A DNA stretch of 37,273 bases from Polyangium fumosum (GTDB lineage: Bacteria; Myxococcota_A; Polyangia; Polyangiales; Polyangiaceae). Shown one piece after another: positions 1 to 37,273 of this stretch. A program made the translations under genes and the position numbers. Each line of letters starts with the position of its first letter. Positions within the stretch are counted from its first letter, which is position 1. The notes under the pieces are model-generated. The model saw only the letters and a program-made list of their open reading frames with translations. It made no database searches and was not told the origin of the DNA. Where the stretch lies: contig NZ_SSMQ01000097.1 in NCBI RefSeq assembly GCF_005144585.1, forward strand, positions 1 to 37,273. The letters are read 5' to 3'.

Positions 1-131
1 TCGCGTCTCGCGCTGTAATACGAAACCGCCCTCCGTCGAAGCGAAAGGGGGTATGCCTTGCCGCGACCGCGTCGGCCTTCGATACGCGAGACCTCCGCAC
101 GAATGGCTGCCGCTTGTTGTTCCGTACGCAT
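1..131 (-). CDS. IS66-type accessory protein (TnpA-like), 5' part, runs off the window
   Basis: A minus-strand reading frame starts with ATG at 131 and stays open to the window edge (43 codons seen). A strong ribosome binding site (GGAAGGAG) lies about 7 nt upstream. The peptide begins MRTEQQAAAIRAEVSR and continues with a basic stretch (GRGKAYPLSLRRRAV) followed by a Tyr/Ser/Arg segment. This resembles the N-terminus of the small helix-turn-helix accessory proteins of IS66-type insertion sequences in myxobacteria, where a 'P-x-x-L-R-R-R-A-V' segment leads into the DNA-binding helices. If so, the rest of the element lies to the left of the window. The helix-turn-helix itself is not visible, so a different small DNA-binding protein is possible. 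Confidence 0.5.
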   Translation of the reverse strand, partial: MRTEQQAAAIRAEVSRIEGRRGRGKAYPLSLRRRAVSYYSARR

Positions 132-213
132 GTTGAGGCTCCTTCCGGCGGGGAGCCTGGGCACGAGGGACACGGGGCGTCAGGACGGGGGTGGGCGAGG
201 TGATACGCTGAGA

Positions 214-657
214 TCAGCGCTGCTCTGCGGCCTCGACGCGCTTCGCGAGCAGCCCGAGGAGTTCGAAGATCTCTTCATTCGTCGGAGGCCCGTCCTGCGC
301 GCCGCGGCGGTTGTAGAAGAGATGGTGTTTCGTGGTCTGCTTGGGCGAAGTGTGCGGAACGGCGCCCGGCTCGGCCACGAGGAGCAGGAGGCTCGTCCCG
401 CCCTTGTCGAGCTCGACCTCGATCACCTCGGGCTTCGTGCAACGCACGTACGTGACACGGTAGCCGCCGAGATCCTGGCCCACGTCGAGCCCGTCGAGCA
501 GCGCCCGTGTCGCGTCGGGGCAGGGGATGGACGTGGCCTTCGCGGGGCCCGCGCCTTCGCCTGGCGAGCGCGCGGGGCCAGGGTTTCGCGCGGTTTGGAT
601 CGCGATGACGCTCGCGACCATCACGATGCAGAGCGGCGGGACGATGCGGCGCTTCAT
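214..657 (-). CDS. Small membrane-anchored or secreted hypothetical protein
   Basis: 147 residues. The N-terminus (MKRRIVPPL then a hydrophobic run to about residue 21) reads as an uncleaved signal anchor or signal peptide, so the rest probably lies in the periplasm. The body has a Cys pair (about residues 46 and 72), a 'YVRCTKPEVIEVELDKG' strand-rich segment, and an acidic helical C-terminus (NEEIFELLGLLAKRVEA). I do not recognise the family. The start is supported by AGAGAGG about 6 nt upstream. It begins only 15 nt after the stop of the gene at 673-1413, so the two are probably co-transcribed. Strong third-position GC supports real coding over the opposing frame. Confidence 0.75.
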   Translation of the reverse strand: MKRRIVPPLCIVMVASVIAIQTARNPGPARSPGEGAGPAKATSIPCPDATRALLDGLDVGQDLGGYRVTYVRCTKPEVIEVELDKGGTSLLLLVAEPGAVPHTSPKQTTKHHLFYNRRGAQDGPPTNEEIFELLGLLAKRVEAAEQR

Positions 658-672
658 CCGGCGCCTCTCTGA

Positions 673-1413
673 TCAAGGCTCCACGGGCTTCTGCCGTTTG
701 ACGGAGCGCGCGCCGAGCGGCGGCGCGAGCTCTTCCCAGTCGTCGGGATGAAAGTAATGGGCGACGGCCTGGAGGCGGGCGTGCTCGCGGACGAGCAGGG
801 TCGCCAATCGATTGCGGATGTCCACGGCGAGGGTGGGTGCGGCGGGGGCCGCCTTCGGCGCGTCCGCGGGCTTGAGGTGCGTGACCAGGAAGGCGCCGAT
901 CTCCGCGGCCTCGTCGATTTGCGCGGCGGTGACGGGGTGTTTTCCGGTGATGGTTTGCGCGTGCCTGCGGAAGAGGTCCGCGAGCGAGATGCAATCCTCG
1001 GCGCGGTCGCGCGCGCCGCGGCCTGCGATGATGGCGTCGACCTCGGCCTGGGGAATCGTGCCATTGGAAGCGAGGGCCTTGGCGGACGAGAGGAGCTGCG
1101 CGCGGAGGCGCGCGGCGGTGGAGAGCTTCGCCTGGAGGAGGGATTCGCCGGGCGCCTCCTGCTCGGCGCGGAGCGCGGCGAACTTGGTGGCGACCGCGAG
1201 CTCGGGGAGCGCGAGGAGCGCGGCGAGGTCGACCTTGGGCAAATGAACGGGGATGTGGGGCTCGTGCATCGCGGCGACGCGCATGCCGGTGGTGACGTTC
1301 GCGAGCGCGAGGTCGAGGTCGAGCCGGAAGGGCAAAACGTCGCCGGGTTGGAGCGCTTGCGCCGCGGGGAGGTGCTTTTCGTACGCCTTCTCAGGGTCGA
1401 TGGGGGTTGCCAT
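673..1413 (-). CDS. Hypothetical helical cytoplasmic protein
   Basis: 246 residues from the ATG at 1413, which is preceded by a purine-rich GGAAAGG site about 5 nt away. A longer frame up to 1482 exists but lacks such a site and adds a non-coding-looking leader. The protein begins MATPIDPEKAYEKHL and has no signal peptide. It is largely alpha-helical, with a central Ala/Leu-rich region, an Ala/Pro linker (about residues 180-195, DAPKAAPAAPT) and a C-terminal segment with HYFHPDDWEEL. I do not recognise the family. It is the first gene of a two-gene minus-strand unit with the 147-residue protein downstream. The divergent neighbour begins at 1726, so the 312 nt between them should carry the promoter. 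Confidence 0.78.
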   Translation of the reverse strand: MATPIDPEKAYEKHLPAAQALQPGDVLPFRLDLDLALANVTTGMRVAAMHEPHIPVHLPKVDLAALLALPELAVATKFAALRAEQEAPGESLLQAKLSTAARLRAQLLSSAKALASNGTIPQAEVDAIIAGRGARDRAEDCISLADLFRRHAQTITGKHPVTAAQIDEAAEIGAFLVTHLKPADAPKAAPAAPTLAVDIRNRLATLLVREHARLQAVAHYFHPDDWEELAPPLGARSVKRQKPVEP

Positions 1414-1594
1414 GGGGGCCTTTCCGTCGGTTTCGAGGGATGGAAGGTGGGGAACTGTACAGGAGAAGGAAACGTTTTGCACAGGGGCTTCGGGGAGGGA
1501 GGGGCAGGAGGGGACGGTTATGCAAAAAGGTTCGCAAAGTGGCGGGGGTGAGGAAAAAGTTGCGGGGTTTGGGGTGGGGGAAGGGGTGCCGTGA

Positions 1595-1607
1595 GGAAAA
1601 ATTTTCC
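1595..1607. promoter_or_regulatory. AT-rich perfect palindrome, possible operator
   Basis: GGAAAA-A-TTTTCC is a perfect 6-bp inverted repeat around one base and is the only AT-rich patch in a long G/A-rich tract between two divergent genes. A repressor site is possible but unproven. It occurs once in the region as far as I can see. Confidence 0.3.
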
Positions 1608-1712
1608 AGGTGGGGTTCGGGGAGGGGAGGGGGGCGGGGAAGAGGTTTCCTTCCGAGGGACGTGGGAACGTCTTCCGGGAGGAAAAGGTTTTGGGCGGGC
1701 GCGGGGAGAGAG

Positions 1713-1718
1713 TATCTT
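1713..1718 (+). promoter_or_regulatory. -10-like hexamer TATCTT close to the start codon
   Basis: TATCTT ends 7 nt before the ATG at 1726. A TTGGGC-like -35 candidate sits about 16 nt upstream. With a usual transcription start about 7 nt after the -10, the mRNA would begin at or next to the ATG. No Shine-Dalgarno site is positioned for this gene. Same arrangement as at 3998, 5829, 12826, 18384 and (minus strand) 18325. Confidence 0.5.
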
Positions 1719-1725
1719 CGTGGAC

Positions 1726-2901
1726 ATGTCAAGCACGTCGACTCGGCGTTCGGATGATTCGCCGGATGCAGCGGGCCCGACAGGGCGAGGGGCGCGGAAG
1801 GGCGCGCGGCTGGTCGGTGCGGCGATGCTCGGCGGGATGGTCGTGGCCGCAGCGTTTGGCGTGCTGCGCGCGCAGGCGGGGTGCGGGGGGATGACGGTGC
1901 GGGGGGGTGGGGAGGTGGAGGCGTGGCCGTCGGAGGCTGGCGATGCGGGTGACGATGTGTCTGAGGGGGAGACGGGCAGGGCGGCGTGTACCCCTGTGGT
2001 GGTCGAGGTGTATGTCGATGGTTCGTTCCTACACAGGCGGCACGTTGGAGACCCGCCGCTCGCTGTCGAACGGCCGTCGCTCGTCGCTCGTCATTCATTT
2101 CCGAGCGGGCTATCCGAGGACCCTGCTCCTCGCACAGTCATCGCGTTCAGCCTGTCTGAACCTTATTTTGCCGCTGATTTCTCGACGAGGGACCTCTGTT
2201 CCACGGAGGAAGCGTCACCTTCGTATCTGCGCTTCGTCTGCCTTGGTCCCAGAGCCGAGCCGCGCAGGATCGAGTATCGAATCGAAGGGGGACGTGTGCT
2301 CGTGATCAAGGAAGACGGCAAAGAGTTGGGGCGCGGCGATGGGAGCGATAGCTGGCACGTCACGCCCATGCCACCGGATGCGTGCGCCACGCTCGAGACC
2401 AAAATTCCCAAGCGCGACCTCACGCCGCTCGCGAACGCCTATTTGGACGACCGCCCCTCGGAGCACTGCCGCGCGAGCACGGGGACGCCCCGCAAGGTCC
2501 CTGCTACCTTCGTTCACGAGGTGCTCCCGAAGGGGCATCGGCACTACGAGTCAGGAAAACTCGAGCGCACGCGCACGCCCCCCTACCGCGATTGCCGAGG
2601 CGTCACGCATGTCCGACTCGTATTGCCGGCTGAGATTGCTCCCTCGCAGGACCTGGGCCTGCTTTTCGCACAGTGCAACGGTCTTTGCCATGCGACTCGC
2701 TGGCATGACCCCAATGGCGCCGAGGTCGAGTGCCACGAAGGCGGGCAGCTTGCCGCCTACCAGCTTGGGAATCACCTGTACGTCATCGACGACGAGCACG
2801 TGCGGCAGGTGGTGCTCCCGTGTGGGGTGGAGCTGGATTTTCAGATGAACGGCTTCGTTGCACAGCTAGGGATGACCAGGGACGATATAAGACAGCAGTA
2901 A
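1726..2901 (+). CDS. Hypothetical protein with N-terminal membrane anchor
   Basis: 391 residues from the ATG at 1726. An upstream in-frame ATG at 1591 would add 45 residues of low-complexity Gly/Arg sequence translated from the purine-rich intergenic region and is rejected. After about 25 charged residues comes one hydrophobic segment (about residues 28-50, ending in AGCGG), so most of the chain should lie outside the cytoplasm. It is followed by an acidic Gly/Glu stretch, then a Cys-containing globular region with several probable disulfide cysteines (DLCSTEE, DACATLE, HCRAST, CNGLCHAT). I do not recognise a family. Codon use is visibly less GC3-biased from about 2010 onward than in neighbouring genes, hinting at relaxed selection or acquisition. 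Expression probably starts from the near-leaderless promoter at 1713. Confidence 0.7.
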   Translation: MSSTSTRRSDDSPDAAGPTGRGARKGARLVGAAMLGGMVVAAAFGVLRAQAGCGGMTVRGGGEVEAWPSEAGDAGDDVSEGETGRAACTPVVVEVYVDGSFLHRRHVGDPPLAVERPSLVARHSFPSGLSEDPAPRTVIAFSLSEPYFAADFSTRDLCSTEEASPSYLRFVCLGPRAEPRRIEYRIEGGRVLVIKEDGKELGRGDGSDSWHVTPMPPDACATLETKIPKRDLTPLANAYLDDRPSEHCRASTGTPRKVPATFVHEVLPKGHRHYESGKLERTRTPPYRDCRGVTHVRLVLPAEIAPSQDLGLLFAQCNGLCHATRWHDPNGAEVECHEGGQLAAYQLGNHLYVIDDEHVRQVVLPCGVELDFQMNGFVAQLGMTRDDIRQQ

Positions 2902-2918
2902 CGCATCCGAGGGCGCGC

Positions 2919-3472
2919 TCACCGCAGCGGGTCGAGGCCGCTCACGAGCGCCGCATGACCGAGCGAAATATTAGCCACGAACGCGTGCGCTGGTCCCTGG
3001 TCCTTGGGTTCCACGAATGGCGGTTCTATCGTCGGGAATGGCGGTGCTATGTTGGATGGAATGCTCTGCGTCGGCTTCCTTAAGAAATTATAAGAGAAAT
3101 AGGCTATGGACCAGCGTCCGTCTGTCTTGGCGTACTCGCCGTGAAATTCCTCGGCCACAATGCCGCCTGTCGCGTCGTAGATCGTCCTGCCAAGAGTTCA
3201 CTCCCCTTGCGCGTGACCTCGCAGGTGGGGTTCGACCATGTTGCGGTCGACGGATTGAATCTCGTGAACTCCGCGACGTAGTTCGAATGAGTGACGACCA
3301 TCGTCCAGGTTTCATTCGGCAAAGGCTCGGACATGGTCCTCACGTATTCATTGGCTGCCGAGCCCTGGACGAGCGCATCGATAGCCCCGTCCCAGACACC
3401 GGCGGCGACATAACAATTTTCTATAGGCCGATTGTCCACATCGAACACCGTGACCTTCAGCGTGGTAGCCAT
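2919..3472 (-). pseudogene. Frameshifted hypothetical gene (two frames joined near 3180)
   Basis: A frame begins with ATG at 3472 behind a purine-rich site (AGAGGGACGAGG) and reads MATTLKVTVFDVDNRPIENC, with a beta-rich pattern like carboxypeptidase-regulatory or immunoglobulin-like domains. Coding character continues to about 3180 (EVTRKGSELLAGR). There the same frame turns into Arg/Thr-rich nonsense, while the frame offset by one base becomes protein-like (IYDATGGIVAEEFHGEYAK) and runs to a TGA at 2919. Restoring one missing base between the CG and ATC would give one protein of about 185 residues. Either the gene is broken by a one-base deletion or the assembly has an error. Third-position GC is lower than in the neighbours. 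Function unknown. Confidence 0.6.
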
Positions 3473-3663
3473 GGATTGCCTCGTCCCTCTTTCCGTTTTC
3501 CCGATGTCCCCTGCTCTGCTGCCAGGTATCGAATGTTGCTGTGCCCGTCCCGCCACGAGCGGACACAAGGAGCTGCACCCAGCACATGTCACGAATGAAC
3601 GCGGGTGACCCCGGCCGACGCAGACATCCACGCCGGCCGGGGCGACCCACGCATGCCTGCCCG

Positions 3664-3840
3664 TCAGGGCTCTTCGGGCGGCGTGACCAGCCTCCCCGTG
3701 ACCGGATCGTACTCGACCTGCACCGCCACGAGCTGATCCGTGGGCAGCACCTCGACCCATTGATCGAACACCTTGAAAGGTCCGTCCGGCGTCGCCTGGA
3801 AGCCGTCGGCGAGCGGGTCGAAGCCGTAGTCGTAGACCTT
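3664..3840 (-). pseudogene. 3' end of a truncated gene
   Basis: The minus strand from about 3840 to a TGA at 3664 encodes about 58 residues (KVYDYGFDPLADGFQATPDG and on to EYDPVTGRLVTPPEEP) with near-perfect GC3 bias, which marks real coding. Upstream of 3840 the frame loses that bias, no plausible start or ribosome binding site follows, and the open frame simply continues antisense into the halogenase gene. I read it as the C-terminal remnant of a longer gene whose 5' part was lost. The 'EYDPVTGRL' ending is reminiscent of YD/RHS-type or large surface proteins, but this is too short to assign. Confidence 0.45.
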
Positions 3841-3973
3841 ACGTGGTAACAGGCTCCGATTTGAACTGAATTCGCGGACGTTCCAATGGACCCAGGTTGC
3901 CAGGGAAAGGGACGAGGATGCGCCCTGAGCTGCGTCAGCCCTGCGAGGGAACCTGCGATGCGGACGCGCCCGC

Positions 3974-4003
3974 TTGCGCCGCGCCAGGGACGCCGCGTAC
4001 TGT
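3974..4003 (+). promoter_or_regulatory. Promoter TTGCGC-18-TACTGT, predicted leaderless
   Basis: TTGCGC (3974-3979) and TACTGT (3998-4003) are separated by 18 nt. The -10 ends 6 nt before the ATG at 4010, so transcription should start at or within a base or two of the start codon. No Shine-Dalgarno site precedes this ATG. Confidence 0.55.
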
Positions 4004-4009
4004 GCGCCC

Positions 4010-5752
4010 ATGAGCCGACAGACAGCCGACGTCCTCGTCATCGGCGGCGGCCCCGCGGGGACCACCGCCGCGGCGATGCTGAAGCGAACGAACCCCGATC
4101 GCCGGATCGTCCTCTTCGAGCGCGCCCCGTTCCCTCGCCACCACGTCGGCGAGTCGACGCTGCCCGACATGAACCCGATCCTCCGTAGGCTCGGCGTGCT
4201 CGGGACCATCGACGCCGCCGGGTTCGTGCGGAAACGGGGAATCACGTACAAATGGGCGCACGACAAACCCGTCTTCAGCGAGGTCTTCTCGACCGGCGTG
4301 CTCGATTCGCTCGTGCGCGACGGGGGCGAGGGGCTGCCCGATTATGCGTGGCAGATCGATCGCAGCCGGTACGATCAAATCCTCCTCGAACACGCGCGGT
4401 CCCAGGGCGTCGAGATCGTTCAGCCGGCGAGCGTGGATTCGGTCCTCCGGGAAGGAGACCGGGTGACGGGCCTCCGGGTTTCCCACGAGGGAACGGAGAC
4501 GACCTGGGAGAGCCGCTTCGTCGTCGACGCGTCGGGACAAGCGCGCGTCCTTTCGCGGTGGCTCGGTTTGTCGAAAGACGTGCACGCGCTCGGGGACCTC
4601 GCCATTTATCGTTATTACGAGGGGTTTCGCTGGCGCGAGGACCTCATCGGCGCGGAGGATCGATCCAAGATCTTTTTCAGCGCGACGCCCGCGGGCTGGA
4701 TGTGGTTCATCCCGCTCTCGTCGCGCCTCGTGAGCGTCGGGCTCGTCACGCGAAGGCCGTTTCTGCAATCGCACGAGCCGCCTGCGCTCTTCGATCGGGA
4801 GCTCGCGACCGTGCCCGAGATGCAGGATATGCTGGCCGAGGCGGCGCAGACGAGCGCGCCGGGCGAGGAGGGGCCGCCGCGCACGCACACGGTCGCGGAT
4901 TGGTCCTACAGCCACGCGAATCCGGCCGGGCCCGGGTGGTATCTCGCGGGGGACGCGGCGGCGTTCGTCGATCCGATCCTCTCGTCGGGGATCCTGCTCG
5001 CGCACCATTCGGGGCTCTCGGTGTCGAATGCCATCAACACGGAGTGGCATCACCCCGATATCTCCGTCGAGGAGCTCCACGCGGGGTACGCCACGTTTTA
5101 CCGTGACCTCTATGGCGGGTTTCTCGCGATGGCGCGCTGGTGGTACCACCGCCGCGGCGTCGCCGGGATCGACGAGTGGCTGCGCACGGCCGCGGATCTC
5201 GGGAGCTCGGCGCGGGGCGCGCGCGAGATCAACCGGGACGACGTCTCGGCCTTCATGACGTTCGCCGCGGGGTTTCTCACGGATTTTCGTTTCGTGCACC
5301 TCGGGTGCGCGTTCGGGGATCGCGGGCTCGCGGTTTCCCTCGACGGGCTGGAGAATCGAGCGGCCGCGGGGGATCCGCTCCGTCGAGAGCTGCTCGATCG
5401 TTCGCTGCGTCCACGGTCGCGCGTGGAGCGCGCCGAGGTGGGCGCGTACGTGGCGACGGATGTCGATTCCGATCGCTTCTGGCGGCTCCCGGAGCTGCGG
5501 CTCTTCGGCGCGTTCGGCGAGCGGGTCTATCGACCGCCGATCCCGCTCGAAGGGCGCGAGGAGCGCGGGATTCGGCGGACGCTCCAGATCGTCGAGCGGA
5601 CGCTCGCCTCGTGTAGCGGCGAGCGCACCGTGGACGACGTCGTGCGTCGCGTGCGTGACAGCTTCGATCGAAAGGAGGCCGAGGCGGTCCAGCAGCTCGC
5701 GAATCTCGTCCTGAGCGACCTCCGCCTCCTCGACGCCGTGACGCTGGCCTGA
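4010..5752 (+). CDS. Flavin-dependent halogenase family protein (tryptophan-halogenase-like)
   Basis: 580 residues. The N-terminal FAD-binding motif GGGPAG is at residues 12-17. GES (47-49), Lys75 in FVRKRG, the halogenase signature GWMWFIP (229-235) and GDAAAFVDP (314-322) follow in the order seen in PF04820 halogenases. Lys75 sits where the PrnA-type catalytic lysine is expected. Such enzymes use FADH2 and O2 to make HOCl, which the lysine passes to an aromatic or other electron-rich substrate. A flavin reductase partner is normally needed and is not in the window. The region after about residue 450 is a helical extension of uncertain function. An ATG 12 codons upstream (3974) is rejected because it falls in the promoter. 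Some members of the family are non-halogenating monooxygenases, so the activity is inferred. No NRPS or PKS gene lies nearby. Confidence 0.85.
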   Translation: MSRQTADVLVIGGGPAGTTAAAMLKRTNPDRRIVLFERAPFPRHHVGESTLPDMNPILRRLGVLGTIDAAGFVRKRGITYKWAHDKPVFSEVFSTGVLDSLVRDGGEGLPDYAWQIDRSRYDQILLEHARSQGVEIVQPASVDSVLREGDRVTGLRVSHEGTETTWESRFVVDASGQARVLSRWLGLSKDVHALGDLAIYRYYEGFRWREDLIGAEDRSKIFFSATPAGWMWFIPLSSRLVSVGLVTRRPFLQSHEPPALFDRELATVPEMQDMLAEAAQTSAPGEEGPPRTHTVADWSYSHANPAGPGWYLAGDAAAFVDPILSSGILLAHHSGLSVSNAINTEWHHPDISVEELHAGYATFYRDLYGGFLAMARWWYHRRGVAGIDEWLRTAADLGSSARGAREINRDDVSAFMTFAAGFLTDFRFVHLGCAFGDRGLAVSLDGLENRAAAGDPLRRELLDRSLRPRSRVERAEVGAYVATDVDSDRFWRLPELRLFGAFGERVYRPPIPLEGREERGIRRTLQIVERTLASCSGERTVDDVVRRVRDSFDRKEAEAVQQLANLVLSDLRLLDAVTLA

Positions 5753-5828
5753 TCCGGATCCTTCGGGACTGAAACGTTCGTCCGGAGAGCCGAGCGAGCA
5801 CACCCTTCCGAATCGCAAAAAACGCCGT

Positions 5829-5834
5829 TAGGAT
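5829..5834 (+). promoter_or_regulatory. -10-like hexamer TAGGAT, predicted leaderless start at 5842
   Basis: TAGGAT ends 7 nt before the ATG at 5842. The first in-frame ATG (5833) overlaps the hexamer itself, so it would not be in the transcript. A weak -35 (CTTCCG) lies 18 nt upstream. Confidence 0.45.
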
Positions 5835-5841
5835 GCGCGCC

Positions 5842-8800
5842 ATGCGAATGCGCCCCTCGACGGGTTTGCTCCCCACGCTCATCGTGTTCCTCGCGCTCGT
5901 GGCCCTCGGCTGCGGCGATGACGGCGGCATACCACCGAGCCCCGTCGACGCCGGGCGGGACGTCACCGAGACGCCCGATGCCTCGGAGCCCGATGCCTCG
6001 GAGCCGGACGCGGGGTGTCCGCCGGGATCGTATCCCGACGGCGGCGTGTGTGTGCTCGAAGGGAGCTGTCAGAACAATCCCTGTGGCGAACACGGGACGT
6101 GCGACGATTCGAGCGGCTCGGCCCTCTGCACGTGCGCGGAGGGCTGGGCGGGCGCGACGTGCGCGTCGTGTGATGCCGCGGGCGGTTATCACGACGATGG
6201 GAGCGGCGGCTGCACGACGGACCCGTGCGTGCCGGATCCATGCATATCGCCCGATCGCGTCTGTGATGGGAGCTCGGGCAGCGCGCAGTGTGTGTGCAAG
6301 CCGGGCACGCACGACGAGCGCGGCGTCTGCGTCGAGGACAAGACGTGCCTGCCGACGACGTGCAGCGGTCACGGGAGCTGCAATGACGAGGGCGGCGAGG
6401 CCGTGTGCATGTGCGACGTCGGATGGAGCGGGAGCGCATGCGACGCGTGTGACGACGCAGGGGGCTATCACAGCGATGGAAACGGCGGCTGCACGACGGA
6501 CCCGTGTCTGCCGAATCCCTGCGTGGCCCCGCACGCGAGCGTGTGCACGGTCGAAGGAGGATCGCCGGTCTGCGGCTGCGATCCCGGGTATCACGACCAG
6601 AACGGCGCTTGCGTGATCGACGAGGTTTGCACGCCGTCGACGTGCTCGGGCCACGGAGCGTGCGTGGTCGAAGGCGGCCACGTGGTGTGCACGTGTGACG
6701 CCGGTTTTGCCGGGGATGCGTGTGATACGTGCGACGCGGCGGGCGGGTATCACAGCGATGGAAACGGCGGCTGCACGACGGACCCGTGTTTGCCGAATCC
6801 CTGCGACATGCCGAACAAGACGGTGTGCGCGGGAGAAGGCGCTTCGTTCGTGTGCACGTGTGAGCCGGGGTATCACGACGACGGGAACGGGGGCTGCACG
6901 GACGATCCCTGCACGCCGAACGTCTGCCTCGTGATGAACCAGGCCTGCCAGGTCGTGGGCGGGATGGCGCAGTGCTACACGCCCATGTGCGACGATCAGA
7001 ATCCGTGCACGGTCGACGCGGTCGTGGGCGGGAGCTGCCAGCATACGCCGCTCGCCAACGGCACGGCGTGCCAGACGTCGCTCTGCATCGTGGATCAGGC
7101 CTGCCAGGCGGGCGTCTGCGCCGGCGGCAGTCCGCGGGTGTGTGATGACGGCAATGCGTGCACGGACGACTCGTGTGATCTCGCGGTGGGGTGCGTCGCG
7201 ACGAACGACAACACGAACGTGCCGGACGACGGAGTCGCGTGCACGATCGACAAATGCGCGGGCGGGCTCGCGTCGCATACGACGAGCAACGCGGCTTGTG
7301 ACGACGGGTCGTGGTGCACGGGCGCGGAGGTCTGCGCGCCGCTCCAGGCGGGCGCGGATGCGGAGGGGTGCGTGCACGTGAACGTGCCGCAAAAGCCCGT
7401 GAGCATCAGCCCGTGCGTGAGTTATGGCGCGTGTGACGAGGCGACGAAGTCGTTCCCGCCGGTGTTCGCGTCGCCGGGGAGCACCTGCAACGACGGCATC
7501 CCGTGCACGAGCGGGGACGTCTGCGACGCGCAGGGCGCTTGCAAGGGGACGGCCTCGATCGGGTGCGACGGCGGGGCTTGCGCGACCACGCACCCCGGCA
7601 CGGGGGACGTGAACATCCCGGTCGGCGTGGTGAGCGGGACGATCACGCTCGGAGGCGCGCCGCTGCCGGCGACGAACAACGACTACGACGGCGCGGACAT
7701 CTACCTCGTGGCGAAGGACACGAAGGCTGCGCATTACCTCGGCGGCTACAGCTACCAGTACCAGTCGGTGGGCGTGTATTCGCTGATCCCGAACACGTAC
7801 GGCGGCAAGGTGGTCGCGGGCGTGTACGACGTGCTCTACCGGCGGGGCTGGGGGTCGAGCGGGAATACGGTGTCGCGTACGCTTTCGACGGCCACGCACG
7901 TGAATGGCTACCGGATTCTGGCGAAGGACGTCGTCATCGGCGCGGGGGAAAGCAAGCTCGACGTGAACATCCCGGTGGCGAGCGTGAGCGGGACGATCAC
8001 GCTCGGGGGCGCGGCGCTGCCGGCGACGAACACGGATTACGACGGCGCGGACATCTACCTCGTGGCGAAGGACACGGGAGCCGCGCATTACCTCGGCGGC
8101 TACAGCTACCAGTACCAGTCGGCGGGCGTGTATTCGTTGATCCCGAACATGTACGGCGGCAAGGTGGTCGCGGGCGTGTACGACGTGCTGTACCGGCGGG
8201 GTTGGGGGTCGAGCGGGAATACGGTGTCGCGTACGCTTCCGGCGGCCACGCACGTGAATGGGTATCGGATCCTGGCGACGGACGTGACGCTGTCGGCAGG
8301 GGCGAACACGCTGGACGTGAACATCCCGGTGGCGAGCGTGAGCGGGACGATCACGCTCGCGGGCGCGGCGCTGCCGGCGACGAACACGGATTACGACGGC
8401 GCGGACATCTACCTCGTGGCGAAGGACACGAAGGCTGCGCATTACCTCGGCGGCTACAGCTACCAGTACCAGTCGGCGGGCGTGTATTCGTTGATCCCGA
8501 ACACCTATGGCGGCAAGGTGCCTGCGGGCACGTATGACGTGCTCTATCGTCGTGGCTGGGGGTCGAGCGGGAACACGGTGTCGCGTACGCTTCCGGCGGC
8601 CACGCACGTGAATGGGTATCGGATCCTGGCGACGGACGTGACGCTGTCGGCAGGGGCGAATACGCTGGACGTGAACATCCCGGTGGCGAGCGTGAGCGGG
8701 ACGATCACGCTCGGGGGCGCGGCGCTGCCGGCGACGAACACGGATTACGACGGCGCGGACATCTACCTCGTGGCGAAGGACACGAAGGCAGCGCATTACC

Positions 8801-9714
8801 TCGGCGGCTACAGCTATCAGTACCAGTCGGCGGGCGTGTATTCGCTGATCCCGAACACGTATGGCGGCAAGGTGCCTGCGGGGACGTACGACGTGCTCTA
8901 TCGGCGGGGCTGGGGGTCGAGCGGGAATACGGTGTCGCGCACGCTCGTGACGGCCACGCACGTCAATGGGTATCGGATCCTGGCGACGGACGTGACGCTG
9001 TCGGCAGGGGCGAATACGCTGGACGTGAACATCCCGGTGGCGAGCGTGAGCGGGACGATCACGCTCGCGGGCGCGGCGCTGCCGGCGACGAACACGGATT
9101 ACGACGGCGCGGACATCTACCTCGTGGCGAAGGACACGAAGGCAGCGCATTACCTCGGCGGCTACAGCTATCAGTACCAGTCGGCGGGCGTGTATTCGTT
9201 GATCCCGAACACGTACGGCGGCAAGGTGCCTGCGGGCACGTACGACGTGCTCTATCGTCGTGGCTGGGGGTCGAGCGGGAACACGGTGTCGCGTACGCTT
9301 CCGGCGGCCACGCACGTGAATGGCTACCGGATTCTGGCGATGAACGTCACGCTCGCGGCGGGCGCGAATACGCTGCACGTGGACATCCCCGTGTCGAACG
9401 TGAGCGGGACGATCACGCTCGGGGGCGTGGCGCTGCCGGCGACGAACACGGATTATGACGGCGCGGACATCTACCTCGTGGCGAAAGACACGCAAGCCGC
9501 GCATTACATCGGCGGCTACAGCTACCAGTACCAGTCGGCGGGCGTGTATTCGCTGATCCCGAACACCTACGGCGGCAAGGTGCCTTCGGGGACGTACGAC
9601 GTGCTCTATCGGCGGGGCTGGGGGTCGAGCGGGAATACGGTGTCGCGCACGCTCGTGACGGCCACGCACGTCAATGGGTACCGGCTTCTGGATCGATGCA
9701 TGACGACGCCTTGA
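5842..9714 (+). CDS. Giant EGF-repeat lipoprotein with six 118-residue tandem repeats
   Basis: 1290 residues if started at 5842 (alternatives 5833 and 5848). A signal peptide ends in VALGCGDD, a lipobox-like site, so it is probably an exported lipoprotein. Residues about 20-60 are an Asp/Glu/Pro linker. Residues about 76-385 hold about seven Cys-rich EGF-like modules alternating between two types (SGHGxC...GGYHSDGNGGC and PNPC...PGYHD). Next comes a Cys-rich region of 'CDDxNxCTxD' type. From residue 589 six nearly identical 118-residue repeats follow (SGTITLGG, YDGADIYLVAKDT, GGYSYQYQS, GTYDVLYRRGWGSSGN), probably beta-sandwich units like carboxypeptidase-regulatory domains. The last repeat is cut short and ends LDRCMTTP. 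An adhesive or surface role is inferred. A strong hairpin follows the stop. Confidence 0.85.
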   Translation: MRMRPSTGLLPTLIVFLALVALGCGDDGGIPPSPVDAGRDVTETPDASEPDASEPDAGCPPGSYPDGGVCVLEGSCQNNPCGEHGTCDDSSGSALCTCAEGWAGATCASCDAAGGYHDDGSGGCTTDPCVPDPCISPDRVCDGSSGSAQCVCKPGTHDERGVCVEDKTCLPTTCSGHGSCNDEGGEAVCMCDVGWSGSACDACDDAGGYHSDGNGGCTTDPCLPNPCVAPHASVCTVEGGSPVCGCDPGYHDQNGACVIDEVCTPSTCSGHGACVVEGGHVVCTCDAGFAGDACDTCDAAGGYHSDGNGGCTTDPCLPNPCDMPNKTVCAGEGASFVCTCEPGYHDDGNGGCTDDPCTPNVCLVMNQACQVVGGMAQCYTPMCDDQNPCTVDAVVGGSCQHTPLANGTACQTSLCIVDQACQAGVCAGGSPRVCDDGNACTDDSCDLAVGCVATNDNTNVPDDGVACTIDKCAGGLASHTTSNAACDDGSWCTGAEVCAPLQAGADAEGCVHVNVPQKPVSISPCVSYGACDEATKSFPPVFASPGSTCNDGIPCTSGDVCDAQGACKGTASIGCDGGACATTHPGTGDVNIPVGVVSGTITLGGAPLPATNNDYDGADIYLVAKDTKAAHYLGGYSYQYQSVGVYSLIPNTYGGKVVAGVYDVLYRRGWGSSGNTVSRTLSTATHVNGYRILAKDVVIGAGESKLDVNIPVASVSGTITLGGAALPATNTDYDGADIYLVAKDTGAAHYLGGYSYQYQSAGVYSLIPNMYGGKVVAGVYDVLYRRGWGSSGNTVSRTLPAATHVNGYRILATDVTLSAGANTLDVNIPVASVSGTITLAGAALPATNTDYDGADIYLVAKDTKAAHYLGGYSYQYQSAGVYSLIPNTYGGKVPAGTYDVLYRRGWGSSGNTVSRTLPAATHVNGYRILATDVTLSAGANTLDVNIPVASVSGTITLGGAALPATNTDYDGADIYLVAKDTKAAHYLGGYSYQYQSAGVYSLIPNTYGGKVPAGTYDVLYRRGWGSSGNTVSRTLVTATHVNGYRILATDVTLSAGANTLDVNIPVASVSGTITLAGAALPATNTDYDGADIYLVAKDTKAAHYLGGYSYQYQSAGVYSLIPNTYGGKVPAGTYDVLYRRGWGSSGNTVSRTLPAATHVNGYRILAMNVTLAAGANTLHVDIPVSNVSGTITLGGVALPATNTDYDGADIYLVAKDTQAAHYIGGYSYQYQSAGVYSLIPNTYGGKVPSGTYDVLYRRGWGSSGNTVSRTLVTATHVNGYRLLDRCMTTP
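7606..9714 (+). repeat. Six in-frame 354-bp tandem repeats
   Basis: Units start at 7606, 7960, 8314, 8668, 9022 and 9376, exactly 354 bp apart, so the reading frame is kept. The copies differ at only a few positions, also at silent sites, which points to recent duplication or gene conversion. Small differences are shared in patterns (VVAG versus PAG; TLPAA versus TLVTA; LGG versus LAG). Units 4 and 6 share TLVTA, and units 1 and 2 share VVAG. The sixth unit is about 15 bp short of full length. Confidence 0.95.
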
Positions 9715-9725
9715 AGGAGCAACGA

Positions 9726-9753
9726 ACCCCGGGGGCGTAGAAGCCCCCGGGGT
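9726..9753. terminator. Bidirectional terminator hairpin between convergent genes
   Basis: A perfect 11-bp stem (ACCCCGGGGGC / GCCCCCGGGGT) with a 6-nt loop lies 11 nt after the EGF-lipoprotein stop and 6 nt from the stop of the minus-strand radical SAM gene. There is no T-tract on either side, so termination would rely on the very stable stem or on Rho. Confidence 0.7.
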
Positions 9754-9759
9754 CGAGCG

Positions 9760-12700
9760 TCACCCCACCCGATCCCGGAGCGGCACCGAAGCCACGCGCT
9801 TCGGCTCGGCGGCCCGATCGAAGGGCGCGCCCGCGGCCTCCAGCGCCGTGATCGCCTCCGCCGCGAGCCGCATCGCACGAACGCCATCCTCCGCCGATAC
9901 CTTCGGCCGATCGCCCCGGACGACGCTCTCCCGGAACGCGACGAGCAGGCGCGCGAGGTCGCCTCCACGCGGCGGCGTGCGGGTCCGTTTGCCTCCGGCG
10001 TCGCTCACCTCCACGAGGTCACGTCCTTCCGAGCGTATCCAGGACAAACGCCTTCCATCGGCGAGGCGCGCGCGCACTTCGAGGGCGTCCGCGGCCTCGG
10101 CGAGCAAGAGCTCGATCGTGACGTCCGGCTGCGAGGGACCGGCGCCTCGCGCGCGCAAGGTCACGCGCTCGGGCCGACCGCCGCCCTTGGCCGTGGCCTT
10201 TCGGATGCGGAGGTCCTCGCCTGCCACGGCGTGTGCGACGTCGCCGAGGTGGATCAAGAGTTCGTAGAGCGCCGTGCGCGACCACGCGTGCAAGCTCGCG
10301 GGCGAGGTGGCCGTGGCCCGGTGAACGACCTCGATTTCGAGAGGACGATCGGGCCCTTTTTGATCCGCGAGCACCGTGAGGATCTCTTCGAGCCCGCCCG
10401 CCGTGCGGAGCTGCTGCGCCACCGTGATGCGCTCGTTTGCCTCGGCGGCGAGCGCTTCGGCCTCGGCGAGGTTCGCGCCGAGCGGTTTTTCCACGAGGCA
10501 GGGGAGCCCGCGCGAAAGCGCGTCGCGCGTGATGTCCGCGTGCTGCCGCGTGCTCGTGGCGACGATCACCGCGTCGATCGGGGTCCGCTCGCAGATTTCG
10601 GCGAGCGTGCGCGCGCGGGGCACGTCGGCCGCGATCTCCGGCAGATCCTTGTCCGGCGCGTGCGGGGAGGTGATGCCGGCGAGGACGAACCCGCCCGCTT
10701 GTTCCAGCGCCGCCGCGAAGGCGAGGCCCCGCCGGCCCGTGCCGACGATCGCGACACGGACGGCGCGCGGCGCGGGGGAGGTTTGGGCCACGGGCAGGTG
10801 GATACGCTCGCGCGGCGCTTCCGGGAGCGGGATGTCGTCGCTCCGCGGGATGCGGCCGTCGCCGAAGCGGAGTTCGTCGAGGCGGTCGATCCCCGGCCGA
10901 AACCGCGCGATGCGGGGCTCGGTGAGGCAACGCTCGGGCGTGATTTTCTCGCCCGGGATGGCCCGGAGCTCGCCCGTGCCGAAGACCGCCGCATAAGGCT
11001 TCCATACGCCCGTGCAGACAAGGTCGAAGCGGCAATCGGCGCAGGCCGGGCCTTTCTGCTTTTGCGGGAGGTCCTCCGTCAGCGCGCCGCTGAGCGAGAC
11101 GAGCACGTCGCTCCACGGCATCATCTCTTCGAGCTGGCACGGCGGCACGCCCTGGCGCGAGCCCACCACGACCTCGACGCCGAGCTCGTTTGCCCGCGCG
11201 ATCGCGCGCTTCAGGTAGGGCATGACGTCCGAGAAGCGGGGCACGTGGTCGGCGAGGCGCTCGAGGGCCTTGTATTGCGGCGTGACGTACGCGAAGGAGA
11301 TGCCGATCCGCGCGCCGAACGCGGCGTGCATCCACTCGACGAAGCGCACGAGGTGCCGATAGTTCTGCGCGGAGACGACGTGGTTCACGTCGAGCCGGAG
11401 CGCCTCGTGGCGCGCGAAGAGGTGGAGCGCCCGCACCGTCCGGGCGTGGTCACCCATCTTTCGGGTTTGCAGCCGCGCGAGCGCCTCGTCATGCGCGTGC
11501 AGCGAGACGAAGACGTTCGTGAGGCCCGCCCGGACGAGGGCGTCGACCTTCTCCGGTTTGTCGAGGAGCACCGCATTCGTGACGAGCTCGATGCTGCGGA
11601 CGCCGGTCCGCTTGGCCACGGACACGTAATCGACGAGGTGGCGCGAGAGCGTGGGTTCGCCGCCGCTGAACGAGATTTGCTCGACCCCCGTCCGGCCGAG
11701 GCGCGCGATCCGCCGCATCATCCGGCCCGGATCCTCCTCCACGTTGTGGGAGGTCTCGTTCGCGCTGCAGAACCAACAATCCTGGTTGCAATGGACCGTC
11801 GGGCGGAGGACCGTGAAAAACGCCGCGCGCGCCGCGCTCTTGCGGGTCTCGTCCCAGCGCTCGCGCGGGCGTTGCTGCGGGGCGCGCGGCAAGGGGGACA
11901 AGCCCGCGGCGCCGTGCGTGGAGAGGTAGAGCGTGGTCGTGCCCGGGCAGGCGCGCGAGGCGCCGCAGGCGTCGCAGGCCGGCGCGAGGGAGGAGGTGGC
12001 GTGGCGCGGCATGGGACGGCCGCCGCGATCGGCGAGCAAACGCTCGGGGACGTCGATGCCGCCGTCCGGGGTCTTGGCGGCGACGGCGCAGAGCGGGATC
12101 CCGTCGCGCTCGGTCAACGTGATTTCGAGCCCTTTTTCTCGGGCAAACCCGATCGCCGCGAGGAGCCTGTCCCGCGTTCGATCCCAGCGCGGCGGCGCGA
12201 GCTCGCGCGGCGCGCGTCCATCCACCGGCCGGAGCGCGGACGGCGCGTAGAGGCGGACACGACGCGCGCTCGGCGCGACGCCCGCGAGGAGCGTGATCAG
12301 CCCGCGGAGGTCCTGGATCGAGGGATCGAGCACCGGGATCTCGAAGACGAGGTCGAGCCCCGTCGCCGCGATGGCGCCGAGGCCCGCGAGGCCCGCGGAG
12401 AACGCGCCTCGCACGCGGGCGATCGCGTCGTGCACGGCCGCTCGGTCGCTCGCGAGGAAAAACACGACGCCCGAGAGGCCCGCCGCGCGGAGCTCGTCGG
12501 CGCGCCCCTCGGCGGCGTAGGCCACGCCGTTCGTCCGCGCATACACCGCGCCCCAGCCCGCGTCGCGCGCGTTCTGCACGATCGCGCGCAGATCCTTCAG
12601 ACGTGAAGCTTCGCCGCGCAGCTCGAGCACGCCGCCGCCACGACGGAGCTCGCGCTGCTGCGCTCCTTCGTCCGGCGGCTTGCCTCGGCAATCACAGACG

Positions 12701-12768
12701 GGGCAGGCGAGGTTGCAGCCCTCGGCGAGCAGGAGGCTCGTGTCGGTCGTGCCGGCGCGGGGGCTCAT
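9760..12768 (-). CDS. Twin radical SAM protein fused to a Gfo/Idh/MocA oxidoreductase
   Basis: 1002 residues from the ATG at 12768; an ATG at 12780 is also possible. Module 1 has a CX3CX2C cluster (Cys18, 22, 25), but the usual GGEPT is replaced by RGEAS. It ends with GIPLC and a Cx2Cx5C triad (Cys265, 268, 274). Module 2 has CX3CX2C (Cys327, 331, 334), an intact SGGEPT, GVPPC, and Cx2Cx5C (Cys576, 579, 585). Each Cys-then-triad set could hold an auxiliary FeS cluster of twitch type. From about residue 667 follows a Gfo/Idh/MocA dehydrogenase: Rossmann motif VGTGRRG, then EKPLGANL with the conserved EKP lysine. Modules 1 and 2 align end to end with the divergent gene at 12839. The product should combine radical chemistry with NAD(P)-linked oxidation on an unknown substrate, perhaps a sugar or cyclitol (inference). 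Confidence 0.85.
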   Translation of the reverse strand: MSPRAGTTDTSLLLAEGCNLACPVCDCRGKPPDEGAQQRELRRGGGVLELRGEASRLKDLRAIVQNARDAGWGAVYARTNGVAYAAEGRADELRAAGLSGVVFFLASDRAAVHDAIARVRGAFSAGLAGLGAIAATGLDLVFEIPVLDPSIQDLRGLITLLAGVAPSARRVRLYAPSALRPVDGRAPRELAPPRWDRTRDRLLAAIGFAREKGLEITLTERDGIPLCAVAAKTPDGGIDVPERLLADRGGRPMPRHATSSLAPACDACGASRACPGTTTLYLSTHGAAGLSPLPRAPQQRPRERWDETRKSAARAAFFTVLRPTVHCNQDCWFCSANETSHNVEEDPGRMMRRIARLGRTGVEQISFSGGEPTLSRHLVDYVSVAKRTGVRSIELVTNAVLLDKPEKVDALVRAGLTNVFVSLHAHDEALARLQTRKMGDHARTVRALHLFARHEALRLDVNHVVSAQNYRHLVRFVEWMHAAFGARIGISFAYVTPQYKALERLADHVPRFSDVMPYLKRAIARANELGVEVVVGSRQGVPPCQLEEMMPWSDVLVSLSGALTEDLPQKQKGPACADCRFDLVCTGVWKPYAAVFGTGELRAIPGEKITPERCLTEPRIARFRPGIDRLDELRFGDGRIPRSDDIPLPEAPRERIHLPVAQTSPAPRAVRVAIVGTGRRGLAFAAALEQAGGFVLAGITSPHAPDKDLPEIAADVPRARTLAEICERTPIDAVIVATSTRQHADITRDALSRGLPCLVEKPLGANLAEAEALAAEANERITVAQQLRTAGGLEEILTVLADQKGPDRPLEIEVVHRATATSPASLHAWSRTALYELLIHLGDVAHAVAGEDLRIRKATAKGGGRPERVTLRARGAGPSQPDVTIELLLAEAADALEVRARLADGRRLSWIRSEGRDLVEVSDAGGKRTRTPPRGGDLARLLVAFRESVVRGDRPKVSAEDGVRAMRLAAEAITALEAAGAPFDRAAEPKRVASVPLRDRVG

Positions 12769-12825
12769 GGGAGAGCGCATTGTTCGCCGTGGGAGACGCC
12801 GCGCGCAAGAGGAACGGGCTTGGGG

Positions 12826-12831
12826 TACCAT
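12826..12831 (+). promoter_or_regulatory. -10-like hexamer TACCAT, predicted leaderless start at 12839
   Basis: TACCAT ends 7 nt before the ATG at 12839. An earlier in-frame ATG at 12830 overlaps the hexamer. The spacing matches five other genes in the window. No convincing -35 is visible. The region is only 70 nt wide and is shared with the divergent gene at 12768. Confidence 0.45.
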
Positions 12832-12838
12832 GACCACG

Positions 12839-14659
12839 ATGCGCGTCGCGCGGGTGCTCACGAACGAGACCTGCAACCAGGGTTGCGGGTTCTGCTCGGC
12901 GCGAAGGCCGGTCGAACGGCCCGATTTCGTCCGCTCCGCGGCCGTGCTCGCTCGCATCGACGAGGCGCTCGCCAAGGGCACACGCGAGGTCGTGCTGACG
13001 GGCGGCGAGCCCACGATGCGCCGGGATCTCGCGGCGCTCGTCCGCCACGCCCGCGCGCGCGGCGCCGAGCGCGTCGTGCTGGAGACGAACGCGTCGCTCG
13101 TCACGGAGAGCCTCGCGCGCGCGCTCGCCGACGCGGGTCTCTCGGTCGCGCGCGTGCACGTGCCGGCGTTTGGCCCCGAGGCGGACGGGATCACGCGCGA
13201 CGAGGGCGGGTTCTCCGCCGCGCTCACGGGCGCGCGTGCCCTCGCCGCCGCGGGGATCCCGCTGGAGATCACGACGCCGGTCGTTCGGAACAACCTCGAT
13301 CTCGTCGCCGCGATCCCGGGCGGCGTGCGCGCGGCGAACCTCCCGGCCTCGCGCCTCCTCGCGTCCATCCCCGTGGAGGCGCCCGATCCTGCGACGCTCG
13401 CGCCTCTCGAAGGCGCCGCGCGTGCGCTCGAACGGCTCGATCAGGCCGCGCGGGAGGCCGGCATCCCGCTCTCGCTCGACCCCGGCGCGGCCATCCCTCC
13501 GTGCTCGTTCGAGCGGCCCGCGCGCCTCGCGCACCTCTACGCGCTGAACCCCGGCGGCGTGAATCGCCCGGGCCACGAGCGCGTGCCCGCGTGCGGAGCG
13601 TGTGTCGTTTCGGATCGTTGTCCCGGCGTGCCGCGCGCGCTCCTCGCGCGGGAGACCACGTCCGCCTTCCGGCCTCTCACGGAGGACCGGGTTCGCCGCA
13701 AGCTCACGGTGATCTCGTCGGTGCGCGAGCAGATCGATCGCGAGCTCGTGACCCGCGACGTCCACCGCGCGCCCGACGGCCGGCTCGTGCCTTCGCACAT
13801 CGTGCGCATCCAGTTTCAGTGCAACCAGGCCTGCGATTTTTGCTTCGTCTCCACGCACCTGCCGGCGCCCGAGGACGAGGCCGTGCGCCGCGCGATCCTC
13901 GAGATCGCGCACGCCGGTGGTGTGCTGCAAGTCTCGGGCGGCGAGCCGACCTTGAACGGGCGTCTCCACGCGTACGTCGCGCTCGCGAAACGGGAAGGGG
14001 CGATGGCGGTGGAGCTGCAGACGAACGCGGTGCGCCTCGGGGAGCCGGGCCGCGCGCGCGAGCTCGAAGAGGCCGGGCTCGACGTGGCGTTCGTGTCGCT
14101 GCACGGGTCGCGCGCGGAGATTTCGGACATGATCACGCGGGCGCCGGGCACGTTCGAGAAGACGGCGCGGGGGCTCGACGCGCTCGCGCAGACGAAGATC
14201 CGCGTGCGGCTGAACTTCGTCTTTTGCGCGCCGAACCTGGCGGATTTCCCGGACTTCGTGCGGCTCGTCGCGGCGCGCTGGCCGGCCGCGGAGATCAACG
14301 TCTCCGTCGTCGGGGCGTTCACGGACCTCGTGCCCCGCACGGAGAGCTTGATCCCGCGGTACACGGATCTGCTGCCTGTGATGCGCGAGGGCCTCGGGAT
14401 CGCGCGCGCGGCCGGGATCCCGGTGCTCGGCTTCGAGTCGATGTGCGGGATCCCGCTCTGCCTCGCGCCCGTCGATCCACGCGGGTTCTTCGACCTCGCC
14501 GAGATCCCGAGCGGGCACGACGGCGGCGAGTTTGTCCGCGCAGAAGCGTGCGGGCGGTGTGAACTTTCGGCGCGTTGCTTCGGCCTGCGGCGCAGCTACG
14601 CCGAGCTTCATGGAACCAGCGAGGCGCGGGCGATCGTGCGGGGGGCCGAAATCGGCTGA
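12839..14659 (+). CDS. Twin radical SAM protein with two auxiliary-cluster motifs
   Basis: 606 residues from the ATG at 12839 (609 if started at 12830). Module 1 has CX3CX2C at Cys12, 16, 19, then TGGEPT, IPPC, and a Cx2Cx5C triad (Cys252, 255, 261). Module 2 has CX3CX2C at Cys328, 332, 335, SGGEPT, a CGIPLC motif, and Cx2Cx5C (Cys571, 574, 580). Both modules look complete for binding SAM and a [4Fe-4S] cluster, and each has a four-Cys set suitable for an auxiliary cluster. It is a paralogue of the first 600 residues of the divergent protein at 9760-12768, with the second CX3CX2C at almost the same position (327 versus 328). The two genes probably share a promoter region and act together. No precursor peptide gene was seen beside them. 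The PFK-2-like gene starts 46 nt downstream. Confidence 0.85.
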   Translation: MRVARVLTNETCNQGCGFCSARRPVERPDFVRSAAVLARIDEALAKGTREVVLTGGEPTMRRDLAALVRHARARGAERVVLETNASLVTESLARALADAGLSVARVHVPAFGPEADGITRDEGGFSAALTGARALAAAGIPLEITTPVVRNNLDLVAAIPGGVRAANLPASRLLASIPVEAPDPATLAPLEGAARALERLDQAAREAGIPLSLDPGAAIPPCSFERPARLAHLYALNPGGVNRPGHERVPACGACVVSDRCPGVPRALLARETTSAFRPLTEDRVRRKLTVISSVREQIDRELVTRDVHRAPDGRLVPSHIVRIQFQCNQACDFCFVSTHLPAPEDEAVRRAILEIAHAGGVLQVSGGEPTLNGRLHAYVALAKREGAMAVELQTNAVRLGEPGRARELEEAGLDVAFVSLHGSRAEISDMITRAPGTFEKTARGLDALAQTKIRVRLNFVFCAPNLADFPDFVRLVAARWPAAEINVSVVGAFTDLVPRTESLIPRYTDLLPVMREGLGIARAAGIPVLGFESMCGIPLCLAPVDPRGFFDLAEIPSGHDGGEFVRAEACGRCELSARCFGLRRSYAELHGTSEARAIVRGAEIG

Positions 14660-14705
14660 CGCCTCCGTCCGCGGTTCGTGCTTCCCCCTTCCCTCGTAGG
14701 GCGGT

Positions 14706-15995
14706 ATGGAGCGTGCCGTGTCGGGGGTACGGAGCAAAAGGGTGCCGGGCGAGCGAGACAAGGCCACGACCGTTCTGTCCATGGTCGGCCTCCCTGCGCG
14801 GGGAAAGACGTACATCGGGCGCCGCGTGGCGCGTTACCTGAGCTGGCTCGGTCATCCGACCCGCGTGTTCAACGTGGGGAGCTACCGGCGCCGGCAGATC
14901 GGCGCGAGCCAGCCTGCCGACTTCTTCGCGCCGTCGAACAAGGAAGGCCGGCAGGTCCTGCACGACCTCGCCATGACGGCGCTCGATGACATGCTCGTCT
15001 GGCTGCGCGAGGGCGGCGAGGTCGGCATCTTCGACGCGACGAACAGCACGAAGGAGCGCAGGCGCCTCGTCGAGGAGCGGTGCCGCAAGGAGGGGCTGCC
15101 GGTCGTCTTCATCGAGTCGTTCTGCAACGACCCGGGGGTGATCGAGGCGAACGTCCGCGATACGAAGCTCAAGTCGCCGGACTACGTCGACATGGATCCG
15201 GACGCGGCGGCGCAGGACTTCCTGCGGCGCATCGCCCACTACGAGAGCATGTACGAGACGCTCGAGGATCCGAACCAGAGCTACATCAAGATCATCGACG
15301 TCGGCCGTCAGGTGATCCTGAACCGGATCCACGGCTACCTGCCCGCGCGTCTCGCGCCGTTGCTCATCGACCTGCACGTCTCGCCGCGCCCGATCTGGCT
15401 GACGCGGCACGGGCAAAGCGACTACAACCGGCACGGCCGCATCGGCGGTGATCCCGAGCTCTCCCCGGCGGGTGAGGAGTACGCGAAGCACCTGGCGGAG
15501 TTCGTTCGGAAAAACGCGCCGCGGGATCAAGAGGTGTCGGTCTGGACGAGCACGCTGCGGCGGACGATCCAGACGGCGACGAAGATCACGCGGTCACCGC
15601 GGACCTGGCGGGCGCTCGACGAGATCGACGCGGGCGTTTGCGACGGGATGACGTACGACCAGGTGCGGATCGAGATGCCGGACGTGTGGGCTGCGCGGAG
15701 CGCGGACAAATTCCGGTATCGATATCCGCGGGGCGAGTCGTACGAGGACGTGATCCAGCGGCTCGACCCGGTGATCATCCAGCTCGAACGTCAGCGCTCG
15801 CCGACCTTGGTGATCGCGCACCAGGCGGTGCTCCGGGCGATTTACGCGTACCTGATGGACCGGCCGCCGGGTGAGTGCCCGTCGATCAGCGTGCCGTTGC
15901 ACACGGTGATTCAGTTGACGCCGACGGCGTACGGCTGCGAAGAGAAACGATTCGCGCTGCCGCCGAACGTGGAGGATCAGGGGGCGGGGGGATAG
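14706..15995 (+). CDS. 6-phosphofructo-2-kinase / fructose-2,6-bisphosphatase, eukaryote-like
   Basis: 429 residues from the ATG at 14706. A GTG at 14718 lies 7 nt after TATGGA and is an alternative start. The kinase half has the P-loop GLPARGKT (residues 28-35) followed by RYLSWLGHPTRVFNVGSYRR, which as I remember it is almost word for word the animal/fungal PFKFB motif. FDATNSTKERR follows. The phosphatase half has the RHG motif LTRHGQSDYN (His235), DEIDAGVCDGMTYDQV and the second His in VIAHQAVLRAIYAYLMD (His372), again as in eukaryotic enzymes. The family makes and degrades fructose 2,6-bisphosphate, a glycolytic effector long regarded as eukaryotic. Both catalytic halves appear intact. 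Whether the host has a Fru-2,6-P2-responsive target is unknown from this window. Confidence 0.9.
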   Translation: MERAVSGVRSKRVPGERDKATTVLSMVGLPARGKTYIGRRVARYLSWLGHPTRVFNVGSYRRRQIGASQPADFFAPSNKEGRQVLHDLAMTALDDMLVWLREGGEVGIFDATNSTKERRRLVEERCRKEGLPVVFIESFCNDPGVIEANVRDTKLKSPDYVDMDPDAAAQDFLRRIAHYESMYETLEDPNQSYIKIIDVGRQVILNRIHGYLPARLAPLLIDLHVSPRPIWLTRHGQSDYNRHGRIGGDPELSPAGEEYAKHLAEFVRKNAPRDQEVSVWTSTLRRTIQTATKITRSPRTWRALDEIDAGVCDGMTYDQVRIEMPDVWAARSADKFRYRYPRGESYEDVIQRLDPVIIQLERQRSPTLVIAHQAVLRAIYAYLMDRPPGECPSISVPLHTVIQLTPTAYGCEEKRFALPPNVEDQGAGG

Positions 15996-16032
15996 GTTTT
16001 ACCAAGGAAACCATTCCCCCGGCATCGTTTGC

Positions 16033-16061
16033 CACGCCGTGAGGTCGTTTGGAGCGGCGTG
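16033..16061. terminator. Possible bidirectional hairpin between convergent genes
   Basis: Arms CACGCCG (16033-16039) and CGGCGTG (16055-16061) form a 7-bp stem with a 15-nt loop in the 82-nt gap between the PFK-2-like gene and the minus-strand gene ending at 16078. A smaller GGTTT/AAACC pair lies at 15996-16012. No T-tract. Confidence 0.35.
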
Positions 16062-16077
16062 CGGCACGGCTTGGCCC

Positions 16078-18312
16078 TCAGGGCTCGGAACCGTAATACA
16101 ACGACTCGGGTGAGCGTTCGGGGGCCTCTGTGTCCTCGGCCGGCGGTTTGGGGGTCAGGCGGAGGCGCTGGCGAATCGAGGAGATCCCGGTCTCGCGCTC
16201 CGGGAAGGGGAGACGCCACACGGAGTCCTTCACGCAGGCGCCGAACGAGGTTTCGCCCGGCGGCGAGATGAGCTTCACGTCGCCGACGAAGCCGTCCGCG
16301 CCCACGCGGAACTGGAGGTTGAGGTCGATCGGCTCGCCCGGGCGCTTGTCGAACTCGATGCGGTAGCAGTCCCGGATCTCAGCGTGGAGGACCGCGAGGC
16401 CGACGTCGACGTCTTCGCGTGTGAGGTTGCCCGAGACCCGGGCTTCTTCGGCTTCCTCCAGCGTCACGGTGTCCGACGCTTGCGCGTCGGGCGGCGATAA
16501 CGTCGCGCGCGCGCGTGGCTTCAGAGGCTCGGCGACCGTCACGTCGAACACGGGGACCGACCGCGTCTCGCCGTTTCGCGTCTGCATCGTTCGCTCGACC
16601 GAGAGGATGGATGCGATGACGCCGCGGGCCTCTTCGAGCCGCGTGTCTGGCGACAAACGGATCATCGCGCGGTCACGCGTTCGGTCCTGCGGGTCGTGGT
16701 GCGCGCCGTGGTCCTTCCAGAGGTCCGCCACCACCGCGGCCAGCACCGGATGACGCACGTTTCCCGCCGCAGCTTCGCGGGGCGCGCGGCGCAGCGTGGT
16801 GACGATGTCGCGGATGCGCCACTTCAAGACGAACTCGTCGAGCGAGGCGTCGATGTCGAGGAAGCCAGGCGGAGGCGCGTGGGGCGTGGGGGGCTCGATG
16901 GGCTCGGCAGGCCCGAGGAGCGGCGGCGCGAGCGGAATGGCAGGCACGGCGATACGGGTGCCGAACCGCGGATCGGGCAGCGTGATGCGGAGGGGGGTGC
17001 TGAAGTAGCGGCCTTTGAGGAGAAGGTCGTACGAGCTGTCGTCGAGGCCGTCGAAGCGCACGGGCACGCCGTGCTCCCAGCGCGCCGGGGAGAACTGAAA
17101 GCCGAGTACGATCTGCGCGGGGGTCGTGGGCGGGAGCTCGGTCGGGAAGGGGCTCGCGAGATCCACGACGAGCGTGCCCGGAGGCAAGGACGGGTCCGCG
17201 AGGGAGACGCCGGGGTTCGTGGTGAGGCGGGTCTGGTCGGCGACGAGGGATTCGATGTGGCGGAGCGCGGCGTTCGTGGGGAGCACGAAGAGGGCCGGCG
17301 CGAGCGCGAGGAGGAATGTCACGAGCAAGGTGGGGCGCGCGCGGGAGAGGGCGCCCGTGAGGCCACGCGGCGGCATCGCGACGAGCGTCGTGAGGACGAT
17401 CGGGAGGGCGAAGATCGCGCCAGTGGCAGCGAGCTCGACCGTCGTGCGGCGGAGGTCGCGCGCGGCGCGCCCGAGCGCGGGGAGGGGGGCGCCCGGCGTC
17501 GAGAGGGCGATGACCTCGCCCATCGCAGGCGCGAGCGACGCGAGGAGGACGCCGCCGATGCCGGCGCACGCGGCGGCGAGCAGGCGCGTCGCCGCATACC
17601 CGTCGCCGCGGTTCGTCCGCGACGCGCCGAGCACCACGGCGACGAGACCCATGCCCGCGGGCAGCGCCGCGATCCAGCTCCCGACCGCATCGCGGCCGAG
17701 GTCGTCCTTGCCGAGGAGGCGCGCGACGAGCGCCGCCGCCGGGAGGGAGAGCGTGGCGACGATGAGCGCGGCGAGGGGACGGTTGTCCTTGTTGATCGAC
17801 GCCGTCACGCGTCCCGGCCGGAGCGAGAGCGCGGCGATGCCGAGCGAGATCGACGCGACGAGCAGGCCTGCGCCTTCGAGGGAGGCGCGGGTCGTCAGCG
17901 CGAAGGCGGCGGCGCGGGCGCGGTCGCCGAGGGAGAGATCGGGTGCGCTCGCGAGCGGATCGGGCATCCATGCGATCGAGGCCGCGAGCGTGATGGCCGC
18001 GAGGAAGGCGGGCGGGAGGCAGACGAGGGACGCCGAGGCGCGTCGCTCCGCGACGAAGCGAGCGAGCGCGACGGTCGCGGCGAGCGTGAATCCGAGCGCG
18101 AAGCCCACGGCGAGCGCGCCGCGTGGCTCGGCGAGGTGCAGGCTGAAGAAGGCGACGCGCACGAGCCCCGCTTCGGCTTCGGCGAGCAGGACGAGCGCGA
18201 CGGCGATCGGCACGAGGAGCGTGATCGTCGCGACAGCGAGGTTTTGCCGCGTGCGTCGGGACGCGCGGCGGGCTCGCTCTTCGGGCTTGCCCGAGGCGTC
18301 CTTGTCAGCCAC
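16078..18312 (-). CDS. Polytopic membrane protein with AgmX/PglI-like C-terminal domain
   Basis: 744 residues from the GTG at 18312, chosen because the upstream frame is antisense to the next gene and because TACGCT sits 7 nt before it. A short basic N-terminus (ASGKPEERARRASRRTRQ) is followed by roughly eight to ten hydrophobic segments up to about residue 370. A long non-membrane part follows, with Pro-rich linkers and a segment (about 520-620) that includes HGAHHDPQDRTRDR. The C-terminus (EIRDCYRIEFDKRP, then DLNLQFRVGADGFVGDVKL, then FGACVKDSVWRLPFPE) matches the AgmX/PglI C-terminal domain common in myxobacteria, with its two conserved cysteines and 'FP' end. That domain is TonB-C-like and found in gliding/export envelope proteins. 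Function otherwise unknown. It is divergent from the DUF2330 gene. Confidence 0.75.
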   Translation of the reverse strand: MADKDASGKPEERARRASRRTRQNLAVATITLLVPIAVALVLLAEAEAGLVRVAFFSLHLAEPRGALAVGFALGFTLAATVALARFVAERRASASLVCLPPAFLAAITLAASIAWMPDPLASAPDLSLGDRARAAAFALTTRASLEGAGLLVASISLGIAALSLRPGRVTASINKDNRPLAALIVATLSLPAAALVARLLGKDDLGRDAVGSWIAALPAGMGLVAVVLGASRTNRGDGYAATRLLAAACAGIGGVLLASLAPAMGEVIALSTPGAPLPALGRAARDLRRTTVELAATGAIFALPIVLTTLVAMPPRGLTGALSRARPTLLVTFLLALAPALFVLPTNAALRHIESLVADQTRLTTNPGVSLADPSLPPGTLVVDLASPFPTELPPTTPAQIVLGFQFSPARWEHGVPVRFDGLDDSSYDLLLKGRYFSTPLRITLPDPRFGTRIAVPAIPLAPPLLGPAEPIEPPTPHAPPPGFLDIDASLDEFVLKWRIRDIVTTLRRAPREAAAGNVRHPVLAAVVADLWKDHGAHHDPQDRTRDRAMIRLSPDTRLEEARGVIASILSVERTMQTRNGETRSVPVFDVTVAEPLKPRARATLSPPDAQASDTVTLEEAEEARVSGNLTREDVDVGLAVLHAEIRDCYRIEFDKRPGEPIDLNLQFRVGADGFVGDVKLISPPGETSFGACVKDSVWRLPFPERETGISSIRQRLRLTPKPPAEDTEAPERSPESLYYGSEP

Positions 18313-18319
18313 GCCGCGC

Positions 18320-18325
18320 AGCGTA
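18320..18325 (-). promoter_or_regulatory. -10-like hexamer TACGCT (minus strand), predicted leaderless GTG start
   Basis: Read on the minus strand, TACGCT ends 7 nt before the GTG at 18312. No ribosome binding site is seen. The -35 region is GC-rich and unconvincing. Confidence 0.45.
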
Positions 18326-18359
18326 TCCGGACCGCGCCCCGCGCCGCGAGGGAAAAACC

Positions 18360-18389
18360 GTGACAACGCGTCGCGGCCGTCGATACCCT
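18360..18389 (+). promoter_or_regulatory. Promoter GTGACA-18-TACCCT, predicted leaderless
   Basis: GTGACA (18360-18365), one mismatch from the -35 consensus, is followed after 18 nt by TACCCT (18384-18389), which ends 7 nt before the ATG at 18397. This is the clearest leaderless arrangement in the window. It lies within the 84-nt gap shared with the divergent gene at 18312. Confidence 0.6.
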
Positions 18390-18396
18390 GCACGGC

Positions 18397-19902
18397 ATGC
18401 GCGCCGCGGGCGTCTTCGCGTGGGCCCTCTTGACGGCTGCGGCCGCGTCGGCCGAAGCATTCCCGGCCTACTTGCTGGGCAAGAGGGAGTCGAAGATCTC
18501 GAGCAGCGCGACGACCGTGGTGATCGCGCGGCGCGGGACGCGCACCGTCGTCTCGATGCAGATCCAAATGGACTACATCGACTTGGCCGAGCCCTCCGCT
18601 GTCGACGACGAGTTCGCGCCCAGGACCTTCGAGGTCGAGATGATCGTGCCCGTGCCGGCCACGCTCGACCACGACGCGGTGCGGAGGCTCCCGAGCGACA
18701 TCTTCGAGCGGCTCGACGTGATCAGCGCGCCGCGGCTCGTCGAATCCTGGCAGCAGGATCCCTGCACCTACGCGGATATCGCCTCGATCGCGGCACGCGA
18801 CAAGGAGGGCGGCCCGAGCGCGCTGCCGGACGAGGGCGCTCTACGTGCCCGCGCCCCGGAAACGTCCCGCGTCCAGATCGACGCGCCCTTCGGGGCCTAC
18901 GTCACGGTCGTCGAAGCATCCGACCTGGAGCGTTGGATCGACGGATATAGGCGTCCCCGTCGCATCCCGGAGAACGTCGCGACCGTGCTGCGCTCGTACA
19001 AGGAGGCCGGGTGGAAATTCCTCGTGTCGGATCTCCGCTTCTCGAAGGACGAGATGCGGAACGGCCGCGTCGTGCCCCCGCCCCTTCGATTCGAATACGA
19101 CGCAGAGGCGGTCCGGCTGCCTTTGCGCCTCGGGCTCTCGAGCGCGGCGGGCACGCACGACCTCGTGGTGCACGTGTTCGCGGAGGACAGGTACGAGGCC
19201 GCGAATTTCCCGAACCTCACGATTCCCACGAACGTGGAGGTCGACGTGGCGGCCCGCGCGCACTTCGGTGAGCTCTACGCGTCGCTCTTCGACGCGACGC
19301 TCGACAAGAATCAAGGCGCGTTCGTGACCGAATACGCGTGGGACACGGAGTCGTGTGACCCGTGCCCTGGGCCCTTGCTTTCGCCCGAGGCGATGCGATT
19401 GCTGGGCGCGCCGTCGGGGATGGTCGTGCATACGCGGCTTCACGCGCGTTATCGCAAAGAGGCGCTCGGAGAGGACCCCGTGTTGCGGGTCGCGCCGCCG
19501 GTCCAGGGCGGGCGCGGCGGCGACGGGCAGGCGGCGGTGCCCGCGGAGGTGAGCACGTTTCAGGGGCGTTACGTTCTTCGCAACCGCTGGCAGGGCCCGG
19601 TGACGTGCCCGAACCCCGATTTCGACATCTGGGGCGGGCCGCCGCGCGCGGACCTCACGAGCGTGCGACCCGCCGCGCCATCGTCCGAGGTGGCGCGGGG
19701 AAAGGTCTATCTTTCAGCGATGGTGCGCGATTCCGTGCCCGCTGCCGGGATCGAATCGAAGCTTCGTCCGGACGGGGCCTCGGCGGGAAGGCGATTCTTG
19801 CTCGGCTTCGGCCTCGGCGCGGGCGCGGGGCTCTGCGGCACGATCGGCGTGGTATTGGCGGTAACCGGAAGAAAACGCGGTTCGCGCAGGAATTCGCCAT
19901 AA
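18397..19902 (+). CDS. DUF2330 domain-containing secreted/membrane protein
   Basis: 501 residues. A signal peptide (to about residue 20, cleavage near ASAEAF) is followed by the DUF2330 pattern: 'VVIARRGTRTVVSMQIQMDY', FEVEMIVPVPATL, and SAPRLVESWQQDPC, in the order typical of this myxobacteria-rich family. The domain covers about residues 20-350, with further conserved-looking stretches (YAWDTESCDPCPG, RYVLRNRWQGP). Near the C-terminus a hydrophobic segment (about 468-490) precedes a basic tail (TGRKRGSRRNSP), so the protein is probably tethered to the inner membrane with the bulk in the periplasm. The biochemical role of DUF2330 is not known. The start follows the leaderless promoter at 18360. 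Confidence 0.85.
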   Translation: MRAAGVFAWALLTAAAASAEAFPAYLLGKRESKISSSATTVVIARRGTRTVVSMQIQMDYIDLAEPSAVDDEFAPRTFEVEMIVPVPATLDHDAVRRLPSDIFERLDVISAPRLVESWQQDPCTYADIASIAARDKEGGPSALPDEGALRARAPETSRVQIDAPFGAYVTVVEASDLERWIDGYRRPRRIPENVATVLRSYKEAGWKFLVSDLRFSKDEMRNGRVVPPPLRFEYDAEAVRLPLRLGLSSAAGTHDLVVHVFAEDRYEAANFPNLTIPTNVEVDVAARAHFGELYASLFDATLDKNQGAFVTEYAWDTESCDPCPGPLLSPEAMRLLGAPSGMVVHTRLHARYRKEALGEDPVLRVAPPVQGGRGGDGQAAVPAEVSTFQGRYVLRNRWQGPVTCPNPDFDIWGGPPRADLTSVRPAAPSSEVARGKVYLSAMVRDSVPAAGIESKLRPDGASAGRRFLLGFGLGAGAGLCGTIGVVLAVTGRKRGSRRNSP

Positions 19903-19922
19903 CACGAGCGCTCGATCCTCGC

Positions 19923-19950
19923 TTGACATCCCCTTCGCGGGTCGCATCAT
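19923..19950 (+). promoter_or_regulatory. Promoter TTGACA-16-CATCAT with a long leader
   Basis: A perfect -35 (TTGACA, 19923-19928) is followed after 16 nt by CATCAT (19945-19950). Transcription would start near 19957, giving a leader of about 70 nt with a GGGAGA ribosome binding site before the ATG at 20027. This contrasts with the leaderless genes nearby. Confidence 0.5.
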
Positions 19951-20026
19951 GAGCGATCCTCCGTGAATGCGGCGCGAAGGTGTATTCGCGGGTCCGGGAC
20001 GGCTTCGACAGAACGGGAGATTCACG

Positions 20027-22585
20027 ATGAGACGATACCTTGGTTATTCGATTCTCGGTTCGCTCGCTTGCCTCCTCGCGCTGAACGCGGGGTGCGAAGG
20101 CGAGGATCTCAACACGGGCGGCACCGGCGGATCGGGGCTCACCACGAATACGGGCAGCGCCGGCGCGGGCGCCGGGACGGGCGGCGCGGGCGGGATCGTG
20201 CAGGAGAGCTTCATCCGGATCCATTATCGGCTGCAGGACGGCGGCGACCCGAAGTCGTGGGGCGTGCATTTCTGGGGCGCGGGATCGACGTCGCCGGCGT
20301 GGGGAACGCCGCAGGTGTTCGACGGGACGGACGAGTTCGGCGTATACACCGACGTGCGGGTGACCGTGACCGGCGACGCGGACGACGCGTGGCTCGGGCT
20401 CATCCCGGTGCAATGCTCGAACGGTGATTGCAAGAAGGACGTCGAGACGGGGGTTCGTTTCGTCGATCTCACGAAAAACGCCCAGGATGCGAACGTCGCC
20501 GAGTGCTGGATCACGCAGGGCCAGGCCGTCTCGACGACGCCGCCGGCGGCGGCGGGGCCTGCGTACGAGATCTCGCGGCCGAAGGATTTCATCGACCTCG
20601 GCAATGGCAGCGTGCGGATGATGTTCCGGGTGGCGAAGGGCTCGACGGGCACGGTCGAGTACGGCGCGGCTGCGGGCACGCTCGACAAGAAGGCGACGTG
20701 GACATCCGCGGACGACATCAACAAGAATGGCCTCGTGATCACGGGTCTGACGCCCGGGGAGGCGATGTATTACCGGATCTCGACGAAGCTCGACGTCGAT
20801 GGGCAGACGCTCGAAGACACGTCGGACGTGCTCGATCTGAAGCCGATCTCGTATACGTCGATCACGGACGCGGCCGACTGGGCGTCGTGGGGCAGCAAGG
20901 GGATCATGTACCAGCTCATCGTGCGCACGTTCGCGGACGGCGGCGCGACGAAGGCGGTCGGCGATTCCAAGACGGAGAGCGGCATCGATACGACGAAGAT
21001 GGACGGCGTGGGTGATCTCGTCGGCCTGCGGAAGGCCCTGCCGTACCTGAAGGAGCTCGGCGCCGACGCCATCTGGATGACGCCGGTCTTCAAGGCGAAG
21101 AGCTACCACGGCTACGACACGACGGATTTCTACGACATCGATCCGTCGGTCGGCACGAGGAAGGATTTCACCGATCTGACGGAGGCGGCGCACGCCGCGG
21201 GGATCAAGATCATCCTCGATCTCGTGCAGAACCACGTGGCCGACGTGAACCCCTGGTTCGTCGCGGGCGCGGATCCGAAGCACGCCGATTACGACAAGTA
21301 CCACGACTGGTTCGTCTGGTCCGATCAATACTCGAACATGCTGGCGGACGGGCACCCGTGGGACGGCTCGGCCGTGATGTGGGCGTGCAAGAACTACCAG
21401 TGCTACCACCAGATCTTCGGCGGCCCGATGCCGGAGCTCAACTACCGGAACCCCGCGGTGCGCGCCGAGATGAAGAAGATCTCGCAGCACTGGATCGATC
21501 TCGGGGCGGACGGGTATCGCCTCGACGCGTCGAAGCACATCGATCAATTCGACGACAACGCGAAGATCTCGCTCGACAAGCACGGCACGCACGTGTGGTG
21601 GAAGGAGTTCAACCATTTCGTCAAGAAGGAGGTCGTGCGGCCCGCGGGTTCGGCCGCGGTGCTCCTGACGGGCGAGAATCGCTGGGACGATCCGGCCCAG
21701 TACGGCGAGATGATGCCGTACGGGGGCGACATGGACTCGCAGTTCGACTTCCCGTTCCGCAGCATCGTCGGCAACTTCGTGAACGGGCAGGCGGGCGAGG
21801 CGATCGATTTCGTGGGGTACGTGAACAAGGTCCAGGCCGACCTCGCGGCCGGAGGCAATGGCGGCAGCCCGCACCATTACCTCGAGCGGTTCCTGTCGAA
21901 CCACGACCTCGAGCGGCCGGCGACCCAATTCGAAGGCGCGGGCGCGGCGCTCGACGCGAAGCTGAAGCAGGCCGCGACGATCGTGCTCACCGTGCCGGGC
22001 ATGCCGGTCATCTATTACGGGGAGGAGTTCGGCAAGAAGGGCAAGCGCGACAAGTTCCTCGGGAACGAGGCGTGGGACCGCGACGAGCTCATCCGCGAGC
22101 CGATGAGCTGGTTCGAGACGAACGTGTTCGCCGGCGACAAGACGGCGGCGTGGAACATCGACGCGGCGGCCACGAACGAGGCGAACAAGGACGTGCTGCC
22201 CTTCGCGGGCGTGGGCATCACGGTCGCGCCGAACCCGGAGTACCCGTTCGTGAAGTTCATGGCGGAGCAGGAGCCGGCCTCGTGGGCCGCGCAAGAAACC
22301 GACGCGTCGAGCCTCTTGCATCACTACCGGAAGCTCGTCGCGATCCGGAAGGCGCACGCGGTGTTCACGGACCTCGCCGCGACGATCACGCTCGTGAAGA
22401 ACACGGCCGACGTCTACGAATACAAGCTCCAGAGCGGCGCGGAGACGATCTCGGTCGTCCTGAACCGCACGTCGACGCCGCAGCCGATCCCCTGGGGCGC
22501 CGCGGCGACGGAGCTCCTCACCGGAATGACGGGCATGTCGTTCGATGTGCCCGCGTACGGGGCGATCATCGTGCAGAACAACTAA
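20027..22585 (+). CDS. Secreted GH13 alpha-amylase/pullulanase-like lipoprotein
   Basis: 852 residues from the ATG at 20027, preceded by GGGAGA at a good distance. A longer frame to 19967 lacks both signal peptide and binding site. The signal peptide ends in LNAGCEGED, a lipobox-like site, then a Gly/Thr/Ala linker. Residues about 62-175 look like a pullulanase-type starch-binding PUD/CBM41 domain (IRIHYRLQDGG, DPKSWGVHFWG, CWITQGQ). A fibronectin-III-like unit follows (about 180-285). The GH13 barrel begins at GIMYQLIVRTFADG and contains DLVQNHV, the nucleophile Asp500 in DGYRLDASKH, the acid/base Glu550 in TGENRW, and Asp627 in SNHD. All three catalytic residues are present, so it should cleave alpha-glucans outside the cell. 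The C-terminal beta domain is present. A hairpin follows at 22606. Confidence 0.9.
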   Translation: MRRYLGYSILGSLACLLALNAGCEGEDLNTGGTGGSGLTTNTGSAGAGAGTGGAGGIVQESFIRIHYRLQDGGDPKSWGVHFWGAGSTSPAWGTPQVFDGTDEFGVYTDVRVTVTGDADDAWLGLIPVQCSNGDCKKDVETGVRFVDLTKNAQDANVAECWITQGQAVSTTPPAAAGPAYEISRPKDFIDLGNGSVRMMFRVAKGSTGTVEYGAAAGTLDKKATWTSADDINKNGLVITGLTPGEAMYYRISTKLDVDGQTLEDTSDVLDLKPISYTSITDAADWASWGSKGIMYQLIVRTFADGGATKAVGDSKTESGIDTTKMDGVGDLVGLRKALPYLKELGADAIWMTPVFKAKSYHGYDTTDFYDIDPSVGTRKDFTDLTEAAHAAGIKIILDLVQNHVADVNPWFVAGADPKHADYDKYHDWFVWSDQYSNMLADGHPWDGSAVMWACKNYQCYHQIFGGPMPELNYRNPAVRAEMKKISQHWIDLGADGYRLDASKHIDQFDDNAKISLDKHGTHVWWKEFNHFVKKEVVRPAGSAAVLLTGENRWDDPAQYGEMMPYGGDMDSQFDFPFRSIVGNFVNGQAGEAIDFVGYVNKVQADLAAGGNGGSPHHYLERFLSNHDLERPATQFEGAGAALDAKLKQAATIVLTVPGMPVIYYGEEFGKKGKRDKFLGNEAWDRDELIREPMSWFETNVFAGDKTAAWNIDAAATNEANKDVLPFAGVGITVAPNPEYPFVKFMAEQEPASWAAQETDASSLLHHYRKLVAIRKAHAVFTDLAATITLVKNTADVYEYKLQSGAETISVVLNRTSTPQPIPWGAAATELLTGMTGMSFDVPAYGAIIVQNN

Positions 22586-22605
22586 AAATGTACGGATGAG
22601 AAAAA

Positions 22606-22645
22606 CACGGGCTGCGCCCTCCGAAGGCGAGGGCGCGGCTTCGTG
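22606..22645 (+). terminator. Hairpin terminator after the amylase gene
   Basis: The core stem GCGCCCTC (22614-22621) pairs with GAGGGCGC (22629-22636) around a 7-nt loop. An outer CACG/CGTG pair extends it with small bulges. It lies 21 nt after the stop. There is no downstream T-run. Confidence 0.6.
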
Positions 22646-22671
22646 TCGCCCGGCGGCCCCGTGCGCGGGGC

Positions 22672-22701
22672 TCGACGCCGAGCCGCGCATCGTGGTAGCG
22701 T
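22672..22701 (+). promoter_or_regulatory. Promoter TCGACG-18-TAGCGT, short leader
   Basis: TCGACG (22672-22677) and TAGCGT (22696-22701) are 18 nt apart. The -10 ends 12 nt before the TTG start at 22714, so the leader would be about 5 nt. Confidence 0.4.
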
Positions 22702-22713
22702 CTCTTCGGTCGT

Positions 22714-23445
22714 TTGAAACCGTTCACCCTCATGGTCCTGGTGGTGTTCGGGCTCGTGGCGGCGGCGGTCGCTGCGAGGCTGCTGGGGCTCGCGATGCGT
22801 ACGCGCAAAGCCCCGGAGTTCCTGCTCGGTCTTTCGATGTTGCTTCCGCTCGTAGGGTATTCGATTCAGGTCACGAGCGCTGTGACGCGAGGCGGCGCGC
22901 CCGCGCCGCTCGCCGTGGAGATCGGCGGGCTCGTCGTCGACATCGGATTCCTCACGGTGGCGGGCTTCGTGTGGCTCGTCTTTCGGCGCGAGGAGACCTG
23001 GGCCCAGGTGTTCGCGTTCCTGCTCGGGGCCTTTGGCCTCGCCATGCCCGTCGTGAACCACCTCGTTCCCTGGTCCAATGGATTGCCTTCGGCCCTCTGG
23101 CCCCGCGCGGTGCTGCGGACGCTTTGTTATGGCTGGGCCGCGGTGGAGGCGCTCCGGTATGCGACGCTCATGCGAAAGCGCGTGCGTTTCGGGCTCGCCG
23201 AGCCGCTCGTGGCCGATCGGTTCGGCCTCTGGGGGTTCGGTTATCTTTGCGCCGCGCTCATGCTCGACGGCCTGACCGCGGGCGGCGCGCTCCACGTGCT
23301 GCAATCGCGCTTCGCCGACGTGTTCCTGGTGGGCGGCGCGGCGTTCGGGGTGCCGGCCATGCTTGCCTTCGGATTGAGCTTTTTCCCGCCGGTCGCGTAC
23401 GTGCGATACGTCGAGCGACGGCTCGGCGCGGAGGTCGCATCATGA
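22714..23445 (+). CDS. Integral membrane protein, about seven transmembrane segments
   Basis: 243 residues with a TTG start at 22714 (MKPFTLMVLVVFG). No better start is in frame, since the next ATGs would cut into the first membrane helix. Roughly seven hydrophobic segments fill the chain, separated by short basic loops (RTRKAPE, FRREE, RKRVRFG), ending with RYVERRLGAEVAS in the cytoplasm. I do not recognise the family; by size and layout it resembles small sensor or 7TM-type proteins but carries no diagnostic motif. Its stop overlaps the start of the next gene (ATGA), so the two are translationally coupled and probably work together. Confidence 0.75.
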   Translation: MKPFTLMVLVVFGLVAAAVAARLLGLAMRTRKAPEFLLGLSMLLPLVGYSIQVTSAVTRGGAPAPLAVEIGGLVVDIGFLTVAGFVWLVFRREETWAQVFAFLLGAFGLAMPVVNHLVPWSNGLPSALWPRAVLRTLCYGWAAVEALRYATLMRKRVRFGLAEPLVADRFGLWGFGYLCAALMLDGLTAGGALHVLQSRFADVFLVGGAAFGVPAMLAFGLSFFPPVAYVRYVERRLGAEVAS

Positions 23446-23849
23446 GCGAGGGTTCGCGTGTATTTGAGCGCGTCGCGGAGGAGCTCGAGCGGCTCTCGAA
23501 GCTGACCCGGCTGGAGGCGCGGGGGACGTTGCGGATCGCCCTCCGGGAGGCGGGGTTTTTGCCGAAGAACGTGACGCCTCGATCGATGACCGTGGTCCTC
23601 GAAAGGACGCTGCCGCCATTGCTGCTCAAGCGCGGCGTGCGGGAGGCGGCGATGATTTGTTACCAGATGTGCATCCTCGTGCGCGAGACGATGGGGATGG
23701 AGTCGGCCGAGGTGGAGACGCCGGAGCGGGTGTTTGCTCGGATCGGGCGCGCCACGATGCCGCCGTCCTCGCCGGCAGCGGACGGGGGGCGCACCCCGAC
23801 AGGGCGCCTCTCCGTGGTGCCGGGGCCCATCAAGAAGCTCGGGTCGTGA
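23442..23849 (+). CDS. Small soluble hypothetical protein coupled to the membrane protein
   Basis: 135 residues starting at the ATG of an ATGA overlap with the upstream membrane protein. The first 90 residues are helical and charged (VFERVAEELERLSKLTRLEARGTLRIALREAGF, LERTLPPLLLKRGV, CYQMCILVRETMG). The last 45 are a Pro/Gly/Ser-rich tail. No catalytic motif is seen. The coupling suggests a cytoplasmic partner of the membrane protein, but this is inference from gene order. A T-tailed terminator follows 18 nt downstream. Confidence 0.75.
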   Translation: MSEGSRVFERVAEELERLSKLTRLEARGTLRIALREAGFLPKNVTPRSMTVVLERTLPPLLLKRGVREAAMICYQMCILVRETMGMESAEVETPERVFARIGRATMPPSSPAADGGRTPTGRLSVVPGPIKKLGS

Positions 23850-23867
23850 GCGTCATCGCGTCGGCAA

Positions 23868-23888
23868 TGCCCTGCAGGGGCACTTTTT
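23868..23888 (+). terminator. Rho-independent terminator with T-tract
   Basis: TGCCC (23868-23872) pairs with GGGCA (23878-23882) over a 5-nt loop, followed one base later by TTTTT. It ends the 22714-23849 unit and is the only classic T-tailed terminator noticed in the window. Confidence 0.65.
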
Positions 23889-24027
23889 AGACCGACCCTC
23901 TCGCTGAAGAGATCTTTCCCCCGCCGCGCGGACCGTCGAACATGGACGGCGTGGCAGGGGGATCATCGAGCGGGGTGTCAGCTCCGAGCTCCCCAGGCCG
24001 TTCGGCCTTCGTCGGCTCCGGAGGACC

Positions 24028-27000
24028 ATGTCCCGCTCGCTGGATCGAATCAGGGCGTTCGCAAAGAATCACTCCCTGCCGCTGCGCGCGGCGATCGGCC
24101 TGCTCGTGCTCGTCGCGAGCCTCGCCGTGTTCATCGCGTCGCAGCGCGTCCCGCCGGTGCGCGCGGGCGTCGTCGACGCGCGGCTCGAGCTCGCGGCCGG
24201 CGAGGTGCGGCTCGTCGAGGCCGGCAAGGCAAGCACGGTGATCTCGGGCGCGCCGCTGCCCGCAGGCGCGGAGCTCGCCACGGGGACCGGGGCGCGTGCG
24301 CTCGTGCGGCTCTCGGATGGATCGTCGCTCTTCCTGCGCGGCGACGCGACGGTGCGGCTCCAGCCGGACGGCGCCGAGATCGTGGCCGGCGAGGTGTGGC
24401 TCGACGCGCCGCCCTCGGAGCGCGGCGGCCTCAAGCACAAGGCCGGGGACGCGACGATCGCCGCGGCGGACGCGGGGCTCTCGATCCGGCGCGCGGGCGC
24501 GGAGGTCGTCGTCGTGGTGACGCGTGGGCTCGCGGTGCTCACGTCGCCGGGCGGGCGCGTGGAGGTGAGCGCCGGGGAGCAGGCGCAGGCGTCCGGGAAC
24601 GACAAACCCAAGGTGAGCCCGGTGCTCTTCTGGGACGACTGGACCGGCGGCATGGGCGACGGCCGTCCGCTCGCGGGCGCGGGCAGCGGCGCGGGCCGGA
24701 TCTACGGCGTGAGCCCGAATCTTCCTGGAGAGAAAGCGAAGGTGCTCGAAGTCAGCCGCCAGTCCGTGCGCGCGGTGATCCGCGAGGGGCTCGCCGAGAC
24801 CGAGGTCGATCAGACGTTCGGCAACCCCGGCGGCGGCGTGCTCGAAGGCTGGTACTGGTTCAGCGTGCCGGAGCGGGCGATCGTGACGTCGTTCGCGGTC
24901 GAGACGAACGGCGTGCTCGTCGAGGGCGAGGTGACCGAGCGCAAGGAGGCCGCGGCGCGGTATGCGACGGCCGTGGCGACGGGGCACTCGCCCGCGCTGC
25001 TCGAATGGGTCGATGGGCGCACGTATCGCTCGCGGATCTACCCGATCCCGGCGTCGGGCGCGCGCCGCGTGGTGCTGCGGTACCTCGAGGTGTTGCCTTC
25101 GCAGGGCGGGAAGCTCGAGTACCTGTATCCGATGCGCGGCGAGGATCCGGCGCGGATCGGGGAGTTTTCCCTGGAGGTGGATCTCGGGGTGGCGGGCTCG
25201 AAGATGCGGATCGCGAGCCTCGCGGACGCGGTGGTCGAGGACGGCGGGCGGCGCGTGACGATGCGCCGGAGCGGGTATCTGCCGCGCGCGGACTTCCAGC
25301 TCGAAGCGACGCCGATCGAGCCGCAACAGCGAGCTGCGCTCACGGTCGCGCGCTTCGCCGCGGGCGCGGATCGGGCCGACTACGTGATGGCGCGGTACGT
25401 GCCGGACATCGACTGGGCGGCCGTGCCTGCGCCGCCGGGCGATGTCGCGGTCGTGGTCGACACGTCGGCGTCGGGGGACGAGGCGGTGCGGCAGCAGAAG
25501 GCGGCCGCGGCGGAGGCGATCCTGCGGGCGCTCTCGCAGAAGGATCGGTTCGTCCTGATCGCGATCGACTCGGCGCCGACGGTGCTCTGGCCGAAGGAGG
25601 GGCTCGCCGAGGCGACGGACAAGGAGATCGCGGCAGCGCTGGCGCGGCTCGCGGAGCATTCGTCCGGCGGCGCGACGGACCTCGGCGCGTTCTTCGACGC
25701 GGCGCTCGGGCGACTGCACGGGACCGAGCAGCCCGCGGTGGTTTACATCGGCGATGGGTTGCCCACGTCGGGCGAGGTGAGCGGCGACCGGCTCGCGGAG
25801 CGGCTCCGGCGCAGCCTCTCGACGTCGCGGGCGCGCCTCTTCACGGTGGCCGTGGGGAGCCAGAGCAACGTGGGGCTCTTGCGCGAGCTCGCGCGGCAGG
25901 GCGGCGGGCAGAGCTTCCGCATCGATCGGATGGAGACGGCGACGAGCGAGGTCTTGCGGCTCGCGAGCGCGATCAAGACGCCGACGATCACCGAGCTCTC
26001 GATCGACCTCGGCGCGGGGCTCGACGAGGCGATGCTCACGGCGAGCGGGAAGGTTTCGCGTGGTGAGGAGGTGCTCCTGTTCGCGCGGACGCACCACGCG
26101 CTGCCGGCCGAGGCGACGGTGAAGGGCCGCGTGGGCGGGAAGGATTTCGCGAAGAGCTACCCGATCACGCTCGCGCAGGGGACGAGCACGTCGCTCGTGC
26201 CGCGGCTCTGGGCCGCGGAGAAGGTGCGGCGGCTGCTCGGCGAGGTGACGGACCCCGAGGAGCAACGCGGCAAGATCGTGGAAGTCGGGCTCGAATATGG
26301 GCTGATGACGCCGTTCACGAGCATCCTCGCGCTGGAGAGCGAGGCCGCGTATGCGCGGCAAGGGATCCGGCGGAGGTCCTCGCCGCTGCGGGGCGTGCGG
26401 CTCACGGCGCTCGATGCGCGCACGGAGCGGGCGCTGATGGATGCGGCGCTGAACCCGGCGCCCGCGGTTGCGATGGGGTGCAGCCTTCGCAAGGAGGAAG
26501 CGCCGTCGGAGAGCGTGGCGGCTGCGCCCGCGCCGCTGGCGCAGCCGCCCGTGTCAGAGACGGCGGTCGACGACAAGCCGATGGACATACAGAACCGTAC
26601 GTCTCCGGCGACGGCGATGGCGACGGCGACGCCCACGGAGCCCGAGCCTGCCGAGAACGCGCTTTCGCCTGCGAAGCCCGCGCCGGGCGGCGGGGGCGGG
26701 GCGTTCCGCGGGAACGCGGAGCGCGAGGGGCTCGACGGGCAAGAGATCGCGGGCAAGCGGTCGATGGTGACCGGGTCGGCGAACGAGGAGCAGCCGGCGC
26801 TCGACAAGGCGAAGGGTCGCGCGCCCGAGGCGCCGCCGCCGCCCCCGATGGCGACGTCGACGTCGCAGTTCGAGGCCACGAAGAAGCTCGCGGAGGGGAC
26901 GACGCCGCGTGTCCCTCCGCCCGTCACGCTGCCGGTCACGCCGTGCAGCGACGTCGCGCGGAGGCCCCTCGCGGACCGCATCGTGATGTGGTCGAAGCGG

Positions 27001-28239
27001 CTGCGCGGCGAGCTCGACGGCAAGACGCTGGTGTCGCGGTACCAGGCCGCGCGCGGCGCGTGCGAGATCCCGGACTGGCGCGCCGAGCAAGCGCTGCTCG
27101 ACCTCCTCCAGCAGAAGGCCCGCACCGAGGACGCCGTGACCACGCTGCTCGCGCACTTCGAACCCGTGCCCGACACGCGCGCGTACGTGGCGCAGGCGAT
27201 CCTCCGCCGCACGGTCGATCCGCGGATCGCCGCGTCCGTGCGGCGCACGCTCTTCGGCGAGAAGATCGCCTGGGATCAGGTCGACGCGGAGCTCGCCGCG
27301 ATCGACGGCGTGGACGCGAAGCTCGCGAAGCTGCGCGAGCGGATGCTCGTCGCGCCCGGGGATCCGCAGGGCGAGCTGCGGGTCGTGCGGCTGCTCGCGG
27401 AGGCGGGCAAGAAGGACGACGCGCTCGCGCAAGGCCGGAGGCTCCGCGACCGTGGGTTCATGAGCCCCGACCTCGCGCTCGCGCTCGGCGACGTGCTCGC
27501 GGCGCAGGGCTTTCAGGACGAGGCGCTCCGCACGTACTCGGAGATCGTGGAGTTCGACGCGCAGAGCCCCGCGTCGCGGCGGCTGCTCGGCGACGTGTTC
27601 TTGCGGAACGCGTGGTACGGCGCGGCGTACCGGCAATACAAGACGCTCACGGATCTGCCGACCGCGGACGCGCCGAGCTTCTTGCGGCTCGCGCTGGCGG
27701 CCGCGGGCAGCGGGCGCGTGGACGAGGCGCTGCGTTTGGAGCGGCAGGTCGCTTCGGCCGAGGGCACGCCGGGCCCGCGGGATCCGCGGCTGTGGGCGCG
27801 GCTCTGGGCGGCGGCGCACCTCGCGCGGCTGCTCGATGGCGAGGGCAAACCCGTGGAGCCGGGCCTCGCCGAGGGGCTCTCGCGCAAGCTGAAGGAGCTC
27901 TCCCTCTTCAGCGGCCCGAGCGCGCTCGCGGTCCTCACGTGGGAGGATCTCGACACGACGCTCGGCCTCGTCGGCAAGGACGGCGAGGTGGAGGCGACGC
28001 TCGCCGAGCTCTCCGACGCGGCGTCGATCGGGATCTCGGCCGTGGAGCTCCCGCTCGGCGACGAGGCGCGCCTCGCGTTCCTGGCGCGCTTCCGCAAGGC
28101 GAGCCCGGGGCGCGAGGTGCCTGTCGCGCTGCACCTGATCGCGTGGGACGGGAAGGCGTTTCGTGTGACGATCCGCAAAGCGAAGCTCGGGGTGAAGGAC
28201 ATGGAGGTCTCGCTTCCGTCCTTCAACCCCGGCCTCTGA
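24028..28239 (+). CDS. FecR-VIT-vWA-TPR membrane-anchored giant protein
   Basis: 1403 residues; GGAGG lies a few bases before the ATG. One transmembrane segment (about 20-39) is followed by a FecR-like domain (about 45-195: ELATGTGARALVRLSDGSSL, GEVWLDA, SAGEQAQAS). A VIT domain spans about 239-360 (TEVDQTFGNPG, GWYWFSVPE, ERKEAAARYATA). A von Willebrand A domain spans about 470-650 with the MIDAS motif DTSAS (Asp478, Ser480, Ser482), GGATDLG and GDGLPTSGEV. A long Ala/Pro/Glu-rich linker (about 820-980) leads to a C-terminal helical TPR-like region (about 1050-1330). VIT-vWA proteins usually mediate metal-dependent protein contacts outside the cytoplasm. The FecR part is more often an anti-sigma sensor domain, but no sigma-factor gene is adjacent. 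A scaffold role is likely (inference). Confidence 0.85.
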   Translation: MSRSLDRIRAFAKNHSLPLRAAIGLLVLVASLAVFIASQRVPPVRAGVVDARLELAAGEVRLVEAGKASTVISGAPLPAGAELATGTGARALVRLSDGSSLFLRGDATVRLQPDGAEIVAGEVWLDAPPSERGGLKHKAGDATIAAADAGLSIRRAGAEVVVVVTRGLAVLTSPGGRVEVSAGEQAQASGNDKPKVSPVLFWDDWTGGMGDGRPLAGAGSGAGRIYGVSPNLPGEKAKVLEVSRQSVRAVIREGLAETEVDQTFGNPGGGVLEGWYWFSVPERAIVTSFAVETNGVLVEGEVTERKEAAARYATAVATGHSPALLEWVDGRTYRSRIYPIPASGARRVVLRYLEVLPSQGGKLEYLYPMRGEDPARIGEFSLEVDLGVAGSKMRIASLADAVVEDGGRRVTMRRSGYLPRADFQLEATPIEPQQRAALTVARFAAGADRADYVMARYVPDIDWAAVPAPPGDVAVVVDTSASGDEAVRQQKAAAAEAILRALSQKDRFVLIAIDSAPTVLWPKEGLAEATDKEIAAALARLAEHSSGGATDLGAFFDAALGRLHGTEQPAVVYIGDGLPTSGEVSGDRLAERLRRSLSTSRARLFTVAVGSQSNVGLLRELARQGGGQSFRIDRMETATSEVLRLASAIKTPTITELSIDLGAGLDEAMLTASGKVSRGEEVLLFARTHHALPAEATVKGRVGGKDFAKSYPITLAQGTSTSLVPRLWAAEKVRRLLGEVTDPEEQRGKIVEVGLEYGLMTPFTSILALESEAAYARQGIRRRSSPLRGVRLTALDARTERALMDAALNPAPAVAMGCSLRKEEAPSESVAAAPAPLAQPPVSETAVDDKPMDIQNRTSPATAMATATPTEPEPAENALSPAKPAPGGGGGAFRGNAEREGLDGQEIAGKRSMVTGSANEEQPALDKAKGRAPEAPPPPPMATSTSQFEATKKLAEGTTPRVPPPVTLPVTPCSDVARRPLADRIVMWSKRLRGELDGKTLVSRYQAARGACEIPDWRAEQALLDLLQQKARTEDAVTTLLAHFEPVPDTRAYVAQAILRRTVDPRIAASVRRTLFGEKIAWDQVDAELAAIDGVDAKLAKLRERMLVAPGDPQGELRVVRLLAEAGKKDDALAQGRRLRDRGFMSPDLALALGDVLAAQGFQDEALRTYSEIVEFDAQSPASRRLLGDVFLRNAWYGAAYRQYKTLTDLPTADAPSFLRLALAAAGSGRVDEALRLERQVASAEGTPGPRDPRLWARLWAAAHLARLLDGEGKPVEPGLAEGLSRKLKELSLFSGPSALAVLTWEDLDTTLGLVGKDGEVEATLAELSDAASIGISAVELPLGDEARLAFLARFRKASPGREVPVALHLIAWDGKAFRVTIRKAKLGVKDMEVSLPSFNPGL

Positions 28240-28254
28240 GTCCCTCACCCCCAG

Positions 28255-28277
28255 CCCCTCGCCCGCTGGGCGAGGGG
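28255..28277. repeat. REP-like palindrome between genes, overlapping a ribosome binding site
   Basis: A perfect 10-bp inverted repeat (CCCCTCGCCC / GGGCGAGGGG) with a 3-nt loop sits in the 49-nt gap between 28239 and 28289. Together with the preceding CCCTCACCCCCAG it resembles the dispersed intergenic palindromes of many GC-rich bacteria. Its right arm runs directly into the GGGGAGGAGAGG ribosome binding site of the next gene, so folding could affect translation or cause partial termination. Confidence 0.6.
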
Positions 28278-28288
28278 AGGAGAGGCGC

Positions 28289-29575
28289 ATGATCGAGATC
28301 ACCTTTCTCGGGCAGCTCGTCGCGACGATCGCGGGCGCTTTGGCGTTCGTCTCGTTGCTCCTCGTGCTCGCCGCGAGCGCCTACGTGCTCGGCGCGGCCG
28401 CGCAGGGGCTCGAAGGGCTCGCCGCGCCGCGCGGCGTGCTGCCCGAGGTCGTCGCAGGCCGCGCGCGGATCCTGCGATCGGTCGCCTTGATCCTCGGCGT
28501 GCTCACGTTCGCCTTCGTGATCGCGACGTCGACCCTCGGAGGCACGCTCACGACGCTCACGTTCGCCGCGGCGCTCGGCATGCTCGTGCGGAGCGTGGTG
28601 CTCGCGCTCTCGATGCTAGCGATGCGGACGGCCGCGAAGCTCGAAGGCGGGCGCGTCGTGCAGACGAAGGCGCTTTCGGCCGCGCGGGCCGCGGAGACGG
28701 CGGCGCTCGAAGCGAAGGCGAAGAAGCGGCTCGCGGGCGAGGACCTGCGCGCGGAGCTGCGCGCGGCGGACGCGGCGCTGACGAGGCTGCGCGAGGCGCT
28801 CGGGACGCTCGTGGATGCACGCGCGGCGCTCGGGCAGAAGCTCCAGCAGGGCAGCGGCAAGGGGGAGATGCGGCTCGTGCCGGAGGTCGCTCGCATGCGG
28901 GACGAGCTCACGTTGCGGATCGAGCTCGGGGAGCGCGTGCTCACGGCGGCCGAGGCCGCGGCGTTCCGGCTCGCGTGCGCGCTGCCGATCAAGAAGCTCG
29001 TGCGCCGGCGGCCCGCGGAGATCGCGGGGCTCGACCCGACGGCGCCGGGCAATCCGGAGGCGCGGCTCGCCGCGGCCACGGCGGCGATCGACGGCTACCT
29101 CGCGGCGATCGCGGAGGCGCGCGCCGAGCTCGAAGAGGTCACGACGCGGCGGCCGACGCTCCCGCCGCCCGCCCCGGACGCGGTCGACGAGGACGACGAC
29201 GACAGGCGCGCGAAGGATCCGCTGGCCCACGCGCGGGCGGACATCGACGTGATCGAGGCGGCGTATCGATCGCTGCGGGAGCGCGCGGAGCTGACGCGGC
29301 TCGGGCTGCAAGCGCAGAAGGGCCTGGCCGAGGTGGCGAGCGCGGCGGGCGTGGTGTCGAAGCAGGCGCAGGCGTTTGGCCTCGACGAGCGGGAGTTTGG
29401 CCTCTTGCTGGACGACGTGGCGCGGGCCGAGCGGGTGTCCTCGATCGAGCCGCCCGTGCGCGACGGGGACCTGCGGGTGCTGGTGGACGCGCTCTCCCGC
29501 GGGACGAGCGCGCTCGATCAGGATGACCGGGCGTCGCTGGGCGGCGTGGTCGCGGCGCTGCGCTCCATCGGGTGA
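28289..29575 (+). CDS. Membrane protein with long coiled-coil region
   Basis: 428 residues; a strong ribosome binding site (GGGGAGGAGAGG) precedes the ATG. Two or three N-terminal hydrophobic segments (about 8-35, 62-85 and 88-108) are followed by long Ala/Arg/Glu-rich helices (AETAALEAKAKKRL, LRAELRAADAALTRLREALG) typical of coiled coils. An acidic DEDDDD patch lies near residue 300, and a second helical block ends the chain. No enzyme motif is seen. It lies 49 nt downstream of the FecR-VIT-vWA gene on the same strand, so a joint envelope role is likely (inference). Confidence 0.75.
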   Translation: MIEITFLGQLVATIAGALAFVSLLLVLAASAYVLGAAAQGLEGLAAPRGVLPEVVAGRARILRSVALILGVLTFAFVIATSTLGGTLTTLTFAAALGMLVRSVVLALSMLAMRTAAKLEGGRVVQTKALSAARAAETAALEAKAKKRLAGEDLRAELRAADAALTRLREALGTLVDARAALGQKLQQGSGKGEMRLVPEVARMRDELTLRIELGERVLTAAEAAAFRLACALPIKKLVRRRPAEIAGLDPTAPGNPEARLAAATAAIDGYLAAIAEARAELEEVTTRRPTLPPPAPDAVDEDDDDRRAKDPLAHARADIDVIEAAYRSLRERAELTRLGLQAQKGLAEVASAAGVVSKQAQAFGLDEREFGLLLDDVARAERVSSIEPPVRDGDLRVLVDALSRGTSALDQDDRASLGGVVAALRSIG

Positions 29576-29639
29576 GGCGGACCCCGCGCGTCCGCATGTC
29601 TTCTTCCTTGTCCCGACCTCGCACCAGAAAGGACGATTC

Positions 29640-32600
29640 ATGGCCCCCCGAACGTCTCGTCGGCTCCGCTCGTTCACGCAGCGCACGTCCCTCCTCCTCG
29701 TCGCGGGCCTGCTCACCGCATGCACGGAGACGCCCGCGCCGGGGACATCGCCCGTGCCGCCTGCTTCGCGGACCGACGCTCGGTTGTCCGGGCCCCTCGA
29801 CCTCGACGTGACAGCGCGTGACGCGCGGCGGGCGTTCCGCGCCGAGGGATCCCGATGGGTCGGCGCCGGACCGACCCACCACGTCTCGGCCACGGTCGAG
29901 GGCTTCGACGTCGCCCCCCTCGCGCCCTCGCCTTCGGCTGGCGGGGCGGCGCGCGCGGGGGCGCCCCTGCGGATCGAGAGGGCGCGCATCACGCGGGGCG
30001 AGCGTGAACTCTTGCGCGGCACGCCCACGGGCCGGATCGAACGGGGCCACCACCTGGCCATCGAGGCGGGCGACGTCACCGAGCACATCGACAATCGCGA
30101 GGACGGCGTGGAGCTCTCTTATGGGTTCGCGCGTGCGCCCGAGGGCGAGGGGGATCTCTCCGTCGTGCTCGCGACCGGCGGCGAGCGGTATGTCGGCGCG
30201 ACGCCGCAGGGATTGCATTACGTGGACCCCGCGACCGGGCTCGGCGTGCGGTTCGGGCGCGCGACGTGGATCGACGCGCGCGGGACGAGGACCCACGTCG
30301 AGGCGCGCGTCGAGGACACGCGAATCGTCCTGCGGGTCCCCGACCGCGTGCTCGCCACGTCCGTGTATCCGGCTGTGCTCGACCCGATCCTGAGCGCGGA
30401 GATCGCGGTGGACGAGCCGGTGAATGGCCTCGGCACGGGCATCCACAGGGATCCGGCCGTCGCGTGGAATGGGAGCCGTTATCTCGTGGCCTGGGAGGTG
30501 AGCCGGTTCCTCGATCCCGTCTCGGAGAGACGAATCTACGCCGCGCGTGTCGACCCGCAGGGGGACGTGCTCGATCTGTCCGGCATTCCGCTGGCGGACG
30601 CGGGGGAACATCCGTCGCTCGCGAGCGACGGGAATGGGTATTTCCTCGCGTACGACATCAGCTACCCCGCGCCCGTGGGGCTGATGGGCCTCTACGGCCA
30701 GCGCCTCGACGCGAAGGGTCAGCCGGTCGGCGCGCCGATCTCGCTGTCGCCGTCCGGCACCGATGGCCAGGTGGTCTTCGACGGGACGAACTATCTCGTC
30801 GCCTGGAGTGGCCTGAACGACAAGACGGGATATTACGCGCGGGTCACGCCGTCCGGGCAGGTCCTCGATCCGAATGGCATCGTGTTCGGCGCGGGGACGG
30901 TCCGGACCCTGCGCGTCGCGTCCAATGGCGCGGGGGCCTTGCTCGCGTGGGACAGCCCGGGGTTTTCAAAGGCCCACCTCGCGAGGGTCGACGCCCAGGG
31001 CGTCTTGCTTGATCCCGTGGCCCTCCCGGTCCTGCCCGACCCGCTCCTCGGGCAGCATCAGCCCACGCCTCTCTGGATGGGATCGTCGTATTTCGTGGGG
31101 TACATCCAGTTTACCGACGAGGACCGGACGGTCGTCGCGGCGCGCTTCGACCCGCAGCAGGGCACCTTCCTCGACGCCGCGCCGATTCCCCTCATCGATC
31201 CCAATGGCAAGGAGCTCACCGAGCTCGACGTGACGACCGACGGCACGAACGCCGTCGTGACCTGGAGTGATTACCTGCCCGACCTGGTGGCGCATCCGCT
31301 CCGGCGGGCGCGTGTCTCGCCCCAGGGGTCCGTGCTCGATTTCAACGGCGTCGTGTATGCGCCGCGCGGGGCCGTGGCCCGGGGCGCTTCGAATGGCGCG
31401 CATGCGCTCCACGTGTGGCGGAATGCGTACTTCGACAAGTTCTTCCCGGGCGCCTACTCCGTGGAGGCCTTGCGCTTTGACGCGAATGGCCAGACGCTCG
31501 ACGCCGCGCCGATCGTGGTATCGCGCGGGGCGAGCGAGCAACGCGCGCCCGCGGTGGCGTTCGATGGCCAGAACTTCGTCGTGGCCTGGTCGGATGGGCG
31601 TGATCTCGTCGCGAAGCAGGAGACGAACCTCTATGCGACGCGTATCGATCCCTCGGGGATGGTCGTCGACGCGAGCGCCATTCAGGTGGACGACGGGGCG
31701 TACGACGTGATCCACCCGGCGGCCGTATTCGACGGGACGAACACGCTCCTCTCGTGGTTCGAGTGCCACATCTATTACGACGGTACGGAGTGCGCGCTCC
31801 GCGCGGGGCGGCTCAGCCCCGAGGGCGTGGTGCTCGACACGCCTGCGACGGAGATCCTGGGCTTTGACGGGCTCGGCGACCGCGTGGCGCTCTCGGTGGG
31901 CGGCGGCGCGACGCTGGTGGCCGCGAGCAGTTATGACGAGCTGCTCGCGACGACGGTCGACGCGGCGGGACCTTCGGGCACGCTCACGTCCTTCGCGCCG
32001 GACGCTCTCCCCGAGGCGCTCAGCGCGTCGTTCGACGGCGTGTTTCACCTCGTCGTGTGGCAAAACGCGGCCAAGCAAATCGTCGGCAAGCGCTTCACGC
32101 CGCAGGGAAGCGCCGTGGATGCGACGCCGATGGCTCTTTCAGGGACGCTCGCCGCGCCGGCCGGGGCGTCCGTGTCCTTTGATGGAACGAACCATGTCGT
32201 CGTGTGGGTGGACGGGGAGGGCGTCTTCGGGGTGCGGGTGAGCCCTGCGGGGGCCGTGCTCGATGCCGCGGCGGTGCCGCTCGCGAGCGCGCCGGGATGC
32301 GCGCACGTGGGGCTCGCGGGGCGCGGCGTGGTCGCGGACGGGGGGCGCACCGTGATCGGAGTTCGCACGTGTGGGCAGGGCGCGACGGACGTGCATGCGC
32401 TCGTGGTCGACGGCATGCTCGCGCCGATCACGACGCTCGTGATCACGAGTGATGGCCACCCCGAGGGCCTCCCGGCGCTCGCCTCGACGAATGCGGGCAA
32501 GGTGCTGGTGGCTTATCCGCAATTCCATACGGAGGCGCCCTTCGGGACGTCGCGGGTCCTGGCGAAGGTCGTGGATTTCACGGCCTGCACGATGGATGCG

Positions 32601-32966
32601 CAGTGCAATGGGGGCGTGTGCATCGAGGGGATTTGCGTGGGGGAAGGGAATGGGGCCGGTGGAATGGGCGGCGCTGGTGGAATGGGCGGCGCTGGTCCGG
32701 GCTCTGGCGGGACGGGCGGCGTGGGCGGCGCTGGCGGAATGGGCGGCTCTGGTGGCGTGGGCGGGTCCGGCGGCATGGGCGGCGTGGGTCCGGGCTCTGG
32801 CGGTTCGGGCGGGACAGGCGGCTCCACCGTGCCGGGAGGCGGGGCCGAATGCGACTGCCGCGCCGCGGGTCATGGCGGGTCGTCCGGGATGCCGCTCGCG
32901 GCGGCGGCCCTTGGGCTCTTCGCGGCGATGACGCGACGAGGCCGCCGGGAGGGGCGTAGGCCCTGA
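29640..32966 (+). CDS. Large lipoprotein with propeller-like repeats and MYXO-CTERM-like tail
   Basis: 1108 residues from the ATG at 29640 behind AGAAAGGA; an upstream frame to 29376 overlaps the previous gene and is rejected. The signal peptide ends in LLTAC, a good lipobox. Residues about 35-250 are a variable domain. From about 255 to 970 there are many roughly 55-65-residue repeats with the pattern 'YLVAW...RVxPxGxVLD', as in beta-propeller-like secreted proteins. A Cys-rich segment (CTMDAQCNGGVCIEGICVG) and a long Gly/Ala/Ser/Met linker follow. The C-terminus (ECDCRAAGHGG, hydrophobic LAAAALGLFAAM, then TRRGRREGRRP) has the Cys-x-Cys, membrane helix and Arg cluster of MYXO-CTERM sorting signals. 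Having both a lipobox and such a tail is unusual. The 43-bp repeat starts 5 nt after the stop. Confidence 0.82.
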   Translation: MAPRTSRRLRSFTQRTSLLLVAGLLTACTETPAPGTSPVPPASRTDARLSGPLDLDVTARDARRAFRAEGSRWVGAGPTHHVSATVEGFDVAPLAPSPSAGGAARAGAPLRIERARITRGERELLRGTPTGRIERGHHLAIEAGDVTEHIDNREDGVELSYGFARAPEGEGDLSVVLATGGERYVGATPQGLHYVDPATGLGVRFGRATWIDARGTRTHVEARVEDTRIVLRVPDRVLATSVYPAVLDPILSAEIAVDEPVNGLGTGIHRDPAVAWNGSRYLVAWEVSRFLDPVSERRIYAARVDPQGDVLDLSGIPLADAGEHPSLASDGNGYFLAYDISYPAPVGLMGLYGQRLDAKGQPVGAPISLSPSGTDGQVVFDGTNYLVAWSGLNDKTGYYARVTPSGQVLDPNGIVFGAGTVRTLRVASNGAGALLAWDSPGFSKAHLARVDAQGVLLDPVALPVLPDPLLGQHQPTPLWMGSSYFVGYIQFTDEDRTVVAARFDPQQGTFLDAAPIPLIDPNGKELTELDVTTDGTNAVVTWSDYLPDLVAHPLRRARVSPQGSVLDFNGVVYAPRGAVARGASNGAHALHVWRNAYFDKFFPGAYSVEALRFDANGQTLDAAPIVVSRGASEQRAPAVAFDGQNFVVAWSDGRDLVAKQETNLYATRIDPSGMVVDASAIQVDDGAYDVIHPAAVFDGTNTLLSWFECHIYYDGTECALRAGRLSPEGVVLDTPATEILGFDGLGDRVALSVGGGATLVAASSYDELLATTVDAAGPSGTLTSFAPDALPEALSASFDGVFHLVVWQNAAKQIVGKRFTPQGSAVDATPMALSGTLAAPAGASVSFDGTNHVVVWVDGEGVFGVRVSPAGAVLDAAAVPLASAPGCAHVGLAGRGVVADGGRTVIGVRTCGQGATDVHALVVDGMLAPITTLVITSDGHPEGLPALASTNAGKVLVAYPQFHTEAPFGTSRVLAKVVDFTACTMDAQCNGGVCIEGICVGEGNGAGGMGGAGGMGGAGPGSGGTGGVGGAGGMGGSGGVGGSGGMGGVGPGSGGSGGTGGSTVPGGGAECDCRAAGHGGSSGMPLAAAALGLFAAMTRRGRREGRRP

Positions 32967-32971
32967 CCGCG

Positions 32972-33338
32972 GGAGGGTCGCGGCCGTCTCGGAGGCTTTG
33001 GGACGATGCCGATGGGAGGGTCGTGGCCGTCTCGGAGGCTGGTGGATGATGCCGATGGGAGGGTCGTGGCCGTCTCGGAGGCTTTGGGACGATGCCGATG
33101 GGAGGGTCGTGGCCGTCTCGGAGGCTGGTGGATGATGCCGATGGGAGGGTCGTGGCCGTCTCGGAGGCTTGTGGACGATGCCGATGGGAGGGTCGTGGCC
33201 GTCTCGGAGGCTTTGGGACGATGTCGATGGGAGGGTCGTGGCCGTCTCGGAGGCTTTGGGACGATGTCGATGGGAGGGTCGTGGCCGTCTCGGAGGCTGG
33301 TGGACGATGTCGATGGGAGGGTCGCGGCCGTCTCGGAG
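32972..33338. repeat. 43-bp tandem repeat array, nine units
   Basis: Units beginning GGAGGGTCG start at 32972, 33015, 33058, 33101, 33144, 33187, 33230, 33273 and 33316, exactly 43 bp apart; the ninth is partial. Units alternate in their 3' halves (TTTGGGACGATG versus GGTGGATGATG), so an 86-bp pair was probably duplicated. First and last units have TCGCGG where all inner ones have TCGTGG. There are no unique spacers, so this is not CRISPR. The period is not a multiple of three and open frames through it are artefacts. Confidence 0.95.
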
Positions 33339-33369
33339 AGCCTTGGGGCCGTGTCTCAGCAGACGCGGG

Positions 33370-33966
33370 TCATCGTGGCGGGGCTGTCACGCCACACAGC
33401 CGAGCGAGGTCACGCACCAGCTTGTCGAAGCTGTCCGAGTGGGTCCGGACACGACCGACATCGATGCGACGGGTGATGTCGAGCTGGTGGGTCGTCGGCA
33501 GGTAACCGGGTACGAGTCGGGTGAGGAGACCCTTCGCGTCCCGCCTGCGTAGGTCCGCGACGGTGACCTTGGCGTTCCTGCGCTCCTCATCCGAGAAGCT
33601 GTGAAGGAGCCACGTCTCGTACTCTCGCGAGGCCATGACCGCGGCTCCCTGGAGGAAGGATGGGATCGCACGACACGCGTCCGGGCCCCAGGTCGCTGGG
33701 CAGTCATCGTCGGCGTCGCAGAGAAGCAGCGCGGCGCTGGCGCTACGTGCGCGCGCGAGAGCGACGGCGCGCGTGATGCCTTCTTTGCGACAAGGGCGAC
33801 GAGGGCTCGGGACGCGCGCATCGACGAGCTGGCTGCGTGGCTGCTTGATGGGCTCCTTGTCAACGAGCCAACCCTCCACGCCGAGGTAACGGAAAACGGA
33901 AAAGCAGAGGTTGGGGACGGCCTGCACCTCGCCCTTGCCTTCGACGATGCAAACGAGACGCTTCAC
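33370..33966 (-). CDS. DUF4276 (TOPRIM-like) protein, partner of the AAA ATPase
   Basis: 198 residues with a GTG start that overlaps the ATPase stop (GTGA), so the two are translationally coupled. The N-terminus MKRLVCIVEGKGEVQAVPNL has the conserved TOPRIM-type glutamate (Glu9). An acidic motif LLLCDADDDCP (Asp84, Asp86) and REYETWLLHS (about 114-123) follow, the order expected of DUF4276 proteins. TOPRIM folds in such pairs (compare OLD nucleases and the PARIS system, which has DUF4435 instead) are thought to be metal-dependent nucleases controlled by the ATPase. DUF4276 genes are typically found beside AAA ATPases. A defence role is likely, but this pair is not one I can name as a characterised system. 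The C-terminal end is Arg-rich. Confidence 0.8.
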   Translation of the reverse strand: MKRLVCIVEGKGEVQAVPNLCFSVFRYLGVEGWLVDKEPIKQPRSQLVDARVPSPRRPCRKEGITRAVALARARSASAALLLCDADDDCPATWGPDACRAIPSFLQGAAVMASREYETWLLHSFSDEERRNAKVTVADLRRRDAKGLLTRLVPGYLPTTHQLDITRRIDVGRVRTHSDSFDKLVRDLARLCGVTAPPR

Positions 33967-35117
33967 GGCTCGACCGCGGGGATCGGCTCACCCTCGATGC
34001 GCAGGGGCTCGGAGCGCATGAGCTCGGCGACGGAGAAAAGACCGTCCTTCACGACGGCGCGTTGCTCGGAGGCGAGGGGGCCGATCTTCGTGACGCCGTC
34101 GCGGTAGGAGCAGACCAGGATTTCCTCGTCCTTGGCGGCATCGAGGAGATCTGCGCTGTGCGTCGTGACGAGGACGGCGCCGCGCTCGGAGGCGCGCTTC
34201 AAGACGTCGAAGAGGAGCTGGGCCGCGCCTATGTGGATGGCAACTTCGGGCTCTTCGATGATGAGGAGCTCGTCCATCCTGATCTGCTGGGCTGCTACCA
34301 GGATGCCGAGAGCACGGAGCGCGCCTTCGGACATGGCCGAAGCAGAGAATGTTGCTCGCTCTCCCGCACCCTGTTCCTGCGTGAAGTTGAGGAGCAGGAA
34401 CCGATCGAATGGCTTCACGTCGATGCTGGATAGACCCGGGATGATCTTTTCCATGGCCGCCAGGACGTCTTTCTTTGCGGTGTACTTCAAGCTCCGATAG
34501 GCCACTGCGATGTTGTTTCCGGACTCGTCCAGGAGAGTATTTTCGGAAGCAGCTTGCGGCTGCCGCATCGCCTCGGGATTGAGACGTATTCTGCGTATGT
34601 GTCGCAGTGCTGGTTTGCGATACAGGATGGCGAGTTGTCGTGCGAGCACCATGGCGCTCGCGGTCTCGCTCAGCGCAGGCATTTGGGCCATGCGTTCGTA
34701 GGAATGCACATCGACTTCAATGTTGTGACCCCGTCGCACGAGATCTAGCAAGTGTTCGCCGTTCTCCACGACCTCGATGGCTTCCGATCGGAACGACCAC
34801 GCGCCGGTGCGGCGGCTATGAATCCTGAAACCATGCCGTAGGAAATTGTGGCCGAGTTCGTCCCGCGTTTCCGCAGCCCGAACATCAATGGACACTTCCG
34901 ACGGCTTCCCAGAGCTCCATCGCCGGATGTCCGTGACTCCTCCACGCTTCTCCACCGCCGTCGCCGCGTCGAAGGCCACATCCCGCACGAACACCAGCGC
35001 GTCGGCAAAGTTGGACTTCCCACTCCCGTTCGGGCCGACGAGCAGGGTGAACGGGGCGAGGTCGACCTTCACATGCTCAATACTGCGGTAGTTCCGGAGC
35101 TCGACGCGGCGCCACAT
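33963..35117 (-). CDS. AAA family (AAA_21/OLD-like) ATPase, candidate defence effector/sensor
   Basis: 384 residues from the ATG at 35117, which has GGGAGG about 8 nt upstream. A longer frame to 35207 lacks a site and adds nonconserved residues. ABC-ATPase-like motifs appear in order: VELRNYRSIEHVKVDL then Walker A GPNGSGKS (28-35), the signature-like MSEGALRALG (262-271), Walker B LLIIEEPE (Glu288-Glu289) and the H-loop VTTHSADLLD (His320). This is the single-gene SMC-like layout of OLD/AAA_21 ATPases used as sensors in abortive-infection systems. Base composition looks less GC-rich than in the flanking core genes, suggesting horizontal acquisition. It is the first gene of a two-gene operon with the DUF4276 protein, divergent from the RsbR-like gene. 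Confidence 0.85.
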   Translation of the reverse strand: MWRRVELRNYRSIEHVKVDLAPFTLLVGPNGSGKSNFADALVFVRDVAFDAATAVEKRGGVTDIRRWSSGKPSEVSIDVRAAETRDELGHNFLRHGFRIHSRRTGAWSFRSEAIEVVENGEHLLDLVRRGHNIEVDVHSYERMAQMPALSETASAMVLARQLAILYRKPALRHIRRIRLNPEAMRQPQAASENTLLDESGNNIAVAYRSLKYTAKKDVLAAMEKIIPGLSSIDVKPFDRFLLLNFTQEQGAGERATFSASAMSEGALRALGILVAAQQIRMDELLIIEEPEVAIHIGAAQLLFDVLKRASERGAVLVTTHSADLLDAAKDEEILVCSYRDGVTKIGPLASEQRAVVKDGLFSVAELMRSEPLRIEGEPIPAVEP

Positions 35118-35235
35118 GCGCGGAGCCTCCCAGATCCGGACGCGCTTGGGTAGACCCGCTTCCGCTGGCGGGCGGCGAGACGTCGAGCACGACAGGGCTC
35201 TAGACATCGCGCCTCACCTGCGACAGGACGCAGGG

Positions 35236-36111
35236 ATGGGGGAAACGTTCGATCCGAACGGAACCGACGCGCTTCGCGCCGAGGTGGAGCATCTACGGGC
35301 GCGGCTCGCCGCAGCCGAGACGGCGCTCACCGAGGCGCGCACCGCCGAGGCGGAGCTCCGGGCCATGTTCACGGCCATGACGGACGTGGTGATCGTCATG
35401 AACCGGGAGGGGCGGTACCTGAAGATCGCGCCGACCGGGGCCGATCTCCTCTACAAGCCGAGCGGTGATCTCCTCGGCAAGACGCTGCACGAGGTCATGC
35501 CGCCGTCGATGGCCGATTTCCTCCTGTCCCACGTCCGCGCGTCGCTGGAGCAGCAGGGGCTCGTGAACCTCGAATACAGCATGCCCGCCGGCGGCCGGGA
35601 GATCTTCTTCAGCACCAACATCACGCCGATGTCGGACGACGTGGCCATCGTCGTCGCGCGCGACGTCACCGACCGCAAGCGCGCCAAGGAGGCGCTCGCC
35701 GAGGGGATACGCCGGCAGGCCGTGATCGACGCGCAGGAGGCAGCGCTGTCCGCGCTTTCGACGCCGCTCATCCCCGTCACCGATGAGATCGTGGTGATGC
35801 CGCTCATCGGCGTGCTCGACGCGCAGCGCGTGCAGCAGGTCATGGATACGCTGCTCCGAGGCGTCACCGAGCGGCGCGCGCGCACGGCCATCCTCGACAT
35901 CACGGGCATCTCGGTCGTCGATACGGAGGTGGCCGACGCGCTCGTCCGGGCCGCCCGCGCGGTGCAGCTCCTCGGCGCGAAGGTGGTGCTCACCGGCGTC
36001 CGGCGCGACGTCGCGCAGACGCTGGTCGAGATCCAGGCCGACCTCGGCGGCATCGTCACGCGCAGCACGGTCCAGAGCGGGATCGCCTTCGCGATGGCCC
36101 GCGCCGGCTGA
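35236..36111 (+). CDS. RsbR-like PAS-STAS stress regulator
   Basis: 291 residues from the ATG at 35236; the upstream frame overlaps the divergent ATPase gene and is rejected. A short coiled coil (about 12-45, ALRAEVEHLRARLAAAETAL) leads to a PAS domain (about 48-160: TDVVIVMNREGRYLKIAPTG, LLGKTLHEVMPP, ITPMSDDVAIVVARDVTDRK). The C-terminal STAS domain (about 175-285) carries DITGISVVDT (Thr230) and LTGVRRDVAQT (Thr262), spaced like the two phosphorylated threonines of Bacillus RsbRA. The PAS takes the place of the globin-like sensor of RsbRA. RsbS and RsbT partners of a stressosome are not in the window, so it may act elsewhere or with distant genes. Confidence 0.85.
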   Translation: MGETFDPNGTDALRAEVEHLRARLAAAETALTEARTAEAELRAMFTAMTDVVIVMNREGRYLKIAPTGADLLYKPSGDLLGKTLHEVMPPSMADFLLSHVRASLEQQGLVNLEYSMPAGGREIFFSTNITPMSDDVAIVVARDVTDRKRAKEALAEGIRRQAVIDAQEAALSALSTPLIPVTDEIVVMPLIGVLDAQRVQQVMDTLLRGVTERRARTAILDITGISVVDTEVADALVRAARAVQLLGAKVVLTGVRRDVAQTLVEIQADLGGIVTRSTVQSGIAFAMARAG

Positions 36112-36160
36112 TCGCCCCCGTTCCCGCGACAGGCTCCCTCGTGCTATCCCCGCCCCCGCG

Positions 36161-36910
36161 ATGCGCCGCAGGACCCCTCACGCCATCCAGGTCGAGCTCG
36201 CGCAGAAGCGGCTCCTCGCCCGGCTCGCCGGCCTCGACCACGCCGCGATCGTACGCGCGCTCAGCCCCTTCCTGACGCCCGAGCGCAAGGCCCGCTTCGA
36301 CGCGGTCTTCGCCTCCCGCCTCGGCAACGTGACCGTGCTCATGGACGCGCCGTACGACCCGCACAACGGGGCCGCCGTCCTCCGGTCGTGCGACGCATTC
36401 GGCGTGCAGCGGCTCCACGTGGTCGAGCGCGGCGGCATCTCGTTCCTCGCGGCCCGCGAGGTCGCCCGCGGCTCCGAGCAATGGGTCCACGTGCGCACGT
36501 ATCCCACGGGCCGAGCGGCCCTCGACGTCCTCGCCGCGTCCGGCCACGAGCTCGTCGCGACGCATCCACAAGGCGAGCTCATGCCCGAGGATCTTCGTTC
36601 GATCCCGAAGGTGTGCCTCGTCCTCGGCAACGAGCGCGACGGCATCCACGAGGAGCTCGTCGCCGCCTGCAAGCGGAGCGTCCGCGTCCCGATGCGGGGC
36701 TTCGTGGAGAGCCTGAACGTGAGCGTCACGGGCGCGATCCTGCTTCAGCACGCGACTTCGGGCCGGCAAGGGGATCTCTCCGAGGAGGAGTTACGCGCGC
36801 TGCATGCCCGCGCGATGATCCTGACGATCGACCACGCGGCGGAGGTTCTCCTCGCGAACGGGATTTCGCTCGGGGAGGATGCGCTCGGGGTCGAGGGGGC
36901 GGAGGGGTAG
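36161..36910 (+). CDS. trmH: tRNA (guanosine-18-2'-O)-methyltransferase TrmH
   Basis: 249 residues. The SPOUT methyltransferase motifs are clear: DPHNGAAVLRSCDAFGVQRL (motif 1 with catalytic-type Arg75), CLVLGNERDGI (motif 2) and VPMRGFVESLNVSVTGAILL (motif 3), which form the SAM-binding trefoil knot. The intervening GSEQWVHVRTYPTG and LVATHP also match TrmH rather than RlmB. It should methylate the ribose of G18 in the tRNA D-loop, in the cytoplasm. A TATCCC element ends 10 nt before the ATG and there is no Shine-Dalgarno site, suggesting a very short leader. It lies 49 nt after the RsbR-like gene. The C-terminal 35 residues (SEEELRALHARAMIL and after) are a helical extension. Confidence 0.92.
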   Translation: MRRRTPHAIQVELAQKRLLARLAGLDHAAIVRALSPFLTPERKARFDAVFASRLGNVTVLMDAPYDPHNGAAVLRSCDAFGVQRLHVVERGGISFLAAREVARGSEQWVHVRTYPTGRAALDVLAASGHELVATHPQGELMPEDLRSIPKVCLVLGNERDGIHEELVAACKRSVRVPMRGFVESLNVSVTGAILLQHATSGRQGDLSEEELRALHARAMILTIDHAAEVLLANGISLGEDALGVEGAEG

Positions 36911-36934
36911 CGCGCAGGGACATTTCCACCTCGC

Positions 36935-36963
36935 TTGCCCCTTCCGGCGAAAGTCGATAGCCT
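36935..36963 (+). promoter_or_regulatory. Promoter TTGCCC-17-TAGCCT
   Basis: TTGCCC (36935-36940) and TAGCCT (36958-36963) are 17 nt apart. Transcription should begin near 36970, giving a leader of about 40 nt with a GGGAG ribosome binding site before the GTG at 37011. Confidence 0.5.
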
Positions 36964-37010
36964 GTGCGGAACGACGATTGTCGGCTGTTTTCGATCGTCC
37001 GGGAGTCCTC

Positions 37011-37273
37011 GTGCCTGCTCCGCCTGCGCCGCCGAAACCGCCTGCGCCGCCTCGCGCGGCCCCCCCTGCACCCGGCGCGATCGCGCGCCCTTCCGCGCCG
37101 CCTCCCAGGGCCACGGGAACGGTGCCGATGCCCGTGCACCCCGGCCCCGCGGCAAACCCCGCGCCGCCGCCGCCCGTGTTCGCGGATGCGCCCTTGCCCT
37201 CCGCCGTCGCCACGGTGCCGTTCCCGAGCCCCCTCGAAGCGGCCGCGCCCGCGCCCGCCGCGCCGTCGCCGCC
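37011..37273 (+). CDS. Pro/Ala-rich protein, 5' part, runs off the window
   Basis: A GTG at 37011, five nt after GGGAG and about 40 nt after a good promoter, opens a frame that stays open to the window end (87 codons seen). The peptide is almost entirely Pro and Ala with scattered Arg, Val and Gly (VPAPPAPPKPPAPPRAAPP and similar), a disordered linker-like N-terminus. Myxobacterial regulators, FHA-domain and motility or envelope proteins often carry such segments, but the domain that would tell lies to the right. The opposing minus-strand frames are Gly/Ala shadows of it. Confidence 0.55.
   Translation, partial: MPAPPAPPKPPAPPRAAPPAPGAIARPSAPPPRATGTVPMPVHPGPAANPAPPPPVFADAPLPSAVATVPFPSPLEAAAPAPAAPSP

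Follow-up and report, generated by a model that had tools for sequence, protein, structure and literature searches.

What do the products of two head-to-head genes of Polyangium fumosum act on, when both contain paired radical SAM (rSAM) modules and one of them ends in an NAD(P)-type oxidoreductase domain? A first-pass annotation of the 37,273-nt stretch analysed here (the window) had proposed a two-protein machine, descended from a duplicated ancestor and performing successive radical and hydride steps on a possibly sugar-like substrate. The argument below ties the two proteins (A and B) to a peptide, on the grounds of homology, motif conservation, co-occurrence, partial clustering, and domain fusions: on balance, they are probably trans-acting accessory rSAM maturases of the myxobacterial HxsA4 His-Xaa-Ser peptide system, covered by neither the HxsC nor the HxsC4 model.

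The Divergent Gene Pair and Its Products

ORF calls confirm A and B as two genes with start codons 61 bp apart. Their features are:

9760..12768, minus strand: protein A, 1002 aa, twin rSAM-fold with C-terminal Gfo/Idh/MocA domain (ORF, ATG at 12768; Pfam; 21 homologues)
11899..12747, minus strand: A module 1, degenerate rSAM, residues 8-290 (tblastn; alignment of 21)
10969..11820, minus strand: A module 2, rSAM, residues 317-600 (Pfam; alignment of 21)
9763..10767, minus strand: A Gfo/Idh/MocA-type NAD(P) oxidoreductase domain, residues about 668-1002 (Pfam; alignment of 21)
12830..14659, plus strand: protein B, 609 aa, twin rSAM/auxiliary-cluster protein (ORF, ATG at 12830; Pfam; structure model)
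12839..13669, plus strand: B module 1, residues 4-280, with CNQGCGFC, GGE, PPC, and CX2CX5C (alignments of 32 and 35)
13790..14629, plus strand: B module 2, residues 321-600, with CNQACDFC, GGE, Cys539, PLC, and CX2CX5C (alignments of 32 and 35)

No sigma-70-like promoter was found between 9650 and 14760. Among the best 25 of 61 and 67 NCBIfam matches, no model scores above its cut-off for A or B, in keeping with the earlier remark that no named system with this architecture is known. A 6PF2K gene lies 46 bp downstream of B. A functional pairing of B with 6PF2K was considered and rejected: the adjacency is limited to the five Polyangium genomes with B, and in the other 20 A/B genomes having 6PF2K it is on another contig or megabases away. 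The absence of A and B from one congener (G003) was likewise rejected as an independent loss: that genome also lacks 6PF2K and the gene after it, so that either a whole block was deleted or the assembly has a gap.

B is the more regular of the two proteins. Pfam Radical_SAM matches it in two stretches (E 1.6e-41), and its structure model (mean pLDDT 91) has the rSAM core fold. Relatives were found at 63 loci in GTDB r220; in an alignment of 32 sequences (the window's and those of 31 of the 63 loci), all 14 motif cysteines, seven per module, and both GGE motifs are invariant. In a second set of 35 copies, module 1 lacks CX3CX2C in two (one at a contig edge), and has single cases of GAE, of a changed PPC stretch, and of a missing CX2CX5C; the module 2 motifs are conserved in 35/35, as in 32/32, and include an extra invariant cysteine, Cys539.

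In A, Pfam finds a single Radical_SAM stretch (residues 323-478, E 4.5e-27), belonging to module 2, whose CNQDCWFC, SGGEPT, GVPPC, and CX2CX5C motifs are all present in each of 21 aligned homologues (a set that counts the A of the window itself and those of four congeners). Module 1 scores under the Pfam threshold; tblastn aligns it with B module 2 (32%, B residues 330-600, E 1.4e-16). The window's copy has CX3CX2C at residues 18-25, RGE replacing GGE, PLC, and CX2CX5C. GGE is missing in 21/21 homologues, and CX3CX2C is intact in 15, being lost or altered in the other 6; the PLC cysteine and three later cysteines are kept in all 21, with CX3CX5C spacing in one (G001). By motif and profile, then, A module 2 and both B modules fall within the radical SAM superfamily, while A module 1, with GGE missing, does not fit its motif definition. 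Of the four rSAM modules first described, three have full motifs and look catalytic, and A module 1 is degenerate. CX2CX5C and the cysteine upstream of it, candidate auxiliary-cluster cysteines of the SPASM/twitch kind, are conserved in nearly all copies of every module, but no match to Pfam SPASM was found in A or B at E<=0.1.

The predicted dehydrogenase fusion is borne out by a Pfam GFO_IDH_MocA match at A residues 670-780 (E 1.5e-17). The window's domain carries VGTGRRG and VEKPLG; the lysine of EKP is kept in 18 of 21 homologues, and missing or unaligned in 3. The structure model of A (mean pLDDT 58) was too poor for use.

A and B align at 33% over A residues 114-605 (E 2.1e-37), making them paralogues, as first supposed. 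The duplication of the ancestor is less clear than this paralogy: in the best trees, module 1 of A groups with module 1 of B (SH-aLRT 98), but the corresponding grouping of the two second modules reaches an SH-aLRT of only 59, and alternative topologies survive the AU test (p-AU 0.43 and 0.52). HxsC4 forms its own clade in the trees with no A or B module inside it, the deeper order being unresolved.

Distribution of A and B

Joint occurrence was examined in 144 genomes of the order (the order draw), calling A and B at E<=1e-60. B was found in 33 genomes, A in 19, and both in 14. The two are associated across this draw (B in 14/19 A genomes, Fisher p 4.6e-7; the genomes are related, so that this and the other Fisher values given here overstate independence), but not significantly within the 50 HxsA4 genomes (p 0.13). 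Of the 33 B genomes, 19 lack A, and of the 19 A genomes, 5 lack B; an obligate partnership is thus rejected, such single occurrences being what the first-pass annotation had named as evidence against its proposal.

Nor is the head-to-head order conserved, as it was expected to be for a joint system. The genes are convergent in one genome (G011), tandem in two (G134 and G139), 7-24 kb apart in two more (G026 and G083), and on separate contigs in four others.

Co-occurrence with HxsA4

His-Xaa-Ser (Hxs) systems have been defined from sequence, in an original description reportedly by Haft and Basu. HxsA4, a precursor-like protein some 100 aa long, has LPxF as a leader motif, a conserved QHC, and a long (SHG)n core, and ends in (SHG)nSW, with W at the C-terminus. 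In PMC9062424, which cites the Haft and Basu description, Hxs maturation is called putative; the term His-Xaa-Ser is also present in PMC8446631 and PMC6537148. A literature search over titles and abstracts, with thin coverage of subscription journals, returned no description of HxsA4, of an Hxs product, or of twin rSAM maturases.

The statement that no precursor peptide is visible holds for the window, where no His-repeat precursor was found, but not for the genome, which carries HxsA4, as do those of relatives. HxsA4 is on contig C144 (111.8 bits; cut-off 55), adjoined by HxsB (547 bits; cut-off 370) and HxsD (58.9 bits; cut-off 50), and HxsC4 is on C200 (594 bits; cut-off 500). A and B, on C197, are beside neither.

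In the order draw, A or B occurs in 38 of 144 genomes, and HxsA4 is found at E<=1e-9 in 38/38 of these and in 17 of the 106 without A or B. Over its curated cut-off, the counts are 35/38 and 15/106. Counted by genus, HxsA4 is in 25/26 with A/B and 6/44 without. The neighboring gene 6PF2K, taken as a control, shows an association of its own with HxsA4 (p 2e-7; 19/28 vs 12/42 by genus, p 0.0015), but a weaker one (odds ratio 7 compared with 71 for A/B). In a phylum-wide draw (282 genomes, some of them shared with the order draw), HxsA4 is present in 6/6 A genomes and 24/26 B genomes, the two exceptions at E<=1e-9 being G192 and G330. HxsA4 is far commoner than A and B: neither is present in 15 of the order draw's 50 HxsA4 genomes, nor in 68 of the 96 found in the phylum draw, so that the HxsA4 system can do without A and B.

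Physical linkage is partial. In 8 of the 38 genomes (G032, G036, G038, G047, G052, G055, G070, and G083), HxsA4 lies on the contig of A or B and no more than 50 kb away; it was not seen within this distance in the other 30, many of these assemblies being fragmented. HxsC4 is within 50 kb of A or B in 11/38 genomes, and scores above 400 bits near 7 of the 63 B loci. In a Polyangium genome assembled in two contigs (G004), A and B lie at about 1.79 Mb, HxsC4 at about 4.07 Mb, and HxsA4 at about 13.02 Mb, or about 2 Mb from A and B if the main contig is circular.

Relatives of A and B are often found in rSAM-rich islands, some of which include HxsA4, HxsB, and HxsC4; among their other genes are those for B12-binding rSAMs, methyltransferase fusions, PhyH, DegT, and glycosyltransferases, which may point to other substrates. 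One N-terminal domain is fused to A in three genomes (G027, G032, and G096) and to a B-type twin in another (G038), and occurs in a separate rSAM protein on contig C201 of P. fumosum. In the A fusions, its sole Pfam hit is a weak rSAM one, and no PDB entry matches it.

Possible Roles

One alternative has A and B synthesize or alter a small molecule, whether sugar, nucleotide, or cofactor, through radical and hydride steps in succession; all that they would then share with HxsA4 is genomes and islands. Gfo/Idh/MocA enzymes are generally known to act mostly on sugars and cyclitols; BlsE, which acts on a sugar nucleotide, is the PDB entry that best matches the B model and also heads a PDB profile search; and the island of G036 contains DegT aminotransferase and glycosyltransferase genes. 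One argument against this is that the BlsE match is a generic rSAM one, at 23% identity over one module, with SkfB, viperin, MoaA, and SuiB among those next in rank; it lends little support to the sugar-like substrate originally suggested. The separation of A and B from HxsA4 in Polyangium could also be taken to favor a small molecule; the presence of HxsA4 at E<=1e-9 in all 38 A/B genomes of the order draw extends to the unlinked ones, however, for which hitch-hiking is hard to invoke. This alternative seems rather improbable.

Less probable again, A and B might modify some other ribosomal peptide or protein, with HxsA4 as a marker of genomes rich in peptide-modifying rSAM islands. These islands hold many rSAM families, B being found among several other rSAM genes in G008, G036, and G038, and one HxsA4 genome without B (G018) has 75 first-look B candidates, as many as B genomes do. 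The small-ORF search for precursors covered ORFs with His repeats or the LPxF motif only.

In the HxsA4 reading, both the substrate and the chemistry are inferred. A and B would act on HxsA4 in trans, from loci as distant as those of G004. B would perform two radical steps on the peptide, one for each complete rSAM/auxiliary-cluster module. In A, only module 2 would generate the 5′-deoxyadenosyl radical; module 1, with auxiliary cysteines and no SAM-binding GGE, may function in substrate binding or electron transfer, and the group formed in the radical step would then undergo NAD(P)-linked hydride transfer in the fused Gfo/Idh/MocA domain. More tentatively, and with the chances somewhat against it, a dispersed radical assembly line can be pictured: a (Ser-His-Gly)n peptide worked by many rSAM proteins from separate loci, among them chains combining active and pseudo-rSAM modules and one that passes its radical product straight to a fused NAD(P) dehydrogenase.

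A tie of A and B to HxsA4 would add twin, pseudo-module, and dehydrogenase-fused rSAM proteins to the few maturases so far counted in the myxobacterial Hxs system. We know of no earlier peptide maturase combining radical and hydride chemistry in cis; A, if the proposal is true, would be the first. An Hxs product could be sought in two named strains that carry all three genes, Polyangium sp. 6x1 and 15x6. Co-occurrence can in this way suggest pathway partners scattered over a chromosome.

Comparison with Known Systems

Of the NCBIfam models, HxsC4 (NF038332) scores highest with both proteins, though far under its cut-off (A 120.9 and B 128 bits; cut-off 500), and HxsC (TIGR03977) is also under its own (A 87.9 and B 103.5 bits; cut-off 267.9); membership of A or B in either family was rejected on these scores. 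Both models describe single-module proteins (292 positions for HxsC and 335 for HxsC4), compared with the two modules of A and B; B module 2 aligns to positions 34-288 of HxsC. The haloarchaeal pseudo-SAM/SPASM family TIGR04347, annotated beside a candidate RiPP in Halomarina, offers, to judge from its name, a precedent for degeneracy in an rSAM protein, but is shorter and archaeal (A 64 and B 105 bits; cut-off 525). BlsE, a cytosylglucuronate decarboxylase of 327 residues and the best solved-structure match of the B rSAM core, corresponds to one B module at about 23% identity. Finally, the C-terminal domain of A shares the nucleotide-binding loop and the lysine of EKP with Gfo/Idh/MocA enzymes (PF01408; IolG-type), and in A this domain is fused behind two rSAM-fold modules.

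Organization and motifs of the gene pair

Positions 9760-14659 of the window hold two divergent genes, placed head-to-head:

12768 (ATG) to 9760, minus strand: A, 1002 aa, twin radical SAM (rSAM) protein with a Gfo/Idh/MocA (GFO) domain
12830 (ATG) to 14659, plus strand: B, 609 aa, twin rSAM protein

Their neighbors in the window include:

4010-5752, plus strand: tryptophan-halogenase-like flavoprotein, upstream
5833-9714, plus strand: protein adjoining the pair; it has EGF-like matches and contains several ~118-residue repeats that are nearly identical
14706-15995, plus strand: bifunctional 6-phosphofructo-2-kinase/phosphatase-like protein (6PF2K + His_Phos_1), next to B; this enzyme type is best known from eukaryotes

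Pfam places one Radical_SAM domain in A and two in B, with GFO_IDH_MocA in A, and the two proteins align over A residues 114-605 (33% identity, E 2.1e-37). Reading frames, Pfam and alignment thus bear out the divergent paralogous pair, with a GFO domain fused to A, described in the first-pass annotation.

Its count of four rSAM modules needs qualification. In alignments of homologues taken from fetched genomic stretches (21 for A and 35 for B, the window's own counted in), A module 2 keeps CX3CX2C, GGE, PPC and CX2CX5C in 21/21, and B module 2 is intact in 35/35. In B module 1, CX3CX2C is missing in two of the 35, one of them starting at a contig edge, and one copy each has GAE for GGE, an altered PPC stretch, or no CX2CX5C. 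In another set, comprising the window and 31 of the 63 B loci, no variation is seen in the two GGE motifs, an extra Cys539 or the motif cysteines, of which each module has 7 (14 in all). A module 1 has the PLC cysteine and three later cysteines in all 21 homologues (spaced CX3CX5C in G001, a relative), GGE in none, and CX3CX2C in 15; G047, G134, G139 and one of the G070 copies lack the last, and G083 and G086 have CX3CX3C in its place. Judged by these motifs, three modules are complete and carry what SAM cleavage is predicted to need (A module 2, B modules 1 and 2), while A module 1 is degenerate; putative auxiliary-cluster cysteines are conserved in all four. The predicted dehydrogenase motif of the GFO domain is mostly conserved (EKP Lys in 18/21). 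The AlphaFold model of B is confident (mean pLDDT 91, pTM 0.69) and matches PDB entries at the level of a generic rSAM core (BlsE, GDGT-MAS, SkfB, viperin, MoaA, SuiB); that of A is too poor for use (mean pLDDT 58).

A duplicated ancestor had also been proposed. Module trees pair the first modules of the two proteins (SH-aLRT 98) and, weakly, the second modules (SH-aLRT 59), as duplication of a twin ancestor predicts. However, topologies uniting the two modules of A, or the two of B, are not rejected (p-AU 0.43 and 0.52), and the one uniting those of B fits as well as the best tree.

Distribution and co-occurrence with a His-Xaa-Ser system

B is found at 63 loci among GTDB r220 genomes. By title, most of these are myxobacterial or 'Deltaproteobacteria' MAGs; one is a Candidatus Binatia, a few are unplaced bacteria, and the named strains include Minicystis rosea and Paraliomyxa miuraensis. 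Of 144 genomes from the window's order, Polyangiales, 33 have B and 19 have A (E<=1e-60); 38 have at least one of the two and 14 have both (association p 4.6e-7). These 14 include five Polyangium genomes with the head-to-head order. The genes are convergent in G011 and follow each other in tandem in G134 and G139; they are 7 kb apart in G026, 24 kb apart in G083, and on separate contigs in G032, G061, G070 and G086.

In several relatives the homologues sit inside rSAM-rich islands. Four fetched stretches contain a small ORF of 86-105 aa that combines an LPxF motif and QHC (one QHW) with an extended SHG repeat and ends in W. NCBIfam assigns it to HxsA4, a precursor-like peptide of the His-Xaa-Ser (Hxs) system (61.5-102.5 bits, cut-off 55). 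The 25 distinct precursors from fetched stretches, near-identical congeners included, have LP(S/T)F in 23, QHC in 24 and an HGSW end in 25; all lie outside the window, in keeping with the earlier statement that it shows no precursor. In G083, HxsA4 lies within a far longer reading frame (231 codons; stretch L114, 3059-3754, plus strand) with a long SHG array. HxsB adjoins HxsA4 in G036 and G026, with HxsC4 also in G036. The P. fumosum genome itself groups HxsA4, HxsD and HxsB on contig C144 with an HxsC-like rSAM protein, which scores under the cut-offs of both HxsC models, and a protein bearing Cu-binding MopE motifs; its HxsC4 is on C200. The MopE-motif gene (stretch L081, 11943-13979, plus strand) has six such stretches and lies between the HxsC-like and HxsD genes.

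The Hxs peptide system is a near-constant companion of A and B. HxsA4 scores above cut-off in 50/144 order genomes: 35 of the 38 with A or B versus 15 of the 106 without. These above-cut-off counts give a Fisher p of 3e-18, in a test that ignores relatedness of genomes; at E<=1e-9, 17 of the 106 have a match. The other three A/B genomes score below cut-off (G027, 48.7; G043, 42.9; G121, 44.3 bits), and HxsC4 is present in each of them. By genus, the figures are 25/26 with A/B and 6/44 without. The 6PF2K control (domain in 53/144 order genomes at E<=1e-30) likewise shows an association with HxsA4 (odds ratio 7, versus 71 for A/B). Within the 50 HxsA4 genomes, 14 have both A and B, 4 only A, 17 only B and 15 neither (association not significant, p 0.13). 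In a draw over the phylum Myxococcota (n=282, overlapping the order draw), HxsA4 at E<=1e-9 is present in 24/26 B genomes (above cut-off in 22; misses G192, G330) and 6/6 A genomes (G333 aligning to A minus its GFO domain); outside the order the counts are 16/18 and 2/2. Since HxsA4 is far commoner (96/282 at E<=1e-9, of which 68 lack both A and B), A and B would be accessories of the HxsA4 system.

Genomic linkage and domain swaps

Within 50 kb on one contig, A or B is accompanied by HxsA4 in 8 and by HxsC4 in 11 of the 38 order genomes, many of whose assemblies are fragmented. In G032, HxsA4 (4711-5007) is <1 kb away from position 5740, where the reading frame of A has its first ATG. Across the 63 B loci, each taken with up to 10 kb on either side, HxsC4 is present in 9 (>400 bits in 7). 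Against linkage, Polyangium G004 has A/B at ~1.79, HxsC4 at ~4.07 and HxsA4 at ~13.02 Mb of a 13.24-Mb contig, and in single-contig G136 HxsA4 is 7.9 Mb along the contig from B (3.5 Mb if circular); the B-HxsC4 distance there is 29 kb.

An N-terminal domain of ~450 aa, weakly rSAM-like, is joined to A in G027, G032 and G096. On contig C201, P. fumosum encodes a separate rSAM protein containing a stretch 47-49% identical to this domain. A B-type twin in G038 is fused to a relative of it (35-37%), and further proteins of the islands have more distant versions (31-33%). These apparent domain swaps connect A and B with each other and with the C201 protein. C201 encodes two rSAM proteins (stretch L083, 9713-16582, minus strand): one of 945 aa, with the N-terminal domain common to A fusions of other genomes, and one of 882 aa, with a B12-binding match under cut-off. 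In G008, a 979-aa protein encoded two genes from B (L050, 11427-14366, plus strand) has three Radical_SAM stretches within a single chain.

Possible roles and comparison with known systems

With HxsA4 or an intermediate as the preferred substrate, B would carry out two radical steps and A one, A module 1 perhaps serving in substrate binding or electron transfer; the GFO domain might then reduce or oxidize the radical product with NAD(P). One concrete, speculative chemistry would begin with oxidation of a core Ser, with hydride transfer as the next step. We consider it rather unlikely that A and B act on a small molecule instead of HxsA4. The copper-motif (MopE) protein encoded at the HxsA4 locus on C144 may point to a link between the peptide and a metal.

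A literature search found no account of HxsA4 or of twin rSAM maturases, though one may exist elsewhere. A and B were rejected as HxsC or HxsC4 members; because both score under those families' cut-offs, they are placed outside them. Compared with an HxsC/HxsC4-type system, A and B would represent a variant, working alongside it and not as its HxsC or HxsC4 members.
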